Part shown: positions 1 to 64,000 of the stretch, piece after piece
How the letters are laid out: every line of letters starts with the position of its first letter
Numbering within the stretch: position 1 is the first letter of the stretch
Origin: Urechidicola croceus
GTDB lineage: Bacteria; Bacteroidota; Bacteroidia; Flavobacteriales; Flavobacteriaceae
NCBI GenBank assembly: GCA_905181865.1
Contig: CAJIZG010000002.1
Span: 62,001 to 126,000 of the forward strand
Reading direction: 5' to 3'
Length of the DNA: 64,000 nucleotides
Made by a program: the position numbers and the translations under genes
The notes under the pieces: generated by a model
The model's database searches: none
Told to the model about the DNA's origin: nothing
What the model saw: the letters and a program-made list of their open reading frames with translations, nothing else

Positions 1-2
1 GT

Positions 3-932
3 TGGGAACAACTGCGCAATAAAAGATGGGAACGGATCAAGGAATTGGGTATTGTGAATGGGGAATTATCAGATGTAGAACCTCAGATTGGACCTCCCTA
101 TAATTTCCCTGAAGCGATGGAAATACTTGGAGAGGGAGAGGTGAACCGTCCTGTTTCATGGGAGACTCTGAGTCCTGAGCAGAAACAATTTCAACAAGAT
201 AAAATGACCATACATGCAGCAATGGTGGAGCGTATGGATAAGGAAATAGGCCGTATTATATCGCAACTCAAGGAGATGGATGCCCTAGAGAATACCCTTA
301 TTGTATTTCTTTCAGACAATGGTGCAAGTGCTGAGATTATGGTGAGAGATGATAGTCACGATCCGAAAGCGGTGCGTGGTTCAGCCTCTTCTTACCTTAC
401 GCTAGGCCCTGGTTGGTCAACCATGTGTAATGCGCCTTTCAGACGTCATAAAACTTGGTCACATGAAGGTGGCACATGCACCCCTTTTATAGCGCATTGG
501 CCAAAGGGGATTAATGCAAGGGGAGAGTTACGCCAATCTCATGGACATATAACGGACATTGTTCCAACCATATTAGATTTGGCCGGTATACCATCAGACA
601 AGAAGCAACAGGTTGCATTTCCTGGACAGTCGTTAAGTCCAGTGTTTGAGCAAGAAACAAATTGGGAACATCCAATTTGGTATTATCATGAGGGTAATCG
701 CGCGATACGAGTTGGGGATTGGAAATTAGTTGCTGCTAAAAATGACCCGTGGGAACTCTATAATCTTGAGAAAGACCGCACAGAATCTAATAACTTAGCA
801 GACAGTGATCCGAATAAAGTGATAGCGATGGAAAAACAATGGACGAGCATGTTAGATGAATTTAGAAAAGTTACACCATATAAAAATACAGGGAAAGAGA
901 AAGTTTCAGTAACCATTAAGAACTTGGAATAA
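3..932 (+). CDS. Sulfatase, C-terminal part (cut by window edge)
   Basis: Family S1-type sulfatase (alkaline phosphatase fold), which removes sulfate esters, usually from sulfated polysaccharides in marine Bacteroidota. The reading frame is open to the first bases of the window, so the N-terminal half with the catalytic CxPxR site lies outside; an internal TTG at 45 is not the real start. Visible family marks are the metal-site motif FLSDNG, the stretch NAPFRRHKTWSHEGG with its substrate-site lysine and histidine, FIAHWP, and the C-terminal GDWKLVAAK / WELYNLEKD block that closes these enzymes. The next genes, an FAD oxidoreductase and an FMN-binding-like protein, run in the same direction after a gap of about 250 bp. 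The exact substrate cannot be read from this part. Confidence 0.9.
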   Translation, partial: WEQLRNKRWERIKELGIVNGELSDVEPQIGPPYNFPEAMEILGEGEVNRPVSWETLSPEQKQFQQDKMTIHAAMVERMDKEIGRIISQLKEMDALENTLIVFLSDNGASAEIMVRDDSHDPKAVRGSASSYLTLGPGWSTMCNAPFRRHKTWSHEGGTCTPFIAHWPKGINARGELRQSHGHITDIVPTILDLAGIPSDKKQQVAFPGQSLSPVFEQETNWEHPIWYYHEGNRAIRVGDWKLVAAKNDPWELYNLEKDRTESNNLADSDPNKVIAMEKQWTSMLDEFRKVTPYKNTGKEKVSVTIKNLE

Positions 933-1183
933 TAGAGAACTTTGTTAGTAGTATAATTTATGTAACGGTTCTATTTTCGAGTTAAATTTTAAATGAAAAA
1001 GATTATATAAATTATTATTAAAAGCAGTATACTAGAGGATAGATATTTGAATCTCATTATTTACGTTTGTATTATCATAAAATGAATTATTATATAAAAT
1101 ATTTAGGACAATAAATGTAGTCACGCACGGTGATGACTTTTATGGATGTACCGTATGGCAGAATTAACAAATTAGAAAGAGAA

Positions 1184-2539
1184 ATGAAAAGAAGATCAAT
1201 GTTAAAGTCCATGGGAGCAGTTTCTCTTGGAATGGTAACACCAGCCTTTGCAAAAGGAGAATCCTTGGTGGCGCCATATAAAGTAAAAGAGGAAAGTATC
1301 ACTGCGGAGATATTAGTAGTTGGCGGAGGTACGGCAGGAGCCATTGCCGCGATTCAGGCTGGTAGAGCAGGAGCAGAAACGATCTTGATTGAAAGTGGAA
1401 GTCAGTTAGGAGGAACCACCACTACAGGGGGTGTCGCCTTTCCGGGGATTTTTCATGCTTGGGGGAAACAGATTATCGGTGGTATTGGTTGGGAACTGGT
1501 GATGGACTGTGTGGAGTTGAATGGAGATAAATTACCGAATTTTTCTAAGATACCAGATAGTCATTGGAAACATCAGGTAACCATAAATGCTCCGTTATAT
1601 ACCTTACTTGCCGAGGAAAAATGTTTGGAGGCAGGAGTATATATTCGTTATTATGAAACCCCAACGCACATTGAATTTAAAAAAGGAAAATGGATTGTGG
1701 AGACGGTTGGAAAAGGAACAAAAACAACCATTGTCTGTAACCAAATAATTGATTGTACTGGGAATGCCTTAATTGCCTCTATGGCCGGTTATGATGTGCT
1801 TAGAGAAGAAGACACACAACCAGGTTCCTTGATCTTTAGATTGGGAGGCTATACCTATGATACACTAGATTTAGCAAAAATTCCGAAAAAACACCACCGT
1901 ATTTTGAGACAGAATATGCTCGAAAATTCGAAAAGAGAAAGTCGCGAGCATACCTACGTACCCTATAGTTATGTATATGTTCCGGGTGCGGATTCTACCA
2001 CGTCAGAAGCACATACCATTGCCAATAATGAAGGAAGAAATACCTTGCTAAATTTAGTGCGAACGCTGAAGACTTTTCCGGGTTGTGAGAATTTGAAAAT
2101 CGCAGATTTAAAAACAGAAACAGCGGTACGCGAAACCTATCGAATAGATGGTTTGTATAAAATGAATAAAGAAGATTATACCTCTGGGAAAGTGTTTGAG
2201 GATGGCATTTCTCATTCTTTTTATCCTATAGATTTGCATAGAAATGGTAAATCTATTTATCAAGAGTTTTTAAAACCAGATGTGGTCGCCAGTATTCCAT
2301 TGCGGTCATTAATACCAAAAGGAAGTCAGAACTTTTTGGTGGCAGGTCGCTGTGTGAGCAGTGATCGCTTGGCAAATTCTGCCTTACGCGTACAAGCGTC
2401 TTGTATGGGTATGGGGCAAGCAGCAGCGATAGCAGCGGTTTTGGCAAGTAAACAGGGGATTTCTCCCCAGGAAGTTGATATCAACGAAATCAAAGCATTG
2501 TTGAAAAAGCATGGAGCCATTGTCCCAACTAAAGTTTAG
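1184..2539 (+). CDS. Tat-exported FAD-dependent oxidoreductase
   Basis: FAD-dependent dehydrogenase of the FAD_oxidored type, 451 residues from the start chosen here. The ATG at 1184 gives MKRRSMLKSMG, a twin-arginine signal (RRSMLK against the RRxFLK consensus) with an AFA cleavage site near residue 23; an upstream in-frame ATG at 1130 would bury this signal. The Rossmann dinucleotide motif VVGGGTAG is at residues 45-52. The C-terminal NFLVAGRCVSSD and GMGQAAAIAA blocks match the family's FAD-closing segment. It probably acts in the periplasm on an unknown substrate. The stop is only 12 bp before the next gene, a putative FMN-binding protein, so the two likely form one operon and may exchange electrons. 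The family assignment is firm; the substrate is unknown. Confidence 0.85.
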   Translation: MKRRSMLKSMGAVSLGMVTPAFAKGESLVAPYKVKEESITAEILVVGGGTAGAIAAIQAGRAGAETILIESGSQLGGTTTTGGVAFPGIFHAWGKQIIGGIGWELVMDCVELNGDKLPNFSKIPDSHWKHQVTINAPLYTLLAEEKCLEAGVYIRYYETPTHIEFKKGKWIVETVGKGTKTTIVCNQIIDCTGNALIASMAGYDVLREEDTQPGSLIFRLGGYTYDTLDLAKIPKKHHRILRQNMLENSKRESREHTYVPYSYVYVPGADSTTSEAHTIANNEGRNTLLNLVRTLKTFPGCENLKIADLKTETAVRETYRIDGLYKMNKEDYTSGKVFEDGISHSFYPIDLHRNGKSIYQEFLKPDVVASIPLRSLIPKGSQNFLVAGRCVSSDRLANSALRVQASCMGMGQAAAIAAVLASKQGISPQEVDINEIKALLKKHGAIVPTKV

Positions 2540-2551
2540 AATACTGTAAAT

Positions 2552-3703
2552 ATGGAGAATTTGCGTCCTTTTATAGTTTTGAAATTTTTGGTTGTAGGAC
2601 TTGTTTTAACCTCCTTTCTGCAGGAAAAGCCACCATTGAAATACATGCAAGTGGCTACGATTAAGAGTAGTATTGCTGAGGAAAAATCATTGGTTACAAC
2701 CTATAAAGACACGCTAACAAATGACTCTATTTATTTACGTGCATCCAAGAATGACATTCCGCTATATTACTACAAAAAAGTAATAGGCGAGGTGTGCCTT
2801 GATAAAGAATGCCGATTGCTAGACATTATTGTTTATTGGAATATTACAGGTCGGTATTTGGGTTTTGAATTGCCAAAAGGAGAATTTTTGAGTAAAAACG
2901 ATCATGAACCATTTTCTGAAAGTGAATACCAACGATTACACACATTATTGGCTGATTCATCCATACCGTTAGATGCGGTATCCTTTGAAAAGTTAGTAGA
3001 ACAACCTAAAAATGAGCAGGGAACTGTTGATGCCGTTTCTGGAGCGACCTCAAAAAGTGTGGCCGAGATGGTCGTAAAAGGTGCTGCTTATACCACCTAT
3101 ACATTGTGGAATATCGTAAACGGCCCTACAATGGATTTCGTTTCAGAACTCACAGAAAAACAGTTAACGCCAGCATTGATAGATCGTATTTTACACAGTC
3201 CAGATAATAACGATAAGCTTTGGGCCTTGGATAGAATTGACAGTGCCACAAAATTGACGCCAGATTTAGCGAGGTCACTTTTAGAAATTATAGCTTCTGA
3301 CGATTTTTACTTGGGCTATAGTGCCATTCATGCTATAGACTCAGTTCATTTAAATGCTACCGAATTGCAAGCGTATTTATTTTCGATGTACACGAATGCC
3401 AATCACAGTATCCAAAAGGAACTCGTAAAAAAGTTGATGCAGGCTCCTTTACTGAGTTCAAAGGTTGTAGTTGCATCTGTAGATTTATTGAATCAATTAA
3501 ATGGGCAGCAATTAGATGACCTGTTAAAACTGTATGTAAAACACGGCATAAATGATCTTGAAACATGTAAAGCCATAGCAAGAATTCTAGAAAATGAAAA
3601 CAAGTATATTTCAAAAAAGGCTTCTAATTTTTTAATCAATGTCCAAACGGATGATGAATTTATCATGGAGCGTTTGAATGCCTATAAAAAAGAAAAATTG
3701 TAA
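2552..3703 (+). CDS. Putative exported FMN-binding-like protein with helical repeat tail
   Basis: 383 residues. The N-terminus has a hydrophobic segment (residues 7-22) that could be a signal peptide or anchor. Residues 75-185 resemble the FMN_bind fold of RnfG/NqrC proteins, with the motif DAVSGATSKS at 160-169; in that family the threonine of SGAT (here Thr166) carries FMN added by ApbE. Residues from about 200 to the end are regular alpha-helical pairs that look like HEAT repeats. It follows the Tat-type FAD oxidoreductase by 12 bp, which suggests a flavin-to-flavin redox pair outside the cytoplasm. The SGAT motif is seen directly; flavinylation and partner choice are inference. It could also be a repeat protein with a coincidental motif. 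Confidence 0.6.
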   Translation: MENLRPFIVLKFLVVGLVLTSFLQEKPPLKYMQVATIKSSIAEEKSLVTTYKDTLTNDSIYLRASKNDIPLYYYKKVIGEVCLDKECRLLDIIVYWNITGRYLGFELPKGEFLSKNDHEPFSESEYQRLHTLLADSSIPLDAVSFEKLVEQPKNEQGTVDAVSGATSKSVAEMVVKGAAYTTYTLWNIVNGPTMDFVSELTEKQLTPALIDRILHSPDNNDKLWALDRIDSATKLTPDLARSLLEIIASDDFYLGYSAIHAIDSVHLNATELQAYLFSMYTNANHSIQKELVKKLMQAPLLSSKVVVASVDLLNQLNGQQLDDLLKLYVKHGINDLETCKAIARILENENKYISKKASNFLINVQTDDEFIMERLNAYKKEKL

Positions 3704-3908
3704 ATTGAGGTTAGTAGGGAAATTTATAAATATAGAGTAGAGAGTTAATTTTTCAATGGAAAGGGTAAGTAATTGAATCTAGCGAAGAATCTTATAGTTT
3801 TTATGAAGTATTTAAGTTAATGTGTTTTTATCAGGAACTAAAAAGGCTTCCGAGAGACGAGGATTAGTTCAACATCGTCTAATAATTAATCATGACTGAA
3901 TTTAGCCC

Positions 3909-5129
3909 CTACCTCCTCCGATTCGGCAATAACGGTGGGGGCTCCCCATTAAAAGGATTCGAGCGACTGATACTTTTAGCATCCATACCCGCGGCACGTA
4001 TTACTTTTCGGTCACCATAACGCTCACGCATTTTATCTATGGCTTGGTACAGACTCATAATTTTATCATTATCTTCAAATAAATTAATTTGATGTCCGCC
4101 GCTCACCAAATGGCTAAACTTTACGCCAATCAAGCGCACCAGTAATCTCCGCTGGTAGAGGCTTTCATACAAGTCCATCACAATGGGTAAAATGGTATGA
4201 TCAGAAGAGCTATACGAAATTCGTTTTTGTTTGGTATAGGTTTGAAAATCGGAATAGCGAATTTTAAAGGTTACACAAGCGGTGAGTTTATTACCTCTGC
4301 GTAATTGATATATCAAATTTTCGGCCATCGCTATAATAATACTTTTTAGTTTTACCACATCGGTCGTGTCTTTGTCAAATGTACGCTCGGTAGAAATTGA
4401 TTTGCGCTCGTGGTACTTAATCACAGGCGTATTGTCTATCCCATTCGCTTTTTTCCAAATATTCCCACCCGATTTCCCAAATACTTTGATCATCATTTGG
4501 ATGGGCATTTCTTGTACGGTTTTAATTCGCTTAATTCCCAAATCACATAATATGGTATAGGTTTTTTCTCCCACCATCGGTATTTTTCTTACCGACAAAG
4601 GCGCTAAAAAAGGTTTTTCGGCACCCAATTCTATTTTAAGTTCGTTGTTGGGTTTGGCTTCACCCGTAGCAATCTTAGAAACTGTTTTATTGGCCGATAA
4701 TCCGAATGAGATTGGCAAACCCGTTTCGGTCATAATCTTAGTTCGTAATTCAGATGCCAATTGATGGCATCCAAAAAATCGATCCACTCCAGTAAGGTCT
4801 ATATAAAACTCATCAATCGATGATTTTTCATATAGTGGCACCGATTCATTAATCACATCAGTCACCAGTTTGGAGTATTTGGTATAGATCCCCGAATTAC
4901 CCCGCAATACAATGGCTTCAGGGCATAATTGCCTTGCCATTCGCATAGGCATAGCAGAATGTACGCCGTATTTACGGGCTTCATAACTGCACGAAGCCAC
5001 TACGCCACGGTCGGATGTACCACCAATCAGCACAGGTTTATTTTCGAGTTTGCTATCCATCAGGCGTTCGCAAGACACAAAAAAAGTATCGAGATCCATG
5101 TGTACAATGGCGCGTTTTAAGTGTGTCAT
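3909..5129 (-). CDS. dinB: DNA polymerase IV (Y-family translesion polymerase)
   Basis: Y-family DNA polymerase, 406 residues, which inserts nucleotides opposite damaged bases. The catalytic acidic residues are visible: Asp12 in HMDLDTFFVSCE and Asp106-Glu107 in SSIDEFYID. The GVHSAMPMRMA block and the helix-hairpin-helix region around KIPMVGEKTY are typical, followed by a little-finger domain. The stop end overlaps nothing, but the start overlaps the stop of the upstream DnaE-type polymerase by 4 bp (5126-5129), the usual sign of translational coupling. Together they form a mutagenesis cassette analogous to ImuB-DnaE2, controlled from the promoter and palindrome at 8130-8148. Y-family and DnaE pairs of this kind are normally DNA-damage induced. 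Confidence 0.93.
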   Translation of the reverse strand: MTHLKRAIVHMDLDTFFVSCERLMDSKLENKPVLIGGTSDRGVVASCSYEARKYGVHSAMPMRMARQLCPEAIVLRGNSGIYTKYSKLVTDVINESVPLYEKSSIDEFYIDLTGVDRFFGCHQLASELRTKIMTETGLPISFGLSANKTVSKIATGEAKPNNELKIELGAEKPFLAPLSVRKIPMVGEKTYTILCDLGIKRIKTVQEMPIQMMIKVFGKSGGNIWKKANGIDNTPVIKYHERKSISTERTFDKDTTDVVKLKSIIIAMAENLIYQLRRGNKLTACVTFKIRYSDFQTYTKQKRISYSSSDHTILPIVMDLYESLYQRRLLVRLIGVKFSHLVSGGHQINLFEDNDKIMSLYQAIDKMRERYGDRKVIRAAGMDAKSISRSNPFNGEPPPLLPNRRR

Positions 5130-8095
5130 AATGCTAAAGGTTTTGTATCGTTGGTATAGCGGGGATCTTGAATAATGCCTAATTTCTCGCAGTGGGTTAC
5201 TTCGATATTTACACAGTCGAATTCGGAAATAACTTTCCCCGTAATTTCATAAACGCCACGTCCTTTTAGTGGATATTTTTTGGCAATAGACGGAAAGTGT
5301 ACCGTGTCTATATGATCGCCTTTGATATCTATAAAATTTCCGAAATACATCAAGTCTCCTTTTGAAGTTATCGTTTTTTTGGCAGTTACATAATAGCCGT
5401 ATACTGTAATTTTTTTGTTGAGATACTGAGGAAAATCATTGGCATAGATAGTGTTTTCAACAGGGGCCTTCAGCAATAAAAACGGACTGCATAATGGAAA
5501 CCCGAGATATTGAATTTCGTCAAAGGCATCTTCGTATTGTGCCGCGCTTAATTCGGGCGTATTGAATGTGATTTTCTCTGATTTAAACAGCGTAATCACA
5601 TATTCTTCGGTTGGTACTTTGTTCACTTTCATATAGGCTTCCCACAGGAGTTCTCGTTTGTTGCGTTGCACAAAGGCAAAGGCATTTACTTTTATTAAAA
5701 TGGTGAGTTGCTGTAAGGAGATTGATATGCGATCTATAAAATCATTCAGACTTTCAAAAGTCCCATTCGTGTTGCGTTCATTGATAATGTTTTTAGCATT
5801 ACTAGACTCAAAAGCATGTAAATTCATAAAACCCAAATAGATATTTTTTTCTTCAATGCTATTGTGATACTTCGATTTGTTAATGTTTACGGAATGAATT
5901 GTGCCACCATTCATACGTGCCTCGTGTATATAATATTCTGCGCGGTAAAACCCGCCACCATTATTAAGCGTTGCCACCATATATTCTAGCGGATAGTAAG
6001 CCTTTAAAAACAGACTTTGATAACTCTCTACCGCATACGATGCCGAATGTCCTTTGGCGAAAGCATAACCAGCAAAGCTTTCTATCTGTCGCCAGATTTC
6101 GGTAGTTAATTCATTTTTATGCCCTTTGTTTTTACAGTTTTCAAAAAACTGATTTTTTACTTTTAAAAATTCTCCTCTAGATCTAAACTTCCCACTCATG
6201 CCGCGGCGTAGCATATCGGCTTCTCCTAAGTTGAGCCCGCCAAAATGATGCGCTACTTTAATCACATCTTCTTGGTAGACCATCACCCCAAAAGTTTCGG
6301 GCATAATGTTTAATAAAATAGGATGCGCATCTTTGCGCCGCTCCGGATCTCGATAGCGTTGAATGTATTCACGCATCATCCCAGATTTTGCCACTCCAGG
6401 ACGAATTACAGAACTGGCTGCAACCAAGCCCAAATAATTATCAACTTCTAATTTTTTAAGCAGCATGCGCATGGCAGGAGATTCTATATAAAAACACCCA
6501 ATGGCTTTGGCATTTCTAAGAATATGTTTGATTTTTTGATCCTGCTTAAAGCGCCTGATATCATGAATATCGATGGGCTTATGTTTGGGATTGTTGTGTT
6601 TTACGATATCAACGGCTTCTCTAATTTTCCCCAATCCACGCTGACTGAGAATATCGAATTTATACAAGCCAATATCTTCAGCGACCACCATATCAAACAT
6701 GACGGTAGAAAATCCTTTTGGCGGAAAAAAAGTTGTGACATATGAATGAATTGGTTTTTCTGAAATTAAAATTCCCCCTGCATGAATGCCTAAGTAATTC
6801 GGAAACCCCTGAATGTACTTGCTATAAATCAACACTAATTTTGAGAGTTTATCGAGTTGTTGTACTTGAAATGCACCACTTGATAATTTATCAATTTCCG
6901 ATTTTGGCAACCCGAATACTTTGCCCAATTCTCGTACCGAAGCCTTGTACTTAAATGTATTATAAACGGCAATCAAAGCGGTATGCTTAAAACGATTGAA
7001 AATAAAGTGAGTAATATCATCACGATCGCGCCAAGAAAAATCGATATCGAAGTCCGGCGGATTGGTACGGTAGAGATTGATAAATCGCTCAAAATACAAA
7101 TCGAGTTCTATGGGGTCTACATCGGTAATTCGCAACAAATACGCTACTACGCTATTGGCACCACTACCACGTCCTACATAAAAATAGCCTTTACTACGCG
7201 CGTATTTGAGTATTCTCCAGTTGATGAGAAAGTAGGAGACAAACTGTTTTTCTTGAATGATATTTAGTTCTTTTTCCAATCGCTCAAAAACACGGCGACC
7301 TATTTTTTTATAACGGTAATGTAAACCTCCGTAGGCTAATTTTTTTAAGAGTTTAAAATCTAAGTCCGCACTTTTGGTATAAGTACGTTGATTTTTAGGC
7401 TGTTCAGAAGTTATGTTAATCGTAATCTCACAAGTATCGAGAATGTACTGGGTGTTTTTAATGAGTTGTGGAAACTCAGCATACCTATTTTTAAGAATGG
7501 TTATTGGAAGCATAATATCGCTTTCATCACCTTGTTCTGATGTTGGGAGTTTACTTAGTAAGGTATTGTTATCAATAGCTCGTAACAAGCGATGTGTATT
7601 GAATCCTTTTTTATCTTGAAAAGAAACCGTTTTTAAAATCACCAATTTATGTAAATATTGATTCCAATCAGAAAATTTGAGTGTGTTTAAATCTGATGGT
7701 TTTACGCCAACATATTCATGTGATTTCAATTCGAAAACATCGTTTTGAAAAGGGTAAATGATATAGGTACTTGGCAAAAATTTCGCACGTTTTGGAATCT
7801 CAAAATTAGCTGTATGTAAGAACTCAGACAGGTAATTATTGATATGAAAATAACCGGTGTCATTTTGAGCAATGGCAATGAACTGTTGACTAACTTTATT
7901 TCTAAAATCAACACCTAAAATGGGTTTTACTTCACTTTTTTTAGCCAAACGCACAAAATCTAAGCAGGCAGTTGTACTATTAATATCTGTAAGTACAAGT
8001 GAGTCATATCCACTCTCAACCGCTTGTTCTATCAAGGATTTCTGGTCGATCGTTCCATAGCGTAAGCTATAATATGTGTGTATATTCAAATACAT
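5126..8095 (-). CDS. dnaE: DnaE-type DNA polymerase III alpha subunit, probably the error-prone paralogue
   Basis: C-family polymerase of 989 residues, shorter than a replicative alpha subunit. The start MYLNIHTYYS at 8095 is chosen because it begins the PHP domain; an extension to 8155 would run through the promoter and palindrome. The catalytic region shows GRGSGANS near residues 308-315 and PPDFDIDFS near 346-354, with the catalytic aspartates. A thumb/helix-hairpin-helix region and an OB fold follow at the C-terminus. It overlaps dinB by 4 bp. The pairing with a Y-family polymerase and a LexA/UmuD-like operator points to damage-induced translesion synthesis rather than bulk replication; this role is inferred from context. 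A scrap of a second copy of its 5' end lies at 48954-49020. Confidence 0.88.
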   Translation of the reverse strand: MYLNIHTYYSLRYGTIDQKSLIEQAVESGYDSLVLTDINSTTACLDFVRLAKKSEVKPILGVDFRNKVSQQFIAIAQNDTGYFHINNYLSEFLHTANFEIPKRAKFLPSTYIIYPFQNDVFELKSHEYVGVKPSDLNTLKFSDWNQYLHKLVILKTVSFQDKKGFNTHRLLRAIDNNTLLSKLPTSEQGDESDIMLPITILKNRYAEFPQLIKNTQYILDTCEITINITSEQPKNQRTYTKSADLDFKLLKKLAYGGLHYRYKKIGRRVFERLEKELNIIQEKQFVSYFLINWRILKYARSKGYFYVGRGSGANSVVAYLLRITDVDPIELDLYFERFINLYRTNPPDFDIDFSWRDRDDITHFIFNRFKHTALIAVYNTFKYKASVRELGKVFGLPKSEIDKLSSGAFQVQQLDKLSKLVLIYSKYIQGFPNYLGIHAGGILISEKPIHSYVTTFFPPKGFSTVMFDMVVAEDIGLYKFDILSQRGLGKIREAVDIVKHNNPKHKPIDIHDIRRFKQDQKIKHILRNAKAIGCFYIESPAMRMLLKKLEVDNYLGLVAASSVIRPGVAKSGMMREYIQRYRDPERRKDAHPILLNIMPETFGVMVYQEDVIKVAHHFGGLNLGEADMLRRGMSGKFRSRGEFLKVKNQFFENCKNKGHKNELTTEIWRQIESFAGYAFAKGHSASYAVESYQSLFLKAYYPLEYMVATLNNGGGFYRAEYYIHEARMNGGTIHSVNINKSKYHNSIEEKNIYLGFMNLHAFESSNAKNIINERNTNGTFESLNDFIDRISISLQQLTILIKVNAFAFVQRNKRELLWEAYMKVNKVPTEEYVITLFKSEKITFNTPELSAAQYEDAFDEIQYLGFPLCSPFLLLKAPVENTIYANDFPQYLNKKITVYGYYVTAKKTITSKGDLMYFGNFIDIKGDHIDTVHFPSIAKKYPLKGRGVYEITGKVISEFDCVNIEVTHCEKLGIIQDPRYTNDTKPLAL

Positions 8096-8129
8096 TTTTA
8101 TAGAAATTGTAGTAGGAGAATTATTTCCT

Positions 8130-8148
8130 GCTAATTTAGCCAAATATA
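8130..8148 (-). promoter_or_regulatory. dnaE-dinB promoter -7 box abutting an 11-bp operator palindrome
   Basis: On the minus strand TATATTTG (8148 to 8141) matches the Bacteroidota -7 consensus TAnnTTTG and is followed at once by the perfect palindrome GCTAAATTAGC (8140 to 8130), so the operator would cover the transcription start of dnaE. No convincing -33 TTTG is seen. The same block recurs at 48902-48920 in opposite orientation and the palindrome alone recurs at 63961-63971. It is proposed as the site of the S24-type repressor encoded at 48098-48871. Confidence 0.6.
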
Positions 8149-8178
8149 TAAGCAATAGCTGCTCATAATATTAGCATT

Positions 8179-8436
8179 ATCGATTATTTAGCAAAAAACA
8201 TAAAACATATAAGAAGCCTTAAAAATTTAACATAAGCGTAATTAGGGGAAGCCTTAAAAGTATAGTGATCACACGAATTAGTTTGTATGAAGAAAATAGG
8301 GCAATGCTACCTGTAGGCTTTTTGGTTTCACTGTCTGATTTTTTTATTAAAAATAGGAGTACATCACGCTTTGTTTCCAATTACGATAGATGGGACCAAT
8401 GAAGATTTGATTGAAATTATTCTTGTAGAAGTTTAG
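8179..8436 (+). pseudogene. Decayed LexA/UmuD-like S24 regulator
   Basis: Dead copy of the regulator at 48098-48871. Where the intact gene has ATGAATTATTTAGC this copy reads ATCGATTATTTAGC, so the start codon is lost. The next codons still translate as DYLAKNIKHIRSLKNLT, then stops interrupt the frame. After a frame change one can read RISLYEENRA and FLVSLSD, and after another ALFPITIDGTNEDLIEI, each matching the intact protein in order. The peptidase half is missing. The promoter side (8100-8178) is nearly identical to the region upstream of the intact gene, so the two loci are duplicates rather than convergent. Confidence 0.85.
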
Positions 8437-9060
8437 AAAGCAGATAAATTAGATTTTAAATTTACAGCTCTAATTGAAGCAGTATAATCAGCAATTATTT
8501 TTGCTCCCAAAGATGATTCATAGATAGATTCACCTTTGCTAAAAATAAAACTATAATTTAAAGGATAGATTACAACAACCAATTTGTTAATCGGTGTTTA
8601 AGTAGTTCCCACTCCTAAATCTAAATATTCAGGATCGTTAAAATTATCTAAAATTGTAGTTTTGTACTCACCTAAAGCTGATACAGCACATTTGTTGTTT
8701 AATTTATTCCATATAAAAAAGTAATACTAAAAACATCTGTAGCGGATTCAAAATTATCATTATCCGTTTCTATATTCTTATTCAACCTAAATTTATTACA
8801 AGAAAAATTTCTCCAGAAAAACTTTTCTTGTAATAAATTGGCATAAGCGTTTACTATTATTCCAATATTTCCAGTTGAAGAATTTGGGATTCCTTTTGAA
8901 TACTAATTGTTAAAACCATTGAGATTTACACCTATTAGTTCCAAAAGTTCTTTTTTCCATCTAGTAAGAGCATTAATTTGTCCTTGTAATGTGTCAACTT
9001 CGATTTGAATGTTATGATAGAATCTTTTTTAGATCCTTGTAATACTTTAAAGAGTTACAA
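8437..9060. other. Gene-poor stretch with decayed coding scraps
   Basis: No intact gene. On the minus strand short open pieces (for example one reading DTLQGQINALTRWKKELL near 8915-8980) are broken by stops, which suggests a decayed gene that I could not identify. The only clear structure is the long inverted repeat at 8790-8839. Confidence 0.5.
8790..8839. repeat. Long perfect inverted repeat (17-bp arms)
   Basis: AATTTATTACAAGAAAA at 8790-8806 is the exact reverse complement of 8823-8839, with a 16-bp spacer that itself holds TTTCT-CC-AGAAA. The transcript of either strand would form one long hairpin. It lies inside a decayed coding region and lacks a following T tract, so it does not look like an ordinary terminator. 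Confidence 0.8.
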
Positions 9061-9564
9061 TTATTTACTCCTAAATAGAGGGACCGTTGAGCATGCTTCA
9101 CCATACATAATTGACTTCACAACAGGAACTAATTTGGTGATTAATTGAGTGTAGGCAGTTTCAGGAATCGGTTTTTCAGAACACCCTTTAATAATAATAG
9201 GTTTGTCTTTATAAGAATCTGTCGGTAATTGAGAGATAATATCTTGAAAAATAGAAGTTTCTAATTCTTTCAAGTTTCCAATAATTATTTTTTTTGCAAA
9301 TGGTACTAATTCAGTTGTGACAAGCATAAATGCCCAAGAGGGAATAATCGCATCAGTAGAACAAGTCAAAGCCACATAACAGTTATTATACTGTGTCCAA
9401 TCATGATTTTTTACGGATGCTCTAAAATCTTTTTCTTTGAGAATAATTCCTTCAAACAACCATTCTTTAATATCAAAAATAATGCGATCTCCCAAAGGAT
9501 AATAATCCTCCAAATCGATCGTAATGAGTACACTGTTTGCAACCCTGTTTTTAATTGCTTCCAT
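9061..9564 (-). CDS. DUF2480 family protein
   Basis: 167-residue cytoplasmic protein matching the DUF2480 family of Bacteroidota. Characteristic segments are VLITIDLEDYYP, FDIKEWLFEGIILKEKDFR and the cysteine-bearing VALTCSTDAIIPSWAFML. No biochemical role is established for the family. It is 8 bp downstream of the SufT-like gene and in the same direction as sufE, an arrangement common in Flavobacteria, so a link with Fe-S cluster assembly or delivery is plausible but inferred. Confidence 0.85.
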   Translation of the reverse strand: MEAIKNRVANSVLITIDLEDYYPLGDRIIFDIKEWLFEGIILKEKDFRASVKNHDWTQYNNCYVALTCSTDAIIPSWAFMLVTTELVPFAKKIIIGNLKELETSIFQDIISQLPTDSYKDKPIIIKGCSEKPIPETAYTQLITKLVPVVKSIMYGEACSTVPLFRSK

Positions 9565-9572
9565 ATAAATTA

Positions 9573-9893
9573 CTATAAAAATCCTAGTTCAAGTTTTGCT
9601 TCTTCACTCATCATATCCTGTGTCCAAGCTGGATCAAAAGTAATTTCAACTTCAGCACCTTTTACTTCTTCTAATGTTTTTACCTTTTCCTCAACTTCCA
9701 AAGGTAAAGTTTCTGCAACTGGACAATTAGGAGAAGTCAATGTCATTAAAATTTTAACATCGTTTTCATCATTCACCATGACGTCATATATCAATCCTAA
9801 TTCATAAATATCCACTGGAATTTCTGGATCGTAAATAGTTTTTAATACTTCAACAATTTTATCTCCTAAATTTTCAATTATTTCTTCAGTCAT
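9573..9893 (-). CDS. sufT: SufT-like MIP18/DUF59 Fe-S assembly protein
   Basis: 106 residues of the MIP18 family, which helps mature or deliver iron-sulfur clusters. Family marks are IYDPEIPVDIYELGLIYDV near residues 20-38, MTLTSPNCPVAETLP with the conserved cysteine near residue 53, and the C-terminal FDPAWTQDMMSEEA. It lies between sufE (21 bp upstream) and the DUF2480 gene (8 bp downstream), so it is the middle gene of the 3' end of a suf operon. The core suf genes are not in the window. Confidence 0.88.
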   Translation of the reverse strand: MTEEIIENLGDKIVEVLKTIYDPEIPVDIYELGLIYDVMVNDENDVKILMTLTSPNCPVAETLPLEVEEKVKTLEEVKGAEVEITFDPAWTQDMMSEEAKLELGFL

Positions 9894-9914
9894 TTTGAAT
9901 AAATTTTAAGTAAG

Positions 9915-10337
9915 TTATGCTAATTTTGATTGGAAAGCTAATGCGTATAATTTAATTTTTTTTATCATAGAAACAAGCCCGTTTGCTCTAGTTGGAGAAA
10001 GATGTTCTTTCAATCCTATTTCATTAATGAAATCCATTTCAGCATTCAAAACTTCTTTTGGTTGTTGGTCGTTAAAAACACGTAACAATAACGCAACAAT
10101 TCCTTTTGTTAATATAGCATCGCTATCTGCTGTATAAGTGATTTTATCATCTACATATTCCGCATGTAGCCAAACTTTAGATTGGCATCCTTTTATTAAG
10201 TTTACTTCTAATTTATTACGATCATCAATTATTGGTAGTGATTTTCCCAAATCTATGATGTATTCATAGCGTTGCATCCAATCATCAAACATCCCAAACT
10301 CATCAATAATTTCTTCTTGTATTTCTTTGATAGTCAT
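9915..10337 (-). CDS. sufE: Cysteine desulfurase activator SufE
   Basis: 140-residue SufE, which accepts persulfide sulfur from the cysteine desulfurase SufS and passes it to the SufBCD scaffold. The acceptor cysteine is Cys51 in LIKGCQSKVWL. The rest (EFGMFDDWMQRYEYIIDLGK at the N-terminus) follows the family closely and the length is normal. It is the first visible gene of the sufE / SufT-like / DUF2480 minus-strand unit. On the minus strand TACATTTG near 10367-10374 is a possible -7 box for this unit. Confidence 0.92.
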   Translation of the reverse strand: MTIKEIQEEIIDEFGMFDDWMQRYEYIIDLGKSLPIIDDRNKLEVNLIKGCQSKVWLHAEYVDDKITYTADSDAILTKGIVALLLRVFNDQQPKEVLNAEMDFINEIGLKEHLSPTRANGLVSMIKKIKLYALAFQSKLA

Positions 10338-10355
10338 TTTTTAAACTTATTTTTG
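10326..10355 (+). promoter_or_regulatory. Bacteroidota-type promoter for the PfkB kinase gene
   Basis: TTTG at 10326-10329, an 18-bp spacer and TATTTTTG at 10348-10355 fit the flavobacterial consensus TTTG-N17-21-TAnnTTTG. It points to the gene starting at 10434, leaving a leader of about 70 nt. The -33 box lies inside the first codons of the divergent sufE gene. Confidence 0.55.
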
Positions 10356-10433
10356 CAAATGTAATTACATAGGTACAAATTACGACTATTTGAAGCGTAA
10401 TAATGTGGTAATTAATGTATAATATAGGAGTAT

Positions 10434-11360
10434 ATGAGTAAGCTTGTAATTGTAGGAACTGTCGCTTTTGATGCTATCGAAACTCCTTTTGGGAAGACCG
10501 ATAAAATATTGGGTGGTGCCGCAACTTATATAGGGTTATCGTCTGCAACTTTTGGTGTTGATTCTGGAATTGTTTCAATAGTTGGTGGAGATTTTCCAGA
10601 TGATTATTTGCAAATGTTGAATGATAGAAATATAAACACTGAAGGCATAGAAATTGTTAAAGAAGGTAAAACTTTTTTTTGGAGTGGTATATATCACAAC
10701 GATTTAAATACACGTGACACCTTGGTTACCGAATTAAATACACTAGCAGATTTTAACCCAATCGTTCCTGATAATTTTAAAAACGCAGAATTTTTGATGT
10801 TAGGTAACTTGCATCCAAGTGTTCAATTAGGCGTTATAGAACAAATGGCTCAAAGGCCAAAGTTGATTGTTTTAGATACTATGAATTTTTGGATGGACAA
10901 TGCTTTGTCAGAATTATTGGAAGTGATAAAACGTGTTGATGTCATTGCTATTAACGATGAAGAAGCAAGACAATTAACTGGAGAATACTCTTTGGTAAAA
11001 GCAGCCCGCAAAATTTTTGCAATGGGACCAAAATCGGTTATTATAAAGAAAGGAGAACACGGAGCACTATTGTTTCAAAACGATGATATATTCTTTGCCC
11101 CTGCATTACCCTTGGAAGAAGTATTTGATCCAACAGGAGCAGGAGATACTTTTGCAGGAGGATTTATTGGATACTTGGCAAAAACCAGGGATATCTCATT
11201 TGATAATATGAAACGTGCCGTTATTTGTGGTTCCAACTTAGCCTCGTTTTGCGTAGAAAAATTTGGAACAGAGCGCTTGCAATCGATGACAAAAAAAGAA
11301 ATTTTTGAACGATTACAACAATTTAAAGAACTGACGCAGTTTGAAATAGAATCAAATTAA
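10434..11360 (+). CDS. PfkB-family carbohydrate/nucleoside kinase
   Basis: 308-residue ribokinase-fold sugar kinase. The N-terminal GGAATYIGLSSATFG (residues 27-41) and the C-terminal DPTGAGDTFAGGF (232-244), whose Asp238 is the catalytic base, are the two PfkB signatures. The substrate (ribose, adenosine, fructose or another sugar) cannot be told from sequence. The gene is followed by a hairpin terminator and then by the PurF-like gene in the same direction; a role in nucleoside or ribose-phosphate supply is possible but only contextual. Confidence 0.88.
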   Translation: MSKLVIVGTVAFDAIETPFGKTDKILGGAATYIGLSSATFGVDSGIVSIVGGDFPDDYLQMLNDRNINTEGIEIVKEGKTFFWSGIYHNDLNTRDTLVTELNTLADFNPIVPDNFKNAEFLMLGNLHPSVQLGVIEQMAQRPKLIVLDTMNFWMDNALSELLEVIKRVDVIAINDEEARQLTGEYSLVKAARKIFAMGPKSVIIKKGEHGALLFQNDDIFFAPALPLEEVFDPTGAGDTFAGGFIGYLAKTRDISFDNMKRAVICGSNLASFCVEKFGTERLQSMTKKEIFERLQQFKELTQFEIESN

Positions 11361-11361
11361 T

Positions 11362-11390
11362 AAAATTCCGCCTTGTTGCGGAATTTTTTA
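11362..11390 (+). terminator. Rho-independent terminator after the PfkB kinase
   Basis: AAAATTCCGC (11362-11371), loop CTTGTT, GCGGAATTTT (11378-11387), followed by further T residues. It separates the kinase transcript from the PurF-like gene. Confidence 0.85.
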
Positions 11391-11422
11391 TTTTATAGAT
11401 AAGAAACTAAATAATAAAGAAA

Positions 11423-13321
11423 ATGAGTGACGCTATTAAACATGAATGCGGTATTGCACTTTTACGATTATTAAAACCTCTTGATTATTACAAGAAGAAG
11501 TATGGAACTTCTTTTTATGGAATCAATAAAATGTATTTATTGATGGAAAAACAGCATAACCGTGGTCAGGATGGTGCTGGATTTGCAAGTGTAAAATTTG
11601 ATATGGAACCAGGTCAACGCTATATTAGTAGGGTTCGTTCGAACAAGGCACAACCAATACAAGATATTTTTGCTCAAATTAATGAGCGTCTAAATAATGT
11701 TATGCTAGAACACCCCGATAAGCGGGATGACGCTCAATGGCAAAAAGAAAACATGCCTTATTTGGGAGAACTACATTTAGGACATGTTCGTTATGGAACT
11801 TTTGGTAAAAATAGTATAGAAAGTGTACATCCTTTCTTACGTCAAAATAACTGGAAGCATAAAAATTTAATAGTTGCGGGTAATTTTAACTTAACAAATT
11901 CTGGCCAAATTATGGAAGAATTAATTGAGTTGGGACAGCATCCAAAGGAGTATACAGATACCGCTACTGTAATGGAAAAAATTGGTCACTTTTTAGATGA
12001 TCAAGTTGAAAGAGCTTATCAAAAATGCAAACAGGACGGGATTAGTAAAAGAGATGCATCACGCGTAATTGCAGATAGATTAAATATTCAAAAAGTATTG
12101 CGTCGTGCAGCAAAAAGTTGGGATGGGGGTTATGCTATGGCTGGAATGTTGGGGCATGGTGATGCATTTGTACTTAGGGATCCTGCCGGTATTAGACCCG
12201 CGTTTTATTACAAGGATGATGAGATTGTTGTAGTAGCATCTGAAAGACCTGTGATTCAAACCGTATTCAATGTTGATATCGATGATGTCAAAGAATTAGA
12301 TCGTGGTCATGCTTTGATCGTGAAAAAAAATGGAGAAACAAATATTGAACCTGTATTAGACCAATTGCCTAAAAAGTCTTGTTCATTTGAACGTATTTAT
12401 TTCTCTAGAGGAAGTGACGCAGATATTTATAAGGAGCGCAAAGAACTTGGAAAAAATGTGTTTCCTCAGATATTAAAAACGATTGATGATGACATTGCAA
12501 ATACAGTGTTCTCATATATTCCTAATACTGCAGAAACTTCATTTTACGGAATGTTTGAAGCAGCGGAAAACTTTTTGAATAAACAAAAAACGGCAACCAT
12601 ACTTAGTGGAAATTACAACTTATCTGCTTCTGAAGTAACAGATATTTTATCAGTAAGACCAAGAATGGAAAAGATTGCTGTAAAAGATGTGAAATTAAGA
12701 ACTTTTATTGCCGATGATAATTCTAGAGATGATTTAGTAGCTCACGTTTATGATGTAACCTACGGAGTTGTTAAGCAAACCGATAATTTGGTGATTATTG
12801 ACGATAGTATTGTAAGAGGTACAACTTTAAAGAAAAGTATCATTAAAATTCTTGATCGTTTGAAACCGAAGAAAATTATAATTGTTTCTTCTGCACCTCA
12901 GATTCGTTTCCCTGATTGTTATGGAATAGATATGGCAAAAATTGGTGATTTCATTGCTTTTAAAGCAACGGTTGAATTACTAAAAGAAACAAATCAAATG
13001 TCAATTATTGATGCGGTTTATGCAAAGTGTAAAAAACAAAAAGAATTAGCAGATGATCAAATTCAAAATTTTGTAAAAGAAATTTACGCACCATTTACAG
13101 ATCAGCAGGTTTCTGATAAGATCGCTGAATTAATTCAATCACCTGATGTAACAACAAAAGTGGAGGTTATTTATCAAACTGTTGAGAATCTGCATAAAGC
13201 ATGTCCAGATCATACGGGAGATTGGTACTTCACAGGAGATTATCCTACTCCAGGGGGGAATAGAGTTGTGAACTTAGCCTTTATTAACTATTATGAAGGT
13301 TCTGATGCGAGAGCTTATTAA
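11423..13321 (+). CDS. Long PurF-like amidophosphoribosyltransferase
   Basis: 632 residues with an N-terminal class II glutamine amidotransferase domain and a phosphoribosyltransferase domain. Cys9 in KHECGIALL would be the nucleophile after removal of a short propeptide. RGQDGAGFAS, GELHLGHVRYGT and VAGNFNL are glutaminase motifs. The PRPP loop VIIDDSIVRGTT is near residues 455-466. Typical PurF has about 480-510 residues; this one carries roughly 120 extra residues, mostly at the C-terminus (after about 520), and the spacing of the first motifs is wider. It stands alone rather than in a purine operon. It may be the Bacteroidota-specific second PurF or a paralogue with another acceptor. Confidence 0.85.
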   Translation: MSDAIKHECGIALLRLLKPLDYYKKKYGTSFYGINKMYLLMEKQHNRGQDGAGFASVKFDMEPGQRYISRVRSNKAQPIQDIFAQINERLNNVMLEHPDKRDDAQWQKENMPYLGELHLGHVRYGTFGKNSIESVHPFLRQNNWKHKNLIVAGNFNLTNSGQIMEELIELGQHPKEYTDTATVMEKIGHFLDDQVERAYQKCKQDGISKRDASRVIADRLNIQKVLRRAAKSWDGGYAMAGMLGHGDAFVLRDPAGIRPAFYYKDDEIVVVASERPVIQTVFNVDIDDVKELDRGHALIVKKNGETNIEPVLDQLPKKSCSFERIYFSRGSDADIYKERKELGKNVFPQILKTIDDDIANTVFSYIPNTAETSFYGMFEAAENFLNKQKTATILSGNYNLSASEVTDILSVRPRMEKIAVKDVKLRTFIADDNSRDDLVAHVYDVTYGVVKQTDNLVIIDDSIVRGTTLKKSIIKILDRLKPKKIIIVSSAPQIRFPDCYGIDMAKIGDFIAFKATVELLKETNQMSIIDAVYAKCKKQKELADDQIQNFVKEIYAPFTDQQVSDKIAELIQSPDVTTKVEVIYQTVENLHKACPDHTGDWYFTGDYPTPGGNRVVNLAFINYYEGSDARAY

Positions 13322-13349
13322 AAGGAAATTTTAGAACTGAAAATACTAA

Positions 13350-13389
13350 AAATAAAAAACCCGAAGCAACTGCTTCGGGTTTTTTATTT
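13350..13389. terminator. Bidirectional terminator between the PurF-like gene and superoxide dismutase
   Basis: Near-perfect palindrome: AAATAAAAAACCCGAAGC on the left and its complement on the right around a small loop, with A runs on the left and T runs on the right. It lies between two convergent genes and can stop transcription from both sides. Confidence 0.9.
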
Positions 13390-13424
13390 TTAGTAAACGC
13401 ACCTTTTTCAAGGCAACTAAATTT

Positions 13425-14033
13425 TTATTTATTTGCAGCGTAATTTGCTGAAACTTTTTCCCAGTTAATTACATTAAAAAATGCATTGATATAATCTGGT
13501 CTTCTATTTTGATAGTTTAAGTAGTAAGCATGTTCCCAAACATCCAATCCTAAAATTGGTTGATTTCCACAAGTCACACCCGGCATAGTTGGGTTATCTT
13601 GATTAGGAGTAGAACAAACATTTACCGCACCACCTTTAGCAACACATAACCAAGCCCAACCTGAACCAAATTGAGTTGCAGCAGCTTTAGAAAAAGCATC
13701 TTGAAAAGCATCAAATGAACCAAAAGCCGTATCGATTGCGGCGGCTAATTCTCCAGTTGGCTTTCCTCCAGCATTTGGTGAAAGTACTTCCCAAAATAAT
13801 CTGTGGTTGTAAAACCCACCTCCATTATTTCTTACAGCACCATTACTCATATCTAAGTTAGAAAGAATGTCTTCAATAGATTTCCCTTCCAAATCAGTAC
13901 CTGCAATTGCATTGTTTAAATTGTTTGTGTATCCTTGGTGATGTTTACTATGGTGTATTTCCATAGTTCTTGCATCAATATGCGGTTCTAAAGCGTCATA
14001 AGCATAACTTAGCGCTGGTAATTTAAAAGCCAT
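13425..14033 (-). CDS. Superoxide dismutase (Fe/Mn type)
   Basis: 202-residue Fe/Mn superoxide dismutase that converts superoxide to oxygen and hydrogen peroxide in the cytoplasm (no signal peptide). The four metal ligands are visible: His27 (MEIHHSKHH), His77 (FYNHRLFW), Asp164 and His168 (LDVWEHAYY). [11 protein letters not shown] and GSGWAWL are the usual active-site blocks. Metal preference cannot be settled from sequence alone. It converges on the PurF-like gene across a shared terminator and has its own promoter upstream. Confidence 0.95.
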
Positions 14034-14072
14034 AATATATAATTTTTAGTTGTTCAACATTTATTTATTGCC

Positions 14073-14080
14073 CAAAGGTA
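14073..14080 (-). promoter_or_regulatory. -7 box of the superoxide dismutase promoter
   Basis: On the minus strand TACCTTTG fits TAnnTTTG about 40 bp before the start codon. A clear -33 TTTG at the right distance is not seen, so confidence is moderate. Confidence 0.4.
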
Positions 14081-14181
14081 CACAACTAAAACCAATCTTG
14101 GAAATTGATTGTTTTTATATTAGTATTGGGAAATGTTATACCAATTGAAATTAATACATTGCATATATAAATGTAAGTAAT

Positions 14182-14661
14182 ATGAACATAACTATTAGAA
14201 AAGCCGAAATGGAGGATACTCCAGCAATACGAGCATTAATCCAAGAACTCGCCAATTTTGAGAATGAACCTAATGCTGTTGAAGTCTCGATAGAAGACAT
14301 TGAACGAGATGGGTTTGGTGCGAATCCAATGTTTCAAGTACTGGTTGCAGAAACTGAAAATGAGGTGGCAGGAATGGCATTTTACTATTACCGTTATTCT
14401 ACCTGGAAAGGAAAAACAATCCATTTGGAGGATTTGATTGTTAAAGAAACGATGCGAAAAAAAAATATTGGCAATTTACTGTATACTGCCGTTATGAAGC
14501 AGGCACACAAAGAAAACGTAAAACGCGTGGAATGGGTAGTTTTAGATTGGAATACGCCGGCAAGAGATTTCTATATTAATTCTGGAGCAAATATTTTGAA
14601 GGGCTGGGAAACTGTTCAAATGGATGAAGATGGGTTAAAGACGTTTGTTCTTAGCCACTAA
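14182..14661 (+). CDS. GNAT-family N-acetyltransferase (SSAT-like)
   Basis: 159 residues of the GNAT fold, similar in length and motif order to spermidine/spermine acetyltransferase-like proteins. Motif A with the acetyl-CoA pyrophosphate loop is VKETMRKKNIGNLL near residues 87-100; the hydrophobic core strand VAGMAFYYYRYSTWKGK precedes it, and VEWVVLDWNTPARDFYINSGA is the C-terminal motif B. Acceptor substrate unknown. It is about 110 bp before the OlsF gene in the same direction, with no clear functional link. Confidence 0.85.
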   Translation: MNITIRKAEMEDTPAIRALIQELANFENEPNAVEVSIEDIERDGFGANPMFQVLVAETENEVAGMAFYYYRYSTWKGKTIHLEDLIVKETMRKKNIGNLLYTAVMKQAHKENVKRVEWVVLDWNTPARDFYINSGANILKGWETVQMDEDGLKTFVLSH

Positions 14662-14770
14662 TATCAAATCTCCTTGCGTAAAAAATATCTGATAGTAATG
14701 GATTCTGAATCCTATTCTAATTATGAGATTAAACTTTATATTTGCCATACGCCACAAAATATAATTTTGA

Positions 14771-16600
14771 ATGAGTATAGTTACTTCAAAAGAAGTTTCA
14801 AAAGCAATAAATGCTGACAAATACGGATTTTTAGGAACCTTTTTCGGATGGTTATTGATGAAAGTTACCAGAATCTCTGCCGTAAACAATCTCTACGACA
14901 GGCATAAACATTTATCGGATCTCGCATTTTTTGATGCTCTTTTAAGCGATCTTCAAATACAATTCGATATTCCAGATGGAGATTTAAATAGAATTCCTAA
15001 AGAGGGTGCTTTTATTACTATATCAAATCATCCTTTAGGAGGACTAGACGGCATTTTACTCTTGAAACTTTTAGTGAATAAACGGCCCGACTATAAAATT
15101 ATAGCCAATTTTATACTGCATAGAATTACCCCGATGAAACCTTATATAATGCCGGTAAATCCTTTTGAAAACAGGAAAGATGCTCAATCAAGCATAAAAG
15201 GAATTAAAGAGGCATTGATTCATTTAAAAGAGAATAAACCTCTTGGAATTTTTCCTGCAGGAGAAGTGTCTACTCATAGAGAAGGAAAATTATTAGTAGA
15301 TAAACCGTGGGAAAAAGGGGCTATAAAATTTATTAAAAAAGCGAATGTTCCTATCATTCCTATCTATTTTCATGCTAAGAACAGCCCCTTATTTTATGGG
15401 CTATCAAAAATAAGTGATACGCTCCGTACTGCTAAGTTACCTTCAGAAGTTTTTTCACAAAAAAAACGAAAAATTAAAGTTAGAATTGGAAAACCAATTT
15501 CGGTAAAAGATCAAAAAAAATTTTCTGATATTGATGATTTTCATGAGTTTATTCGAAAGAAAACGTACATGTTAGCCAATCCGTTCGAAGCTGTTTCAAA
15601 AACAATTTCTAGGGCTATATCCACAGCCTCCTTAAAATTCCCTAAAGAGCCAAAAATAATTATATCGCAAAGGAATGTAGATGATATGATTGTTGAAATT
15701 GAGCAATTGAGATTGAACGGAAGTAGAATGATGGAAAGCAAAAATTATGAAGTTTTCTTTTCTAGCGCCGAAAAAATCCCAAATTTATTGTTTGAAATAG
15801 GACGCTTAAGAGAGATTACATTTCGAGCCGTAGGTGAAGGAACAAATAAAGAAATTGATTTGGATCGATTTGATCAACATTATCATCATTTATTTTTATG
15901 GGATAGTTCAACAAATATATTGGTTGGAGCTTATAGAATGGGACTTGGAGATGATATTTACAGGAAATATGGTATGGATGGATTTTATGTTCAAACCTTG
16001 TTTAAGTTTGAACCTGAATTGTATACTATGATGAGTGAAACTATTGATATAGGTAGAGCATTTGTCATTAAAGAATATCAGCAAAAACCGATGCCGTTAT
16101 TTTTTTTATGGAAAGGTATTATTCATGTAACCTTACGATATTCTAAGCATAAATATTTAACTGGAGGAGTAAGTATTTCGAATCAGTTTTCGAATTTTTC
16201 AAAATCGTTGATGATTGAATTTATGAAATCTCATTATTATGATCCGTATATTGCGCAATACATCCAACCTAAAAAAGAGTACAAAGTAAAGTTGAAAGAT
16301 GCTGATAGAGACTTTGTTTTCGACGCGACTCAAGCAGATTTAAATAAGTTTGATCGATTAATTGATGAACTGGAACCAGGAAACTTACGAGTCCCCGTTT
16401 TAATCAAAAAGTACATCAAACAAAACGCCAAGTTGGTTGCTTTTAATGTAGATCCAAAGTTTAACGATGCTATTGACGGACTCATTTTTTTAAAAATTTC
16501 CGACATTCCAGAAAGCACTGTGCGCCCTGTGATCGAAGAATTTCAAGCAGAATTAGAACGTAAAATGACGAATGAAAATTCTACAAAAGAGACTATTTAA
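14771..16600 (+). CDS. olsF: OlsF-type bifunctional aminolipid synthase
   Basis: 609 residues with two acyltransferase domains. The N-terminal half is a PlsC/OlsA-like O-acyltransferase with the NHxxxxD-type motif SNHPLGGLDG at 85-94 and FPAGEVS at 161-167. The C-terminal half (about 330-500) is a GNAT-fold OlsB-like N-acyltransferase, recognisable by LFLWDSSTNILVGAYRMG and ETIDIGRAFVIKEYQ. This order and length match OlsF, known from Serratia and Flavobacterium johnsoniae, which makes phosphorus-free ornithine or related amino-acid lipids from the amino acid and two acyl donors. The head-group amino acid (ornithine, glycine or lysine) is not predictable here. It is likely at the inner face of the inner membrane. 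Confidence 0.85.
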   Translation: MSIVTSKEVSKAINADKYGFLGTFFGWLLMKVTRISAVNNLYDRHKHLSDLAFFDALLSDLQIQFDIPDGDLNRIPKEGAFITISNHPLGGLDGILLLKLLVNKRPDYKIIANFILHRITPMKPYIMPVNPFENRKDAQSSIKGIKEALIHLKENKPLGIFPAGEVSTHREGKLLVDKPWEKGAIKFIKKANVPIIPIYFHAKNSPLFYGLSKISDTLRTAKLPSEVFSQKKRKIKVRIGKPISVKDQKKFSDIDDFHEFIRKKTYMLANPFEAVSKTISRAISTASLKFPKEPKIIISQRNVDDMIVEIEQLRLNGSRMMESKNYEVFFSSAEKIPNLLFEIGRLREITFRAVGEGTNKEIDLDRFDQHYHHLFLWDSSTNILVGAYRMGLGDDIYRKYGMDGFYVQTLFKFEPELYTMMSETIDIGRAFVIKEYQQKPMPLFFLWKGIIHVTLRYSKHKYLTGGVSISNQFSNFSKSLMIEFMKSHYYDPYIAQYIQPKKEYKVKLKDADRDFVFDATQADLNKFDRLIDELEPGNLRVPVLIKKYIKQNAKLVAFNVDPKFNDAIDGLIFLKISDIPESTVRPVIEEFQAELERKMTNENSTKETI

Positions 16601-16636
16601 AGAGTGCTATTTTACCAATAAACAGCCGTTTTACGT

Positions 16637-17125
16637 TTAGCAACAACCAGATGAAGGGTCGCAACAAGTAGTCGCTGCTTCTAACTCCTTTACTGGAATT
16701 CCGCATAGTTCAATTGCTTTGCAACGGACCTCATCTACTGTTAATTGCATAATTAACAAATTCTCTTTAACAACGATGGTATCAATACACTGTTGCGTTG
16801 CATGAAATGTTGCATTTCCATATTCAATTTTCACGATTGCATTTGAATTATAGGCTCTCAACGTACCTACTTCTATCAATATTTGCAACGCTTTTCCCGC
16901 TTTCATATAATTAGTTTTTCCTAATTCTTTGGGGCTTTCCCAGAGTTGCACGATAGTTTCTTTCCAAGAATCGGTTTGCGCACCACAGTCAACTGAATCA
17001 ATTATAGCATGTTTTACTTCCGTAATGTGGTAATTTGTTCCTACAAATAAATTCGGAGCATATTGAAATAATAATTCCTTGTTTTTGTGTTTTTCTAACG
17101 TGTTTAGAAATAATTGCGTATTCAT
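16637..17125 (-). CDS. DUF6428 family protein beside ArsR
   Basis: 162 residues; recognisable as DUF6428, a small Bacteroidota family found next to ArsR-type regulators, often in arsenic or metal loci. The body contains VGTNYHITEVKHAIIDSVDCG, and the tail is cysteine-rich (TCCDPSSGCC), which could bind a thiophilic metal or metalloid. It is downstream of and co-oriented with arsR but has its own ArsR-like box (17139-17154) 14 bp ahead of its start, so it is probably repressed by that protein. No arsenic transporter or reductase is in the window. Confidence 0.75.
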   Translation of the reverse strand: MNTQLFLNTLEKHKNKELLFQYAPNLFVGTNYHITEVKHAIIDSVDCGAQTDSWKETIVQLWESPKELGKTNYMKAGKALQILIEVGTLRAYNSNAIVKIEYGNATFHATQQCIDTIVVKENLLIMQLTVDEVRCKAIELCGIPVKELEAATTCCDPSSGCC

Positions 17126-17138
17126 AGTTTTTATTTTA

Positions 17139-17154
17139 ATCGTAATATCACGAT
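17139..17154. promoter_or_regulatory. Putative ArsR operator, copy A
   Basis: ATCGTAATATCACGAT, an inverted repeat ATCGT-N6-ACGAT just upstream of the DUF6428 gene. It matches the box at 17516-17531 upstream of arsR at 14 of 16 positions. Confidence 0.65.
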
Positions 17155-17172
17155 GTGATTATTTAATTTTTT

Positions 17173-17502
17173 TTAACAGGCACTATAGCACGAATTTATC
17201 TTTGAAAAAAACGGATTTATTTCACCCTGAACTTCATGCCATCTAATAGTATCTATACAATAGCATACTTTCTTTCCTTCGATTGAACCCTTTATAAGAC
17301 CTATACTTTTTAATTCTTTTAAATGTTGTGAAATAGTGGCTTGCGCCAATCCAATTTCAGTTATCAGGTCAGTACAAATACAACCATTAATTTCACCAAT
17401 ATATTCAAGTATTGCTATCCTTGCAGGATGACCTAGCACTTTTAAAATATGTGCTAATCTATTTTGACGGTTTGTAAATATTTGTGATTTGGTAGTCCCC
17501 AT
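17173..17502 (-). CDS. ArsR-family metalloid/metal-responsive repressor
   Basis: 109-residue winged-helix regulator from the start chosen here. The DNA-binding helix is LAQATISQHLKELKSIGLI, preceded by NGCICTDLI, whose two cysteines occupy the metal-sensing helix position seen in ArsR proteins; more cysteines sit in VCYCID and at the C-terminus (CYSAC). The ATG at 17502 is preferred to the in-frame ATG at 17517 because the latter lies inside the proposed operator (17516-17531). Binding at that box would give autorepression, and binding at the second box would control the DUF6428 gene. Arsenite is the likeliest inducer, by family and by partner. Confidence 0.85.
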   Translation of the reverse strand: MGTTKSQIFTNRQNRLAHILKVLGHPARIAILEYIGEINGCICTDLITEIGLAQATISQHLKELKSIGLIKGSIEGKKVCYCIDTIRWHEVQGEINPFFSKINSCYSAC

Positions 17503-17515
17503 AGTTTCTTTTAAC

Positions 17516-17531
17516 ATTGTAATATTACGAT
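17516..17531. promoter_or_regulatory. Putative ArsR operator, copy B
   Basis: ATTGTAATATTACGAT, 13 bp upstream of the chosen arsR start. It differs from copy A (17139-17154) at only two positions, so the two boxes probably bind the same repressor. Confidence 0.65.
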
Positions 17532-17537
17532 GTTATT

Positions 17538-17846
17538 TTAAAACAAAAAAATGATTTTTACGAAATGATTATTCTGATAAATTTCAACAAACTCATTATC
17601 ACTTTTAGTTAGATAAATAATCCCTTCTGTAAATCCAATAACACTTAAAATCTCATAGCTAATTACAGACAACCCTAATTAGATCTGACCATCCTTAGTA
17701 TATCCAAGTACGAATTTGTGAATCCTTAACGAACCAAATAAAATTGCAAGAATTCCTGTTACTAAGCGTTTACTCTTCTCGTTGCTACAATAGGATGCTT
17801 TTTTGTTTCCGCTATGGTCTACTATTTCATAAATTTTTTTAAACAC
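17538..17846 (-). pseudogene. TM2-domain membrane protein, broken by a stop
   Basis: Reading from a GTG at 17846, the frame gives the start of a TM2 protein: KRLVTGILAILFGSL, then HKFVLGYTKDGQI, interrupted by TAA at 17679-17681. After the stop the same frame continues with GLSVISYEILSVIGFTEGI and YLTKSDNEFVEIY, the second membrane helix and tail of the family. One nonsense change is enough to explain the break, so the decay looks recent. TM2 proteins are small two-helix membrane proteins of poorly known role. Confidence 0.75.
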
Positions 17847-17954
17847 TAATATCGTAAAAATTCCTTAAAATTAGTTCGATTTAATACTGAGAATCAAGTT
17901 CGAAAATATGAGTAGAAATTGTATTTTTGTTTATTAATAAAAATATTAATAAAT

Positions 17955-18332
17955 ATGTACTGGTACAAAAGAGTAATTCTTTATTATTTTCAATTCACTG
18001 GAAGATCGAGAAGGAAGGAATTCTGGATGTTTACATTGTTTAACATCCCTTTTTTATTAACTGCTATTTTATTAGATAATTTACTTGGAACAACTTCTCC
18101 AAACCTAGAACTCCCAATAGGCTTTCTAACGATTTCTTATTATTGCTTTATTTTTATTCCCAGTATGTCAGTTTCTATTCGAAGACTGCATGACATTGGA
18201 AAAAGCGGTTGGTATTACATAATTTCATTCATTCCTTTTGTAGGAGGTATATTAATGATTGTTGCAATGTGCATTGAAGGGCAACCACATACAAATCAGT
18301 GGGGAACAAACCCAAAAGAAGAGGAAGATTAA
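17955..18332 (+). CDS. DUF805 family inner-membrane protein
   Basis: 125 residues from the ATG at 17955; an in-frame ATG at 17919 would add twelve residues that the family does not have. The opening MYWYKRVILYYFQFTGRSRRKEFW is the DUF805 signature, where FTGRSRRKEFW is the diagnostic part, followed by three or four hydrophobic segments and SVSIRRLHDIGKSGWY. Members are small integral membrane proteins of unknown function. The neighbours on both sides are pseudogenes, so context gives no hint of its role. Confidence 0.88.
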   Translation: MYWYKRVILYYFQFTGRSRRKEFWMFTLFNIPFLLTAILLDNLLGTTSPNLELPIGFLTISYYCFIFIPSMSVSIRRLHDIGKSGWYYIISFIPFVGGILMIVAMCIEGQPHTNQWGTNPKEEED

Positions 18333-18339
18333 TTTGATT

Positions 18340-18775
18340 TCAATGTACTTTTTTATCTTTTTTTCATACAATTTGATCCATTCTTTAGCAGGTATTTTTG
18401 AGACCAATTCTCCAATGAGTTCGAAGGGAATATCTTGTATGTTTTTAAATCGAATACAACTTTTCATATCTAGTATCCTTTTACTATACTGAGGAAATTC
18501 AGAGATAAACCATTCAAATAAGTTTTTATTCGCATAAATTCCCATGCGGTACAACCCAATAACGTTTTTTTGTGAAGCCAGATTGAAGACGGTAATGGTA
18601 GTTTTGGGTTGTAATGATATCCATTTGGATAAATCTGATGCAATACATGATCGCTAAGTATTCCATAACCCATAACAGTTTCAAAGGCTAGAGGAATATT
18701 CTATTGAATTATCTTTCTGCGATCTTCAAGCAATTCTTTTATATAATCTTTCGGAGTATTCGCTTTAGAATTCAT
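18340..18775 (-). pseudogene. DUF1801 (YdhG-like) protein, frameshifted
   Basis: From an ATG at 18775 the minus strand reads MNSKANTPKDYIKELLEDR, then meets a stop. Further pieces in other frames, YHYNPKLPLPSSIWL, MGIYANKNLFEWFISEFPQY and SCIRFKNIQDIPFELIGEL, follow in the order of intact DUF1801 proteins. At least two frame changes and one stop separate them, so no functional protein can be made. Confidence 0.8.
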
Positions 18776-18800
18776 AAATAATTGTTAGTAGCTAAAGTTC

Positions 18801-19736
18801 TTAAAAATTACGTTTTATCTTCGTTACAATTGTTTGTGCCAATTTAATTTTAGATGTTACCGTCCATCCCGCAACGTGCGGTGAAAGAAGCACATTTTGA
18901 GCCTTAATTAAGTATTTAAAGGCTGGAGGAAATGAATCGTCCTCAAAGAGATTTTCGAACGAGGTTTTTTCATATTCAAGAACATCCAATCCAGCACCTA
19001 TTATTTTTCCTGATTTCAATGCCTGAACTAAATCTTCGGTTTTTATGGCTGTTCCTCTTGCAGTATTTAGAATCCAAAATGGTTTAGCGAAATTATTTAT
19101 AAATTTAGAATCAACCATGTAATGAGACAACTTATTAAAAGGAGTATGCAAACTTAAAACATCCGTTTTTTCTTGTAATTCGTTTAATGAAACTTGTTTG
19201 CAATGATCATCTGAAACACTATTTTTTATATCGTAACAAATAACTTCAACGTCAAAGCCATATAATTTTTTAGCGAAAGATTTCCCCATATTCCCATAGC
19301 CAATTAAGCCTATCGTAAGCCCTTCCAACTCAATACCTCTATTATCTTCACGCAACCATTTCCCCTGTCGAATTTCTCTATCAGCCTTATTCATTTTATT
19401 AAATAATGATAAAAGCATCCCAAGTGTATGCTCTCCTACGGCGTTTCTATTGCCTTCTGGAGCTGCAATCAATTTGATTCCCTTTGTTTCGGCATAATCA
19501 CAATCAATACTTTCTAGTCCAGCGCCAACTCTTGCAATAAATTTTAGATGGGCGGCAGCATCAATAAATTGCTTGTCAATTTTAAATCGACTTCGAATTA
19601 CAATACCGTCATACGCTGAAATTTTTTGTTCGACTTGAACTTTTGATGACAAATAGTCCTCATCATTTTGGTGTCCCAAATCGTTTAATTGATCAATGAG
19701 TGATGAATGATTAGTGTCGAGGTGTAGAATTCTCAT
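18801..19736 (-). CDS. D-2-hydroxyacid dehydrogenase (NAD-dependent)
   Basis: 311-residue member of the D-isomer-specific 2-hydroxyacid dehydrogenase family, related to SerA. The NAD-binding glycine motif is GLIGYGNMGKSFA near residues 138-150. Catalytic residues appear in order: Arg in ILNTARGTAIK, Glu in LDVLEYE and His in LSPHVAGWT. It lacks the ACT domain of many phosphoglycerate dehydrogenases. The substrate could be phosphoglycerate, glyoxylate/hydroxypyruvate or a related keto acid. It lies 36 bp downstream of panB and is probably co-transcribed with it; a reductase for ketopantoate would fit the location but that is speculation. Confidence 0.88.
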   Translation of the reverse strand: MRILHLDTNHSSLIDQLNDLGHQNDEDYLSSKVQVEQKISAYDGIVIRSRFKIDKQFIDAAAHLKFIARVGAGLESIDCDYAETKGIKLIAAPEGNRNAVGEHTLGMLLSLFNKMNKADREIRQGKWLREDNRGIELEGLTIGLIGYGNMGKSFAKKLYGFDVEVICYDIKNSVSDDHCKQVSLNELQEKTDVLSLHTPFNKLSHYMVDSKFINNFAKPFWILNTARGTAIKTEDLVQALKSGKIIGAGLDVLEYEKTSFENLFEDDSFPPAFKYLIKAQNVLLSPHVAGWTVTSKIKLAQTIVTKIKRNF

Positions 19737-19772
19737 TTCATATATATTAGATTATTGGATAAAAGGGCAACA

Positions 19773-20591
19773 CTAATACTGCTCTTTATCGTTTGGAAAA
19801 TCTACACTTTTAACATCTTTAATATAACTTTTAAAGGCATTGGACATATCATCGTAAAGATTTAAATAGCGACGTAAAAAACGAGGATTGAATTCATGTG
19901 TCATTCCAATCATATCATGCGTCACTAAAACTTGCCCATCAACACCAGCTCCAGCTCCAATTCCAATTACTGGAATCGTTAAACTCTCTGCAATTTCTTT
20001 CGCCAATTTCGCCGGAACTTTTTCAAGTACTATTGCGAAACACCCCAATTTTTCCAATAACTTTGAGTCGTGCCTTAATTTATCGGCTTCCTCCTCTTCC
20101 TTTGCTCTAACCGTATAGGTCCCAAATTTATAAATAGATTGAGGCGTCAATCCAAGGTGACCCATCACCGGAATACCCGCATTTAAAATTCTTTTTATAG
20201 ATTCTTTAATTTCTTTTCCTCCTTCCATTTTAACAGAATGACCGCGACTTTCTTTCAAAATTCTAATTGCAGAACGCAGCGCTTCTTTAGGGTCAGATTG
20301 ATAACTTCCAAAAGGTAAATCTACCACTACCAAACTTCTATTTGCAGCACGTACAACGGAACTTGCGTGATAAATCATTTGATCTAAAGTAATTGGAACC
20401 GTCGTTTCATGCCCAGCCATAACATTTGAAGCTGAATCACCTACAAGAATCACGTCTACCCCAGCACTATCAACAATTTTGGCCATAGTATAGTCGTAAG
20501 CAGTTAACATAGAGATTTTCTCATTGTTACTTTTCATATCTATCAAAGATTTAACCGTAACTCGCCTATACTCGTTTTTTGCTACTGACAT
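19773..20591 (-). CDS. panB: 3-methyl-2-oxobutanoate hydroxymethyltransferase
   Basis: PanB, 272 residues, transfers a hydroxymethyl group from methylene-tetrahydrofolate to 2-oxoisovalerate to give ketopantoate, the first committed step of pantothenate and CoA synthesis. Family motifs are [26 protein letters not shown] (magnesium-binding Asp), [14 protein letters not shown] and [14 protein letters not shown]. Length is normal. It is the first gene of a two-gene minus-strand unit with the hydroxyacid dehydrogenase; no other pantothenate genes are nearby. Confidence 0.95.
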
Positions 20592-20761
20592 TTTCAGAAT
20601 ATTTTAGAATGTAAAAATAGTAAAAATTAAAAGAGTTCATTAAATATTCCATCTAGTAAAAAAGAGCTTATCTATAGTACTATAAATCTTAATTATTGAA
20701 AATTTATTCTTTACAAAATGTTATTGACTAATTTCATACATTGTTAAACTAGTAAAAAAAA

Positions 20762-21331
20762 ATGTCCACAGAAATTGAACATACTTTAAACTCGGAAAAA
20801 TGGGTCCAATTATATTCCGATTATTTATATAATTATACGATTACTCGTGTAAATAATAAGGACCTCGCTAAAGATTTGGTTCAAGAAACATTTTTCGCCG
20901 GATTAAAGTCCATGAAAAATTTTCAAGGAAGGGCTAGTGAACGTACTTGGTTAGTTTCCATACTCAAACGTAAAATCATAGATTATTATCGTAAAATAAA
21001 TTCGAGAAAAGGAAAAGCAGAAGTTCGCATGAATTTTTACAAGGAAGGGGATAATAATGGCGAATGGCTCGAAGAAAGAGTTCCAAACACTTGGTCTGAT
21101 GATGCTGATAAAGACATTGAAAATGACGAATTAAAAGCGGCGTTGAAGCAATGTATAGATAAACTTCCTGAAAAATATCGAATGGTTTTTACAATGAAAA
21201 CAATACAAGGTTTTGAAACTGAAGAAATTTGTAAGGAACTAGAAATAACATCGTCAAATCTATGGGTTATAATTCATAGAGCTAGAACTCAATTGAGGAG
21301 ATGTATGGAGGATAATTGGTTTAATAATTAA
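20762..21331 (+). CDS. ECF-type RNA polymerase sigma factor
   Basis: 189-residue sigma-70 family protein with region 2 (about residues 20-85, including DLVQETFFAGLKSMKNFQGRA, which contacts the -10 element and core) and region 4 (about 125-180, LPEKYRMVFTMKTIQGFETEEICKELEI, the -35 helix-turn-helix). No region 1 or 3, as usual for ECF factors. The next gene, 8 bp downstream, encodes a tiny protein with an HxxxCxxC zinc motif, the arrangement expected for an ECF sigma and its anti-sigma. Confidence 0.9.
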   Translation: MSTEIEHTLNSEKWVQLYSDYLYNYTITRVNNKDLAKDLVQETFFAGLKSMKNFQGRASERTWLVSILKRKIIDYYRKINSRKGKAEVRMNFYKEGDNNGEWLEERVPNTWSDDADKDIENDELKAALKQCIDKLPEKYRMVFTMKTIQGFETEEICKELEITSSNLWVIIHRARTQLRRCMEDNWFNN

Positions 21332-21339
21332 TAGCGAGT

Positions 21340-21603
21340 ATGGGTAAGAATTTTATTTCTTGTGAAAAGGCTACCACTATTTGTGATAAAAGCCAATATG
21401 GAGAAGCAAGTTTTCGCGAAATCCTTAAGTTAAAAATTCATTTTATTTTCTGTAAAATTTGTAAGTGTTATAGCAGCCAAAATAGTTTATTGACTAAATT
21501 ATTTGGAAACTATTGCAAAGGACTTTGCAAAAAAGAAAAAGTTCTCTGTAGCGAAGACAAAGAAATAATGAAAACTTATTTGAAAGAAAAAATGGAAGAG
21601 TAA
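21340..21603 (+). CDS. Small Cys-rich protein, putative zinc-binding anti-sigma factor
   Basis: 87 residues, no membrane segment. His34-x3-Cys38-x2-Cys41 (IHFIFCKIC) matches the zinc motif of ZAS anti-sigma domains, and Cys8 (ISCEKATTIC) could complete the site. It starts 8 bp after the ECF sigma stop, so the two are probably co-translated. In known pairs such a protein holds the sigma inactive and releases it when the cysteines are oxidised or when a signal arrives. Lack of a transmembrane helix suggests a soluble, cytoplasmic sensor. Function is inferred from motif and position. Confidence 0.7.
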   Translation: MGKNFISCEKATTICDKSQYGEASFREILKLKIHFIFCKICKCYSSQNSLLTKLFGNYCKGLCKKEKVLCSEDKEIMKTYLKEKMEE

Positions 21604-21641
21604 ACGCAATGCTTTGCTTTCTATAGAATTTAAAAATTAAT

Positions 21642-22283
21642 ATGGATTTTTTGTCTGAAAAACTGGATGAGTACGTTTTGAATCATTCACAAAAAGAACC
21701 TCAAATTTTACAAGAACTTAATCAAGAAACCTGGCAAAAAGTACTAGTTCCACGTATGTTAAGTGGACACTTTCAAGGTAGGGTTTTATCTATGATTTCA
21801 AAATTAATTCAGCCAACCTCGATTTTAGAAATTGGAACTTATACGGGATATTCTGCCTTGTGTTTAGCTGAAGGAATGAAACAGGATGGATCTTTACATA
21901 CCATAGATAGAAATGAAGAATTATATGATTTACAAAAGAAATATTTTGACAAGTCCGACTTCAAGAGTCAAATACACCAATATGTAGGAAATGCTTTAGA
22001 AGTTATTCCGAAAATTAAAGTACAGTTTGATTTAGTATTTATTGATGCGGATAAAAGCAACTATGCAAACTACTTCCATTTAATTATGGAAAAAATGAAT
22101 AAAGGAGGCGTTATTTTATCAGATAATGTACTATGGAGCGGTAAAATTATTGAGAAATTTGATCCCAAGGATACCGACACTGCAGCACTCCTAAAATATA
22201 ACAAATTGTTAAGTACAGATACTAGAATTGAAACCGTTTTATTGCCAATTCGTGATGGACTAACAATAAGTAGAGTGATTTAG
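21642..22283 (+). CDS. O-methyltransferase (COMT-like, SAM-dependent)
   Basis: 213-residue class I methyltransferase of the caffeoyl-CoA/catechol O-methyltransferase family. The SAM-binding motif ILEIGTYTGYSALCLAEGM is near residues 64-82, LHTIDRNEEL marks the acidic loop, and the metal-dependent site is in LVFIDADKSNYANY and ILSDNVLWSGKI. It probably methylates a hydroxyl on a small catechol-like molecule. It is 38 bp behind the small anti-sigma-like gene and may belong to the same transcript. Confidence 0.88.
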   Translation: MDFLSEKLDEYVLNHSQKEPQILQELNQETWQKVLVPRMLSGHFQGRVLSMISKLIQPTSILEIGTYTGYSALCLAEGMKQDGSLHTIDRNEELYDLQKKYFDKSDFKSQIHQYVGNALEVIPKIKVQFDLVFIDADKSNYANYFHLIMEKMNKGGVILSDNVLWSGKIIEKFDPKDTDTAALLKYNKLLSTDTRIETVLLPIRDGLTISRVI

Positions 22284-22289
22284 GAATGA

Positions 22290-22559
22290 TTAAAGTCTTT
22301 TAATAGGCCCAGTCATATCGTCGATATTGTCCTTAACTTTGTCTATTCCTTTTTTAATATCTTTAGTGAAATCAGTATCTATCCCCTGTTTATCGGCACT
22401 CTTTTTTATTTCAGTTTTAATATCATTCGTCGCATCCTTAACTTGACGCATCGTCTTTCCCAAACCTCGAGCAATCTCAGGTATTTTATCTGCGCCAAAT
22501 AACATCACCACAATAAGAATGATAATAAAAATTTCGGGACCGCTTATAAATAAAAACAT
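22290..22559 (-). CDS. tatA: Twin-arginine translocase subunit TatA/E
   Basis: 89 residues: one N-terminal membrane helix (about 5-22), the hinge FGADKIPEIARGLGK with the conserved Phe-Gly, then an amphipathic helix and a charged tail, the normal TatA plan. TatA forms the protein-conducting part of the Tat pore for folded proteins. tatC is not in the window. A likely client here is the FAD oxidoreductase at 1184-2539. Confidence 0.92.
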   Translation of the reverse strand: MFLFISGPEIFIIILIVVMLFGADKIPEIARGLGKTMRQVKDATNDIKTEIKKSADKQGIDTDFTKDIKKGIDKVKDNIDDMTGPIKRL

Positions 22560-22747
22560 AATAAAATATTAGGCAGTAAATATAAAAAAATTAAATCAAT
22601 TTTACTTGCCGATTGTACATAACAATGCGCCCTGCAATAGAAATATTTAAACTTAAAACAGATTTGAATTTTACCGAAAAGAGAGATGTTTAAATGACGG
22701 AGCTTGTCCGACCATCATCTTTAACTTCTAAAGGAGAAACAGGATCT

Positions 22748-23014
22748 CTAGGATGCATAAATGTTTCTAGTGGCACTCCTCTTATCAGCGAATTGAACTC
22801 TTACTAAAAGAGTTCCTTTAGGTAGCTTTTTACAAAAATTATCGAAGTTTTCATACTGAGAATAAGGCATAGTCCCAACTGACTTATGTGTACCGCAAAC
22901 GTGCTTAGCATAACGACTACCAATTGTATAAATAAAACGTGCGTTTAAGTTTTGAAGAACGCCATAACCTTCCTGAATTTTCGAGTATTGTATCATTTTC
23001 AATCCCAATACCAA
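22748..23014 (-). CDS. Hypothetical protein, possibly a remnant
   Basis: Up to 88 residues with no family I recognise. The part from MIQYSKIQEGYGVLQNLNA onward is well-formed coding sequence (balanced composition, GTHKSVGTMPYSQYENF, KKLPKGTLLVRVQFADKR). Near the 3' end another frame becomes open (reading HPRDPVSPLEVKDDGR down to about 22695), which suggests a frameshift and a once longer protein. Either a short real gene or a truncated one. Confidence 0.4.
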   Translation of the reverse strand: MVLGLKMIQYSKIQEGYGVLQNLNARFIYTIGSRYAKHVCGTHKSVGTMPYSQYENFDNFCKKLPKGTLLVRVQFADKRSATRNIYAS

Positions 23015-23031
23015 AAAAATCTTATTCTAAA

Positions 23032-23655
23032 TTATGAATCATTCTCCTTGGGGTAAATTGACGGAAGTGATATGTTAAACATTACAGCAAGAATTCGAGA
23101 AACAATAATAAATATTATTGGTATTATTTGTAGATAAGGATTGCTTACATTGAAATGAATTAAAACTAAATATATTCCTCCACCTCCGATACTTGCCGTT
23201 GCATAAATCTCTTTTCTGAAAATCACGGGTATTTCATTAACAACAACATCTCTAATAACACCACCAAAAATACCTGTAATAGTTCCCAATAAAACACAAA
23301 CTATGGGGATCAAATTTGCGTCCAAACCTATCTGAACTCCAGTAATAGTGAACAAGCCAAGTCCAACGGAGTCATAAAAAAACAGGGGTTTGTTAAAGAA
23401 ATTTAATCTTTCTTTTAAAATAATTGCAATCGTTATTCCAGCAATAACTGCATAAATAATAGTGATGTCATATAGCCAAAAAACATCTCTTTCGGCAAGT
23501 AACATATCTCGAATGGTTCCACCACCAACGGCAGTTATAAACCCTACGATCAGAACCCCAAAAGGATCTAATTTTTTCCTAATAGCAACCAAAGCTCCTG
23601 AAATTGCAAATACAAAGGAGCCAACGAAATTGATATGTTCTATAATTATTTCCAT
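23032..23655 (-). CDS. TRIC-family (YadS/UPF0126) cation channel
   Basis: 207-residue integral membrane protein. It is built from two similar halves, each with a glycine-rich GGG(T/V)IRD motif: GGGTIRDMLL near residues 44-53 and GGVIRDVVVNE near 130-140. This internal repeat and about seven hydrophobic helices define the bacterial trimeric intracellular cation channel family, thought to pass potassium or other small cations. It lies 38 bp downstream of mutS in the same direction, probably without a functional link. Confidence 0.88.
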   Translation of the reverse strand: MEIIIEHINFVGSFVFAISGALVAIRKKLDPFGVLIVGFITAVGGGTIRDMLLAERDVFWLYDITIIYAVIAGITIAIILKERLNFFNKPLFFYDSVGLGLFTITGVQIGLDANLIPIVCVLLGTITGIFGGVIRDVVVNEIPVIFRKEIYATASIGGGGIYLVLIHFNVSNPYLQIIPIIFIIVSRILAVMFNISLPSIYPKENDS

Positions 23656-23693
23656 AAATGATACTTTGTTTAAAGAGGTTCAAAATACTAAAA

Positions 23694-26300
23694 TTACTTC
23701 GTCGTCAACATGCGTTTGATTTCATTCAATTTCATCAAAGCCTCAATGGGAGTTAATGTATCAATATTGGTTGATAAAATTTCATCTTTAATGTTCTCCA
23801 ACAACGGATCGTCTAATTTAAAGAAACTTAATTGCACATCTTCCTCTTCTTGAGCCTGCTTTAGTTTGTCCTTAATTTCATCTGATGAATGACTGTGCTC
23901 CAATTTTCTCAACATTTTATTCGCTCTATGAATAACAGGGCTTGGCATCCCTGCCAATTTTGCTACATGAATTCCAAAACTATGCTCAGAACCTCCCGCC
24001 ACTAATTTTCGTAGGAAAATCACGTTATCCTTTAATTCTTTTACAGAAACATTAAAATTTTTGACGCGATTAAAAGTTTCACTCATATCGTTCAATTCAT
24101 GATAATGCGTAGCAAATAATGTTTTTGCTTTTGTAGGGTGCTCATGCAGATATTCTGCAATTGCCCATGCGATTGAAATCCCATCATAAGTACTCGTTCC
24201 TCTACCAATTTCATCTAATAGGATTAAACTTCGTTCAGAAAGATTATTCAAAATACTCGAAGTCTCATTCATCTCGACCATAAAAGTAGATTCTCCCATT
24301 GAAATATTATCACTGGCTCCAACCCGCGTAAAAATCTTATCTACAACGCCAATTGTCGCATTTTGTGCGGGTACATAACTTCCCATTTGCGCCAATAAAA
24401 CAATCAATGCAGTCTGACGTAAAATAGCAGATTTACCACTCATATTTGGCCCGGTAATCATAATAATTTGTTGCAGCGTTCTATTCAATACCACATCGTT
24501 TGCAATATATTCTTCACCCAGTGGCAATTGCTTTTCAATGACTGGATGACGTCCATTCTTAATGGTAATATCCGTGCTTTCGTCAATCGTAGGACACACA
24601 TAATTGCTTTCCTTGGCCGTTTGAACAAAGGAGCACAAACAATCTAACTGCGCCACAAGTTGTGCATTTCGCTGAACAGGTTGAATAAACTTGATTAAAA
24701 ATTGCACCAATTGATCGAACAACTCATGTTCCAATTGCCCAATTTTCTCTTCTGCACTTAATATTTTTGATTCATACTCTTTAAGTTCTTCGGTTATGTA
24801 GCGTTCAGCATTTACCAAGGTTTGCTTACGAATCCACTCTTCGGGAACTTTATCTTTATGCGTATTTCTAACTTCTATGTAGTAGCCAAATACATTATTA
24901 AACGCAATCTTCAAAGATGAAATACCAGTGCGTTCTATTTCGCGCTGTAACATTTTATCCAAATATGATTTTCCAGATGTCGAAATGTCTCGCAACTCAT
25001 CCAGTTCTTTAGATATTCCTGATGCGATTGTATTTCCCTTATTGATATTTACAGGCGCATCTTCGTTCAACATTTGCAAGACCCTCTCAATCAATAAAGT
25101 ACAATCATCAAGTTCTGTACCTATATTTTTTAATGCATCATTTGTAGTTTCAGTTGCACCCTGTTTTATGGGTAAAATAGCTTTCAATGAATTCTTAAGT
25201 AATACGACTTCCTTCGGGCTTATTTTACCAGTAGCAACTTTTGAAATCAATCGTTCTATATCACTAATCTGTTTGATTTGATAGGTGAATATCTCAAACA
25301 AATCATCGTCATTGATTAGGTGTTTTACCACTTCTTGGCGCTGCTTTATTTCTACAGCATTTTTTAAGGGTAAAGCCAACCAACGTTTTAATAAGCGGCC
25401 ACCCATGGGTGAAATGGTTTGATCGATAATATCTAACAATGTAACGGCATCAAGAGAATTAGGAACATACAATTCTAAATTCCGAATTGTAAACCGGTCC
25501 ATCCACACATAATTATCTTCTGATATTCGCTGAATATTGGTAATATGTGCTAGTTTGTTGTGTTGGGTTTCTGAAAGGTAATACAGCACGGCTCCCGCAG
25601 CAATTACTCCTTCTTCTAAACGATCAATTCCGAACCCTTTTAAACTCCCAACTTGAAAATGATTGGTCAAACTTTCGAGTGCATAATCCGATTGAAAAAC
25701 CCAATCATCCAAGTAAAAAACATTAAAGCGTTCTCCGTAATGTTCTGAGAATTTCACTTTGTGTTGTTTTTGCACCAACACTTCGCTAGGACTGAAATTC
25801 TGCAATAGTTTATCGATGTATTCTACCGTCCCTTGTGCGGTTAAATATTCTCCTGTCGATACGTCTAAAAAAGAAACACCTAGTTGCTTTTTATCAAAAT
25901 GTACTGCCGCTAAAAAGTTGTTAGACTTCGCATTTAGCACTTCATCATTCAATGCAACACCCGGAGTTACCAACTCGGTTACACCTCTTTTTACAATGGT
26001 TTTAGTTTTTTTTGGATCTTCTAACTGATCGCAAATAGCGACTCTACAACCTGCTTTTACCAATTTTGGCAAATAGGTATTCAGAGAATGATGCGGAAAA
26101 CCGGCTAAGGCGGTTTCAGTTTCACTACCCGCACCTCTTTTTGTTAATACAATACCTAAAATTTTGGATGCTTTTACAGCATCCTGACCAAAAGTCTCAT
26201 AAAAATCGCCAACTCTAAAAAGTAACATCGCATCAGGATATTTCATCTTGATTGCGTTGTATTGTTTCATTAAAGGAGTGACTTTTTTTGCTTTTGCCAA
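23694..26300 (-). CDS. mutS: DNA mismatch repair protein MutS
   Basis: 868 residues. The mismatch-recognition domain begins near residue 5 with PLMKQYNAIKMKYPDAMLLF and includes the Phe-x-Glu wedge in VGDFYETFG. The ATPase has Walker A GPNMSGKSAIL near residue 615, the DEIGRGTSTYDG Walker B region and the ATHYHEL switch. The C-terminal clamp and dimerisation tail are present, so the length is normal. It recognises mispairs and small loops and recruits MutL, which is not in the window. Confidence 0.97.
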   Translation of the reverse strand: MAKAKKVTPLMKQYNAIKMKYPDAMLLFRVGDFYETFGQDAVKASKILGIVLTKRGAGSETETALAGFPHHSLNTYLPKLVKAGCRVAICDQLEDPKKTKTIVKRGVTELVTPGVALNDEVLNAKSNNFLAAVHFDKKQLGVSFLDVSTGEYLTAQGTVEYIDKLLQNFSPSEVLVQKQHKVKFSEHYGERFNVFYLDDWVFQSDYALESLTNHFQVGSLKGFGIDRLEEGVIAAGAVLYYLSETQHNKLAHITNIQRISEDNYVWMDRFTIRNLELYVPNSLDAVTLLDIIDQTISPMGGRLLKRWLALPLKNAVEIKQRQEVVKHLINDDDLFEIFTYQIKQISDIERLISKVATGKISPKEVVLLKNSLKAILPIKQGATETTNDALKNIGTELDDCTLLIERVLQMLNEDAPVNINKGNTIASGISKELDELRDISTSGKSYLDKMLQREIERTGISSLKIAFNNVFGYYIEVRNTHKDKVPEEWIRKQTLVNAERYITEELKEYESKILSAEEKIGQLEHELFDQLVQFLIKFIQPVQRNAQLVAQLDCLCSFVQTAKESNYVCPTIDESTDITIKNGRHPVIEKQLPLGEEYIANDVVLNRTLQQIIMITGPNMSGKSAILRQTALIVLLAQMGSYVPAQNATIGVVDKIFTRVGASDNISMGESTFMVEMNETSSILNNLSERSLILLDEIGRGTSTYDGISIAWAIAEYLHEHPTKAKTLFATHYHELNDMSETFNRVKNFNVSVKELKDNVIFLRKLVAGGSEHSFGIHVAKLAGMPSPVIHRANKMLRKLEHSHSSDEIKDKLKQAQEEEDVQLSFFKLDDPLLENIKDEILSTNIDTLTPIEALMKLNEIKRMLTTK

Positions 26301-26440
26301 AGTTGTAGTTGTTAAAGAGTAAAAGGCGAATTTACATTATTTTTTTAGGTTGAAAAAGTGTGCTTTTAGGTTTTCGTCAATTAATTTTAATTTTGAAAAA
26401 TGGTGCGTGATTTTCGATTAAATTTGCACTTGAATTTCAT

Positions 26441-26520
26441 TCAGTTATCATTCTTGCGAAAGTTAGAATCCAAACTAGGTGTTAAACTAGATTCCTGCCT
26501 TCTCAGGAAGGATAATTTTT
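26441..26520. repeat. Short flavobacterial palindromic repeat upstream of the TrmH gene
   Basis: Two arms, ATTCTTGCGAAAGTTAGAAT and GATTCCTGCCTTCTCAGGAA, are degenerate inverted copies of the CATTCCTGCGAAGGCAGGAAT type of intergenic repeat. A related piece is at 63864-63886. Confidence 0.5.
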
Positions 26521-26524
26521 ATTT

Positions 26525-27055
26525 ATGAGAAAACTAAAAAATAGCGAATTAAACAGAATTGACGCTGCAGCGTTTAAACAAATAAGTAAAATTCCGTTGA
26601 TCGTAATTCTAGATAATATCAGGAGTTTAAATAATATTGGCTCTGTTTTTAGAACGAGTGACGCTTTTGTTATTGAGAAAATTTATCTGTGTGGAATCAC
26701 AGCACAACCTCCTCATAAAGAAATTCATAAAACGGCTTTGGGCGCTACAGAATCTGTAGACTGGGAATATAAAGAAGATACAGTTTCACTAGTGTCAGAC
26801 TTGAAAAAATCTGGATTCATAATTGCATCAATTGAGCAAGCCGAAAATTCAACAATGCTGCAAAATTTTGAAGTTGACTCAAATAAAAAGTATGCGATTG
26901 TTTTTGGAAACGAAGTAAAGGGTGTACAACAAGAAGTTGTCTCTAACTCAGATTATTGTATTGAAATTCCACAATTTGGAACCAAGCACTCACTGAATAT
27001 TTCTGTGAGTTGTGGTGTGGTTTTTTGGGACTTATTTAAGAAGATGCGATTTTAG
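26525..27055 (+). CDS. TrmH/SpoU-family RNA 2'-O-methyltransferase
   Basis: 176 residues of the SPOUT knot superfamily. Motif 1 (NIRSLNNIGSVFRTSDAF, near residues 30-47), motif 2 (IVFGNEVKGVQ, about 124-134) and motif 3 (SLNISVSCGVVFWDLF at the C-terminus) form the trefoil-knot SAM site. The missing N-terminal extension suggests a short tRNA or rRNA ribose methyltransferase; the target nucleotide cannot be told. It diverges from mutS over a repeat-bearing gap. Confidence 0.9.
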   Translation: MRKLKNSELNRIDAAAFKQISKIPLIVILDNIRSLNNIGSVFRTSDAFVIEKIYLCGITAQPPHKEIHKTALGATESVDWEYKEDTVSLVSDLKKSGFIIASIEQAENSTMLQNFEVDSNKKYAIVFGNEVKGVQQEVVSNSDYCIEIPQFGTKHSLNISVSCGVVFWDLFKKMRF

Positions 27056-27274
27056 AGGTTGAGAAGTGGTTTCTTATTCTGTTTACTTTTTTACTATTTC
27101 TTGTTGATTTCAACTATTTTATTTTTTATAATAATTTGATAATTAAATTCTCATGTATTATTAAAGGATATAATTTATTCGAAGTGAGTTAATGTTTACT
27201 GATTTTTTTATAGAATACCTTTTCCCAAATATACCAGTATTATTGAGCAATCGCTTATTGTTTCCAATAACTGT

Positions 27275-27499
27275 TCATTCTATAATTTCGTAATCAATAC
27301 TTAGTTTTCGCAAAGCTCTTAAAGCAGAACCCGTGTTTTTATCTTCTACCTCAATATCTACAGCGTCTCCTTCTAAGAGTATCTCTGTAAGTTCATTCGA
27401 CAAAGATCCATCAATATTAGATGAAATTTCTGTAATACATTTGGCGATCGCTCTTCTATCTGGCCTCTGAACATCACAAGACAATAAGTTTAATTTCAT
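27275..27499 (-). CDS. Small conserved-looking hypothetical protein
   Basis: 74 residues, acidic C-terminal half, no membrane segment. Composition and codon use look normal and the ending LRALRKLSIDYEIIE follows a compact alpha/beta pattern. I do not recognise the family. The 219 bp between it and the TrmH gene hold nothing I can identify. It is followed upstream (higher coordinates) by the group II intron. Confidence 0.55.
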   Translation of the reverse strand: MKLNLLSCDVQRPDRRAIAKCITEISSNIDGSLSNELTEILLEGDAVDIEVEDKNTGSALRALRKLSIDYEIIE

Positions 27500-27583
27500 A
27501 ATAGTAATTTATTAATGCAATATACTAAAGTTGAGATCAGTAAGTCTGGATTATACTTCAATTTAATGACGCATATTTTTATA

Positions 27584-28278
27584 ATCGAGTAGACAAAGGG
27601 CATTTCAGCCCAAGCCTCTCACAGAACCGTGCTAGAAAGTCTCTCCTCACACGGCTCTTCTAACACAAATCTAATAAAAGATTTTGTTTGATCTCATAAA
27701 TTCATCCTCAATATATTGAGTTGATAAATAAAACAAAACTGTATGAGCCAATCCCTTTGCTCCATTTCCATTACAGAAACGTCATCACTACTGCGAATTG
27801 GTCTGCCCCCTGATTATAATATTGGTATGCTATCTCGAGGTTGTACCTATTGTATATTTCCCTTTGAATTTATAGTCAGATTTTCAAGTTCCGTAAATAA
27901 GCCCAAATAAAGTTCTTGCCATCTGAATGACGCCAGCCTGAAAAAAAAATAAATAGGTTATCTCTGTAATTAATGTTAGTGCTAACACTACTTTTCACTC
28001 CGTATCATACTTCGTAGCTTTTGACTGTAGGTCCTACCTCTCGACACCTCTTCAATGGTTCACTGAAGTTTATCCTGAGCCTGTCGAAGGGCTCAACTCC
28101 TTTATTCACAACTGCTAATTCTAGGATTAAATTCTCCTAAACGCTCAGTACAATAACTATTAATTATAGCGCCTTTAGGTGGTTTAGAGCCATCGCCTAT
28201 ACAACGACTCTCATGGACCTACCATCATCTTACTTATAGCATTCAACCCTTTAGTGCCCTGATTGATTCTTGGCACAC
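27584..28278 (-). mobile_element. Group II intron with its maturase deleted
   Basis: On the minus strand the element starts with the GTGTG-type 5' end (GTGTGCC at 28278) and ends with CTACTCGAT at 27584, the AY 3' end preceded by a domain-VI-like stem. Domain V is intact (27624-27657). Domain I-like sequence follows the 5' end. Just before domain V about 30 codons of the maturase N-terminus survive (RPIRSSDDVSVMEMEQRDWL), then a stop; the reverse transcriptase, about 400 codons, is gone. A short repeat of the CCCTTCGACAGGCTCAG type (28056-28104) lies inside. It could splice only with help from a maturase elsewhere. It is in intergenic DNA, not in a gene. Confidence 0.75.
27624..27657 (-). ncRNA. 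Group II intron domain V
   Basis: 34 nt, the canonical length. It starts GAGCCGTG and ends CACGGTTC, which pair with one G-U, with an upper stem GAGGA/CTTTC capped by a GAGA tetraloop and the usual 3-nt asymmetric part (TAG). The layout 8+1+5+4+5+3+8 equals that of functional domain V hairpins, although the upper stem has one mismatch. Confidence 0.75.
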
Positions 28279-28450
28279 TATGATTTATTGCGTGATTAAA
28301 ATACACAATATTGTGTTTGATGTAGTTCGTTTTCAAAGGATGAATTTTAATCTCTATGTTTTACATCGTTGTGTTTTTTATCAATTTATATCCGCATAGA
28401 AATAAAGACAATAACCATAACCGCAATAGTTCTTTGCCAATGGTAGTTAA

Positions 28451-28867
28451 TTACAAAAGGTCTGCTAACAAGAATAAATCATTTTCTCGCGTTGAATCAA
28501 TTTGTCCAGATGTTGAATGCCCAGAGTAATTAATGTGATTACCCTCTGAATCAGTCACACTCCATTTAGTATTCCAAATATTATCATATTTCCGAATAGT
28601 AGTTTTATCAAAAACTGTTATTGAGGCTTTTGTCAAACAACTATTATTTGATATTTGACCTATTACGTTTTTTTCTCGATTATCTATAATTTTAGTATGC
28701 TGCTTAAATATTCCTTTAGTTTTAAAGGTATATTTTGTACCCTTTATTTCACCATCAGAAGTTTGTGAAAAGATTTTATCTTTTAGTGTCCCAATCTGTT
28801 GATCCTTGGAGTGAATATTATAAACGCTTGGAAAAAAACCTTTCTTCTATCTAGACTTACTTTGCAT
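28451..28867 (-). pseudogene. LURP-one/Tubby-like beta-barrel protein with early stop
   Basis: An ATG at 28867 gives MQSKSR and then TAG (28847-28849). The same frame then runs open for about 130 codons to the stop at 28451, with FFPSVYNIHSKDQQIGTLK, YTFKTKGIF, ASITVFDKTTIRKYDNIW and NTKWSVTDSEGNHINYSG. The repeating beta-hairpin pattern resembles the LURP-one/Tubby C-terminal (scramblase-like) fold. One nonsense codon seems to be the only lesion; no good alternative start follows it. Confidence 0.55.
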
Positions 28868-29033
28868 AATTATGCTTTTTTAACTAATGTAATTTTGTGT
28901 TTTTAATTTTTGTCAAGAATTTGATTTATAATTTCAGGACGGGTCATAATGGTGTGCAATATACGAATAAACACTAGTGCGTTATTTCAACACCATAAAC
29001 ATACAACCAAAGAGGAACTTAAGAATTGCGGTT

Positions 29034-30383
29034 TTAAAAACCAATAATCAAACCTGCAATTACAAAAAACAGGTAAATGCCAAGAATATCATTACTAGTA
29101 GTAATGAATGGACCTGTTGCTATGGCTGGGTCAATATCTTTTTTATCCAAAATAATTGGCACAAAGGTTCCAACTAAAGCAGCAACAATAATCACAGCCA
29201 TCATAGAAACGGCTATTGCAAGACTTTCGAGGTGGTTTTGACCAATTATATATCCGAATATAATAACCAATAATGCTAGTGCTAGTCCGTTAATTAAACT
29301 AAGCCCTACTTCTTTTAAAAGTCGGTTAAACAAACTTCCTTTTACATTGTCATTGGCCAAACCTTGCACAATAATGGCACTTGATTGTACACCAACATTA
29401 CCAGCCATTGCGGCAATTAACGGTGTATAGAAAAATAATGAAGGTACGGTTTCCATAATATGCCCGAAACCTTTCATGATAAATACAGAGCCAAGTCCGC
29501 CAAAAAGACCTAAAACCAACCAAGGCAAACGCGCTCTTGTTAGTTCCCAAACATTATCATCTGCCTCGACATCTTGCGAAATACCGGCTGCCATTTGGTA
29601 ATCTTTTTCTGCTTCTTCCTTGATTACATCAACGATATCATCGATGGTTATACGACCTAATAATACCTTGTTTTCATCTACAACAGGAATAGCTTCTAAA
29701 TCATATTTTTGCATGATTTTAGCAACTTCTTCCACGTCTTCATGGACATTTACGGAGTCTACTTTTGGACGTACGATTTTAGTTATGTTACCTCTTGCAG
29801 GAGCCATTAATAAATCTTTTAAAGATAATCGACCAATTAATTGTTCACTGTCGTTAACTACATATATAGAGTGCACCCGAGTGACTTCTTCAGCCTGAAT
29901 ACGCATTTCTTTCACACATCTTGGAACGGTCCAGTTTTCATTAACCCTTACCAATTCTTTGGCCATTAATCCACCTGCAGAATCTTCGTCGTAGCTTAAT
30001 AATTCTTGGATATCTGCTTTGTGTTCGTCATCGTCTAATTCAGAAATTACACGTTTTTGACGTTCTTCTGGAAGTTCGGCAATAATGTCGGCAGCATCAT
30101 CGGTATCTAATTCGTCAATTTCTTCTGCAATCTCTTTGGCAGATAAGTTTTTAAGGACTCTCTCACGAACGTCTTCGTCCAGTTCCATCAAAATTATAGA
30201 TGTTTTCTCACTATCTAATAATTTGATGATGTATGTGGCTTGTTCTAGATTTAATTCATCTAGAACCTCAGCAATATCGGCGTGGTGTTCATCATTTAGT
30301 AATTCCTGAATAGACTTATCTAGTTGATTTTCAATAAGATAATCTATTTCTGAAAAAAGTTCTTTGCTAATTTCCAATGCCAT
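29034..30383 (-). CDS. mgtE: Magnesium transporter MgtE
   Basis: 449 residues from the ATG at 30383 ([10 protein letters not shown]); an ATG at 30392 is also possible. The plan is an acidic helical N domain with [18 protein letters not shown], two CBS domains (about 135-255) and five membrane helices. The pore signature [16 protein letters not shown] is at about 325-340. The N and CBS domains bind magnesium and close the channel when it is plentiful. Its start overlaps the end of rsmA by 17 bp, so it is the last gene of that minus-strand run. Confidence 0.95.
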
Positions 30384-31149
30384 CGTTCTCAATTTTTGCA
30401 GTCAACTTAATAAAAGCATCTACTGAAAGTTGCTCTGGACGCATGGTAAATATAGTATCTTCTCTTAATTTATCCGATAGATTCAAAGATTTTAAACTGC
30501 TACGCAACATTTTACGACGCTGATTAAAAGCGGTTTTAACTACTTGAAAGAAAAACTTTTCATTAACAGGTAACGTATAGTTTTCTTTTCGGATCATCCT
30601 AATAACGCCAGAATCTACCTTTGGCGGTGGATTAAATACCGATGGAGGAACGGTAAACAAATACTCTACTTCATAAAATGCCTGGGTAAGCACCGATAAA
30701 ATTCCGTACGTTTTACTTCCTTCTTTTTCTGCAATTCTTTGAGCGACTTCTTTTTGAAACATCCCAGAAAATTCTGGAATCATAGTTCTATTTTCGATTG
30801 TTTTAAAAAGAATTTGAGTAGAGATATTGTATGGGAAATTTCCAATAATAGCCAATTGTTTATCTCGAAAATATTCGTTCAAATCAATTTTCAAGAAATC
30901 TTTCTCAATAATTCTTGGGGCTAAATTTAAATAATGTGTTTGAAGATATTCCACCGATTCCCTATCAATTTCTATAACATGTGTAGTGATATCTTTTTGA
31001 AGTATATATTTTGTTAAAACTCCCATTCCAGGTCCAATTTCAAGCACGTGACTATAGCCATTCAAAGTTAAAGAGTTGGCGATATTTTCGGCGATCGATT
31101 CATCTTTTAAAAAATGTTGCCCTAAATGTTTTTTTGCTCTTACTGACAT
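30367..31149 (-). CDS. rsmA: 16S rRNA dimethyladenosine transferase
   Basis: RsmA/KsgA, 260 residues, dimethylates two adjacent adenosines near the 3' end of 16S rRNA, a late check in small-subunit assembly. [12 protein letters not shown] opens the protein, [12 protein letters not shown] (residues 36-47) binds SAM, and IGNFPYNIS is the catalytic NxPY motif. The C-terminal helical domain is complete. It is 3 bp after the DUF4286 gene and overlaps mgtE. Confidence 0.95.
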
Positions 31150-31152
31150 AGA

Positions 31153-31470
31153 CTATTTTGTTACTTCAGAAATTACTTTTAATTCTGTGGTAAAGATTCC
31201 GAATTTTCCATTAAAGAGGTTCATTTCTGACTCCCTAAATTTATAGGCATCTTCTGTCAAGTAACTTTTTAACTCTTCTTTAGTTGCGGCGGTATATTGA
31301 ATGGCATATGTGATTCCGCCCATATCTTCTTGAACCAAAACATGACATAATTTAATACTTACAAATCGCCCTGTATCCATAATAGCAGGAATATTTACAT
31401 CATGCATCCATGCCAACCATTTTTCATTGATACTTTCATCTACATTTATCGTTACGTTGTGTATAAACAT
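31153..31470 (-). CDS. DUF4286 family protein
   Basis: 105 residues of the ferredoxin-like DUF4286 family: MFIHNVTINVDESINEKWL at the N-terminus, CHVLVQEDMGGITYAIQY in the middle. Function unknown. It sits 13 bp after the TPR gene and 3 bp before rsmA, an order often kept in Flavobacteria, so co-transcription is likely. Confidence 0.85.
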   Translation of the reverse strand: MFIHNVTINVDESINEKWLAWMHDVNIPAIMDTGRFVSIKLCHVLVQEDMGGITYAIQYTAATKEELKSYLTEDAYKFRESEMNLFNGKFGIFTTELKVISEVTK

Positions 31471-31483
31471 TGTATTATTTTAT

Positions 31484-33259
31484 TTATTGAAGGTCATCCC
31501 CCCGCAGTGTTCTAAACTTTTTTCGAGCATCTACCATATAGATACTCGAAGAATAGTCAAAAATAATCTTTTGATAGTATTCTTTGGCTTTTTCTAACTT
31601 GTTTTGTTTTAAAGAAATTTCTGCAAGTCTATAATAAGCATTGTCAACTAAAATATCTTGATCGTTTATCTCAATTAAACGGATATAATTGGATGACGCT
31701 TTGTCAAACAATTTCATTTTCTCAAAAGTTTCTCCCTGCTTAAACAAGGCTTCATCTTCAATCGCATGTCCTTTATGGTTTCGCAATAACTGGGTTAAAG
31801 TATCAACCGCTTGTTGATTCTTATTTTGAAACGCTAACAAATCGGCACGTGCATACGATTTTAATGCTAGTTTCAATGAATCTTTAACACTATTATCACT
31901 TATAATCAAGCTCAACTCAATAGCATCATTCGAAATCCGTTGCGAAGTAGATTGTTTTAGAACTTTCAATTGTGTTTGAGCCCATTCAAAATCGCCCTTA
32001 TAATAACTCGTTTGAGCTACTTTAAACCTTGCGTTTTGAGCCAAAGTATGGTTTTTCAATCTTGTTTGTACTTGAGAAAAATAGACTAGCGCCTCATTAA
32101 ATTTCCCGTCAAATACAAGTAAATCTCCTAAACTGATTTTAATTTCTCCTTTTTGAAATTCATCTAATCTAAAATTAAGAGTCTCCCGGAGTATTTCAAT
32201 ACCCTTTTCCGACTCATTCATGTCAAATGCTAAAAAATCAGCGTACGCTATTTGAATATCAATAGTAGTAGCATTTTTTCCAAATTCAGCAAATAGATCT
32301 TGGAATTGAGTATTCACCATATCCAAATCATTGGAGGTCTCCATAGATGCATATAATAAATACAATTTCGATTTTATGATGTCCTTGCTATTCTCTGAAT
32401 TTTCGACAATAAAGTTGAAACAATGTATTGTAGTGGAATAATCTTTATGTTTAAATGCAATTAAACCTACATTGGATACACCTCCAAGTCCCAAACTATC
32501 ATTTCTTTTGTACAGCGCTTTTTCTTGAATAAAGGCTCTGTGATATTGTTTTTGCTGAATAAACATCCAACTAAGCATCTGATTCCAAGCACTTAGTTGA
32601 TTTTTTTGAAGTCTAGTTAATACTGTTTTTTTAAAAATAATATTGTATTTATTCTCACTATCTTCAGTAATATATTTATTGATATATCTTAAAATAGTCG
32701 AAGAATATTTTTCGTCCTTTTCAACCAAATCTAAATAAGCATTAAACATATTTTCAATTTCTCCCTTTTCACCATAAATAGAGGCTAATTGAATATTATA
32801 ATTTGCCCTTGGATTCGCTTTCAAGGCAATTTTATATGCCTTTAGTGCGTATTCAAGAAGGTGATTGTATTGAAAAGATCTACCAATAGCATATCCATAA
32901 TTTGGATTTTTTTCTAGTTCTGCGATGGCTTTATTATAATAACTAACGGCTTTTTCTTGATTGTGCTGTAGTTCATAATTATATCCTATCTCAACATAGA
33001 ATTGAATTTGAGTTGGATATTTTACCAGATGATTTTGAACAAGTTCTTGTGCTTTATCAAAATCTTCTAATTGTCGATGGCAGTAGATTAGCCTTGTTAA
33101 ATAACGAGCGTTGAAATTATTTTTCTCGTACAATGATTGGTAAATAGTCGCGGCTTTCTCAAACGCACCCTTTCTAAAATAATCATAAGCCACCTGCTGT
33201 TCTTGAGAATAAGAAAGGGCTGAAATTAGGAGTAAAAAGAAGATTAAAAATTGACGCAT
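31484..33259 (-). CDS. Exported tetratricopeptide-repeat protein
   Basis: 591 residues. A signal peptide (MRQFLIFFLLLISALSYS) directs it to the periplasm. The rest is made of TPR-like helix pairs throughout, for example AAYDYFRKGAFEKAATIY-like units at the start and LAEISLKQNKLEKAKEYYQ at the end, where outer-membrane assembly TPRs have similar spacing. It probably acts as a scaffold at the envelope. It heads the run TPR, DUF4286, rsmA, mgtE. Confidence 0.85.
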   Translation of the reverse strand: MRQFLIFFLLLISALSYSQEQQVAYDYFRKGAFEKAATIYQSLYEKNNFNARYLTRLIYCHRQLEDFDKAQELVQNHLVKYPTQIQFYVEIGYNYELQHNQEKAVSYYNKAIAELEKNPNYGYAIGRSFQYNHLLEYALKAYKIALKANPRANYNIQLASIYGEKGEIENMFNAYLDLVEKDEKYSSTILRYINKYITEDSENKYNIIFKKTVLTRLQKNQLSAWNQMLSWMFIQQKQYHRAFIQEKALYKRNDSLGLGGVSNVGLIAFKHKDYSTTIHCFNFIVENSENSKDIIKSKLYLLYASMETSNDLDMVNTQFQDLFAEFGKNATTIDIQIAYADFLAFDMNESEKGIEILRETLNFRLDEFQKGEIKISLGDLLVFDGKFNEALVYFSQVQTRLKNHTLAQNARFKVAQTSYYKGDFEWAQTQLKVLKQSTSQRISNDAIELSLIISDNSVKDSLKLALKSYARADLLAFQNKNQQAVDTLTQLLRNHKGHAIEDEALFKQGETFEKMKLFDKASSNYIRLIEINDQDILVDNAYYRLAEISLKQNKLEKAKEYYQKIIFDYSSSIYMVDARKKFRTLRGDDLQ

Positions 33260-33393
33260 TTCAATAACTTAAGTGCTCAAAGATACCAAACAAACTGTTA
33301 AAATATTCGTAAAAGAGATTCAAATCTAAAACTGGGGTGTAACATTTTGGCATGAAACTTGTCTATTTCAAAACAATCAACAAACTATATTAT

Positions 33394-33487
33394 TATGAAA
33401 CGCGCATGTTCAAAATTTTATCATCCAAGGAAATGATTTATAGCGAACAGTATGTGACCAATAAAAATCTATAAAATCAAACACATG
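33394..33487 (+). repeat. Leader repeat, copy A
   Basis: About 95 bp ending at the start codon of the 47-residue gene. It is clearly related to 57444-57560, the leader of the second secreted nuclease: both hold ATGAAACG(C/A)GCA, TAGCGAAC(A/G)GTAT, TGACCA and AACACATGAAA in order. Copy B contains an extra 27 bp or so with a GAGCGCAGTCGAAG repeat. Confidence 0.7.
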
Positions 33488-33628
33488 AAAGAATTAATCA
33501 AACAATACGAAAATAATAAAAAGAGATCTATTGAGTTCATGAAAAACGGACAATTAAATGCGTATTTCGAAGCCTTATTAGAAATGAATCGATATAAAAA
33601 ATTGATGTTGGCCGTTATTGCTAATTAG
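33485..33628 (+). CDS. Small 47-residue protein
   Basis: Too short to be obvious, but a clean frame from ATG at 33485 gives a lysine-rich, helical 47-residue protein (starts MKELIKQYENNKKRS, ends KKLMLAVIAN). It resembles small flavobacterial proteins of unknown function. It lies alone between two minus-strand genes and has a leader shared with the nuclease gene at 57558, which supports real expression. Confidence 0.55.
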   Translation: MKELIKQYENNKKRSIEFMKNGQLNAYFEALLEMNRYKKLMLAVIAN

Positions 33629-33680
33629 TGGCTAGCCAGAAATACATCAAAAGTAAAAATCGCTTGTTTCCATCCAGACA

Positions 33681-34955
33681 CTAACGAATCATTTCAAAGC
33701 CACAATATGGAACCAAAACTTTAGGAATTTTAATTCCTTCTGGTGTTTGACAATTTTCTAACAATCCCGCTAAAACACGAGGTAATGCCAGAGAACTTCC
33801 GTTTAAGGTATGTGCCAATTCACTTTTTCCTGCTTCATTTTTAAACCGCAATTTCAAACGATTTGCTTGAAAGGTTTCAAAATTTGAAACAGAACTTATT
33901 TCCAACCAACGATCTTGAGCTGTGGAAAACACTTCGAAATCAAATGTTAGTGCAGACGTAAAACCGATATCACCACCGCATAACCGTAAAATTCTATAAG
34001 GCAATTCTAATTCTTGCAAAATCCCTTTAATATGTTCTACCATACCATCTAAAGCCTTGTACGAATTTGACGGGTGCTCTACCCTAACAATTTCAACTTT
34101 ATCAAATTGATGCAGGCGATTTAAGCCACGTACATGTGCTCCATAACTACCCGCTTCTCTTCTAAAACAAGGAGTATAAGCAGTATTTGTAACGGGAAAA
34201 TCACTTTCCTTTAGCAACACGTCTCTATAAATATTTGTAATAGGTATTTCTGCAGTTGGAATTAAATATAAATTATCGATTCCTGCATGATACATTTGAC
34301 CTTCTTTATCGGGTAATTGACCAGTCCCTCTTCCAGATGCTTCGTTTACTAAATGTGGTACTTGTGTTTCGGTATAACCTGCGGCTGTATTTTTATCTAA
34401 AAAATAATTGATTAAGGCACGTTGTATTCTCGCTCCTTTACCTTTATATACTGGAAATCCAGCACCGGTAATTTTATTTCCTAATTCAAAATCTATAATA
34501 TCATATTTTTTTGCTAAGGCCCAATGTGGAAGAGCCCCTTCATACAAATTAGGTATTTCACCCTCTTCAAAAATAATTTCATTATCTTCTTCAGTGGTCC
34601 CAGCAACAACAGATGTATGTGGAATATTTGGAATTTGATACAACAATTCCTCAAGATCCAAAGATAGTTGTCCCAATTTTTCTGAAAGATTCTTTGAATT
34701 TTCCTTTAATTGAACTGTTTTTTCTTTTAAAATAGTGGCTTTTTGGGGCTCTCCATTTTTATAAAGTATCCCAATCTCTTTAGATAATTTATTAGATTCT
34801 GCTAAAGTATTATCAAGTTCCGTTTGAGTTGATCTTCTATTTTCATCAATGGAAATGACCCCATTGATACTTTCTAATGCGTTCTTGAAATTTCTTTTGG
34901 CCAACCCCTGAAATACCAGTTCTTGGTTTTCTCTAATAAATGCTACTTGTAACAT
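33681..34955 (-). CDS. serS: Seryl-tRNA synthetase
   Basis: 424-residue class IIa synthetase that charges tRNA-Ser. The N-terminal coiled-coil arm (about 30-105) reaches the long variable arm of the tRNA. The catalytic domain shows LYLIPTAEIPITN, motif 2 CFRREAGSYGAHVRG and motif 3 NGSSLALPRVLAGLLE. Length and order are normal. It is followed downstream by the small 47-residue gene on the other strand. Confidence 0.97.
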   Translation of the reverse strand: MLQVAFIRENQELVFQGLAKRNFKNALESINGVISIDENRRSTQTELDNTLAESNKLSKEIGILYKNGEPQKATILKEKTVQLKENSKNLSEKLGQLSLDLEELLYQIPNIPHTSVVAGTTEEDNEIIFEEGEIPNLYEGALPHWALAKKYDIIDFELGNKITGAGFPVYKGKGARIQRALINYFLDKNTAAGYTETQVPHLVNEASGRGTGQLPDKEGQMYHAGIDNLYLIPTAEIPITNIYRDVLLKESDFPVTNTAYTPCFRREAGSYGAHVRGLNRLHQFDKVEIVRVEHPSNSYKALDGMVEHIKGILQELELPYRILRLCGGDIGFTSALTFDFEVFSTAQDRWLEISSVSNFETFQANRLKLRFKNEAGKSELAHTLNGSSLALPRVLAGLLENCQTPEGIKIPKVLVPYCGFEMIR

Positions 34956-34988
34956 AGGTCTAAATTGTACTTTTTTGAAAGCGCAAAT

Positions 34989-35960
34989 TTAGGAAATAGA
35001 TGTCAGATTATTAATAAAGTCCAAAGAATTCCTTTTATCAAGATGTAATTGAGTTTGTAAACTTTGAACAGATTCAAATTTATGTTCCTCACGAAGGAAA
35101 TTTAACAACTCAACTGAAATCTTCTTTCCGTACAAATCTTGTTCGAGATTAAAAAAATGAACTTCAATGGTTTCTATGGTGCCATCTACTGTGGGTCTAT
35201 TTCCAATATTCATCATACCAAAATAGATTTCATTATCTATAGCAGACTTAACGATGTAAGATCCCGATTTTGGAATTATTTTATACGATTCTTCAATAGT
35301 TATATTGGCTGTAGGAAATCCAATTTTTGATCCCAATCTATTTCCAGAAACAACAGTTCCAGACAGCATAAAATGATACCCTAGGTAATTATTCGCTTTT
35401 TTAATATCTCCAGCATTCAGCGAATGTCTAATCTTAGTAGAACTTATAGAAATATCATTTAAATTTTGTGCTGGAATTTCTTCCAATTTAAACCCAAACA
35501 TGGATCCATATTCTTGCAATTGCTCAAAATTTCCCTCTCGGTTTTTACCAAAATGGTGATCATAACCAATTACTAATTTTGAAATATTAAATTTATTCAC
35601 CAATATATCTCTTACAAATTCAAAAGCTGTTAATCTCGAAAATTCTTTATCGAATGGATGAATAACAAGTTCGTCCAAACCAAAATTCTCAAGTAATTTT
35701 GATTTCTCCTTAATAGTATTGATTAATTTTATTTCACTGTCTTTTTGCAAAACCATTCTCGGATGCGGAAAAAACGTAAGTAAAACTGAGATTTCATTTT
35801 TCTTTTTCGAAGCATTCAACAATTGTTCAATTATTTTCTGATGTCCAATATGAACTCCATCAAAAGTACCTATGGTAACAACTGTTTTTTTGGAAGTTGA
35901 AAAATTTGAAAAATTATGTGTGATTTTCAATTTGAATCTAATACGAATTATGGGTGACAA
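34989..35960 (-). CDS. ribF: Bifunctional riboflavin kinase / FAD synthetase
   Basis: RibF makes FMN and then FAD from riboflavin. The N-terminal nucleotidyltransferase has TIGTFDGVHIGHQKII and the C-terminal kinase has SGNRLGSKIGFPTANI. No ATG fits: the frame begins with TTG at 35960 and another TTG at 35930 gives a shorter N-terminus (starting LKITHNFSNF) closer to relatives. The start is therefore uncertain by ten codons. It lies 33 bp upstream of serS. It would supply the flavins used by the redox proteins at 1.2-3.7 kb. Confidence 0.93.
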   Translation of the reverse strand: MSPIIRIRFKLKITHNFSNFSTSKKTVVTIGTFDGVHIGHQKIIEQLLNASKKKNEISVLLTFFPHPRMVLQKDSEIKLINTIKEKSKLLENFGLDELVIHPFDKEFSRLTAFEFVRDILVNKFNISKLVIGYDHHFGKNREGNFEQLQEYGSMFGFKLEEIPAQNLNDISISSTKIRHSLNAGDIKKANNYLGYHFMLSGTVVSGNRLGSKIGFPTANITIEESYKIIPKSGSYIVKSAIDNEIYFGMMNIGNRPTVDGTIETIEVHFFNLEQDLYGKKISVELLNFLREEHKFESVQSLQTQLHLDKRNSLDFINNLTSIS

Positions 35961-36064
35961 AGGTAGATATTTTATCGAAAAGTAAAATATTTGATCGAGC
36001 TTAATTCATTTTTTTTGGTTAAATAAATATTGGCTAATTTTACCAAAACTCCAAAGGAATTGTT

Positions 36065-38752
36065 ATGATTTGCAAGTATTATTTAAAATTGGGTATTTCT
36101 ATTTTATTCATAGTGCTTAATACTTCACTATTCAGTCAAACTCAAAAGAATAATTGGAAAAAAATAACGCCAAGTGATTTAAACACTTCTAAAATCAGAA
36201 GTGAATTTGTGGTCCCAAATAGGGGGTTGTTATACCATTTAGATCTAAAATCTTTAAAGCAACAATTAAATTCAGTTAATGCATCAAGCTCAATTGCAAA
36301 GAAAAGAAGTGTAAAAATAAAATTCCCAAACCTAAAAGGAGGCCTAGAATCTTTTACCGTTAATGAAGCTTCTGTTTTTCAAGAGGAACTTCAATTAAAA
36401 TATCCAGAAATCAGGTCTTATACTGGTACGAATGGTAAGAATACCATTCGCTTTAGTATTTCTCCGCAAAAAGGACTTAGCCTAACATATACATCAGGTG
36501 AAAATATAGGTTTTATCGAAAAAAAAAGTGTAGATGATTATATAGTCTATAATCGTACGGAGGGAAACAAAATTGTTGGTGAATTCAATTGTTTAACAGT
36601 TGATGAAATTCAATTAGTTATTAAAAATTCTTTATTTGCGAATAAAGAAGCGAATGATTTAAAATTGAGAACATACCTCCTTGCACTTTCGGTTACAGCA
36701 GAATATACAGAATATCATTATGACGGACCTGTTGGGCCCGGTGAAGAAGCGGCGGCAAAAGCAGCGGCTTTGGCTGGAATGAATGCAACAATAACCAGAA
36801 TTAATGGAATTTTTAATAGAGATTTTGGCGTGGAATTAAAACTAATCAATAATGTAGAAGATATTATTTATACGAATCCAGATACCGATCCGTATTCCGA
36901 TTATACGTCTTATGAAGAATGGGGAACAGAGCTTCAGGCAAATCTTACAAATACGATAGGAAGTAGTTCTTATGATATCGGACACCTATTTGGTCATGAT
37001 GGAGGGGGTGGAAACGCGGGATGTATTGGTTGTGTCTGTGAAGCTGGGTTAAAAGGAAGTGGTTATACTTCTCCTGTAAATGGGGTTCCTGAGGGAGATT
37101 TTTTTGATCTCGATTATGTTGCACATGAAATAGGACATCAATTTGGGGCAAACCATACTTGGACTTCCGATGAATCTGGGCCTAACAGTGAAGGAACAGG
37201 AGCTAATTTAGAACCTGGAAGCGGCTCTACAATAATGGGATATGCTGGAATTACAACCTCAAATGTGGAATCAAAAGGTGATGATTATTTCCATTTTAAA
37301 AGCATTGAACAAGTCACAACATTTATAAAAAACACCTCTTGTGGCCAACTTACAGACTTATCTCAAAACATCCCAGTTTCGAACGCCGGTTCGGATTTTG
37401 TAATTCCGCATTCTACAGCATTTATTTTGGAAGGAGAGGGTAATTCTTCTGGAACTACAAGTTATGTATGGGAACAAAATGATCTCGGAGGTACTGGAGG
37501 AATCGAAACATCTGATCCAAGCCCAACAAATGCAACAGGCCCTATGTTTCGATCTCTTCGCCCTACAAATTCACCAAACAGATACATGCCCAATTATCAA
37601 GCTGTTTTGAATGGGAATTTATCAACTACATGGGAATCCGTATCAAGTGTTGAAAGAGATTTAAATTTCAAACTTACCGTTCGTGATAATATTTCTGGGG
37701 GAGGACAAAATGCCATAAGTTCTATGACGGTTTCAGTTGATGGAGAGTCGGGTCCTTTCAAATTAACCTCTCAAAATGAAGAAGGAATAATATGGAATAG
37801 AGGTGGTTCAGAAACGATTACTTGGGATGTCGCCAACACGAATGAATCACCTGTAAATACCTCTCATGTAGACATTCTAATATCAACGGATAGAGGAGTT
37901 TCATATACTCCCTTAATTTCAAATACACCCAACGACGGGTCTCAAGAAGTTGCAGTCCCCTTAATTGCTGCACCTTATTGCAGAATCATGATTAAAGCTT
38001 CCAATAATATCTACTACGCTTTGAACAGCCATGAATTTTCAATTGATTATTTGGTGGAAATAACATGCAACTCTTACAGCGATTCTCCTACTATAGCGAT
38101 TACCGATAATTCTTCAAGTTTTGATGAAACGACCATCACGATTCCAGAAAATGTTACTATTTCAGATGTAAATATTTCCGTTGATATTGAGCACACTTGG
38201 CTTGGAGATTTACTGATTACTCTTTTAAGTCCAGCTGGAACGGAACTTAAATTAATAGACAGAGATTGCAGTTCGTTCGAAAATCTTGAAGTTACGTTTG
38301 ATGATTCAGGAACAACGAAAATATGTAACTCCCCGACCACTGGTTTAATTCTTCCAGAAGAATCGCTAGCGGTCTTAAAGGGAGAATTGAGTACAGGACA
38401 ATGGACCATTAGAATTAATGATAATGAAGCGCAAGACACAGGTATTCTGAGCAATTGGTCGGTTCAAATATGTTCCACGAAATTAACAGAATTACTTACG
38501 CTGGAATTTTTAAATATATTTCCAAATCCTTCTAGCGGTAGTATAAATATTTCCATGTATAGTGAATCAGATGAACCCATTGAAGTCTCTATCATTGATA
38601 TGGCGGGTAAACATATTAAAAGTGAAAATTTTTCTCCAAGGTCAGGTTTGTTGAATACTCTATTCGATTATGGATCTCTTGCCCAAGGAATTTATGTCTT
38701 AAAAATTGTCCAAGGAGCTAATACTACGGCTAAAAAAATTATAGTGAATTAA
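36065..38752 (+). CDS. Secreted reprolysin-like metalloprotease with type IX sorting tail
   Basis: 895 residues. A signal peptide (about 1-24) is followed by a propeptide, then a metzincin protease domain with the zinc site HEIGHQFGANH (His354, Glu355, His358, His364) and the Met-turn STIMGYAG. Further on are an Ig-like region, a proprotein-convertase P domain (about 665-800, with DIEHTWLGDLLITL) and a C-terminal type A sorting domain (about 820-895, IFPNPSSGSINI to AKKIIVN) for export by the type IX system. It is probably surface-attached or released and degrades proteins or peptides outside the cell. Confidence 0.92.
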   Translation: MICKYYLKLGISILFIVLNTSLFSQTQKNNWKKITPSDLNTSKIRSEFVVPNRGLLYHLDLKSLKQQLNSVNASSSIAKKRSVKIKFPNLKGGLESFTVNEASVFQEELQLKYPEIRSYTGTNGKNTIRFSISPQKGLSLTYTSGENIGFIEKKSVDDYIVYNRTEGNKIVGEFNCLTVDEIQLVIKNSLFANKEANDLKLRTYLLALSVTAEYTEYHYDGPVGPGEEAAAKAAALAGMNATITRINGIFNRDFGVELKLINNVEDIIYTNPDTDPYSDYTSYEEWGTELQANLTNTIGSSSYDIGHLFGHDGGGGNAGCIGCVCEAGLKGSGYTSPVNGVPEGDFFDLDYVAHEIGHQFGANHTWTSDESGPNSEGTGANLEPGSGSTIMGYAGITTSNVESKGDDYFHFKSIEQVTTFIKNTSCGQLTDLSQNIPVSNAGSDFVIPHSTAFILEGEGNSSGTTSYVWEQNDLGGTGGIETSDPSPTNATGPMFRSLRPTNSPNRYMPNYQAVLNGNLSTTWESVSSVERDLNFKLTVRDNISGGGQNAISSMTVSVDGESGPFKLTSQNEEGIIWNRGGSETITWDVANTNESPVNTSHVDILISTDRGVSYTPLISNTPNDGSQEVAVPLIAAPYCRIMIKASNNIYYALNSHEFSIDYLVEITCNSYSDSPTIAITDNSSSFDETTITIPENVTISDVNISVDIEHTWLGDLLITLLSPAGTELKLIDRDCSSFENLEVTFDDSGTTKICNSPTTGLILPEESLAVLKGELSTGQWTIRINDNEAQDTGILSNWSVQICSTKLTELLTLEFLNIFPNPSSGSINISMYSESDEPIEVSIIDMAGKHIKSENFSPRSGLLNTLFDYGSLAQGIYVLKIVQGANTTAKKIIVN

Positions 38753-38930
38753 TAAAAAATAGTTCTATTTAACGATTTATATTTAGTGTATATTTCGATG
38801 TCTATGATTAATTGATAAATTTAGACGTGATAATTCATAATAATTTATTTTATAAAGTTTTTATTATTATTTTCGAAAAACAATCGAATAAAAATTGTAT
38901 TTTGCATATAAGATAACTTAATCCAATAAA

Positions 38931-41807
38931 ATGAGAAAAAACTTAAGCGCCATTGTTGTACTATTTTTTACAACAACCCTTATGGCCCAAACTACGATTA
39001 CGGGAACGGTCTCCGACAAAGGGACGGACGAACCGATGCCAGGAGTAAATATAAAAGTATCAGGAATGTCTTTAGGGACTTCCGCTGATTTTGAAGGAAA
39101 TTTTAGACTCGAAGTTGATCAAACACCTCCTTTTTCAATTGAATTATCTATTGTTGGTTATGCCACGTCTATAGTTGAAATAATCGAAAAAGGACAAGTT
39201 GTCAATGCTCTTTTAGAAGAGTTTTCTACTTTTTTAGACGAAGTAGTTGTTTCGGCTTCTAGAACTCCAGAGCGCGTTATGGAATCTCCAGTAACCATTG
39301 AACGAATGGATGTGAGAGCTATTAAAAACTCTTCTTCACCTACTTTTTATGATGGTTTGGAGAATCTGAAAGGGGTAGATATTAACACCAATAGTTTAAC
39401 CAATAAAAGTGTAAACACTAGAGGTTTTGCAACTTTTGCCAATACACGTTTTATGCAATTGGTTGATGGAATGGATAATTCTTCACCAGCATTAAATTTT
39501 GCATTGGGAAATTTATTAGGAATGAATGAACTGGATGTTAATACGATTGAAGTATTACCTGGAGCATCTTCTGCTTTATACGGAGCAAATGCATTCAATG
39601 GAATGTTATTTATGACGAGTAAAAACCCATTTAACCACCAAGGAATAAGTGTTTATGGAAAAACAGGAATTACTTCATCTGAAAACGCAGGCGATAATAG
39701 TTTTGTTGATGCTGGTTTTAGAGTGGCACATGCTTTTAATGAAAAGTTTGCAGCCAAAGTATCTTTTTCATTCTTGAATGGTACTGAATGGCATGCTACA
39801 GATTATAGAGATTATAACCATGCTGCAAGTGAAGCCGGATCTTCAACTCCAATAGTGCCAGAAACGGGGCAATCATCATTTGACCGATTAAATGTATATG
39901 GTGATGACGTTAGTTTAAGCGCACTAGGTCTTAATATGAACCAATTTGCACAGGTACTGGAAGGGAGAGGGCTTTTACCTCCAGGAACTTCTGGTTTAAT
40001 TCCTGCGGTTGATGTATCACGTACGGGATATAAAGAAGAAGACTTAACTGACTATGAAGCTCAAAGTGTAAAGACCGATATATCTTTGCACTACCGTCCG
40101 AATGGAGATGATTTAGAGATAATTTGGAATTCAAAGTTTGGTTCTGGAAACACTATTTACCAAGGAGCGAATAGATATAATATTAAGAATTTTAGTATGC
40201 AACAACACAAATTTGAAATCAGAAATGAAAACTTTTTTGTAAGAGCATATACGACACAAGAAGATGCTGGGGACTCTTATGATATGAGATTTGCTGGAGT
40301 TAATATAAGTAAGATTGGTGCTGAAGAATGGTTTGGAACGTATGTTGGTGCTTATGCGACTGGTGCTGGACAGATTTTAGGTTCTGGAGGGTCGCCTGCT
40401 GACATTGTTGCAGCATCAGCTCAATTACATGCCGGCGCAAGACAGTTTGCAGATACGAATGCGACGATTCAACCTGGTTCACCAGAATTTAAAGCGGCAT
40501 TTGAGGAGGTAACTTCAGATCCTAATGTATTAACAGGAGCAAAATTTACTGATAATACAAAATTATATCATGTAGATGGGAATTACAACTTCGGTCATTT
40601 ATTGGAATGGGCAGAAATTCAATTTGGGGGATCTTGGAGGCAATATTCTTTGGATTCAGGAGGGACAATTTTTACAGATTTTGACGGGCCAATTGATTAT
40701 GACGAATATGGAGCGTATATGCAATTGCAAAAGAAATTTGCAGATGATAGATTGAAGTTTACGGGGTCTATACGTTATGATAAAGCTCAAAATTTTGACG
40801 GAAATTCTTCTCCAAGAATTTCATTTTCTTATAGTGCTGGTGAAGACAGAAATCATAATTTCAGAGCTGCTTTTCAGACAGGATTTAGAAACCCAACTAC
40901 ACAAGATCAGTATATAGGTTTAGATGCAGGACCAGCGATATTGATAGGATCTGCACCAGATAATTTAGATAGATATACATCAAAGCCTTTGAATGTAAGT
41001 CTTGTTGGACAATCTTTGGGAATACCAGCACAAGTTACGCTTACTGGAAGAAGTGCTTATGAAAACTCATTTACAGTCGCCTCTGTGTATGCAGGAGCAC
41101 CGGTTAAATCAACATTTCAAAATGTTCAACCAGAGAGAGTTACGGCTTTTGAGGCGGGATATAGAGGTTTATTAGGGAAGGTAGTTGTTGATTTTAGCGC
41201 TTATTACAATAAGTATGAGGATTTTATTGGGAACAAAACGGTACTTGTGCCACTTTATGGTCAAGCAGATTTCTCTGATATTGTTCCATCTCCTCCTTTA
41301 CAACAACCAACACCTTTAGCGTTAGTTGCTATGAGTCAAGGAGATTTTCAGCCGTTCCAAGTATACACGAATTCAGAAGCAGATATTTCTTCTTATGGTA
41401 CAGGTTTAGGATTGACTACTGAAGTGTTTAACGGTTACAATCTTGGATTTAATTATACATGGTCTAAGTTTGAATTTGATCAATCTTCTGATCCAGATTA
41501 TGAAGCGGGATTTAATACTCCTGAACATAAAGTTAAACTTGCTTTTGGTAACCCAAAAGCATTTAAGAACTTTGGATTTAATATAAATGCTCGTTGGAGT
41601 GATGAGTACTTATGGGAATCTACTTTTGTTGACGCAATAGTTGATTCTAGAACTGTAATTGATGCACAGGTTAGTTATTCAATGCCTAAAATAAAGTCAA
41701 CAATTAAAATTGGCGGTGCTAATTTAGGTGGTCAAGAATACTTAAGTGCACCAGGTAATGGTTTAATAGGGTCTCAGTATTTTGCTTCTTGGACAATTAA
41801 TCCATAG
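38931..41807 (+). CDS. TonB-dependent outer-membrane receptor
   Basis: 958 residues. Signal peptide ending LMA near residue 19, then a carboxypeptidase-regulatory-like domain (about 22-95, GTVSDKGTDEPMPGVNIKV), a plug domain (about 105-235, with VMESPVTIERMDVRAI and the GASSALYGANAFNG segment) and a 22-strand barrel to the C-terminus. No SusD partner follows. The cargo is unknown; vitamins, metals or small oligomers are possible. A terminator follows and separates it from atpD. Confidence 0.92.
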   Translation: MRKNLSAIVVLFFTTTLMAQTTITGTVSDKGTDEPMPGVNIKVSGMSLGTSADFEGNFRLEVDQTPPFSIELSIVGYATSIVEIIEKGQVVNALLEEFSTFLDEVVVSASRTPERVMESPVTIERMDVRAIKNSSSPTFYDGLENLKGVDINTNSLTNKSVNTRGFATFANTRFMQLVDGMDNSSPALNFALGNLLGMNELDVNTIEVLPGASSALYGANAFNGMLFMTSKNPFNHQGISVYGKTGITSSENAGDNSFVDAGFRVAHAFNEKFAAKVSFSFLNGTEWHATDYRDYNHAASEAGSSTPIVPETGQSSFDRLNVYGDDVSLSALGLNMNQFAQVLEGRGLLPPGTSGLIPAVDVSRTGYKEEDLTDYEAQSVKTDISLHYRPNGDDLEIIWNSKFGSGNTIYQGANRYNIKNFSMQQHKFEIRNENFFVRAYTTQEDAGDSYDMRFAGVNISKIGAEEWFGTYVGAYATGAGQILGSGGSPADIVAASAQLHAGARQFADTNATIQPGSPEFKAAFEEVTSDPNVLTGAKFTDNTKLYHVDGNYNFGHLLEWAEIQFGGSWRQYSLDSGGTIFTDFDGPIDYDEYGAYMQLQKKFADDRLKFTGSIRYDKAQNFDGNSSPRISFSYSAGEDRNHNFRAAFQTGFRNPTTQDQYIGLDAGPAILIGSAPDNLDRYTSKPLNVSLVGQSLGIPAQVTLTGRSAYENSFTVASVYAGAPVKSTFQNVQPERVTAFEAGYRGLLGKVVVDFSAYYNKYEDFIGNKTVLVPLYGQADFSDIVPSPPLQQPTPLALVAMSQGDFQPFQVYTNSEADISSYGTGLGLTTEVFNGYNLGFNYTWSKFEFDQSSDPDYEAGFNTPEHKVKLAFGNPKAFKNFGFNINARWSDEYLWESTFVDAIVDSRTVIDAQVSYSMPKIKSTIKIGGANLGGQEYLSAPGNGLIGSQYFASWTINP

Positions 41808-41841
41808 TAAATAACCCACTTAGAAAGAGTAAATAAAATTC

Positions 41842-41885
41842 AAACTCCTCGTTTCAATCAACTGAAAACGCGGAGTTTTTTTTTA
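41842..41885 (+). terminator. Rho-independent terminator after the TonB receptor gene
   Basis: AAACTCC-T-CGTTT pairs with AAACG-C-GGAGTTT around an 11-nt loop and is followed by a run of T. Confidence 0.8.
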
Positions 41886-41929
41886 ATAAAAAATAAAGAA
41901 AAAGACTTTTTCAATTCCTCAAAATAGAT

Positions 41930-41937
41930 TATTTTTG
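41930..41937 (+). promoter_or_regulatory. -7 box of the atpDC promoter
   Basis: TATTTTTG fits TAnnTTTG about 60 bp before the atpD start. The -33 region (GACTTTTT near 41904-41911) is only a weak match to TTTG. Confidence 0.45.
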
Positions 41938-41986
41938 CACCTTAAAATTGGAGAGTAATCTTCTTAAGTTAAAAAGTTAACAATAA

Positions 41987-43507
<1,521 letters not shown>

Positions 43508-43573
43508 TTGGTTAATAGTTGTTGTCTCACTCAGTAAAAGAAGATTGACAACAATACATAACAAACAACTAAT

Positions 43574-43852
43574 ATGAAATTAGAAATTGTAACGCCAGAG
43601 GCAAAACTTTTAAACTCAGAAGTAAGTTCTGTATTAGTACCAGGAGTTACGGGTGAGTTTCAAATGCTTAACAATCACGCACCAATAGTTTCAATATTGG
43701 TAAACGGAACTGTAAAGTTTAAAGGAGATGCCGTAATTATTGAAGATGCATATCAAGATAAATTCACGAAGCAAGATGACCAATACTCATTGGCTATAAA
43801 TAGTGGAACAATTGAAATGAAAGATAATAAGGTAATTATATTAGCCGACTAA
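43574..43852 (+). CDS. atpC: ATP synthase F1 subunit epsilon (short)
   Basis: 92 residues with only the N-terminal beta-sandwich domain (MKLEIVTPEAKLLNSEVSSVLVPG, GEFQMLNNHAPIVS). The C-terminal helical hairpin that inhibits ATP hydrolysis in many bacteria is absent, which is normal for Bacteroidota. It is 66 bp after atpD and ends just before a strong terminator. Confidence 0.95.
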   Translation: MKLEIVTPEAKLLNSEVSSVLVPGVTGEFQMLNNHAPIVSILVNGTVKFKGDAVIIEDAYQDKFTKQDDQYSLAINSGTIEMKDNKVIILAD

Positions 43853-43875
43853 TATAAACTTCCTTTCAGAATTTT

Positions 43876-43912
43876 AAAACTCCGAGTAAAATATTTACTC
43901 GGAGTTTTTTTA
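43876..43912 (+). terminator. Rho-independent terminator after atpC
   Basis: AAAACTCCGAGTAAA (43876-43890) and its exact complement (43894-43908), followed by T residues. Confidence 0.92.
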
Positions 43913-43943
43913 TATACTTATATTATTTATAATTTCCTCATTT

Positions 43944-45136
43944 CTATTCTTGAGGCATGTCTTGCAACAATTCCATATCCACTGAAGTTCTAGGGTTAAA
44001 TCCTGTCCAATTCTTTTGCTCAGTATTTTTTTTAACGTCTAAATACGATTTATACGTTTCCTTATTTTTTAGGTGAATTCCTAAAAAATCGGTTACAAAA
44101 TGTTGGTTTAAATTATTTAATCTTCGCTGATCCCATACGGAATCTCCATACCTTAAATACTCATCAATATGTAAACTTGTATCAAATATTTCCTTTGGTG
44201 GAGGGTTTGGGGCAACATTATGTCTTGCATACATATAAGTTAGTAAATACCTATCTGAATTAACTGCGCCTTCATACCATTCTCATATCCAGAAATATCA
44301 TCATGAGTACCTGTTATAAAAAAGGAAGGAACTTTAATTCCTGCTAAATCATCTGTATCCCAAACGCCTAAAGTCATTCCCTAAGGAGCAAAGGCGACAA
44401 CCGCCTTAATTCTGGGGTCTATAGAAGCTTCATATTCTGCATTTACACTACACGCTTTTGGATTGCATTACTTCCATTAGACATGGAGGCAAAGAACCCT
44501 GCAGCTTTTTGACTATAGCCACCTCCCAACATTAATGGCTCCTTAACTACCCATAGACCAACCGACTAAGCCAGTAGTATCAGCATTTGCTAAACCTTGA
44601 AGAAAAGCGCCTTTTGTTTTGCTCAGCCCGTCCATTTCATTTAACACAAACAAATCATCTAAGGATCTATTTAGCAATGTACTGTTAAACGGACCAGCAT
44701 CTCTATAAGTAGAACCTGTGTGATCAATGGATACGACAACATATCCTTTTGAAGCCAAATTTTCAGTTAAATAAGTGAACAATAATCGTGAATCCGTATA
44801 TCCATGAGATACATTAATTAATGGAAACGAACCATCCTTTATTGCTGGTTTAGCGTCTCTGCTTGAACGCCCTAAAAAGGTAAAAGGAATTAGTGGACGA
44901 TCTTCCGCGCCTACCTGTCCCATCACTTGATCATAAGAAACGATCTCTCTTTCATTCTCATCCAAAATCGTAGGATACCAAACTTCAATTTTAAGAGGGC
45001 GATCATAATACATTAACGTATCCAAACCTTTTGGTTGACTAAGAATATCTATTTGGTTTTTATGAACCAAATCAACAGTTCGCACTCCGACTTTATAGGA
45101 GCCACGAGCGGCTAATTCAGGAGCGTCAGGTAACAT
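43944..45136 (-). pseudogene. Secreted alpha/beta hydrolase, broken
   Basis: Two long pieces of one alpha/beta hydrolase (PAF-acetylhydrolase/dienelactone-hydrolase-like): 45136-44543, with the oxyanion segment LINVSHGYTDSRLLF and the nucleophile elbow GWSMG, and 44234-43944, the C-terminal part. Between them the minus strand still reads AEYEASIDPRIKAVVAFAP and [17 protein letters not shown] in other frames, interrupted by several stops (one right after GWSMGS). The expected signal peptide is not seen at the front either. Multiple lesions show old decay. Confidence 0.8.
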
Positions 45137-46059
45137 ATCTCCATAAATAAAGGAACTTTAATCTTGCTATCCAAAACGCATTAAAAACATTCCTGAAATC
45201 AAAAAGCAGACCAAGGACAAATTGGTGTTGAGGATATTCAAAATAAAATAATTTTAGTGGATATAGTAATTTTAAACTTAAATATATATTGTGTGAAATT
45301 TAGAGATAATATTTTTATTATATAGAAAATTAATTTTAAGAGACGAGTACCAACTCAATTGCTAGAACAAGTTATCTAAAAGTTAGTTATTCTAGATCCT
45401 CAAATAAATATATTTTTAAACATTAAGATTATGAAATATAGTGTCTTATATTTAAATTACACCTTCATGTTATAGGATGTAGACAATAGGATATTGCAAT
45501 CGTTTCTAATTCAAACAGTACTCATTGTAGTAATTGTTATTATTTAGATTGTAGCACTTGCCCAAATTTTTATTCAAAAAAATAAAATAATTATTGCAAT
45601 TAGTATAAAAAATATAATTTTATTAATTCAATTTTAGGCATTGAATGTTTTGAAATACGTATCCTAAAAAAGGACTATTCCAATAGACATAATTTAAGAT
45701 TCTTAAGAATTGTACTAATTGATGTTTCTTTTTAGAGATCCGACTTATATAGTATGTTGCAGATTTACTTTATGTTTCATCCGTTCGTTATTTCAACGAA
45801 TACAAATATCAGGCCAAAAAAAATATTCTCTCATTAAAAGGCGAACTCTCTAAGTAATTTTATTGGAGTAAACTATAAATTAAAAAAGCAACTATTGAGA
45901 TTGCTACAATTATGACCTCAAATAATTTGGGAAAACTTAATCTGTATGAATAGTATGCATAATAATTTTTATTCCATTTCATCCTTTTAAGATACAAAAA
46001 ATAAAAGAACTTAGTCCCTACACCAATTTTACAGTGAACACTTTAACGTTTATTCAACC
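45137..46059. other. AT-rich stretch without recognisable genes
   Basis: No intact gene on either strand. The only structure I found is a segment at 45719-45780 that resembles 59307-59352 (both begin GATGTTTCTTTTTAGAGAT and end ATTTACTTTATGTTTCAT). Confidence 0.6.
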
Positions 46060-46694
46060 TCCCGGTTTTATACTAAAACAAGTCTAACTGGCTCGAAGTG
46101 TTTGGGTTCTCGGAATGCGCTTCAAGGTTATTGCTATACGGGAATTTAAAATCGTTATAATCTTCTCCATGCAACTAATATTGTTCGTTTTATTGTTTAA
46201 GAATAATAGGTATACGCTGTTTCGTATTGTGAATTTGACTCATTAACTCATTGGCTTGTGATGTTAACATGGTATACGAATTTAAGACCGTATCATTAAA
46301 ATCGATCTATTGAGAATACAAACCAGTGAAGGCAACGAGTACTTCTTTAGGAAGGGGGATTAAATATTTTTGTTTTTGCGAACCACTTTTAGAGAGCCAT
46401 TACCACTCATAAAAGCCATCCGCAATTATAAGGCACCTATTCTGAATCATATCTTTAAAAGGGGGTTTTTCATTTAATGTTTCTATACGTGCATTTAGTG
46501 TATAATGTCTAAATGAAATATTGTCTGCCCAATTGGGTACTAACCCCTAATTATGGAGCGAAATTTTATTTGGCTGTTTCGTTGCTAATAATAGGTGTTT
46601 TCGGATACTTAAAAGTATTATTTAATTCAAAATCTTCAACGCTCATTAAGTTGTCTAAATCAACTCGAAACCGATGCCGAATTCCTTCTTTTCC
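46060..46694 (-). pseudogene. SRAP (HMCES/YedK-like) DNA-damage protein, decayed
   Basis: Minus-strand pieces of an SOS-response-associated peptidase in order: FRVDLDNLMSVEDFELNNTF, KTPIISNETAK, then (in another frame) the region of the conserved CLIIADGFYEW motif reading as broken codons, then VAFTGLYSQ, and TMLTSQANELMSQIHNTKQR with IPIIL. Many stops and frame changes intervene and the N-terminal catalytic Cys2 is missing. Intact SRAP proteins bond covalently to abasic sites in single-stranded DNA. It follows the exonuclease/GIY-YIG gene, so it was once the third gene of that damage-response operon. Confidence 0.75.
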
Positions 46695-48101
46695 TTAATT
46701 AAAGGCGTTTGATAGTACATTTTCTTCAAAGTTAATATTTTCGAATTCCGAACCTAAACTCAATAGCATTTCTGAATTATTCTTTAGATAAGAATTAAGA
46801 ATGCGTTTAATATCATTGTTATCTTTTTGCATCAACAAAGCGTCTTTATAATCTTTGGGTGTATGTTTAGCGCCTACAGGTAAATAACCGAAACCTCTAT
46901 ATACACCGTCTGTTATTAGTATAAATGTCAACTCTTCGGATGTTCTACCGGCTTCTTTTATGATAAAATTTTCGCTGTCAAATTTTACGGAAGCAATAGC
47001 TTCTAATACGCGGTTATTATAGCCTTCAACAGTTTCTTCTTCTCTACAAATTCCTTTACATTGTTTGATTTGATAATGGAAACAACTTTCAATATTGGTT
47101 TGTAAATGACAGTATTTAGGGCACAACTCAAACGCTTTACAGAGTTTTTCTAAAAACTGTCTACACGACACATTGTTGTAAAATTTCACCAACGGGTTTT
47201 TTACCATTTTTAAAGAATTGTACGCTAAATGAAGTATTCCTTTTCGATCTTCATAAGCAAACAAACCGATGCTTTCTTTCGCTCTGCGCTGTGCGCTATT
47301 GTATTTTGGAAATAAGTGTTTGATCTTGGCAGATTCTAATAGTAGTGCCACTAATTCGCTTCCCGTTTCTTCAAACTTTATATTAGTGATCTCCAAACAC
47401 ATTGCAACCTCTTTCTTTGCCTTATCATAAAAATGACTCTGTACACGCTGCTTGATATTGTTGGCTTTACCTATATAGATTACTTCACCTTTGGTGTTGT
47501 AAAAATAATAGATACCTTCTCTTTCTGAGAGTCCGTCAAAAACTTTTTTGGGCAATAAAGGCGGTAAGGTGGCTTGTCTAGAACGCGGATTCAAAAATGA
47601 TTCAAATATTCCTTTATCGTCCAATCTTAATAGTTTTTCGAACAAAATAGTGGTGGCTTCAGCATCTCCTTTAGCTCTATGTTGATTGACAATTTTAATT
47701 TTTTCCGAAGCGCAAATAGCACCTAGACTGTAAGACTTTAATCCAGGAATTAATTTGCGAGACAAACGTATGGTGCACAATTTCTTTCTTTTAAAATCGA
47801 AACCTAATTCTTTGAACTCTGACTGAATAATATTATAATCGAAATTTACATTATGGGCTACAAAAGTGGTGTCTTCAGTAATTGCTGCAACCTTTTTTGC
47901 AATCTCGTAAAACTTCGGAGCATTGCTAACCATTGCACTATTAATACCTGTTAAATTGGTAATAAACTGCGGAATATGAGTTTCTGGATTTACCAAGGTA
48001 GTATATTCGTCTATCACTTTTTCTCCATCAAAAATAAAGATAGAAATTTCGGTAATCTTTGTTCCTCCGGTGGTTTCTATGTCAACAATGGCATAGTTCA
48101 A
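46695..48101 (-). CDS. DnaQ-like exonuclease fused to a UvrC/Cho-type GIY-YIG nuclease
   Basis: 468 residues. Residues 1-165 are a DEDDh 3'-5' exonuclease: YAIVDIETTG (first Asp/Glu pair), FVAHNVNFDY and QHRAKGDAEAT (His and last Asp). Residues about 195-280 are a GIY-YIG domain: REGIYYFYNTKGEVIYIGKA with the catalytic Tyr, Arg and, further on, Glu in GSELVALLLESAKIK. The C-terminal part resembles the Cho/UvrC cysteine-containing region (CPKYCHLQ, CKGICREEE). It overlaps the upstream S24 regulator gene by 4 bp, so it is co-translated with it and probably damage-induced, making and trimming incisions at lesions. Confidence 0.88.
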   Translation of the reverse strand: MNYAIVDIETTGGTKITEISIFIFDGEKVIDEYTTLVNPETHIPQFITNLTGINSAMVSNAPKFYEIAKKVAAITEDTTFVAHNVNFDYNIIQSEFKELGFDFKRKKLCTIRLSRKLIPGLKSYSLGAICASEKIKIVNQHRAKGDAEATTILFEKLLRLDDKGIFESFLNPRSRQATLPPLLPKKVFDGLSEREGIYYFYNTKGEVIYIGKANNIKQRVQSHFYDKAKKEVAMCLEITNIKFEETGSELVALLLESAKIKHLFPKYNSAQRRAKESIGLFAYEDRKGILHLAYNSLKMVKNPLVKFYNNVSCRQFLEKLCKAFELCPKYCHLQTNIESCFHYQIKQCKGICREEETVEGYNNRVLEAIASVKFDSENFIIKEAGRTSEELTFILITDGVYRGFGYLPVGAKHTPKDYKDALLMQKDNNDIKRILNSYLKNNSEMLLSLGSEFENINFEENVLSNAFN

Positions 48102-48871
48102 CTTACTAATTTTTCTAATGATTTCAACTCAATGCCCAACTGATTAAACATAGTGGCAATGCTACTTATTTTTAATTCGTGCTCGTCATATTCTTGGGTA
48201 TTAATAGCGCAGGTAAATTCCCACAACTCCAAGACTTCATCAACGGGCACATGATACGGATCGTATTTCTTGTTGTCAGAAACTAATAACAAGGTTTTAT
48301 GTTCTTCAATATGGTCGTAAACGCGTTTATAAACGATTCCGTCGTTTAAAGTTAGTATGATGTAGGTCTTTCCGCTTTTTACATAGCGTGCATCTTCTAT
48401 GAACTTCGCAACAATATAAGAGCCACTTTTTACAGGTAACATAGAATCTCCTTTAATAGGAAAAGCTCTGTGTGTTCCAGTAGGTAAAAAAGGCAACTTA
48501 ATTTTATTGAGGTGTTCTATATATTCTGGATCTGCATAACCGCGTAAATATCCTGCTGAAGCTTCTACGGGAACAATTTCAATGAGGTCTTCATTGGTTC
48601 CATCTACTGTAATTGGAAACAAAACTCGGTGTGTTCCTATTTCAATAAAAGAATCATTCTGTGATCTTGATAAATCGTTTTTTATTAAAATATCAATCGG
48701 AATTTTAAAATAATCAGACAGTGAAACTAAAAAATCTACAGGCGGAATAGCCCTGTTTTCTTCATACGAACTAATTCGTGATCGAGACACGTGCAAATCT
48801 TCACCAAATTGCTCTTGTGTTAAATTTTTAAGGCTTCTTATATGCTTTACGTTTTTTGCTAAATAATTCAT
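48098..48871 (-). CDS. LexA/UmuD-like self-cleaving repressor (XRE + peptidase S24)
   Basis: 257 residues. Residues 4-60 are an XRE helix-turn-helix (NLTQEQFGEDLHVSRSRISS). The C-terminal half is an S24 peptidase: a cleavage site Ala106-Gly107 (VEASAGYLRG), catalytic Ser143 in IKGDSMLPV and Lys182 in IVYKRVYD. This order is that of repressors that cut themselves when RecA filaments form. It is the intact partner of the decayed copy at 8179-8436. It probably binds the GCTAAWTTAGC palindrome beside its own promoter (48910-48920), at the dnaE-dinB promoter and possibly at 63961. It is the first gene of the operon with the exonuclease/GIY-YIG nuclease. Confidence 0.88.
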   Translation of the reverse strand: MNYLAKNVKHIRSLKNLTQEQFGEDLHVSRSRISSYEENRAIPPVDFLVSLSDYFKIPIDILIKNDLSRSQNDSFIEIGTHRVLFPITVDGTNEDLIEIVPVEASAGYLRGYADPEYIEHLNKIKLPFLPTGTHRAFPIKGDSMLPVKSGSYIVAKFIEDARYVKSGKTYIILTLNDGIVYKRVYDHIEEHKTLLLVSDNKKYDPYHVPVDEVLELWEFTCAINTQEYDEHELKISSIATMFNQLGIELKSLEKLVS

Positions 48872-48901
48872 AATGCTAATATTGTGAGCAGATATTGCTT
48901 A

Positions 48902-48920
48902 TATATTTGGCTAATTTAGC
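48902..48920 (+). promoter_or_regulatory. Second copy of the -7 box and operator palindrome
   Basis: TATATTTG (48902-48909) followed directly by GCTAATTTAGC (48910-48920), the same block as at 8130-8148 but in the opposite orientation. The TATATTTG box points right, to the dead dnaE scrap; the intact regulator reads left from 48871. Confidence 0.6.
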
Positions 48921-48953
48921 AAAAAATACTTCTCTTTCTACAATTTTTGTAAA

Positions 48954-49020
48954 ATCTATTTGAATGTACGGACATAATATAGCCTTCGCTATGGAACAAT
49001 CACCCACAAATCAAGAAGAC
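48954..49020 (+). pseudogene. Scrap of the dnaE 5' end
   Basis: Aligns codon by codon with the start of the intact gene at 8095: the ATG has become ATC (48954-48956), then YLNVRT, a stop, YSLRYGTIT and HKS are readable before similarity fades. The untranslated leader between palindrome and start (CTACAATTT and flanks) matches too. Only about twenty codons remain. Confidence 0.8.
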
Positions 49021-49110
49021 AAACGTTGGGCTGATGAACTAAAAAGTACTAAAATAAATAGTAGAAAAACTTCAGCAAGCGAAATAATTTTAAATCCTAA
49101 GAGATCTTTA

Positions 49111-50331
49111 TTAGATACTATTTCCTTTGTCGTCATATTCTAAATATAAATAGTCATTATATGGAAAACGTTGCATGTGAACTTTTTTTACTTCCTCAAA
49201 AACCTTTTCTCTAAACTCTTCTAGATTTTCAGAATTAAGGGCTGAAATAAATAAACTGTTCTCACCCATTTCATTCATCCAAGTGTTTTTCCAATCATTC
49301 AAAGTGTAGTGATCTTTGGTTCTTTCTGTAACCAAATCATCTTCATCTATGGTTTTGTGTGTATACGCATCAATCTTATTAAAAACCAAAATTGTAGGCT
49401 TGTCTGCACTTTCAATTTCATCCAATACTTTATTTACAGAATTTATATGATCTTCAAAATTAGCATGAGAAATATCTACAACATGCAATAACAAATCGGC
49501 CTCTCGTACTTCATCTAACGTCGACTTAAAAGATTCGATTAATTGTGTTGGTAATTTTCTGATAAATCCAACCGTATCTGTCAACAAAAAAGGAATATTC
49601 TTAATCACCACTTTTCGAACAGTAGTATCTAAAGTTGCAAATAGTTTGTTTTCTGCAAACACATCACTCTTGCTCACTACATTCATTAAAGTAGATTTAC
49701 CAACGTTTGTATAACCCACCAAAGCAACACGAACCATACGGCCTCTATTCTTTCGTTGAATAGCCATCTGCTTATCTATTGTCAATAACTTCTTTTTAAG
49801 TAAAGAGATTTTATCACGAATGATACGTCTGTCTGTTTCGATTTCTGTCTCCCCAGGTCCACGCATTCCAATACCTCCTTTTTGACGGCTCAAGTGTGTC
49901 CAAAGACGGGTTAATCGAGGTAATAAATATTGACATTGTGCCAACTCAACCTGTGTTCTGGCATAAGAGGTTTGCGCTCTTTGCGCAAAAATATCTAAGA
50001 TTAAATTGGTTCTGTCCAGAATTTTACACTCTAAAACCTTTTCAATATTTCTTAATTGCGCTGGATTTAATTCATCATCAAATATTGCAGTTCCTATATT
50101 ATTTTGATCAACATAAGCCGCTATATCTTCCAATTTTCCTGCACCAATAAACGTCTTTGGATTTGGCTTTTCTAACTTTTGCGTAAAACGTTTTACCGCA
50201 ACTCCACCTGCCGTTAGGGTTAAAAACTCTAACTCGTCCAAATATTCAGTTGTTTTTTCTTCATCTTGATATTGCGATACAACTGCAATGAGTACCGCTT
50301 TTTCTGATGTTGCCTTTTTCTCTTCTATCAT
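49111..50331 (-). CDS. hflX: Ribosome-associated GTPase HflX
   Basis: 406 residues. The N-terminal HflX domain (about 10-185, with KTFIGAGKLEDIA and FDDELNPAQLRNIE) is followed by the glycine-rich linker GGIGMRGPGETEIETDRR and a GTPase domain with G1 GYTNVGKST (206-214), G3 DTVGF and G4 NKID. It splits stalled or hibernating 70S ribosomes under stress. It stands alone next to the regulator locus. Confidence 0.95.
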   Translation of the reverse strand: MIEEKKATSEKAVLIAVVSQYQDEEKTTEYLDELEFLTLTAGGVAVKRFTQKLEKPNPKTFIGAGKLEDIAAYVDQNNIGTAIFDDELNPAQLRNIEKVLECKILDRTNLILDIFAQRAQTSYARTQVELAQCQYLLPRLTRLWTHLSRQKGGIGMRGPGETEIETDRRIIRDKISLLKKKLLTIDKQMAIQRKNRGRMVRVALVGYTNVGKSTLMNVVSKSDVFAENKLFATLDTTVRKVVIKNIPFLLTDTVGFIRKLPTQLIESFKSTLDEVREADLLLHVVDISHANFEDHINSVNKVLDEIESADKPTILVFNKIDAYTHKTIDEDDLVTERTKDHYTLNDWKNTWMNEMGENSLFISALNSENLEEFREKVFEEVKKVHMQRFPYNDYLYLEYDDKGNSI

Positions 50332-50463
50332 TTAACTTTAAACCTTGAAATAGACTACAAATGTACAAAAAACAAGAAAGCCGAAACAATTAGCTTCAGT
50401 TTTCTATCTCATCAGAAATCTATTAATTATATCCGTAAAGACGATATAAGCCTACAACTTCTA

Positions 50464-51849
50464 TTAATGCTCCCATTTCTTAGCACTTGTCTTCATTTCT
50501 TTATTCCAAGAAATATATTCACTCCATAAATTTGCAGTAATTTTTGGATGACTATCCAGCATATTTGGGATTTCCCCTATATCGTCCTTTAGATTATATA
50601 ATTCTGCTGGCTGACTTCCAATTTTCACGAATTTCCAATGCCCCTCTCTCATAGCAATCTCATCGTCCATTTTCCAAAATAAGGTTCGATCAGGCAACGC
50701 TTTACCTTCAAAAATATGTGTATTCAATGGTATTCTGTTTACTACCTTTTGGTCATTTCGAGGTGCATTCACCAAAGTCTGAAAGGTTGGATATAAATCC
50801 ATCGTTATGGCTGTTTCATCGGTTTCTATTCCCTTATCAATTTTATCTGGCCACCAAGCAATAAATGGTACACGATGTGCCCCTTCATATACTTCGGCCT
50901 TTTGCCCTCTAAGGGGGCCATTGTTAGAAATAGTCTCAAATAAATGATTGTAATGAATATACCCCCCATTATCTGATGTAAATATGACCAAGGTGTTATC
51001 GTCTAATTCTAAACTCTTCAAAGTTTGTATTATTTCTCCTACGCTATTGTCTACTGACTCTATCATTGCTTTTATATGTGGTTGAACATTTTTACGATCC
51101 GGAATGATTCGCCATTTATCATCATCATATGTTGTTCCCTTAACTCGATGAGGAGTGTCATTTGGCCCTGGCCAAGGAAAATGAATCGCTAAATGTGCCA
51201 TGTATAAGAAGAATGGTTTTTCTCTATTTTCTTTAATAAAGTTCTTACTATGTTTGGTAATTAAATCTACGCTGTAACCTTTCTCCATAGAAGGACGATT
51301 ATTGTATTTCCAGTCCTCACGACCCCATCTATCAATATGGGAATGATGATCGCCATCTCCTGCGCCTAAACCGATAAAATCGTCAAACCCCTGATTTGAA
51401 GGAAGAAAAGGCTCTTGATAGCCTAGATGCCATTTGCCATACATTCCTGTAGCATATCTCTCTTCTTTAAACATTTCGGCAACTGTCTTAACATCTACGG
51501 GCATTCCCTCATCAAATTGAGTCTTGCCACTTAATGGTCCTTCAAATTTATCACCTAATCTATTTTGATACATTCCTGAAAGTAGCGCTACTTTTATAGG
51601 TGTTCACACCGGTCCATTGGTATGAAAATCTGTGAATCGAATTCCTTCTTTTGCCAATTGATCAATGTTTGGTGTAGCGTTCACTCTATTTCCATAACAC
51701 CCAATATCTCCATAACCCAAATCATCAATAAGAATTAAAATAATATTTGGTTTTGAAGCGATAGGTGAACTTTTCTGATTACAAGAAATACAGATATTGA
51801 TTAAAATAACAAATAGTACTAAAACTCGAAATATTTTATAAAAGTTCAT
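50464..51849 (-). pseudogene. Sulfatase lipoprotein with TGA at the catalytic cysteine codon
   Basis: Complete family S1 sulfatase of 461 codons apart from one in-frame TGA at codon 82 (51606-51604). The N-terminus has a lipoprotein-type signal (ICISCNQ). Metal motifs [14 protein letters not shown] and VIFTSDNGG, and PLRGQKAEVYEGAHRVPFIA, are intact. The active site should read C-x-P-S/T-R; here it is NGPV-TGA-TPIK-VALLSG, so TGA replaces the cysteine that becomes formylglycine and the arginine is lysine. There is no frameshift. Most likely a sulfatase inactivated by TGT or TGC to TGA, but a re-coded residue is worth excluding. The neighbouring TonB receptor and DUF5689 genes read the same way. 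Confidence 0.85.
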
Positions 51850-51933
51850 TAAAAATAATTTAAAATCGTTCGAACAAAACTAACAATATATTAGTGAATC
51901 TAATTCACAAGAATTCAACTAGAATTATTTGAA

Positions 51934-53370
51934 TCAATCTAAGTTCCCCGTTACTCTAAAAGTATCGATTTGAAAAGTGGTTGTAATTACACCGTCTGCA
52001 CCCAAATATCGAAAGCCTACAAACACATTATCTTCTAAACAAGATATGTTTATGGATCCAGATGACATAAATGTTCCTCCATAACCCGATGGCGGTCCGT
52101 CGACCAATTCGGCAGGAACAAGCGTCCATGTTGCAGTTTTTACATCTCCAGAATAGTTTGTCGATACATATGCACTCAAGGCGTCTCCTTGATAAAATCC
52201 TGCTCGTGTTTTAAAGGTCAATACTTCGTTTTCCGAATTGTCTAAATTTATTGCTGGGCTGACCAACCATACCTCCATTGGATTTTCATCTGTATTGTAC
52301 GCCGCTACCTGCATATATCCATTCCCGCTTGATTTTTTTAATTCAAACTTTTCACTCCCACCGCTTACATTTTCATTGGTCCAACCTGCCGATGCTAATT
52401 TGGAGTTTGAAGTGGTATCAAAATTTTCATTGAATACGACTTCAGAACTTGTAACCGAATTGGGTTCACAACTCAATAAAATAGGATCACACCTTTGCGG
52501 ATTGGAAAAATCAATATTATTCGGGGCATTTGCAACGAGTACAAAATAACTCGAAGTAAAATCCTTTGTTAGTATTGCATTTATAAACCCACTTCCTTCA
52601 GAAATCACATATGATTTGAAATCAGAATAGCTACTTGTTTGTAATGGAACTTTAGATTGATCGGTACAACTTATGAGTTTTCTAAATCCGTCAAATTCAT
52701 CACTTGCCTCTCCGGCAAATGTTTTCCCCAATTGGCTCACTTCAAATTGAATATCTTTGATTTGAATTAAAGTATTGATGTATTTTTCGCTAAATTCCAT
52801 CACTGAAATCACATTTGGGATCACTTCTCCAATTTCAGATGATCGGATAACGTGATCTAGATAGAGAGATGTTGGAATGTCATCCACCCTACTTTGTTTT
52901 TCTATGCCTATAATGTAGCGCCCTGGGTTGGCATCTGTAGGGTCGTTATTAACACCATCATCGTAGGAGACATTTAAACCGTCTAACTTTACAAATACTT
53001 TTCTTCCTATTTCAAAAGATTCAAATAAGGATGTTTTATTGATTAAGATTTCAATTCCATGGTTGGCGTTTTCAAAGGCATTTTGAACTATTAGTTTTTT
53101 GTAGAAATTTCCTGAAAAATCGGAGGATACTACCACTCCTTCGAAAAATAATCCATCGGTAGTTACATCAAAAGTGTAAATTGATTCTTCATTTGCATTG
53201 TAGTTTTGAATCCAAGCATTTTTAACCGCTTCAATACTTGAGTTTACTAGAATATTTAGCTCGTTAATTTCTGTTTCTGGAATTTTATAGTCGTCGTTTT
53301 TTACGCAATTAGTAAACAAAAGCAGTATTCCTATCAGCAATGAATATTTTAAAAATGTACGTGTGTTCAT
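51934..53370 (-). CDS. DUF5689 / choice-of-anchor J surface lipoprotein
   Basis: 478 residues. A lipoprotein signal (LLLFTNCVKND) places it on the envelope. Residues about 30-270 form the DUF5689 domain (OB-fold-like, typical of Bacteroidota surface proteins: FFEGVVVSSDFSGNFYKK, NTLIQIKDIQFE). Residues about 310-475 look like a choice-of-anchor J jelly roll (ENFDTTSNSKLASAGWTN, WLVSPAINLD). It lies 48 bp downstream of a TonB receptor in the same operon and takes the place usually held by SusD, so it probably captures the ligand for that receptor. A scrap of this gene is at 58675-58860. Confidence 0.85.
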   Translation of the reverse strand: MNTRTFLKYSLLIGILLLFTNCVKNDDYKIPETEINELNILVNSSIEAVKNAWIQNYNANEESIYTFDVTTDGLFFEGVVVSSDFSGNFYKKLIVQNAFENANHGIEILINKTSLFESFEIGRKVFVKLDGLNVSYDDGVNNDPTDANPGRYIIGIEKQSRVDDIPTSLYLDHVIRSSEIGEVIPNVISVMEFSEKYINTLIQIKDIQFEVSQLGKTFAGEASDEFDGFRKLISCTDQSKVPLQTSSYSDFKSYVISEGSGFINAILTKDFTSSYFVLVANAPNNIDFSNPQRCDPILLSCEPNSVTSSEVVFNENFDTTSNSKLASAGWTNENVSGGSEKFELKKSSGNGYMQVAAYNTDENPMEVWLVSPAINLDNSENEVLTFKTRAGFYQGDALSAYVSTNYSGDVKTATWTLVPAELVDGPPSGYGGTFMSSGSINISCLEDNVFVGFRYLGADGVITTTFQIDTFRVTGNLD

Positions 53371-53418
53371 ATGATTCTTTTTTACAATTTTTTACTTCCA
53401 ATCTTGTTTTACTTTTAT

Positions 53419-56232
53419 TTAAAATCTCACATAAATATTTGCATAATATGTTGTTCCGTATCCATGCCAATACTTTGGTCCAAATACTGGGTTATCGAGT
53501 GATTTGTCCTCTTTTAAAGTTCTGTAATTGGCATTTCTCGATTGCTCAAAACCACCAGTTTTATATTTCGTATTCGTGATGTTACTAACGGATACAAAAA
53601 AACCCAAATAATATTTTTGAATTTTCCATGATTTTCCTCCGATCACATTAACTAAAAAATAGGTATCAAATTCTTCTTGAGCTAATAGTTCACGGGCAGT
53701 TTCTGGATCGTAATCATTAAATGGTTGACCGTCTGTTGGATCTGTATTGAAATTGCTTGTTCTGGCCAGCGGACTAATATCTAAATAGGCATTTGAGAAA
53801 GTATTACCTGTGATGCCGAACCACCAATAATTAGGATCTCTATATTCAAACCCTAATGAGATTGCTGTTTGAGGACCTCCTGCGACATGATAATTTTTTA
53901 AATACGATGCTCCAAAATCTAAGGGTTCATCAAATGAATCTGAAGTTAAATAGAGGTTAGGATTATTATTGTAAATAGCTTCTCCATATGCAATGGCAGT
54001 TTTCAATTTTATGGAGGAAGTAATTTGAGTACTCACACCTATTTCTACTCCAATATTTTGTTTTTCTATATCAGTTAATACTTCTTGAACAAAGGCAGAA
54101 GTTTCAGAGTTATTGATGCCGTAAATTCCGTCAACATAATAAAAAGAAATTTCTGAACCTTCTTTGAAGTTGGAATAGTACCCAGTAAAGCGCGCCTGCG
54201 TTTTAGGAGTTCTTAGGATATAACTTACATCTGTAGTGATTATTTTTTCACTGGTTAAATCTCTTACAACGTCATTATTTTCTCTCAGGTTGGAAAAGGA
54301 ATTCTTAATAGTTGGTGCTTTACTAAGATAACCTACATTGAAATCTATTAAATGTCGTCCAGATATTTTATAGGTTAATCCGCCTTTCATATAGGTATCT
54401 ATAAAATCAATTTTTCGACTTTTCCCATAGGAGTTATTTCCAGGGAAACGACCATTTTCATAACGACCATTGCGTTGATAATTTGTTATAGCGATTTTAG
54501 TACTAAGGTAAAAGTCAATTTTATCATATTGAAATTGTCCTTGAGCAAAGAAATCTACGATACTTGCATCCATTTCAAAATTGTATTTAAACTTTTCTCC
54601 TACTAGCGCAATTCTATTTGGGTTTTGGAGATCATTTTGAGCTTCATCGATTGTTTCTGAGAAGGAATCCACATTTAAATAACCAGTACCCCCTAATAAG
54701 TCCTTCATAAAGGCATAATTTTCTGATTTGAATCCACGATAAGACAGGGATGTATTTAGCGTATTATTTTCATTTAAAGTTGTTCTAAAAATAGCATTAA
54801 TTGATAATTGTGTATCATCGTTTCTATCCTCGTAAAGGGCATATGTAGAATTCCCTTCAAGTGATGACGTATTTACATTGGCTTCATATAAGGCGTTCCA
54901 ATCTATTTGACCGTTGTCTTTAAAATTTTGAAGAGCGAGATATGCTCCCTCATAATCGGGGCTATCGGTATCACGTAAAAAGTAACTCGGTAATTTTTGA
55001 TAATAGGTAGGATCTGGATTGCTACCTCCTCCTACAATATATTCTTTTCCCGAAGTGTCTGTAATTAAATCTGAGCCACCATAATCTAATCTGCTATTTC
55101 CAATTTTTCCCTTTTGAAAAACAACATTTGTATTTAATGATGTGTTTTCATTCATATCCCAATAATGATTAAGCATAAAAACAGGTTCTTTAATCTGACG
55201 CTCTCTAGAGTTTCTTTGGTCTTTGGATTGGTTCCCCCAATAAGTATTGTATGTTGTGTTTTTTAAATCATATACTTCTTGGGTATTAGGAGAAGATTTA
55301 CCTCTTCTGTTTGGGGTGTAGAAAGCAGTGAAATTTATACTGTGACGGTCATTAATTTGTTTTTCAACAGTAGTAAAAAATGAATTAGAATCGTACAAAG
55401 TTGCATCATTGAATCCTTCATTACCATACCTCCTTGAGAATAAGAAAGAATATGCCCACCCATTTTTAGTTAAGCCAGATGCGTAACTCGCCATAAATCG
55501 TCCTCTATAACTTCTATTAGCAGAAGCCATAGATATACGCCCACCTTCACTGTATTCTGATGCTCTCATAATAATATTATTAGTACCAGAAATACCTCCA
55601 AAATTAGATTCTGACGGCGCCAGTCCATTTGATAATTCTTGATTTCTTTGAAGATCGTTAAGTCCTCCCCAATTACTCCATTGGGGTCTTCCATTAAAGA
55701 TTTTGTTCATCTCTGTGCCATTTATTAGAACTTTACCATATCGAGAATTGTAACCTCTCGCCTTAAAAAAAGTGGAACTAAATTCATAAGCAGCGGCATT
55801 CAGAAATACGTCCTTAGAAGAGTGCAATAGACCGGCAGTATTGTCGGCACCTCCTTCATCATCACTCAGTTCTTCATCGGAAAGCAAAATAACACTTAGA
55901 TCACTTTGCGTAATCACTTTAATAGAAAGAAGAATTTGGCCTAAATTTATTCCCTCTCCTTCTATCATTTTAATAGGATAACTTTGTGACAGATAGTCTT
56001 TATGTTGAAATTGAATGATTTGTTCTCCTGTAGGGATGTTTCGAAAATCAAACCCACCTTTGCTATCGGTTATTACATAGGAAGATGTTCCTATTAAAGA
56101 AACTGACACTTCTTTAATGGGTTCAACGGAAGAACCGTCTACAACAATTCCTTTAATATTACTCAATGATTGAGCAAAAGATCCAATAGATACCAATGAC
56201 CAACAGAGCAATGAAATTATAATAATTTTCAT
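53419..56232 (-). CDS. TonB-dependent receptor, partner of the DUF5689 lipoprotein
   Basis: 937 residues. Signal peptide to about residue 20 (VSIGSFAQ), carboxypeptidase-regulatory-like domain (about 25-110), plug domain (about 130-240, with FKARGYNSRYGKVLINGTE) and a barrel ending YYANIYVRF, with the terminal Phe needed for BAM insertion. It is followed by the DUF5689 lipoprotein, and two secreted nuclease genes diverge from it across a 154-bp gap. The set suggests uptake of nucleic-acid fragments or phosphate compounds; this is inference from context. Confidence 0.9.
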   Translation of the reverse strand: MKIIIISLLCWSLVSIGSFAQSLSNIKGIVVDGSSVEPIKEVSVSLIGTSSYVITDSKGGFDFRNIPTGEQIIQFQHKDYLSQSYPIKMIEGEGINLGQILLSIKVITQSDLSVILLSDEELSDDEGGADNTAGLLHSSKDVFLNAAAYEFSSTFFKARGYNSRYGKVLINGTEMNKIFNGRPQWSNWGGLNDLQRNQELSNGLAPSESNFGGISGTNNIIMRASEYSEGGRISMASANRSYRGRFMASYASGLTKNGWAYSFLFSRRYGNEGFNDATLYDSNSFFTTVEKQINDRHSINFTAFYTPNRRGKSSPNTQEVYDLKNTTYNTYWGNQSKDQRNSRERQIKEPVFMLNHYWDMNENTSLNTNVVFQKGKIGNSRLDYGGSDLITDTSGKEYIVGGGSNPDPTYYQKLPSYFLRDTDSPDYEGAYLALQNFKDNGQIDWNALYEANVNTSSLEGNSTYALYEDRNDDTQLSINAIFRTTLNENNTLNTSLSYRGFKSENYAFMKDLLGGTGYLNVDSFSETIDEAQNDLQNPNRIALVGEKFKYNFEMDASIVDFFAQGQFQYDKIDFYLSTKIAITNYQRNGRYENGRFPGNNSYGKSRKIDFIDTYMKGGLTYKISGRHLIDFNVGYLSKAPTIKNSFSNLRENNDVVRDLTSEKIITTDVSYILRTPKTQARFTGYYSNFKEGSEISFYYVDGIYGINNSETSAFVQEVLTDIEKQNIGVEIGVSTQITSSIKLKTAIAYGEAIYNNNPNLYLTSDSFDEPLDFGASYLKNYHVAGGPQTAISLGFEYRDPNYWWFGITGNTFSNAYLDISPLARTSNFNTDPTDGQPFNDYDPETARELLAQEEFDTYFLVNVIGGKSWKIQKYYLGFFVSVSNITNTKYKTGGFEQSRNANYRTLKEDKSLDNPVFGPKYWHGYGTTYYANIYVRF

Positions 56233-56386
56233 GCTGTTTTAGCGTTACAAAATGTTTGAAAAGCAATTTTCGAATATAAAAGTACAAAATATTATAATGC
56301 GATTACGTAAAAAGTATTGGTTAATATGTTAGTAGTTATGTAATTACTATATTTATTTTGTATTATTGTTTAAAATTGCTAGACTT

Positions 56387-57433
56387 ATGAATCGAATGAT
56401 ATTGGTTTTATTAACCACTATACTCTTCGAGAATTTCACCTTTGCTCAAGAGAAACAATTTCAGATTAGAACGATAGCGTTTTACAATCTGGAAAATTTG
56501 TTTGATACGATCAATAATACGAGTAAGAATGATGAAGCAAGTCCGATAATGGAATTACGAACAAACAAATCAGCCGTATATAAAGATAAAATTGATAAAC
56601 TTGGAAAAGTTCTTTCTCAAATAGGCGTTGAAAAAGCAAGTAATAGCCCAGTCATTATTGGCGTTGTAGAAATTGAAAATGATACGGTACTATCCGATTT
56701 AATTAAGGGAGATTTTTTAAAAGATAAAGGCTATAGATTTATCCACTATGAATCTCCCGATGAACGAGGTATTGATGTTGGGTTACTTTATCAAGAAAAG
56801 TATTTTAAACCTATACATCATAAGAGTTACGAATTAAAAATTTTTTCTAAACAAGGGAAGCGTATCTTTACGAGAGATCAATTATTAGTTTCAGGATATT
56901 TAGATAACGAACTCATTCACGTTATTGTAAATCATTGGCCTTCCAAACGAGGAGGGTCTAAAAGTATTCCATATAGAAAAAAAGCAGCCTTATTAAATCT
57001 TAGGATTATTGTAGATGTGCGTAGAGAGGAGCCCTTGGCAAAAATTATAACCATGGGTGATTTCAATGACGACCCTATAGAACCAAGTTTTAAAGAAATT
57101 TTAAAAACTAAAAGTGAAAAGGAGGAGTTGCAAAAGAATGACCTGTATAACCCTTATGAAAGCATGTATGCTCGAGGGCTAAATACTGCTGGTTACAGAG
57201 ATAATATTAATTTATTCGATCAAATAATAGTGAGTTCTCAGTTTGTTACAATCACTAGCCAATACGCTTCTTACAAATTGTATCAGGCAAATATATTTAA
57301 CCCTAAATTTTTAATTAACAACTATGGGCGGTTCAAAGGTTATCCGAAAAGAAGTTTTTCCTATGGAAAGTATACAGGGGGCTATAGTGATCATTTTCCT
57401 AGTTATATTTATTTGATTAGAGAGGTAAAATAA
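56387..57433 (+). CDS. Secreted endonuclease/exonuclease/phosphatase-fold enzyme, copy 1
   Basis: 348 residues from the ATG at 56387, which begins a good signal peptide (MILVLLTTILFENFTFAQ); a TTG start at 56366 would spoil it. The EEP fold motifs are all there: AFYNLENLFDT, the catalytic Glu in IIGVVEIEN, HVIVNHWPSKRGG, ITMGDFNDDP and the final GGYSDHFPSYIY with the general-base Asp-His. It should cut DNA/RNA or a phosphodiester. It diverges from the TonB receptor gene and is followed 124 bp later by a paralogue. Confidence 0.9.
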   Translation: MNRMILVLLTTILFENFTFAQEKQFQIRTIAFYNLENLFDTINNTSKNDEASPIMELRTNKSAVYKDKIDKLGKVLSQIGVEKASNSPVIIGVVEIENDTVLSDLIKGDFLKDKGYRFIHYESPDERGIDVGLLYQEKYFKPIHHKSYELKIFSKQGKRIFTRDQLLVSGYLDNELIHVIVNHWPSKRGGSKSIPYRKKAALLNLRIIVDVRREEPLAKIITMGDFNDDPIEPSFKEILKTKSEKEELQKNDLYNPYESMYARGLNTAGYRDNINLFDQIIVSSQFVTITSQYASYKLYQANIFNPKFLINNYGRFKGYPKRSFSYGKYTGGYSDHFPSYIYLIREVK

Positions 57434-57443
57434 ATATTTTGCA

Positions 57444-57560
57444 ATGAAACGAGCAAGTTAAAATTTTTGTCATATAATAAAATGATTCATAGCGAACGGT
57501 ATACCTGTGCTGAGCGCAGTCGAAGTATGACCATTAAAAAAAAATAAAGATAAACACATG
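57444..57560 (+). repeat. Leader repeat, copy B, carrying an inserted GAGCGCAGTCGAAG repeat
   Basis: Same leader as 33394-33487 but with about 27 extra bp (57503-57528, containing CTGAGCGCAGTCGAAG). The inserted piece belongs to a short dispersed repeat also seen at 63838-63857 and, more diverged, inside the intron at 28056-28104. Confidence 0.65.
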
Positions 57561-58613
57561 AAAAAGAGGTATAAAATTTTGGTTTTTTTTCTATTGCTGA
57601 GTTTTATTTCTATTGGTCAACAGACTAAAAAAGCATATAAAATTCATACAATCGCATTTTACAATCTCGAAAATTTATACGACACTATTGACGATCCAAA
57701 AACAAAAGATGAGTATAGTCCAATATTAAAAACGAATTTTGATAAATCGAAAGCATACGTTTCAAAAATTGAGAATATGGCTGAAGTATTAGCTGAGATT
57801 GGAAAAGAGACGACTCATAATAGTCCCTCGATTATAGGTCTTGCTGAGGTTGAAAACAGTGCTGTTTTGGACGATCTCATTAAAAGTAATATTTTAAAAA
57901 AAGAAGGATATGATTATATCCATATAGACTCTGAAGATTGGCGCGGAATAGATGTTACTTTATTATATAAAAAGGGAGTTTTTGAACCTGTTGCTTATAA
58001 GTCATTTCAATTAAAAGCATTTAACCATGAAGGGTATCGTATTAAAACACGTGATCAGTTATTGGTCTCTGGCTATTTGGAAAACGAATTAATTCATGTC
58101 ATTGTAAATCACTGGCCCTCTAGATTGAGCGGTAAACAAAAAACAGCTCATTTACGAGCGGAAACTGCAAAATTAAACCTAAAAATAATTGAAGAAGTAA
58201 GAATTGAAAACCCAAATTCAAAAATAATTTCTTTGGGTGATTTTAATGATAACCCTACGGATACTAGTATTAAGGAAATTTTGAAAACATCAGATTCAAA
58301 AGAAAATACAGAAAAAGATAGGCTATATAATCCGTTTGATAAATTATATAAAAAAGGATTTGGCAGTTTGGGGTATCAAAATCGATTGCATCTATTTGAT
58401 CAAATTATGGTGAGTGAAAACTGGATTGCTAAAAATCAGGATTATAGCAGTCTTTCTTTTTACAAAGCAGGTATTTACAATCCCAGTTATTTGACAAATA
58501 AGAAGGGAAAGTATAAAGGGTATCCTTTTAGAAGTTGGTCAAATAACAATGAATTTACTGGAGGATACAGTGATCATTATCCCGTTTATATGTTTGTGCT
58601 TAGAGAAAAATAG
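57558..58613 (+). CDS. Secreted endonuclease/exonuclease/phosphatase-fold enzyme, copy 2
   Basis: 351 residues, a paralogue of the gene just upstream along its whole length. Signal peptide MKKRYKILVFFLLLSFISIG, then AFYNLENLYDT, the catalytic Glu in IIGLAEVEN, HVIVNHWPSRLSG, ISLGDFNDNP and GGYSDHYPVYMFV. All active-site residues are kept, so both copies should be active and may differ in substrate. The 3' end faces a scrap of the recJ end, and a second dead copy of this gene's 3' end lies at 61995-62098. Confidence 0.9.
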   Translation: MKKRYKILVFFLLLSFISIGQQTKKAYKIHTIAFYNLENLYDTIDDPKTKDEYSPILKTNFDKSKAYVSKIENMAEVLAEIGKETTHNSPSIIGLAEVENSAVLDDLIKSNILKKEGYDYIHIDSEDWRGIDVTLLYKKGVFEPVAYKSFQLKAFNHEGYRIKTRDQLLVSGYLENELIHVIVNHWPSRLSGKQKTAHLRAETAKLNLKIIEEVRIENPNSKIISLGDFNDNPTDTSIKEILKTSDSKENTEKDRLYNPFDKLYKKGFGSLGYQNRLHLFDQIMVSENWIAKNQDYSSLSFYKAGIYNPSYLTNKKGKYKGYPFRSWSNNNEFTGGYSDHYPVYMFVLREK

Positions 58614-58690
58614 GGTATGCGGATTATATCTCTTTTAAGAGCAGTTGCATAGAAGTTATTCCATTCCAATTATTTCTACTGTACGCCGCT
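58515..58690 (+). repeat. Left flank repeat of the decayed island
   Basis: Contains the last codons of nuclease copy 2 plus a convergent scrap of recJ (58614-58676) that still encodes NWNGITSMQLLLKEI and a stop, against NWNGMTSIQLLLKDI in the real RecJ. The same junction recurs at 62000-62185. Confidence 0.8.
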
Positions 58691-58860
58691 GGCTTTATAT
58701 ATGCTAGATTTTTTCTATTTAAATTTTTTATCATCACCGCTTACATTTTCATTAAATACGACTTCAGAATCTGTAATGGAATTGGATTCACAACTCAATA
58801 TAACAGGATCATGTCTTTACAAATTGGAAAAATAAATAGTATACGGAGCATTCAAAATAG
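58675..58860 (-). pseudogene. Scrap of the DUF5689 lipoprotein gene
   Basis: On the minus strand NAPYTIYFSNL, DPVILSCESNSITDSEVVF and NENVSGDDK match NAPNNIDFSNP, DPILLSCEPNSVTSSEVVF and NENVSGGSE of the gene at 51934-53370. Between NEN and VSG about 80 bp are missing compared with the source gene; the deletion joins two copies of AATGAAAA(T). Confidence 0.8.
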
Positions 58861-58877
58861 TTATTTTACTGAAATAA

Positions 58878-59098
58878 AATTTTGCTATATTTGACATGCT
58901 ATGAATAATTATTCCGTCTTACAATTGTGGTTGTTACAATTCAAAAAATCGTATTTAATAGTAATATATCCGTTTCGGATGCATCTATTTATATGCATGA
59001 AATGATGTTTAGTTACAAGCATTAAAAACGAATGATATCCCCTAAATTGGATGGGGATAAACACATAAAGTATAAAAATATAATACGTTGTAGCTACT
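58878..59098 (+). repeat. Direct repeat R1 of the island
   Basis: About 220 bp clearly related to 60099-60310: ATGCTATGAATAATT, GGTTGTTACAAT, TTTCGGATGCAT, TTTATATG, TACAAG and TATAATACGTTG occur in the same order. No frame is shared by the two copies, so it does not look coding. Confidence 0.7.
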
Positions 59099-59407
59099 TT
59101 GAAAATGACTGATAATTTCAAAAATAAATTGGAAGATTTAGATTATATTAACTTTATTATTGGGTTATATAGGATGCTATTCTTATTCAGCTTTCATCTT
59201 TAATTCCGCTGTTTACTAAAGAAAAAACAAATGAGGATACAAATTATTTTATCTCACCATATTATAGAAGATACTTTAGTAAAAGAATAATGACGTTCTT
59301 GAATTTGATGTTTCTTTTTAGAGATTCCACTAGAATTTACTTTATGTTTCATCAATTATACCAGAATGCACAATCCAATTACGGATTGTAGTACTTCACC
59401 GTATGCC

Positions 59408-59662
59408 TCAACTTTCACTTTTTTTCTTTCTCATATCTGTAATAGTTTGGGTACGTTTAATAGCTCTCTTAGAAATAGAAGTTGTTCCAAATCCGATTCT
59501 GTTATCTTTAGAAGTGGCATCAACTAATTCTCCTTTGTTCGTTTTTTGACTTTTAGAAACGTCTGACATAGCCTTGTAGTAGTTATACTCTTTTTTAGAT
59601 GCTTGTGAAAAAGTAATTGTTGTAATACGTAATGTTGCGAATAAAAATAATTTAGTTGTCAT
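59408..59662 (-). CDS. Small putative secreted protein
   Basis: 84 residues. The N-terminus (MTTKLFLFATLRITTITFSQ) resembles a signal peptide with cleavage after the alanine-free FSQ region; the rest is lysine- and serine-rich and probably disordered (SQKTNKGELVDATS). No family recognised. It is the only clean minus-strand frame in the island. Either a small exported protein or chance. Confidence 0.4.
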   Translation of the reverse strand: MTTKLFLFATLRITTITFSQASKKEYNYYKAMSDVSKSQKTNKGELVDATSKDNRIGFGTTSISKRAIKRTQTITDMRKKKSES

Positions 59663-60098
59663 AATAGGTATTTTTATAGTTCTTATGTGTTTACAATACT
59701 ATATCAACACAAGAGTAATTTTGTTACCCCTAAAATTCAATTTATCTGAAAATCCAGTTGGAATAAGACTTAGATTTCTCACGGACATCCGTTCTTTTAA
59801 AGAATTATATTTAAATTCTATCGCCGAATAAAATTAGATACTGTCTGATATAATAAATTACAATGTATAGTAATAGCATACATAATGCCAAAAACAATTT
59901 CCCAAGTGCAAGGTTCAGTATCGAATATGAAGTGTTTTATTTTAGTAATCATAATTTATGAAACCAGCAATCTTTCGATTTTTTCAATAGGAATACTTTC
60001 GCTCTGATTTATCAATCTTAAAAGTTTTAAATATTTCATTGTTGGTTTGCCGTTATAGTACTTTTAAGAGTTGTTGTATGGAAGTTATGTTCCTGAAT
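59663..60098. other. Island DNA without recognisable genes
   Basis: AT-rich, no intact frame, no RNA gene or mobile element recognised. Confidence 0.55.
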
Positions 60099-60310
60099 TT
60101 TTTCTACTATATTTGAGATGCTATGAATAATTCTCACGTCTTATAATTACGGTTGTTACAATGCACAAAATCGTACTAAATAGTAATGCATTCATTTCGG
60201 ATGCATGTATTTATATGGATGAAACGGTGTTTGGATACAAGTAGTAAAAATTTACGTTATCCTATAATTTTGACGGGGATATACAGTAAAGATATAATGC
60301 GTTGCCATTC
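60099..60310 (+). repeat. Direct repeat R2 of the island
   Basis: Diverged copy of R1 (58878-59098). It ends in TATAATGCGTTG where R1 ends in TATAATACGTTG. Confidence 0.7.
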
Positions 60311-60354
60311 ATTGCAAAACTTTTTTTAACAAAAAAATTACTTTAACACGAAAA

Positions 60355-60740
60355 AATAAAACTAATAACCATCGCTTTAATTTGGATTTTAAGTTTAGCC
60401 ATTTTAATAATTGCATTTTTTATTAATAACAGGATTCTTAAAGCCAGTTTATAATTCTGTTATTAATAAAGAGAGGAATTTCTTACAAAATTAGAATCAG
60501 CAGAATTGAATGAGATTGTTTGCGGAGTAATATAATGGCTGAAATATCATAAATACCCAAAACACGAATTAACAATATTTACGGAATAAAACGTTTACTG
60601 AATTTACTCAAACTTATGGAGTTTAATATAGAAACGGGAAACTCAAGTTTGCGTAATCAAAAATGGAAAAGGAAAACCTCAAGTCAACGAAATGGCAACA
60701 ATATATAAAATTTATGCTAACTTTAAAGAGAAATTATAAA
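60355..60740 (+). pseudogene. Decayed small gene of unknown type
   Basis: Begins with a membrane-helix-like stretch (TIALIWILSLAILIIAFFINN) and breaks at a stop; later pieces read RINNIYGIKRLL and QKWKRKTSSQRNGN in other frames. Too degraded to identify. Confidence 0.35.
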
Positions 60741-60775
60741 ACCAAAAACAACCTATAAACATTTGGACTAGGCTG

Positions 60776-60792
60776 AAAACCCTGAGGGTTTT
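60776..60792. terminator. Small hairpin upstream of the 201-residue gene
   Basis: AAAACCC-TGA-GGGTTTT, a perfect 7-bp stem with a 3-nt loop. It may end transcription from the left or be part of a cassette-like boundary that includes TATAATGCCGTTG at about 60811. Confidence 0.4.
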
Positions 60793-60849
60793 AAGTCGTA
60801 CTAATCTTATATAATGCCGTTGGGAAGCATTGAATAAAAAAAGACAATT

Positions 60850-61455
60850 ATGAAAACAAATTTTATCATTATTCTAATAATAGGACTGTTATTTAGTCAA
60901 AATCTATTTGCAGATTCTCCTTTGACTTCAACCAATATTAGTAATGCTTATAAAGATTCAGAGATAATACAGTTAGCCTCTATGGCCGAAGGAAAGTTAT
61001 CAATAGAATTGTTGAATTATTTAAGTAAAAGTAGAAATCCAATTGAATTGAAAATAGCTTTAATAAATGAATTAGGTTGGGATTATGATGGCAAAAATAA
61101 TTCAAACATATTTTATGAATTTCTAAAAGAAAAAAATAAGTTAAAGAATATTAATGAAGCTAGTGCTGACATACTAATTTGTTTTGCATATTTAAAAGCT
61201 TTGGACAATTATTCTGACGTGAAGGATGCAATTAGATATGCAAAAAGGGCAAAATCTAAGAATGAAAGCAGTTACACAATTAATATCATTTATGCTCTTA
61301 TCGAAGCTCAAAAGGCGATGGGCTCTGATTGGTGCGAAGTTTACAATCTGACCCATAAAGTTCGCATAAATGGAACGTTGAATCGAGATATGAAAGAAGA
61401 TGCCATATCTATTATTTTTGATTATATGGATTTATATAAAGAAAACTGTATATAA
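60850..61455 (+). CDS. Hypothetical exported protein
   Basis: 201 residues with a convincing signal peptide (MKTNFIIILIIGLLFSQNLFA). The mature part is alpha-helical with TPR-like pairs (ADILICFAYLKALDNYSDVKDAI, YALIEAQKAM). Cysteines at ICFAY, DWCEV and ENC could form a disulfide. I do not recognise the family. It is the only intact gene of normal length in the 58.6-62.1 kb island. Confidence 0.65.
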   Translation: MKTNFIIILIIGLLFSQNLFADSPLTSTNISNAYKDSEIIQLASMAEGKLSIELLNYLSKSRNPIELKIALINELGWDYDGKNNSNIFYEFLKEKNKLKNINEASADILICFAYLKALDNYSDVKDAIRYAKRAKSKNESSYTINIIYALIEAQKAMGSDWCEVYNLTHKVRINGTLNRDMKEDAISIIFDYMDLYKENCI

Positions 61456-61628
61456 AAAGATTGCTAACATTTTGTATACGTAATGGCAGGGAAAACGCTA
61501 AATATTAAGGTTTGTAATCTGCTCAAACATCATCACGGTTTGAAAAGTATGTGCTACGAAATCTGACACTACTCATATAATTTACCATTAGCTTTACTGC
61601 AAAAAAAACAGAACTAAATAACAAATAA

Positions 61629-61876
61629 ATGGAAACAATTAAAAGAAACTTCCTGAAAAATCCATCGAAAAAAAATTTGCTTTTATTTACATTTTTAGGG
61701 CTTTAGGAATCGTATTATTGACTTTGAGTACAACTGATTTATTTGCTGAAAGTTTTTTTCAAAAAAAGTATGCAATGATTTACATGTTAATGATTGGTTG
61801 AACGATAGCCACCGCAAAACGGTACTTTAATTATTGGAAAAATAAAAACCTAAATTCTCACTCAACTGCTGAATAA
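61629..61876 (+). pseudogene. Small membrane protein, frameshifted
   Basis: Starts METIKRNFLKNPSKKN, breaks, and continues in another frame as ALGIVLLTLSTTDLFAESFF and YAMIYMLMIG, an internal stop, then TIATAKRYFNYWKNK to a stop at 61876. Two short hydrophobic helices suggest a small inner-membrane protein of unknown type. Confidence 0.5.
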
Positions 61877-61994
61877 AAAACAAGTTAGACTTTTTAGTTA
61901 GTTTTCGGAATCACTAATTAGAGGAATATAAAACGATTCTAAGACTCAAAAAATATAATTTTAGATACTAACCGTAGCCATTCTTAAAAGAGAA

Positions 61995-62098
61995 AGAACA
62001 AAGGGTGTCCTTTTAGAAGCAGGTCAAATAATAATGAATTTACTGCTGGATCCAGTGGTCATTATCTTGTTTATATGTTTGTGATTAAAGAGAAATAG
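61995..62098 (+). pseudogene. Dead 3' end of a secreted nuclease gene
   Basis: Translates as GCPFRSRSNNNEFTAGSSG then HYLVYMFVIKEK and a stop, against GYPFRSWSNNNEFTGGYSD and HYPVYMFVLREK of the nuclease at 57558-58613. The catalytic Asp of SDH is lost. Nothing of the 5' part remains. Confidence 0.85.
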
Positions 62099-62185
62099 GT
62101 TACTCGGGCTTTATGTCTTTCAACAATAATTGAATAGAAGTCATTCCGTTCCAATTATTTTCATCTAAATTAAATGCCGCTTTAA
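62000..62185 (+). repeat. Right flank repeat of the decayed island
   Basis: Counterpart of 58515-58690: dead nuclease tail followed by the real recJ 3' end. Together the two copies bracket about 3.4 kb of decayed DNA as imperfect direct repeats. Confidence 0.8.
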
Positions 62186-63797
62186 AAGAATTACCATTAG
62201 AAGTAATTTCTTTTTTATGGCCTAGGCCAAACCCAATAGCATTATAGGTTTTCTTATCAGTAGCGTCGATTAAATTCAGTTTTAAATGCGATTTATCTTC
62301 ACCAACACATTTTCCAAAACCGTTGTCTCGTAAACCATTGGCTACAAAAATAGGGCGCATATTTTGAGGGCCAAAAGGCGCAAACTGATTTAATATTCTA
62401 TAGAATTTCTGATTGATATCACACAAATTCATTTCTGAATTCACGCTAATTTCAGGAGTTCGAAGTTCTTCAGGAATGGTTTTCTTTACGACTTTTTCAA
62501 ACTTCGCCTTAAATTTCTCGTAATTTTCTGGGAGTAAAGTGAGGCCTGCGGCATATTTGTGGCCGCCAAATTGTTCTACAAATTCAGCACATTGGTCTAT
62601 AGCATTGTATACATCAAATCCTTTTACAGATCTCGCCGATGCGGCTAATTTATCGCCACTTTTTGTAAATACTAAGGTGGGTCGGTAATAGGTTTCTATA
62701 AGTCTAGAAGCCACAATACCAATAACACCTTTATGCCAAGTTTCGCTATAAACAACAGTTGAAAAGTCCTGTTGTTCATTAGTTGTTTCAATTTGTTTAA
62801 GTGCTTCATAGGTTATTAATTTATCAAGTTCTTTTCTGTCGCTGTTGTACGTTTCTATTTCTCCTGCAATTTTTACGGCTTCTTTGAAATTTGTTTCAGT
62901 CATAAGATTTACAGCATGCAAACCATGTTTCATCCTTCCTGCAGCATTTATTCTCGGAGCAATTACAAATACAACATCGGTAATGGTTAATTCACTTTTG
63001 TTTAACTGATGAATGATTGCTTTAAAACCAATTCTTGGCGCTTTGTTTATAACCTTTAATCCGTAGTAAGCCAATATGCGATTCTCTCCCGTGATTGGAA
63101 CAATATCTGCGGCAATTGCTGTAGCTACCAAATCTAAATAAGGTACCAAATCTTCAATGGTTTGATGGTGATTTTTCGCAAGTGCTTGAACTAGTTTAAA
63201 ACCAACACCGCAACCGCATAATTCATCATAAGGATAATTACAATCCTCCCTTTTAGGATCTAATACTGCTACTGCATTGGGAAGCTCGTTGCCCGGTCTG
63301 TGGTGATCACAAATGATAAAATCGATGTCTTTTTCATTAGCATACTTAACTTTATCAATGGCCTTAATACCACAATCTAATGCAATGATTAATGAAAAAT
63401 CATTATCGTGCGCAAAGTCTATTCCCTGAAATGAAATTCCGTATCCTTCACCATATCTATCGGGAATATAGGTTGCAACATTCGGATATATAGATTTTAA
63501 AAAAGACGACATTAGCGAGACAGCTGTTGTTCCATCTACATCATAATCGCCATAAACCAAGATATTCTCATCTTTATAAATTGCTTCTTCAATTCTAGAT
63601 ACAGCGGTAGCCATATCTTTCATTAAATAGGGATCATGTAACTGATTTAAATCTGGGCGGAAAAATTGTTTTGCTTCATCAAAAGATTCGATTCCACGTT
63701 GAATCAATAACGACGCAATCAATTTATCAACTCCTAAAACTTTAGAAAGTTGACTGATTTTTTCAATCGGGGGTTGTTTTTGGATAATCCAGCGCAT
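62100..63797 (-). CDS. recJ: Single-stranded-DNA exonuclease RecJ
   Basis: 565 residues. DHH-family motifs are visible: VYGDYDVDGTTAV near residues 80-92, IIALDCGIKA, the DHH signature CDHHRPGNELP, and APRINAAGRM. The C-terminal DHHA1 (GGHKYAAGLTL) and OB-fold domains are complete. RecJ degrades single strands 5' to 3' in recombination and mismatch/base-excision repair. It converges on the decayed nuclease tail 1 bp away. Confidence 0.96.
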   Translation of the reverse strand: MRWIIQKQPPIEKISQLSKVLGVDKLIASLLIQRGIESFDEAKQFFRPDLNQLHDPYLMKDMATAVSRIEEAIYKDENILVYGDYDVDGTTAVSLMSSFLKSIYPNVATYIPDRYGEGYGISFQGIDFAHDNDFSLIIALDCGIKAIDKVKYANEKDIDFIICDHHRPGNELPNAVAVLDPKREDCNYPYDELCGCGVGFKLVQALAKNHHQTIEDLVPYLDLVATAIAADIVPITGENRILAYYGLKVINKAPRIGFKAIIHQLNKSELTITDVVFVIAPRINAAGRMKHGLHAVNLMTETNFKEAVKIAGEIETYNSDRKELDKLITYEALKQIETTNEQQDFSTVVYSETWHKGVIGIVASRLIETYYRPTLVFTKSGDKLAASARSVKGFDVYNAIDQCAEFVEQFGGHKYAAGLTLLPENYEKFKAKFEKVVKKTIPEELRTPEISVNSEMNLCDINQKFYRILNQFAPFGPQNMRPIFVANGLRDNGFGKCVGEDKSHLKLNLIDATDKKTYNAIGFGLGHKKEITSNGNSFKAAFNLDENNWNGMTSIQLLLKDIKPE

Positions 63798-63821
63798 AAT
63801 TTTTTACTCTCATTCCTTTGC

Positions 63822-63886
63822 GGTCATTCGTTGGTGGTCACTGAGCGGAGTCGAAGTGATTCGAAATGAAGGCAGGAATCTATTTC
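63822..63886. repeat. Composite flavobacterial intergenic repeat
   Basis: CACTGAGCGGAGTCGAAGTG (63839-63858) followed by AAGGCAGGAATCT. Both halves belong to short dispersed repeats; the first is shared with 57503-57528, the second with 26441-26520. Confidence 0.6.
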
Positions 63887-63960
63887 TTTTTATTGCAATT
63901 TTTTCATCAGGTCGACTAATGCCAAAGCATTGTATCGAGACCTATTTAAACTTCTTTTTT

Positions 63961-63971
63961 GCTAAATTAGC
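63961..63971 (+). promoter_or_regulatory. Third copy of the GCTAAATTAGC palindrome
   Basis: Perfect match to the operator at 48910-48920 (other strand), again after a T run (CTTTTTTGCTAAATTAGC). It lies 22 bp before an ATG at 63993 (ATGAATA, cut by the window edge) that reads rightward. The gene it controls is outside the window. Confidence 0.5.
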
Positions 63972-64000
63972 TAATAGATCAAAACGATTATTAATGAATA

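Follow-up and report, generated by a model that had tools for sequence, protein, structure and literature searches.

How do mutagenic polymerases and their LexA-like repressor come to lie 40 kb apart, each adjoining a dead stump of the other's gene, and are the polymerases still controlled? The question is raised by a window of 64,000 nucleotides from Urechidicola croceus (assembly GCA_905181865.1, contig CAJIZG010000002.1, positions 62,001 to 126,000 of the forward strand; Table 1), in which dnaE-dinB and the living repressor are so placed. Most probably, an SOS mutagenesis switch was split by an inversion, with the block at the breakpoint copied to both ends, and the repressor likely acts in trans.

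Table 1. Features of the split cassette and of the inversion junctions, in window positions.
Feature	Positions	Strand	Basis
dinB, Y-family polymerase, 406 aa, open	3909-5129	-	
dnaE, open, 989 aa; encodes a second DnaE-type alpha subunit, with its ATG at 8093-8095	5126-8095	-	
Copy A of the breakpoint block, from the dnaE 5' end across the spacer to about codon 104 of the regulator	8037-8434		pairwise alignment
Divergent spacer, copy A	8096-8178		
Dead regulator 5' end: ATC, stops, 2-base insertion, deletion	8179-8434	+	
Left inversion junction: regulator similarity stops at 8434, DUF3078 similarity starts at 8426 (8422 against G009)	8426-8434		
DUF3078 gene, shortened and decayed, adjoins DUF2480; open, 307 aa, in G006	8432-9040	-	
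DUF2480 gene, marks breakpoint 2	9061-9564	-	
SRAP gene, dead (the frame tried has 9 stops), lying downstream of the exonuclease; family from an open homologue in L184	46076-46720	-	
Exonuclease (DEDD, with GIY-YIG domain) of 468 aa, open; lies downstream of the regulator	46695-48101	-	
Living regulator, HTH_3 + Peptidase_S24, 257 aa	48098-48871	-	
Copy B of the breakpoint block, inverted relative to copy A	48559-49013		pairwise alignment
Divergent spacer, copy B, with GCTAATTTAGCA at 48910-48921	48872-48953		
Dead dnaE 5' end: ATC at 48954-48956 (was ATG), TAA at codon 8	48954-49013	+	
hflX, at the right inversion junction	49111-50331	-	

At the left locus, both frames of dnaE-dinB were open and their products retained the PDFDIDF and MDLD/SIDE motifs. 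Against the NCBIfam model PRK05672 (error-prone DnaE), dnaE scored 439 bits, below the curated cut-off of 939, and it is therefore named the second DnaE of an SOS-type cassette and not a member of that model. Codon 1 of the divergent regulator was ATC (8179-8181), codons 19 and 21 were in-frame stops, and the frame was shifted by an insertion of 2 bases. The original prediction, of an intact polymerase pair beside a regulator that had lost its start codon (ATG to ATC) and its frame, agreed with these lesions. A relic of the SRAP gene was also sought beside the dead regulator, and was rejected with no credible match.

At the right locus, the living regulator, correctly placed about 40 kb away by that prediction, matched HTH_3 (PF01381, E 6.9e-11) and Peptidase_S24 (PF00717, E 6.7e-8), each match exceeding the curated cut-off. 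The Ala-Gly cleavage bond (SAG, residues 105-107; TAG in L132) and the Ser-Lys dyad (GDSM from residue 141, YKRV from residue 181) were in place, the catalytic residues being assigned by motif, and Ala-Gly, GDSM and YKRV were present in 19/19 full-length regulators aligned. The dead start of dnaE beside this gene had gone unmentioned, so that the earlier picture of a dead copy was right for the regulator and incomplete for the polymerase. A search of the genome to E 0.001 found no close homologue of the regulator beyond the living gene and the dead pieces; one further homologue, an S24-like protein of 249 aa (G000:C2:25951), was 26% identical. A second living copy, or a short one, was rejected on the same matches. 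As no other close homologue was found, any control of dnaE-dinB by this regulator must be in trans.

The two loci shared a block in inverted orientation. Positions 8081-8346 aligned with the reverse complement of 48706-48968 at 223/266 identical letters (84%, E 2e-77; pairwise alignment), and 8328-8434 with 48559-48664 at 85/107 (79%, E 2e-20), the two pieces being separated by an internal deletion in the dead regulator copy. The proposal, made on inspection, that the dead gene was copied from the living regulator's sequence is correct. Similarity ran past the promoter into the regulator and also into dnaE (8037-8088 against 48961-49012, 81% over 52 bp), with 48951-49013 aligning to the start of dnaE. 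The block first placed at 8095-8436 was real in being a copy, and its extent is corrected to 8037-8434; ends placed by local alignment may shift by some bases. Inverted sequence of one breakpoint is thus found at both ends of the segment (copies A and B). An assembly error that joined two paralogous sites is very improbable: a single assembly leaves room for one, but copies A and B differed in 76 of 404 aligned columns (328 identical), a high number for a misjoin driven by repeats, and the two junctions lay inside one contig of 330,507 bases.

The order of the surrounding genes is consistent with an inversion of the segment between the copies. DUF2480 and hflX were found in 14/14 genomes of the genus, U. 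croceus included. They were convergent on one contig, 1.1-3.1 kb apart, in 5/13 congeners (G001, G002, G005, G006, G008), 44 kb apart in G009, and on different contigs in 7/13; in U. croceus they were 40 kb apart and on the same strand. The gene runs at 9.0-14.0 kb and 49.1-57.4 kb matched the two sides of the DUF2480/hflX locus in relatives. With the inversion undone, the order became dinB< dnaE< reg> ... atpC< atpD<, as in G021 and G022, and the G228 regulator likewise stood beside atpC-atpD. The cassette flanks of the closest relative (G010) showed no collinearity with the window. For the cassette end, the order before the inversion is therefore taken from other genera (G021, G022, G228). 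G228, with dnaE-dinB about 40 kb from the regulator beside the atp operon, was also considered as sharing the inversion, and was rejected on its different intervening genes.

The left junction was clean. At the right junction, no identifiable match was obtained for 49014-49110 (about 100 bp). A CNNM gene found between DUF3078 and hflX in G006 (with tblastn homologues in G001, G002 and G008) was missing there, so that a deletion must be added to the inversion account. No genome intermediate between copying and inversion was found.

The locus had been read at first as a duplication followed by complementary loss. Loss was complementary, dnaE being dead at the other copy too, but duplication of a whole cassette was not supported, as gene order and junction fit one inversion. 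That a whole cassette was duplicated in inverted orientation and each copy then lost one gene is quite unlikely. Such an origin would agree with the reciprocal loss, which left one living side per copy, and with the extensive paralogy described for this repressor group in the available text of PMC8565304. However, genome-wide searches with the regulator, dnaE and the exonuclease as queries found nothing more of a second cassette outside the block, the regulator copy directly abuts DUF3078 sequence, and the places of DUF2480 and hflX would in any case require an inversion between these end points.

The preferred reading, one inversion with a copied breakpoint block, would start from a Bacteroidetes SOS cassette of known type, in which an S24 LexA-like repressor, an exonuclease and an SRAP gene, in this order, were divergent from dnaE-dinB, with operators in between that were common to both sides. 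A segment of about 8.4-49 kb would have been inverted in the U. croceus lineage. Breakpoint 1 would have fallen within the cassette, the two strands being broken about 0.4-0.45 kb apart or a block being copied during repair, and the block, made up of the starts of dnaE and of the regulator and the site-bearing spacer between them, would have passed to both ends of the segment in opposite orientation. Breakpoint 2 would have disrupted the DUF3078 gene, which lay between DUF2480 and hflX. On the left, dnaE-dinB would have been retained with a regulator stump, and on the right the regulator with a dnaE stump, both stumps decaying later. Because gene order in relatives and the sharp junction at 8426-8434 fit one inversion, neither fragment need have been a complete gene; both were probably truncated already at birth, and the lost start codons would then be later decay of stumps. 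With the shared promoter-operator copied, neither living gene would have lost its control region.

The closest relative, G010 (MedPE-SWsnd-G1), kept the cassette whole (exo-reg<->dnaE-dinB), in line with the single complete cassette that the original prediction looked for in related genomes. A tree built from 17 DNA rows placed copies A and B as sisters (99/97), with G010 joining them next (100/99). Sites joining A and B numbered 16-23 over six outgroups, against 2-9 for A and G010 and 3-5 for B and G010. By this tree, the event would have followed the split from G010. The dnaE gene grouped with that of G010 (SH-aLRT 100). Horizontal gain of a second cassette at either locus, followed by loss of the redundant halves, would suit the G+C of the 1-8 kb end of the window (0.37-0.40 per 2 kb, above most of the window) and the different places of the cassette in different genomes. 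Against such a gain, A and B were closest to each other, nearer than G010, and dnaE went with G010 dnaE, so that A and B are two copies of one sequence and not one from elsewhere; a foreign origin has minimal probability. Lacinutrix himadriensis shows the same split anatomy, independently of this lineage.

The spacer with its sites survived beside dnaE, and the palindrome GCTAA-N-TTAGC was retained in both copies, as had been claimed for the promoter and palindrome. Read towards dnaE, the sites of copy A were CTAA-N5-TGAG, CTTA-N5-TTGG and GCTAAATTAGCA (8129-8140). The published motif of this repressor group is CTAA-N5-TTAG, with EMSA in another species (PMC8565304, available text). Exact CTAA-N5-TTAG was present in neither spacer, and the candidate sites in the regulator's own promoter (CTAA-N5-TGAG and CTTA-N5-TTGG) are inexact relative to it. 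Between copies, four site patterns, picked after the sequences had been seen, were identical in 29/29 letters, versus 43/53 for the rest of the aligned spacer, which also had one gap (Fisher p = 0.012). When only the two published-type dyads were counted, 16/16 letters were identical versus 56/66 (p = 0.20, not significant). A third GCTAAWTTAGCA occurred upstream of recJ, a weak lead; the control pattern gave 1 match.

Loci were classed from 70/92 regulator rows listed (22 rows below 57 bits, mostly other S24-type proteins, were dropped) and from the dnaE rows of those genomes that also had a regulator row, together with two further dnaE rows. Within the Lutibacter/MedPE clade, GCTAA-N-TTAGC was present in 11/11 intact cassettes, in 7/7 dnaE loci with a short regulator, in copy A, and in 2/2 regulator loci with dnaE remains, and in 0/13 regulator loci without dnaE; these rows are related and the counts not independent. 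The palindrome was limited to this one clade, being absent from 11 other intact rows, 10 other rows without dnaE, and L190. In the relatives, loci without dnaE have lost one site and in most cases retained another, so that the relatives offer a natural series of deletions in a single SOS operator.

With the site letters unchanged between copies, repression of dnaE-dinB in trans by the regulator at 48 kb is likely. The full-length repressor would bind both operator copies, repress its own gene and, in trans, dnaE-dinB, and would be cleaved after DNA damage. It is unlikely that dnaE-dinB was instead freed from this regulator, to be constitutive or under the other S24-like regulator. The 26%-identical homologue and the non-significant conservation of the two dyads would allow such a release, as would the Flavobacteriaceae with both groups, whose SOS regulon is predicted under the GGA-N5-TCC group (PMC8565304, available text). 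But no GGA-N5-TCC site was found in or near the dnaE spacer, and in the Lutibacter/MedPE clade the palindrome was kept with dnaE and lost without it.

Six Lutibacter genomes and one congener carried a regulator with HTH only, lacking S24, beside dnaE-dinB, with low dN/dS. These short regulators formed one clade in a 71-column HTH tree (96/83, bootstrap not settled), and their dnaE genes were mixed among those of intact cassettes in a dnaE tree (32/57 extracted sequences used). The conflict between the trees calls for recombination, repeated loss or repeated origin. Tentatively, the operator-copying break of a LexA/polymerase pair may recur, each time leaving an HTH-only repressor stump. The stump would be dead here and kept in the Lutibacter/G006 line as an uncleavable, Cro-like repressor of the polymerases (72-75 aa), with the cleavable full-length protein and its exonuclease elsewhere in a CI/Cro-like pair; Lacinutrix himadriensis would be a young stage. 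The literature searched gave no account of an HTH-only protein related to the Bacteroidetes SOS repressor and kept beside mutagenic polymerases. A functional parallel to the short regulators of Lutibacter is DdiA of Myxococcus xanthus, an XRE-family regulator acting on a mutagenic DnaE next to a LexA system; unlike a repressor, it is reported to activate dnaE2 (PMC12288472, available text). The short regulators of Lutibacter and one congener are the boldest lead, and raise a testable question on the setting of stress-induced mutagenesis.

Mutagenesis cassettes of the imuA-imuB-dnaE2 type, under LexA, are known (named in PMC8565304). The cassette described here is like them in that a second DnaE and a Y-family protein are linked to a LexA-like repressor, and unlike them in that the Y-family protein retains the MDLD and SIDE motifs; ImuB is called catalytically dead in the available text of PMC6511836. 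The closer likeness is to the non-canonical LexA of Bacteroidetes, CTAA-N5-TTAG group (Sanchez-Osuna et al. 2021, PMC8565304). As far as the available text describes that group, it shares HTH_3 and S24 with Ala-Gly, Ser and Lys motifs, candidate sites of a similar kind in its own promoter, and an association with dinB/dnaE, with a GIY-YIG exonuclease and with SRAP genes. Unlike in that group, regulator and polymerases are unlinked here, and a word search of that paper's main text found no account of a split or truncated repressor copy. The locus suggests how a regulator and its divergent target may be separated while control persists, as an operator-copying break would leave both regulated.

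In DNA duplication associated with inversion (DDAI; cited in PMC8963470 and PMC4671568), breakpoint sequence is present in inverted orientation at both ends of a segment, and genes are born or die at the junctions. The present case is alike in having a probable inversion with such breakpoint sequence at both ends. It differs from DDAI in general in what was copied: the operator-promoter that a repressor and its divergent polymerase genes share, so that both living genes keep control sites; no DDAI copying such an operator-promoter was among the literature matches listed, as far as their available text goes. The DDAI of the arsenite oxidase locus in Thermus tengchongensis (PMC8963470, available text) is likewise a large inversion near a regulator/operon spacer, with different genes. 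The event would be a DDAI-type inversion, with the shared operator of a repressor and its polymerases in the copied block.

Local alignment matched copy A, beside dnaE-dinB, with copy B, beside the living regulator, in inverted orientation (see table). The regulator start and the spacer were covered by two alignments (223/266 identical, E 2e-77; 85/107, E 2e-20), and similarity extended 52-62 bp further, into dnaE. This alignment confirmed the original prediction of a dead LexA-like regulator beside intact dnaE-dinB. The predicted loss of start codon and frame was also borne out: the dead copy began with ATC, codons 19 and 21 were stops, and the sequence had both an insertion of 2 bases and an internal deletion. 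At the right locus, the exonuclease gene downstream of the living regulator was also open, and dnaE was dead (codon 1 ATC, codon 8 TAA, no recognisable dnaE beyond about codon 20). With the regulator dead and dnaE-dinB open on the left, and dnaE dead and the regulator open on the right, gene loss is reciprocal between both loci. Complementary loss thus stood, and went beyond the original account through the dead dnaE start.

Features of the two loci and other sites in the window
Feature	Position	Strand	Description
dinB	3909-5129		left locus, open
dnaE	5126-8095		left locus, open
Copy A	8037-8434		beside dnaE-dinB
Codon 1, dead regulator	8179-8181		ATC
Inverted repeat	8790-8839		50 bp, within dead DUF3078 gene; 44/50 letters match own complement
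SRAP gene of cassette	46076-46720		dead too, several stops; G010 match covers residues 1-214
Living regulator	48098-48871		257 aa, HTH_3 + Peptidase_S24, open
Copy B	48559-49013		beside living regulator
Codon 1, dead dnaE	48954-48956		ATC
recJ	62100-63797	-	
GCTAAWTTAGCA	63960-63971		third of three in genome, about 163 bp upstream of recJ

The closest relative found, MedPE-SWsnd-G1 (G010; regulator 88% and dnaE 84% identical), was a related genome with one complete cassette, SRAP-exonuclease-regulator being unbroken and divergent from dnaE-dinB. DUF2480 and hflX, which mark the proposed second inversion breakpoint, were present in 14/14 genomes of the genus, the window genome counted. They were convergent and 1.1-3.1 kb apart on one contig in 5 of 13 congeners, from which their adjacency is taken, 44 kb apart in G009, and on separate contigs in seven. 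In the window they were on the same strand, 40 kb apart, and the gene runs at 9.0-14.0 kb and 49.1-57.4 kb corresponded to the two sides of the DUF2480-hflX locus in relatives. Right of the dead regulator, 600 bp consisted of a truncated, decayed DUF3078 gene, which is open in the congener G006 (307 aa). The left joint was clean, regulator similarity ending at 8434 and DUF3078 similarity beginning at 8426; about 100 bp at the right junction had no identifiable match. With the inversion undone, DUF2480 adjoined hflX and the order became dinB-dnaE-regulator-...-atpC-atpD, an order shared with G021 and G022; what preceded the inversion at the cassette end is drawn from other genera, and the regulator of G228 likewise adjoined atp genes. 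Gene order, the clean joint and the restored order make a single inversion, whose breakpoint within the cassette would have been copied to both ends, the simplest reading, simpler than the duplication originally proposed as the cause. A DNA tree with 17 rows made copies A and B sisters (99/97), with G010 next (100/99); with six outgroups, 16-23 sites joined A and B, against 2-9 and 3-5 for the two alternative groupings. The copies being sisters with G010 outside, the tree places the copying later than the split from G010.

Among 249 genomes of Flavobacteriaceae, 67 gave a regulator row scoring 57 bits or more. In 50 of these dnaE was divergent at a distance of up to 2.5 kb (up to 400 bp in 33, more in 17, mostly with a dinB-sized gap); eight were split, this genome among them, and in nine no DnaE of this type was found at E 1e-200. 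The ancestral arrangement is regulator and dnaE on opposite strands; on one contig, this was the case in G006 and G225, and they shared a strand in the window genome, G061, G063 and G228. Six other split genomes were compared: G156 had 43 bp at 81% common to the spacers of its regulator and dnaE loci, and no sequence common to both loci was found in G228, G225, G309, G016 and G026. In G228, dnaE-dinB was 40 kb from the regulator by atpC-atpD, on the same strand (C1:43746-48150 and 87995-88759); identity with the window's inversion was rejected because the intervening genes differ, and G228 is an independent split. In Lutibacter sp. C9_concoct.bin.15 (L105), the dnaE start beside regulator and exonuclease was truncated to about 120 codons, and a search of the genome at E 1e-120 found no DnaE of this type; L105 represents an early stage of dnaE loss.

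In six Lutibacter genomes and G006 (L182-L187, L089), dnaE-dinB was divergent from a short regulator that covers just the HTH domain (72 aa in five genomes, 75 aa in one, cut off at the contig end in another), followed by the SRAP gene wherever the contig reached (partial in L185). The same seven genomes had a full S24 regulator with exonuclease at another locus. Pairwise dN/dS of the short regulators was low: 0.11 (L184/L186), 0.07 (L187/L183, dS near saturation) and 0.13-0.34 for other pairs with finite dS (28 pairs, 5 with saturated dS). The seven formed one clade in the HTH tree (96/83), the Lacinutrix stump standing apart, and their genomes' polymerases were not grouped in the dnaE tree. 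A search of 20 genomes at E 1e-12 gave the short form in the six whose dnaE is unlinked and in none of the other 14. The short form is rare, occurring in the family sample only in G006. Titles and abstract starts of the papers listed contained no account of this Bacteroidetes LexA-like repressor in a split or HTH-only form.

The regulator is similar to the non-canonical LexA proteins of Bacteroidetes, which according to PMC8565304 bind CTAA-N5-TTAG and have links to dinB and a second DnaE as well as to a GIY-YIG exonuclease and SRAP. The living regulator retained Ala-Gly, GDSM and YKRV motifs, and both spacers contained CTAA-N5-TGAG, CTTA-N5-TTGG and GCTAA-N-TTAGC. Four site patterns, picked after the sequences were looked at, were the same in A and B at 29/29 letters, against 43/53 other aligned spacer letters plus one gap (Fisher p 0.012); for the two published-type dyads alone, the counts were 16/16 and 56/66 (p 0.20). 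In the Lutibacter/MedPE clade, in rows that share ancestry and are not independent, GCTAA-N-TTAGC occurred in 11/11 intact cassettes, in 7/7 loci where dnaE faces a short regulator, in copy A, in 2/2 regulator loci that retain part of dnaE (copy B and L105) and in 0/13 regulator loci without dnaE. Rows of other clades (11 with an intact cassette, 10 lacking dnaE) and the dinB locus of Lacinutrix are outside these counts, and the palindrome was absent from all of them. The first dyad, in a loose form, occurred in 11/11 intact cassettes and 12/13 loci without dnaE of the clade. Kept with dnaE, the palindrome thus behaves in this clade as a putative dnaE site, and the first dyad, kept without dnaE, as a putative regulator site. 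In the best reading, the living regulator at 48 kb would repress dnaE-dinB in trans; we infer that it binds the spacer sites and is inducible. The GCTAAWTTAGCA upstream of recJ may be there by chance (control pattern, one hit).

In Lacinutrix himadriensis (L190, L166), a 386-bp block at 81% identity was common to two loci, one with dinB-dnaE and a 70-aa regulator stump, the other with full regulator, exonuclease and a dinB start without dinB after it. The L190 dinB had matches in two frames. This is an independent case of the window's split anatomy, and the likeness is one of anatomy, the loci being on contigs of different length (351,089 and 457,511). With breakpoint sequence at both ends of the putatively inverted segment, the window has the same anatomy as DNA duplication associated with inversion, reportedly described by Furuta et al. 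in 2011. The term is used in PMC8963470 and PMC4671568.
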